Assembly (NCBI GenBank): GCA_017536285.1
Contig: JAFXHP010000017.1
Span: 1-6,026 of the forward strand
From: Clostridia bacterium
Lineage (GTDB): Bacteria > Bacillota_A > Clostridia > UMGS1883 > HGM11501
DNA: 6,026 nt
Direction of reading: 5' to 3'
The notes beneath the pieces are model-generated. The model searched no databases, was not told the origin of the DNA, and saw only the letters and a list, made by a program, of their open reading frames with translations. Below, one piece after another: positions 1-6,026 of the stretch; position 1 is the first letter of the stretch, and the number at the start of each line of letters is the position of its first letter. The position numbers and the translations under genes are program-made.

Positions 1-927
1 GCAATGTCCGCAGTAGGTGCAGTCCCCGATGTAGGCGTGGCGGGGCATTTTTGAAAGGGCGGTTGCATAGTCCTTTTCTTCCTCTGTGGCGTTTTCATAA
101 TAAACCGCCTCGTCCACCTGTGCGGGAGTTGAAAAGCCGATTAAAACCGAGGAAACGGAAGGTCTTGTGAGTGCGTAGTGTATGCACTGACAAGGAGTTA
201 ATGCAACGCCGAAGGGCGAACGCTTTGCATCCAGCAATCTTCCGCCGCCAAAGCCTTTCATTACGGTTATGGCAACGCCTTCGCTTTCGCAAAGCTTGTA
301 AAGGTCGGCTCTCTCCTTTGCTATGCCGGAAAGCCCTTCAGCATACTGTTCCACGAAATAATCGTCGATATTGTCCGTGGCGGGAAGCATATCGTAGGCG
401 GGGTTTAAGCTGAAAAGAATTACCTTTACTTTGCCCGTTAAAACCGCAAGGCGGGCAATTTCGGGGTTGTGGGTGGAAAGCCCGATGTGCTTTATCTTGC
501 CCTCGGCTCTTAAAGACTTCATATAGTCCATAAAGCCGCCAGTCATTACTTCTTCCCAGTCGGCAAGCTTATCCACAAAGTGAATCATCCCAAGATCCAT
601 ATAGTCGGTATGAAAGCGGGAAAGTAAATCGGCAAACGCCGCCCTGGTTTCGTCTAAATCTCTCGTTCTTACATACTGACCGTCCCTCCAGGCAGAGCCG
701 ATGTGTCCCTGAATTATCCACTTTTCTCTGTCTTCTTTAATGGCGTTTCCGATGTTACTTCTAACGTTCGGCTCTGACATAAAGCAGTCGATAAAGTTTA
801 TTCCCGCATCGCGGCAGCGGTCAACCACAGCACATACTGCATCAAACGTCTGGCGTTCAAGCCATTCGCCGCCAAGGGCAATTTCGCTTACCATTAACCC
901 TGTATTTCCAAGTTCTCTATATTTCAT
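1..927 (-). CDS. Aldo/keto reductase-like iron-sulfur protein (C-terminus cut by window edge)
   Basis: 309 codons are visible, from ATG at 927-925, preceded by GGAGGGA (933-939) five bases upstream; the frame is open to the left edge. The N-terminus MKYRELGNTGLMVSEIALGG is the classic AKR start. A (beta/alpha)8 AKR barrel follows: GINFID (residues 42-47), YMDLGMIHF (109-117), KHIGLSTHNPE (146-156) and VLIGFSTPAQV (261-271, the late cofactor-binding strand). The last visible residues are CTYCGHC (Cys303, 306, 309), the start of a 4Fe-4S ferredoxin-like motif, so this is the AKR subgroup with a C-terminal iron-sulfur domain. Asp47 and His116 of the AKR tetrad are present, but the usual Tyr five residues after the Asp is Glu52, and the strand that normally carries Lys reads WIIQGHIG (70-77). 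Ordinary NADPH carbonyl reduction is therefore doubtful; a redox role using the Fe-S centre is possible (inference). It has its own promoter and follows the GRE terminator, so it is a separate unit on the same strand. Confidence 0.9.
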   Translation of the reverse strand, partial: MKYRELGNTGLMVSEIALGGEWLERQTFDAVCAVVDRCRDAGINFIDCFMSEPNVRSNIGNAIKEDREKWIIQGHIGSAWRDGQYVRTRDLDETRAAFADLLSRFHTDYMDLGMIHFVDKLADWEEVMTGGFMDYMKSLRAEGKIKHIGLSTHNPEIARLAVLTGKVKVILFSLNPAYDMLPATDNIDDYFVEQYAEGLSGIAKERADLYKLCESEGVAITVMKGFGGGRLLDAKRSPFGVALTPCQCIHYALTRPSVSSVLIGFSTPAQVDEAVYYENATEEEKDYATALSKMPRHAYIGDCTYCGHC

Positions 928-932
928 ATAAG

Positions 933-950
933 TCCCTCCATATGCAGGGA
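933..950 (-). promoter_or_regulatory. Ribosome binding site of the AKR gene within a possible sequestering hairpin
   Basis: On the minus strand, UCCCU (950-946) can pair with AGGGA (937-933) across an 8-nt loop. AGGGA is most of the Shine-Dalgarno sequence GGAGGGA (939-933). The same UUCCC bases are also the 3' arm of the upstream GGGAACG/CGTTCCC hairpin (962-968 with 947-953), so the two folds exclude each other. The complementarity is seen directly; any on/off control of translation is inference, and a 5-bp stem is weak. Confidence 0.3.
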
Positions 951-993
951 ACGAATTTATCCGTTCCCCGGAATGCATAAATGCATTCCCTAC
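944..993. repeat. Tandem-hairpin palindromic element in the AKR leader
   Basis: Two inverted repeats lie side by side. GGGAACG (947-953) pairs with CGTTCCC (962-968) across 8 nt. GGAATGCAT (970-978) pairs perfectly with ATGCATTCC (981-989) across only 2 nt. The outer edges also mirror each other: GCAGGGAA (944-951) against TTCCCTAC (986-993), 7 of 8 matching. The whole 50-bp unit is thus an imperfect palindrome made of two hairpins, the architecture of REP/BIME-like dispersed repeats. It fills most of the leader between the predicted AKR transcription start (about 990) and the ribosome binding site. Whether it is dispersed in this genome cannot be seen here. Confidence 0.7.
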
Positions 994-996
994 GAC

Positions 997-1025
997 ATTT
1001 TACCATACAAACATTTTTCTTGCAA
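997..1025 (-). promoter_or_regulatory. Predicted sigma-A promoter of the AKR gene
   Basis: Read on the minus strand: -35 TTGCAA (1025-1020), a 17-base spacer (1019-1003), then -10 TAAAAT (1002-997). TG sits one base before the -10 (TGGTAAAAT), giving an extended -10. The start of transcription should fall near 990, giving a 63-nt leader. The promoter begins only five bases past the terminator that ends the GRE operon, so the AKR gene is probably expressed on its own. Confidence 0.65.
1010..1019 (-). promoter_or_regulatory. Decamer GAAAAATGTT shared with the araC-side promoter (possible regulator half-site)
   Basis: The minus strand reads GAAAAATGTT here, inside the -35/-10 spacer of the AKR promoter. 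The identical decamer occurs on the plus strand at 5320-5329, overlapping the -35 of the AraC-family gene. It could be a half-site for that regulator, but it is A/T-rich and a chance match is possible. Confidence 0.2.
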
Positions 1026-1030
1026 GATGC

Positions 1031-1062
1031 AAAAAGCACAGAAGGTAACTTCTGTGCTTTTT
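1031..1062 (-). terminator. Rho-independent terminator of the GRE operon
   Basis: A perfect 14-bp inverted repeat, AAAAAGCACAGAAG (1031-1044) and CTTCTGTGCTTTTT (1049-1062), with a 4-nt loop. Read on the minus strand it is a G+C-containing stem flanked by A and U runs, about 120 bases after the GRE stop codon. The design is symmetric, so it could also stop any transcription coming from the left. It separates the GRE operon from the AKR gene. Confidence 0.85.
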
Positions 1063-1063
1063 C

Positions 1064-1163
1064 AGATTCTTCCTTCGGGGCTTTCAGAAGAAATCCTCTC
1101 TGTCAGAATGACACAAGAACGCACCTATGTCATTCTGACGAAGGCTATGCCGAGGAAGAATCT
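1064..1163. repeat. 100-bp nested palindrome (MITE-like or two inverted copies of one short repeat)
   Basis: Outer arms AGATTCTTCCT (1064-1074) and AGGAAGAATCT (1153-1163) are perfect over 11 bp. Inside them GTCAGAATGACA (1102-1113) pairs perfectly with TGTCATTCTGAC (1128-1139), 12 bp with a 14-nt loop. The two halves can be read as inverted copies of one unit, TGTCATTCTGA...GGAAGAATCT, of unequal length. CTTTTT lies on both sides (1057-1062, 1164-1169), possibly a target duplication, although the left copy is also part of the terminator stem. The element lies in the 3' untranslated region of the GRE transcript, between stop codon and terminator. No ORF inside is credible. Confidence 0.7.
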
Positions 1164-1181
1164 CTTTTTTACATATCCTTT

Positions 1182-3398
1182 TTACATACCTTCTAAGAAT
1201 CTGTCTACCACAAGCTGTCTGAATCTTGGTGAAAGGCTTGCAAAATATGCGGTGAAGCCTGTTACTCTTACAACTAAATCTGGATAAAGGTCGGGGTTTT
1301 CGTTGGCGGCAAGAAGCTTATCCTTATCAAGGATGTTGATGTTTATAAGTGTTCCGCCGTTTTCAAAATGAGCTTCAATCAAGCTTGTAACCGTGTCGAT
1401 TCCCGCCTCGTCATTGGCAAGATTGGGATCAAACTCAAGCTGTAATGGTGCCGTGTTTCCGTAGCCGCACTGAATTTTTGCGATGCCCTCGCTCTGTGCG
1501 GTAACGGCACCATCACGACGGAAGCCGGGATTGGGGTTTGCACCATGGGAAATGGGCTCCCCTGCCCTTCTGCCGTTGGGGGTTGCACCAACCTTAGAAC
1601 CGTATTCAATGGTTCTGCTCCAGGAAAACCAACCGGGAACTAAACACCTGCCCTCAGGCATTTTCTGCCCCTTGACGGTTTTTACCCAGGACTCTGTAAG
1701 ACGATTTGCCCAGGCATCCGACACCGTTTCGCCGCCGCAGTAGCGGGATGCTGAATTTAACATAAGGCGGATTCGCTCATCTGCAAAATTACTATCCAGT
1801 GCCTCATAAAGCTCATCCCAGGTAAGAAGTTTTTCCTTTTCGATGCGGCTTTCCATAGCTCCGAAGGAGTCGGCAACCACGGCAAGACCCGCTCCGTCAA
1901 TGCCCACGGTATAAAGAGAGGCACACTCTGAAATATCAAGGCCTTTTTCCAAAGTATTATGCATCATTAAATTCATAATAAGCTCAGGGGTTACGTCGTG
2001 GGCGTGGTCGATATGAAGATTTATGCCCTCGGCGGTGATTTCAACCGCTTTCTTAAGGTGCTCATTGTAAATTTCAAAAAGTCGCATCGTGGATTTTTCC
2101 TTTTCCGATTTCATATCCTTTAAGGCTTCTTCCATAACCTTTGCCACGTTGATTTTTACCGTGTCATTCATGGGGAATTCCTTGCCGGGCACGCACATCC
2201 AGTTACAGCCCACGGCAATTCTTTCACGGGCGGTTTTCTTATCCACGCCGTTTCTCATATAGCCCTCGCAAAGAGCCTTATCGTTACAGAATCTTGGCCA
2301 TCCGTTTTTATTTTTAAGAAGGCAGGAAACCGCCTTTTTAAGAAACGCCTTATCGCAGGCGGGATGCACCCTTACCGTTAAGTTGCAGGCGATGTTTATG
2401 GAATCTGCCGCGTCAAGAATAAGGTAGGAAAGCTTATTTGTCATATCGCAATCATTTTCGTCAACGCCCGAAATCTGATAGTAGTGGGGGTCAATTAAAA
2501 GAAGGTTTGCAATTAAAAATTTTGCTGTTTCATCGTCTGTTATTCCTTCCCTTACGTCCTTTTCGTAAAAGGGATATAAAAGTCCGTCAAGCTGAAAGCC
2601 TGCACCGTCACGGGTGTAGATTCGGGATGCACAGTTGAAAAACGCCGTCCACTGACAAGCCTCGTGGAAGGTAGAAGGTGCGCCCAGACGGATATTTTCA
2701 CAGACCTTTTTCATTGTTTCAAGGTTTTCCTTTATTTCGGGGCGGTTTTCCGTTTTTATCATCTCTCCGATTTTTGCAATATGGCGGTCGATAAAGGCAA
2801 CTATCGCAAGAACGCATCGCTCTTCCGCATCGTAAAACGCCTTTTTATCGGGATTTATTTCGCGGTATTTTTTAATTTTGTCAAGGAAACCGCCAAAGCC
2901 AAGCTCAAAGCCGATTTTATAGTCGCAGGCAAAGTGGGCATCTCCGTCAATACCGGTGGTGATGTTGTACTTTTCCTGCCAGGGCTTTAAGTGGTCATAG
3001 GGGAAGCGCTGTTCGTCCCAACGCTTACTCCACTGATTTGTGGCACCGTTTTTGATAAACTCAAGATTTTTAAGGTTGTTCTTAAGCCAGTCGGGCATAT
3101 AGTGAAGGTCGCCTCTGTAGTTTACAAGCATATCTCTCCATCGGCCGCAAAGCATTTCCATGGGGTCAACATATGGCTCGTGGGCATCAAGTACACGGCA
3201 GAAGTTTTCGCACATTCCGTCAAGTCCGTAAAAGCTTCCGTTTTCGCTGTTGTACCAGGGTGTTACGGCATAGCCCTCGGAAATGGGTACTGTGCCGAAA
3301 TCGTCTAAATCGGTAAAGCCGTTTTGCTTTCTTTTTAAGAGAGTATGACGGATTTTTGTTTCCCTCATACTCGAAAGTCTGTCTTTATATGTGAGCAT
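1182..3398 (-). CDS. Glycyl radical enzyme of unassigned function (PFL/dehydratase superfamily)
   Basis: 738 residues, complete, presumably cytoplasmic: no signal peptide, membrane segment or long N-terminal encapsulation extension. The C-terminal glycyl-radical box is clear, RVTGFTAYF (711-719) with radical Gly714. GATPNGRRAGEPISHG (604-619), GGTLININIL (681-690) and LDGLLYPFYEKD (270-281) are further GRE superfamily blocks. The thiyl-radical loop is RIAVGCNWMCVPGKE (393-407) with Cys398. Eliminase and dehydratase GREs have Glu two residues after this Cys (GCxE) and PFL has two adjacent Cys; here the +2 position is Trp400 and a second Cys is at 402. HFACDY (155-160) aligns with the HxxPDY-like block of dehydratase types, keeping His155. 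The protein is somewhat shorter than dehydratase-type GREs (roughly 790-850, from memory). Start: ATG 3398 has GGAGG at 3415-3411, a 12-base spacing, and lies 14 bases inside the activase gene; Met11 has no ribosome binding site. The superfamily call is firm; the reaction is unknown. Confidence 0.95.
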   Translation of the reverse strand: MLTYKDRLSSMRETKIRHTLLKRKQNGFTDLDDFGTVPISEGYAVTPWYNSENGSFYGLDGMCENFCRVLDAHEPYVDPMEMLCGRWRDMLVNYRGDLHYMPDWLKNNLKNLEFIKNGATNQWSKRWDEQRFPYDHLKPWQEKYNITTGIDGDAHFACDYKIGFELGFGGFLDKIKKYREINPDKKAFYDAEERCVLAIVAFIDRHIAKIGEMIKTENRPEIKENLETMKKVCENIRLGAPSTFHEACQWTAFFNCASRIYTRDGAGFQLDGLLYPFYEKDVREGITDDETAKFLIANLLLIDPHYYQISGVDENDCDMTNKLSYLILDAADSINIACNLTVRVHPACDKAFLKKAVSCLLKNKNGWPRFCNDKALCEGYMRNGVDKKTARERIAVGCNWMCVPGKEFPMNDTVKINVAKVMEEALKDMKSEKEKSTMRLFEIYNEHLKKAVEITAEGINLHIDHAHDVTPELIMNLMMHNTLEKGLDISECASLYTVGIDGAGLAVVADSFGAMESRIEKEKLLTWDELYEALDSNFADERIRLMLNSASRYCGGETVSDAWANRLTESWVKTVKGQKMPEGRCLVPGWFSWSRTIEYGSKVGATPNGRRAGEPISHGANPNPGFRRDGAVTAQSEGIAKIQCGYGNTAPLQLEFDPNLANDEAGIDTVTSLIEAHFENGGTLININILDKDKLLAANENPDLYPDLVVRVTGFTAYFASLSPRFRQLVVDRFLEGM

Positions 3399-4164
3399 AG
3401 CTTTTTAATTCCTCCATTTTTTCTTTTTCGGGAATGTTAAATTCGGGTGCGATAAGTCCCAACGCCGCCCTCTTCCCGTCTCCCAGCGGATGATAGGGCA
3501 AAAGCTCATATCCTGCCGCATTTTCAAGGGACATAACGAAGCTTTTTATGTTTTTAATTTCATCAACCGTGTCATTAATTCCCGGTATTATGGGCGTTCT
3601 TATTAAAATCGGGATACCAAGCTTATCCGCTTTTTTAATGTTTTCCCTTATTTTTTCGCCGGACACGCCGGTGTATTTTTTGTGCTTTTCGTCATCCCAT
3701 ATTTTAACGTCGCACATTATGTAGTCCATTTTCGATAAAACGTCGCTGTCGAAAATATACATCGAAGTTTCAATGGCTGTGTTTATGCCCTCATCGTGGC
3801 AAAGGTCGGAAAGGCTTGCCACAAATTCCTTTTGCAGCATAGGCTCGCCCCCCGAGAAAGTGACGCCGCCATCATTTTTATAATATGCCTTATCAAGCAT
3901 AACCTCGGCTAAAACCTCGTAAGAAGTCATTTCCTTTCCGCAAATGACTTTTGCCCCGGAAAAACAACCCTTATCGCACATATTACAGCCGATGCACTTT
4001 TCGGGATAGAAAAGGGTTTCGGGCTCTTTTTTTATACATTCGGGGTTGTGACACCAACTGCAGTTTAAGGGACAGCCCTTTAAGAAAACGGTGGTTCTTA
4101 TCCCCGGCCCGTCGTGGATGGATGAGCGCTGAATGTCAGCGACGATTCCTTTTACGGTCTGCAT
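3385..4164 (-). CDS. Radical-SAM glycyl radical enzyme activase
   Basis: 259 residues. It should reductively cleave S-adenosylmethionine and abstract hydrogen from Gly714 of the GRE encoded immediately downstream. GRE-activase signature HDGPGIRTTVFLKGCPLNC starts at residue 17. The radical-SAM cluster motif CxxxCxxC is Cys31, Cys35, Cys38. An auxiliary 4Fe-4S motif CIGCNMCDKGC follows (Cys57, 60, 63, 67). SAM-binding GGEP is at 105-108; CDVKIWDDEKHKKYTG (151-166) and RTPIIPGINDT (189-199) are typical of the family. Only one auxiliary CxxCxxCxxxC motif is present, whereas dehydratase-type activases usually carry two, so the ferredoxin-like insert is short. Start: a longer in-frame ORF reaches back to 4332 but lies inside the upstream gene; ATG 4164 begins the conserved domain and has GAGG at 4178-4175. 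The gene overlaps its upstream neighbour by 13 bases and the GRE by 14, implying coupled translation. Activase placed before the GRE is the reverse of the common order. Confidence 0.93.
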   Translation of the reverse strand: MQTVKGIVADIQRSSIHDGPGIRTTVFLKGCPLNCSWCHNPECIKKEPETLFYPEKCIGCNMCDKGCFSGAKVICGKEMTSYEVLAEVMLDKAYYKNDGGVTFSGGEPMLQKEFVASLSDLCHDEGINTAIETSMYIFDSDVLSKMDYIMCDVKIWDDEKHKKYTGVSGEKIRENIKKADKLGIPILIRTPIIPGINDTVDEIKNIKSFVMSLENAAGYELLPYHPLGDGKRAALGLIAPEFNIPEKEKMEELKSYAHI

Positions 4165-5255
4165 ACTACCTTTTCCTCGCATCCCGACTCGGTGGATTTT
4201 TTCGCCGCATCTAAAATTGCCATAACCTTCATATTCTGTGAAAGGGTTACTTCCTTTGTAAGGGGCGAGCCCGTTTTCTTTACATAGGTAAGATGCTCTG
4301 CAATGTTTTTCATATACTTTGGAAATTCGCATTTGGGAATTTCCAAGGGATTTCCGTACATATCAACAGCGAGAACGGTGCATACCCCGTCTTCCTTTTT
4401 GGTGTAAATTGCGCCCTTTTCGCACATAAGTACGGGGCCGCCCGGAAGAACAAGCTGAGGAATTGTCCACGTTCCCTCGGCAACGGTGTAGGTGTTATCG
4501 TATTTTATTACCGCACTCACGTTGTCCTCCGCATCGGAATAGGGCGTGTTTAAGTTGTCGGAATATGCATAAACGCTTTTTGCGTCGCCTTCCTGAAGCA
4601 GTGCGGAATACATTGCGCCGTAGCACAGAATGTCGAGAATGGCACCGCCGCCCTGATTCTTCTGATACCACCAGGTTTTGCTTCTTGCCTCGTCCGTCAT
4701 TTCCTCGGCGGTATCGGAAACACCTCTGTGCTTTGCACCTGCACCGAGGGGGCCTGTGTGGCCGTTTATGTAGTAAAGCTTTTTAAGGTCTCCCACCAGA
4801 CCGAGTCTGTATGCATTTATCATTTCATACATATAGGGGCGCCAGATTACGGGCCAGTTTACAATTGCCTCGATGCCGTACTTATTAACGGATTCTTCGA
4901 TTTTTAATGCCTCTTCATAGCTTACGGCGATGGGCTTTTCGATGCTTACGTTAATTCCCCTTTTCGCACACTCTTCCACCACGGCAGGCTTGTTTTTGTT
5001 CTCCGTTAAGATAAACGCCCAGTCGGGCTTTTCAGTATCAAGCATTTTAATATAGTCATCGTAAATGTTGTCACAATAGTTATTTTTTATATTTTCCTTG
5101 TTCCAGTCCCTTGTGTATCTCGCCTTTACGATTTCGGGGGTATCCGGCACAAGGTCGGCGGCAGCAGCTAAAGTAATCCCCTCCGCCTCGGTTATGTATA
5201 AGGCAATTTCGTTAACGTGCATATGTGCACAACCAATAATTACAGCTTTAATCAT
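4152..5255 (-). CDS. Gfo/Idh/MocA-family NAD(P)-dependent oxidoreductase
   Basis: 367 residues, first gene of the operon. N-terminal Rossmann fold: MIKAVIIGCAHMH, where the usual GxGxxG loop is G8-C-A-H-M-H, followed by DWAFILTENKNKP (78-90) and the family hallmark EKP (106-108) with likely catalytic Lys107. The C-terminal alpha/beta domain contains GGGAILDILCYG (202-213): Asp208 and Tyr212 stand where many relatives have Asp-x3-His, resembling the glucose-fructose oxidoreductase/dihydrodiol dehydrogenase branch. Known members oxidise or reduce sugars, inositols and related polyols; the exact substrate is not readable. It probably prepares the GRE substrate or handles its product (inference from the operon). 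Start: ATG 5255 has AAAGGAGG seven bases upstream; the frame extends to 5333 but the extra 26 codons cross the promoter. The TAA stop lies within the start of the activase gene. Confidence 0.93.
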   Translation of the reverse strand: MIKAVIIGCAHMHVNEIALYITEAEGITLAAAADLVPDTPEIVKARYTRDWNKENIKNNYCDNIYDDYIKMLDTEKPDWAFILTENKNKPAVVEECAKRGINVSIEKPIAVSYEEALKIEESVNKYGIEAIVNWPVIWRPYMYEMINAYRLGLVGDLKKLYYINGHTGPLGAGAKHRGVSDTAEEMTDEARSKTWWYQKNQGGGAILDILCYGAMYSALLQEGDAKSVYAYSDNLNTPYSDAEDNVSAVIKYDNTYTVAEGTWTIPQLVLPGGPVLMCEKGAIYTKKEDGVCTVLAVDMYGNPLEIPKCEFPKYMKNIAEHLTYVKKTGSPLTKEVTLSQNMKVMAILDAAKKSTESGCEEKVVCRP

Positions 5256-5276
5256 AATAAAACCTCCTTTTATTAT

Positions 5277-5305
5277 ATTATAGTGCGAAAAAAGCCCAGT
5301 TTCAA
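5277..5305 (-). promoter_or_regulatory. Sigma-A promoter of the oxidoreductase-activase-GRE operon
   Basis: Minus strand: -35 TTGAAA (5305-5300), 17-base spacer (5299-5283), consensus -10 TATAAT (5282-5277). Transcription should begin near 5270, so the mRNA leader is only about 15 nt and opens with the Shine-Dalgarno sequence AAAGGAGG. A near-consensus promoter behind an AraC-type regulator suggests repression or modulation as much as activation (inference). CCCA (5295-5298) and TGGG (5306-5309) form a small inverted repeat around the -35. Confidence 0.75.
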
Positions 5306-5319
5306 TGGGAAATATTAAG

Positions 5320-5329
5320 GAAAAATGTT
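5320..5329 (+). promoter_or_regulatory. Second copy of decamer GAAAAATGTT, between the divergent promoters
   Basis: Identical to the minus-strand decamer in the AKR promoter (1019-1010). It lies mostly in the 22-bp gap between the two divergent -35 boxes and overlaps the first bases of the araC-side -35. This is where an operator serving both promoters would be expected. Low sequence complexity limits confidence. Confidence 0.2.
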
Positions 5330-5356
5330 GCAATATTTTGATATTTAATATATAAT
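5328..5356 (+). promoter_or_regulatory. Promoter of the AraC-family gene, predicted leaderless start
   Basis: -35 TTGCAA (5328-5333), 17-base spacer (5334-5350), consensus -10 TATAAT (5351-5356). The normal spacing puts the first transcribed base at 5363, which is the A of the ATG. An A/T palindrome, ATATT-T-AATAT (5341-5351), overlaps the -10 and could be an autoregulatory site, though it is low in complexity. Confidence 0.65.
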
Positions 5357-5362
5357 GGGGCT

Positions 5363-6026
5363 ATGAACAATATTTTCACCGCTTTTAAAGAGCATAAAGA
5401 TTTTTCAAAAAGCATACCTTTTTCGGTGATTTATACGACCTTTGACCGTGATGAGCTTGTCGCACCCCACTATGCGGAAACTGTTGAGATTTTGCTTTTT
5501 TCAGGGGCGACGGGCGAGGTGATTATAGGAGGACACCGCTATAAGCTGTCGGGCAATCAGGTTTTTTATATTCCGCCGGAAACAGTTCATTCAATGAGCT
5601 ATAAAAAAAGCAGCGGTAATCTCTTAAACGTAAAGCTTTCCCCCGAGGGCTTTTCGCCCTTTTTGAGCTTTGAGGCACTTTTGGCATCCGAGGGAAAAAG
5701 CCTTATGTCAATTGACGTAAATCCCGACTGCTTTGATGAAATTTTGCCCATTGTGAACGCTTTGGCAAAAGCCGAAGATATATTTTCGGCAACAAGCATT
5801 GCCGTATCCCTTTTTTCTCTTCTTCGCACCTTCAGCCGTGAGGAAGTTCTCCCATCGGGTAACTCCTTTGACGAAAGTGAGCTTCGGGAAATTATAAACT
5901 ATACCAAGCTTCATTTCCGTGAGAAAATATCTATTTCCGATATAGCGGAAAAAATGGGCTACAGTAAGTTTTATTTCTGCACAAAGTTTCGGGAAAGTGC
6001 AGGAATTACCTATCTTTCCTATCTTA
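5363..6026 (+). CDS. AraC-family transcriptional regulator (C-terminus cut by window edge)
   Basis: 221 codons are visible; family members are usually about 270-300 residues, so roughly the last quarter is missing. The N-terminal half has a cupin-like sensor pattern: APHYAETVEILLFSGATGEV (34-53), then GHRYKLSGNQVFYIPPETVHSM (57-78), the typical G-x-x-x-x-x-x-G-x-x-x-x-I-P-x-x-x-H strand series of AraC sensor domains that bind small ligands. A helical linker follows, then the first DNA-binding helix-turn-helix at about 189-221 (ISISDIAEKMGYSKFYFCTKFRESAGITYLSYL spans this; key residues DIAEKMGYS and FCTKFRES). The second HTH lies beyond the window. ATG 5363 is the only good start: an in-frame stop is at 5339-5341 and no other start codon lies between. 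No Shine-Dalgarno fits; GGGG (5357-5360) is only two bases from ATG. Divergent placement makes it the likely regulator of the GRE operon. Confidence 0.93.
   Translation, partial: MNNIFTAFKEHKDFSKSIPFSVIYTTFDRDELVAPHYAETVEILLFSGATGEVIIGGHRYKLSGNQVFYIPPETVHSMSYKKSSGNLLNVKLSPEGFSPFLSFEALLASEGKSLMSIDVNPDCFDEILPIVNALAKAEDIFSATSIAVSLFSLLRTFSREEVLPSGNSFDESELREIINYTKLHFREKISISDIAEKMGYSKFYFCTKFRESAGITYLSYL

Follow-up and report, generated by a model that had tools for sequence, protein, structure and literature searches.

The window analyzed here, a stretch of 6,026 nucleotides from a gut bacterium, encodes on its minus strand an oxygen-sensitive glycyl radical enzyme (GRE) of 738 residues (1182..3398; assigned from the ORF, Pfam, trees and an AlphaFold2 model) in which Trp replaces the Glu that GRE eliminases carry two residues after the catalytic Cys. 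Sequence comparison indicates, with very little doubt, that the GREs with Trp at Cys+2 (the W-class) are a real, distinct and apparently unstudied class. The Cys loop, Arg393-Val403 (RIAVGCNWMCV), spans 2190..2222 on the minus strand, and Cys398-Asn-Trp400-Met-Cys402 occupies 2193-2207 within it (Cys398, 2205-2207; Trp400, 2199-2201; Cys402, 2193-2195). A sequence-only reading of this DNA had proposed an uncharacterised GRE class on account of the GCNWMC loop; the loop is real, and the proposal is borne out by the trees and family profiles described below.

All 120 homologues listed (the best 120 of 1747, one being the window's own protein) carry GCNWMC, the lowest identity among them being 79%. 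The recurrence of the same loop in these homologues, on many contigs, rules out chance or sequencing error, and it refutes the idea that this is an ordinary GRE of a known family whose loop was missequenced or misassembled. A genome scan seeded with AVGCNWM kept 80 of 165 loci; L042 had no GRE ORF, and in one of the 79 others the loop pattern gave no reading. Trp stood at Cys+2 in 78 of the 78 pattern-read loci, with Asn or His at +1 and Cys, Ser, Ala or Gly at +4. Since the +4 position varies, the class signature is GC[N/H/Q]W rather than GCNWMC; the second Cys at +4 noted in the sequence-only reading is present here (Cys402) but is not a feature of the class.

Because the scan was seeded with the motif, Trp in those loci is partly a matter of construction, and a second sample was therefore based on PF02901 matches in 16 class-carrying genomes (n=101). 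These gave 85 ORFs (at least 550 aa, with a Cys- or Gly-motif pattern) and then 79; the pattern filter dropped several loci, apparently PFL-type ones among them, and short fragments. The resulting 83-row alignment (A3) contains 77 of the 79 ORFs, the window GRE, Escherichia coli PflD, YbiW and PflB, the second GRE of L049, and L080; of the two ORFs omitted, L115 comes from the same genome as L001, and L142 is a Trp row that is truncated. Position Cys+2 is occupied by Trp in 22 rows, by Glu in 53, by Gln in three, by Ser in two (PFL type) and by Asp, Gly or Arg in one each. The 59 comparison rows, which are the non-Trp rows minus two of PFL type, include no Trp at this position, and 53 of them, E. 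coli PflD and YbiW included, have the Glu that had been ascribed to other GREs. Outer members of the Trp group have the loops GCQWFC, GCHWLA and GCNWTA.

A tree of the 83 rows, rooted on PflB and built after deletion of the loop and other trait columns, groups the 22 Trp rows in a single clade (SH-aLRT 99). The same clade was recovered under a mixture model from 39 rows of the 83 (16 of the 22 Trp rows and 23 of the 61 others), with bootstrap 99 and SH-aLRT 98, and it appears in 98% of 200 bootstrap trees. The reference rows of assigned type, PflD, YbiW, L083 and L102, all fall outside the Trp clade; L083 passes the NCBIfam cut-off for HypD and L102 that for HpsG. In these trees the Trp rows were not nested within any GRE family of known substrate that shares their loop.

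The clade is marked by residues well beyond the loop. Besides Trp400 (22/22 clade rows vs 0/59 comparison rows), these are Arg393 (21/22 vs 0/59), Asp501 (1896..1898, minus strand; 21/22 vs 0/59), His618 (1545..1547, minus strand; 22/22 vs 0/59), Gln653 (22/22 vs 1/59), Asn686 (22/22 vs 0/59), Thr713, beside the radical Gly (22/22 vs 1/59), and Arg727 (21/22 vs 1/59). The acidic positions from Glu407 (2178-2180) to Asp412 (2163-2165; together 2163..2180, minus strand) are invariant in the clade without being unique to it: Glu407 occurs in 22/22 clade rows vs 11/59 others, and Asp412, which is also present in PflD, L081 and L082, in 22/22 vs 10/58. Position 264 is acidic (Asp or Glu) in no more than 17 of the 22 clade rows. 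Trp593 (1620..1622, minus strand) is found in 22 of 22 rows of alignment A2 and in 19 of the 22 clade rows of A3, with His or Phe in three outer members.

The W-class GRE is very probably an active enzyme. By sequence it belongs to the superfamily: the domains (PFL-like, 307.8 bits against a cut-off of 24.3; Gly_radical, 59.5 bits against 22.2), the catalytic Cys, the radical Gly and a gene for a cognate radical-SAM activase are all present, and the AlphaFold2 model has a pLDDT of 87.5 and a pTM of 0.90. The window GRE also has the predicted eliminase fold and the active-site His of the CXE GREs. Cys398, Arg711 and the glycyl radical site Gly714 (1257..1259, minus strand, in RVTGFTAYF) are invariant in 83 of 83 rows; His155 (2934..2936, minus strand), the conserved active-site His of GREs, is present in 22 of 22 clade rows and in 50 of 59 outside, so that the radical Gly box and the His block are intact, as had been stated from the sequence. 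An inactive or regulatory GRE-like protein would accord with the absence of a Glu that two studied eliminases require, but the invariance of these residues and the position of the activase gene, directly before the GRE in 66 of 79 loci, make it very improbable.

No NCBIfam equivalog, those for HypD, CutC, HpfG/HpsG, IAD, HPAD and PFL included, reaches its cut-off with the window GRE (best score 225.9 bits vs 1109). The nearest solved folds are those of CXE eliminases, PflD and glycerol dehydratase, at 23-24% identity (at most 24% among the chains listed). Against PDB chains, a profile of the clade scores 275 bits with PflD, and chains of CutC, HPAD, IAD, IslA and X-succinate synthases all score below this; benzylsuccinate synthase (4pkc) reaches 106 bits and MASS (9o8u) 134 bits, and X-succinate synthases were accordingly rejected as the nearest solved kin. 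E. coli PflD, 24% identical to the window GRE, is a 1,5-anhydromannitol-6-phosphate lyase (PDB 8yjo; 8id0 is from Streptococcus). Its loop is GCVE, in contrast to GCNW here, and the PTS and fsaB genes near E. coli pflD have no counterpart that we saw in the window. The B12-independent glycerol/propanediol dehydratases (1r8w, 9rco, 5i2g) have the CXE Glu where the window GRE has Trp, and in the rows used for the dehydratase comparison (L081, L082) columns 263-264 are His-Ser, whereas the window GRE has Arg-Asp. HypD likewise has a GCVE loop, and the window GRE scores 212.7 bits with its profile against a cut-off of 1100. PFL shares the superfamily and the absence of Glu at Cys+2 (Ser in PflB), but has the Cys-Cys pair (CCVSP) that the sequence-only reading cited and E. 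coli PflB displays; the window GRE has a single Cys, with Gly397-Cys398 in place of the adjacent pair, and was rejected as a pyruvate formate-lyase.

Aminoacyl radical enzymes are likewise non-canonical GRE relatives, mostly from gut metagenome-assembled genomes (MAGs), that change the Gly (PMC11528403); the window GRE keeps the Gly and alters the Cys loop, and the presence of Gly714 rather than Ala, Ser or Thr excludes it from that group. A review counts many abundant gut GREs as being of unknown function (PMC11574389). A search of open-licence PMC papers did not find a Trp-loop GRE class, which is not proof of its absence from the literature.

The missing CXE Glu argues for one of two things: a base located elsewhere, or a different reaction. 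The enzyme had been described from the sequence as lacking the usual general base, and this stands for the CXE Glu and for no more than that, because Glu407 and Asp412 are common to some CXE GREs. Both consequences then drawn, different chemistry or another residue as base, are possible; different chemistry is only a possibility, and relocation of the base is no less likely. Eliminase chemistry with a moved base, suggested by kinship to PflD and glycerol dehydratase, we rate a little short of an even chance. A non-eliminase radical enzyme, catalyzing isomerisation, epimerisation, C-C cleavage or addition without a CXE base, appears less likely still. It would explain why the Glu is missing in 22 of 22 clade rows and why otherwise near-constant residues are altered in the clade (Gln686 to Asn, Gln727 to Arg, and Thr713), and PFL works without the CXE Glu, as do the X-succinate synthases. 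The nearest profile and fold matches, however, are CXE eliminases, the X-succinate synthase chains score far below PflD, and there is no Cys-Cys pair of the PFL kind. For GRE eliminases the "CXE motif" has already been described, and the two studies concerned report that HypD E436Q (PMC7077986) and IslA E470Q (PMC8473560) abolish activity; an enzyme of the IslA or HypD kind should therefore not lose this Glu without a replacement, a point in favor of the non-eliminase reading.

The gene context offers a view of the possible substrate. On the minus strand of the window the operon runs from a Gfo/Idh/MocA oxidoreductase (4152..5255; PF01408, PF22725) through the GRE activase (3385..4164, start codon inferred) to the GRE. 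The oxidoreductase gene and the inferred activase start overlap by 13 bases, and the activase gene and the GRE start by 14 bases. The activase scores 270 bits against TIGR02494 (cut-off 174) and has the radical SAM CxxxCxxC and a ferredoxin-type CxxCxxCxxxC motif. Upstream of the operon lies a promoter-like TTGAAA-17-TATAAT (5277..5305, minus strand; 11/12 matches, by consensus only), and a second such element, TTGCAA-17-TATAAT (5328..5356, plus strand; 10/12 matches, likewise by consensus only), precedes a divergent AraC-type regulator that is cut by the window end (5363..6025, plus strand; PF00165, PF02311). A divergent regulator of this type would fit an inducible catabolic operon.

About 250 bases beyond the GRE lies an aldo/keto reductase gene with a C-terminal 4Fe-4S region (1..927, minus strand; PF00248; start inferred), which is cut by the other window end. 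The intervening gap contains two perfect inverted repeats, at 1031-1062 (14-nt arms, 4-nt loop) and 1102-1139 (12-nt arms, 14-nt loop). The aldo/keto reductase is entire (10404-11594) and adjoins the GRE in L001, a locus from a Clostridia MAG of goat colon that came nearest to the window in the genome scan, with a GRE 99% identical; the C-terminal 4Fe-4S dicluster region of the reductase has Fer4 matches. Because the window's aldo/keto reductase has matches only in L001 and L009 among the 80 W loci, it is not a partner of the class.

The Gfo/Idh oxidoreductase is a more general companion. The 80 W loci (1.23 Mb) contain 175 Gfo/Idh genes vs seven in 20 control loci (0.33 Mb), and at least one such gene is present in 55/80 W loci vs 6/20 controls, counts that favor the W loci because the profile was built from W-locus genes; the controls, mostly on longer contigs, were chosen by hand around non-W GREs of three Clostridia genomes that also supplied W loci. 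Among L001-L059 the gene immediately preceding the activase encodes a Gfo/Idh enzyme in 44 of the 51 loci that could be tested; among L060-L080 this holds for 4 of 19. With queries likewise taken from W loci, Hyi-type TIM barrels were found in 17/80 W vs 0/20 control loci, FAD oxidoreductases in 12/80 vs 1/20, small cupins in 11/80 vs 0/20 and MGH1-type glycosidases in 1/80 vs 1/20. A cupin gene directly follows the GRE in six Bacteroidota loci (L067, L072, L074, L076, L078 and L079). Bacteroidota loci also have mannoside-type genes (GH92 in L067, L072 and L074; GH47 in L076) and transporters (a sugar porter in L072 and L076; a RhaT-like transporter in L065 and L078), and the Clostridia loci L061 and L062 have GH130-type genes. 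GH92 and GH47 are alpha-mannosidase families, and GH130 comprises mannoside phosphorylases; these mannoside enzymes occur in few loci, all outside the window's own group.

Taken with a predicted aromatic pocket, this context suggests that the substrate is probably of a carbohydrate type, a sugar or polyol. In a profile alignment with HypD, Trp593 coincides with the substrate-contacting Thr645, and the segment around Tyr306-Gln308, six residues shorter, takes the place of the part of HypD that includes Ser334 to Phe340; these alignments point to a pocket lined by aromatic residues, although three of the 22 rows have His or Phe at position 593. A non-carbohydrate substrate, with the Gfo/Idh and transporter genes incidental or serving other compounds, we consider the poorer explanation. 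Gfo/Idh enzymes accept many substrates, sugar genes are common in such bacteria, gene content differs among subgroups, and 25 of the 80 loci have no Gfo/Idh gene in reach, partly perhaps through contig ends; set against this are the enrichment of Gfo/Idh genes over control GRE loci and the occurrence of sugar genes in W loci of several phyla.

The reading that we favor, by a small measure when taken as a whole, is of an active, eliminase-like GRE in which a different residue serves as base and whose substrate is an unphosphorylated sugar or polyol. The activase would place the radical on Gly714, Cys398 would become the thiyl radical, and this would abstract a hydrogen from a carbon next to a hydroxyl group; the substrate would be an unphosphorylated sugar, a polyol or a ring derived from a sugar. 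Trp400, Trp593 and Tyr306 may provide the ring with an aromatic platform. The proton transfer that is the job of Glu in CXE enzymes could fall to Asp412, Asp501, Glu407 or Asp264, perhaps via His155; Glu407 is a weak candidate because it is present in 11 of the 59 other rows. C-O elimination or ring opening would then yield a deoxy-keto sugar, and the adjoining Gfo/Idh enzyme (here perhaps the aldo/keto reductase too) could oxidize the precursor or reduce the product.

A bolder proposal, which seems to us doubtful, is that the class has exchanged the CXE base for Trp and performs on unphosphorylated sugars a radical reaction done by no known GRE. If true, this might be an isomerisation, an epimerisation or the opening of a ring, with Asp412 or Asp501 transferring the proton, and it would give anaerobes of gut and sediment a radical entry to hexose or mannoside catabolism that needs no kinase. 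A clade that dispenses with a Glu essential in IslA and HypD implies in any case that GREs have either a second way of handling acid-base catalysis or a further reaction, and the W-class operon names partner enzymes for substrate finding.

Among the 80 loci kept of the 165, W-class members occur in Clostridia, Bacteroidota and Planctomycetota, with single cases elsewhere; Labilibaculum filiforme is one of the carriers (L076). The clade profile (scored by profile only, E <= 1e-120, with at most five candidates scored per genome in the rows shown) matched 28 of 391 genomes in the class of L001's genome, one of 395 in the phylum of L078's, three of 199 in the phylum of L073's and one of 197 in the family of L080's. 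Each count includes the genome on which it was centred, so that sampling outside the class of L001's genome added two genomes only, and the W-class is rare in the sampled groups other than that class.

GRE paralogues can be abundant in W-class genomes (L081-L170), with 13 PF02901 matches in G001, 10 in G004, 15 in G005 and 22 in G007, the last representing at most 18 genes, four being split. Several paralogue groups are separate, with loops such as GCNQ, GCGE, TCVE and ACWE, and none of the 83 aligned rows lacks the Cys or the Gly. In L048 (5044-10214), L049 (5061-10214) and L052 (5060-10211) one activase gene is flanked by a GCGE-type GRE (with a GGFSARF box) and a W-class GRE, and may serve both. 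A second GRE near the W-class gene of L051 (13021-15180) has Gln at Cys+2 (GCNQIDIMGK) and thus no CXE Glu; Gln is also found at this position in L153 (GCNQ) and L141 (GCSQ). Near the W-class GRE, L031 (11243-15525) and L005 (11231-14597) encode a 337-aa protein, which in L031 has no Pfam match, and around the cupin gene stand two or three proteins related to one another, of which one has a sub-threshold 4Fe-4S match.
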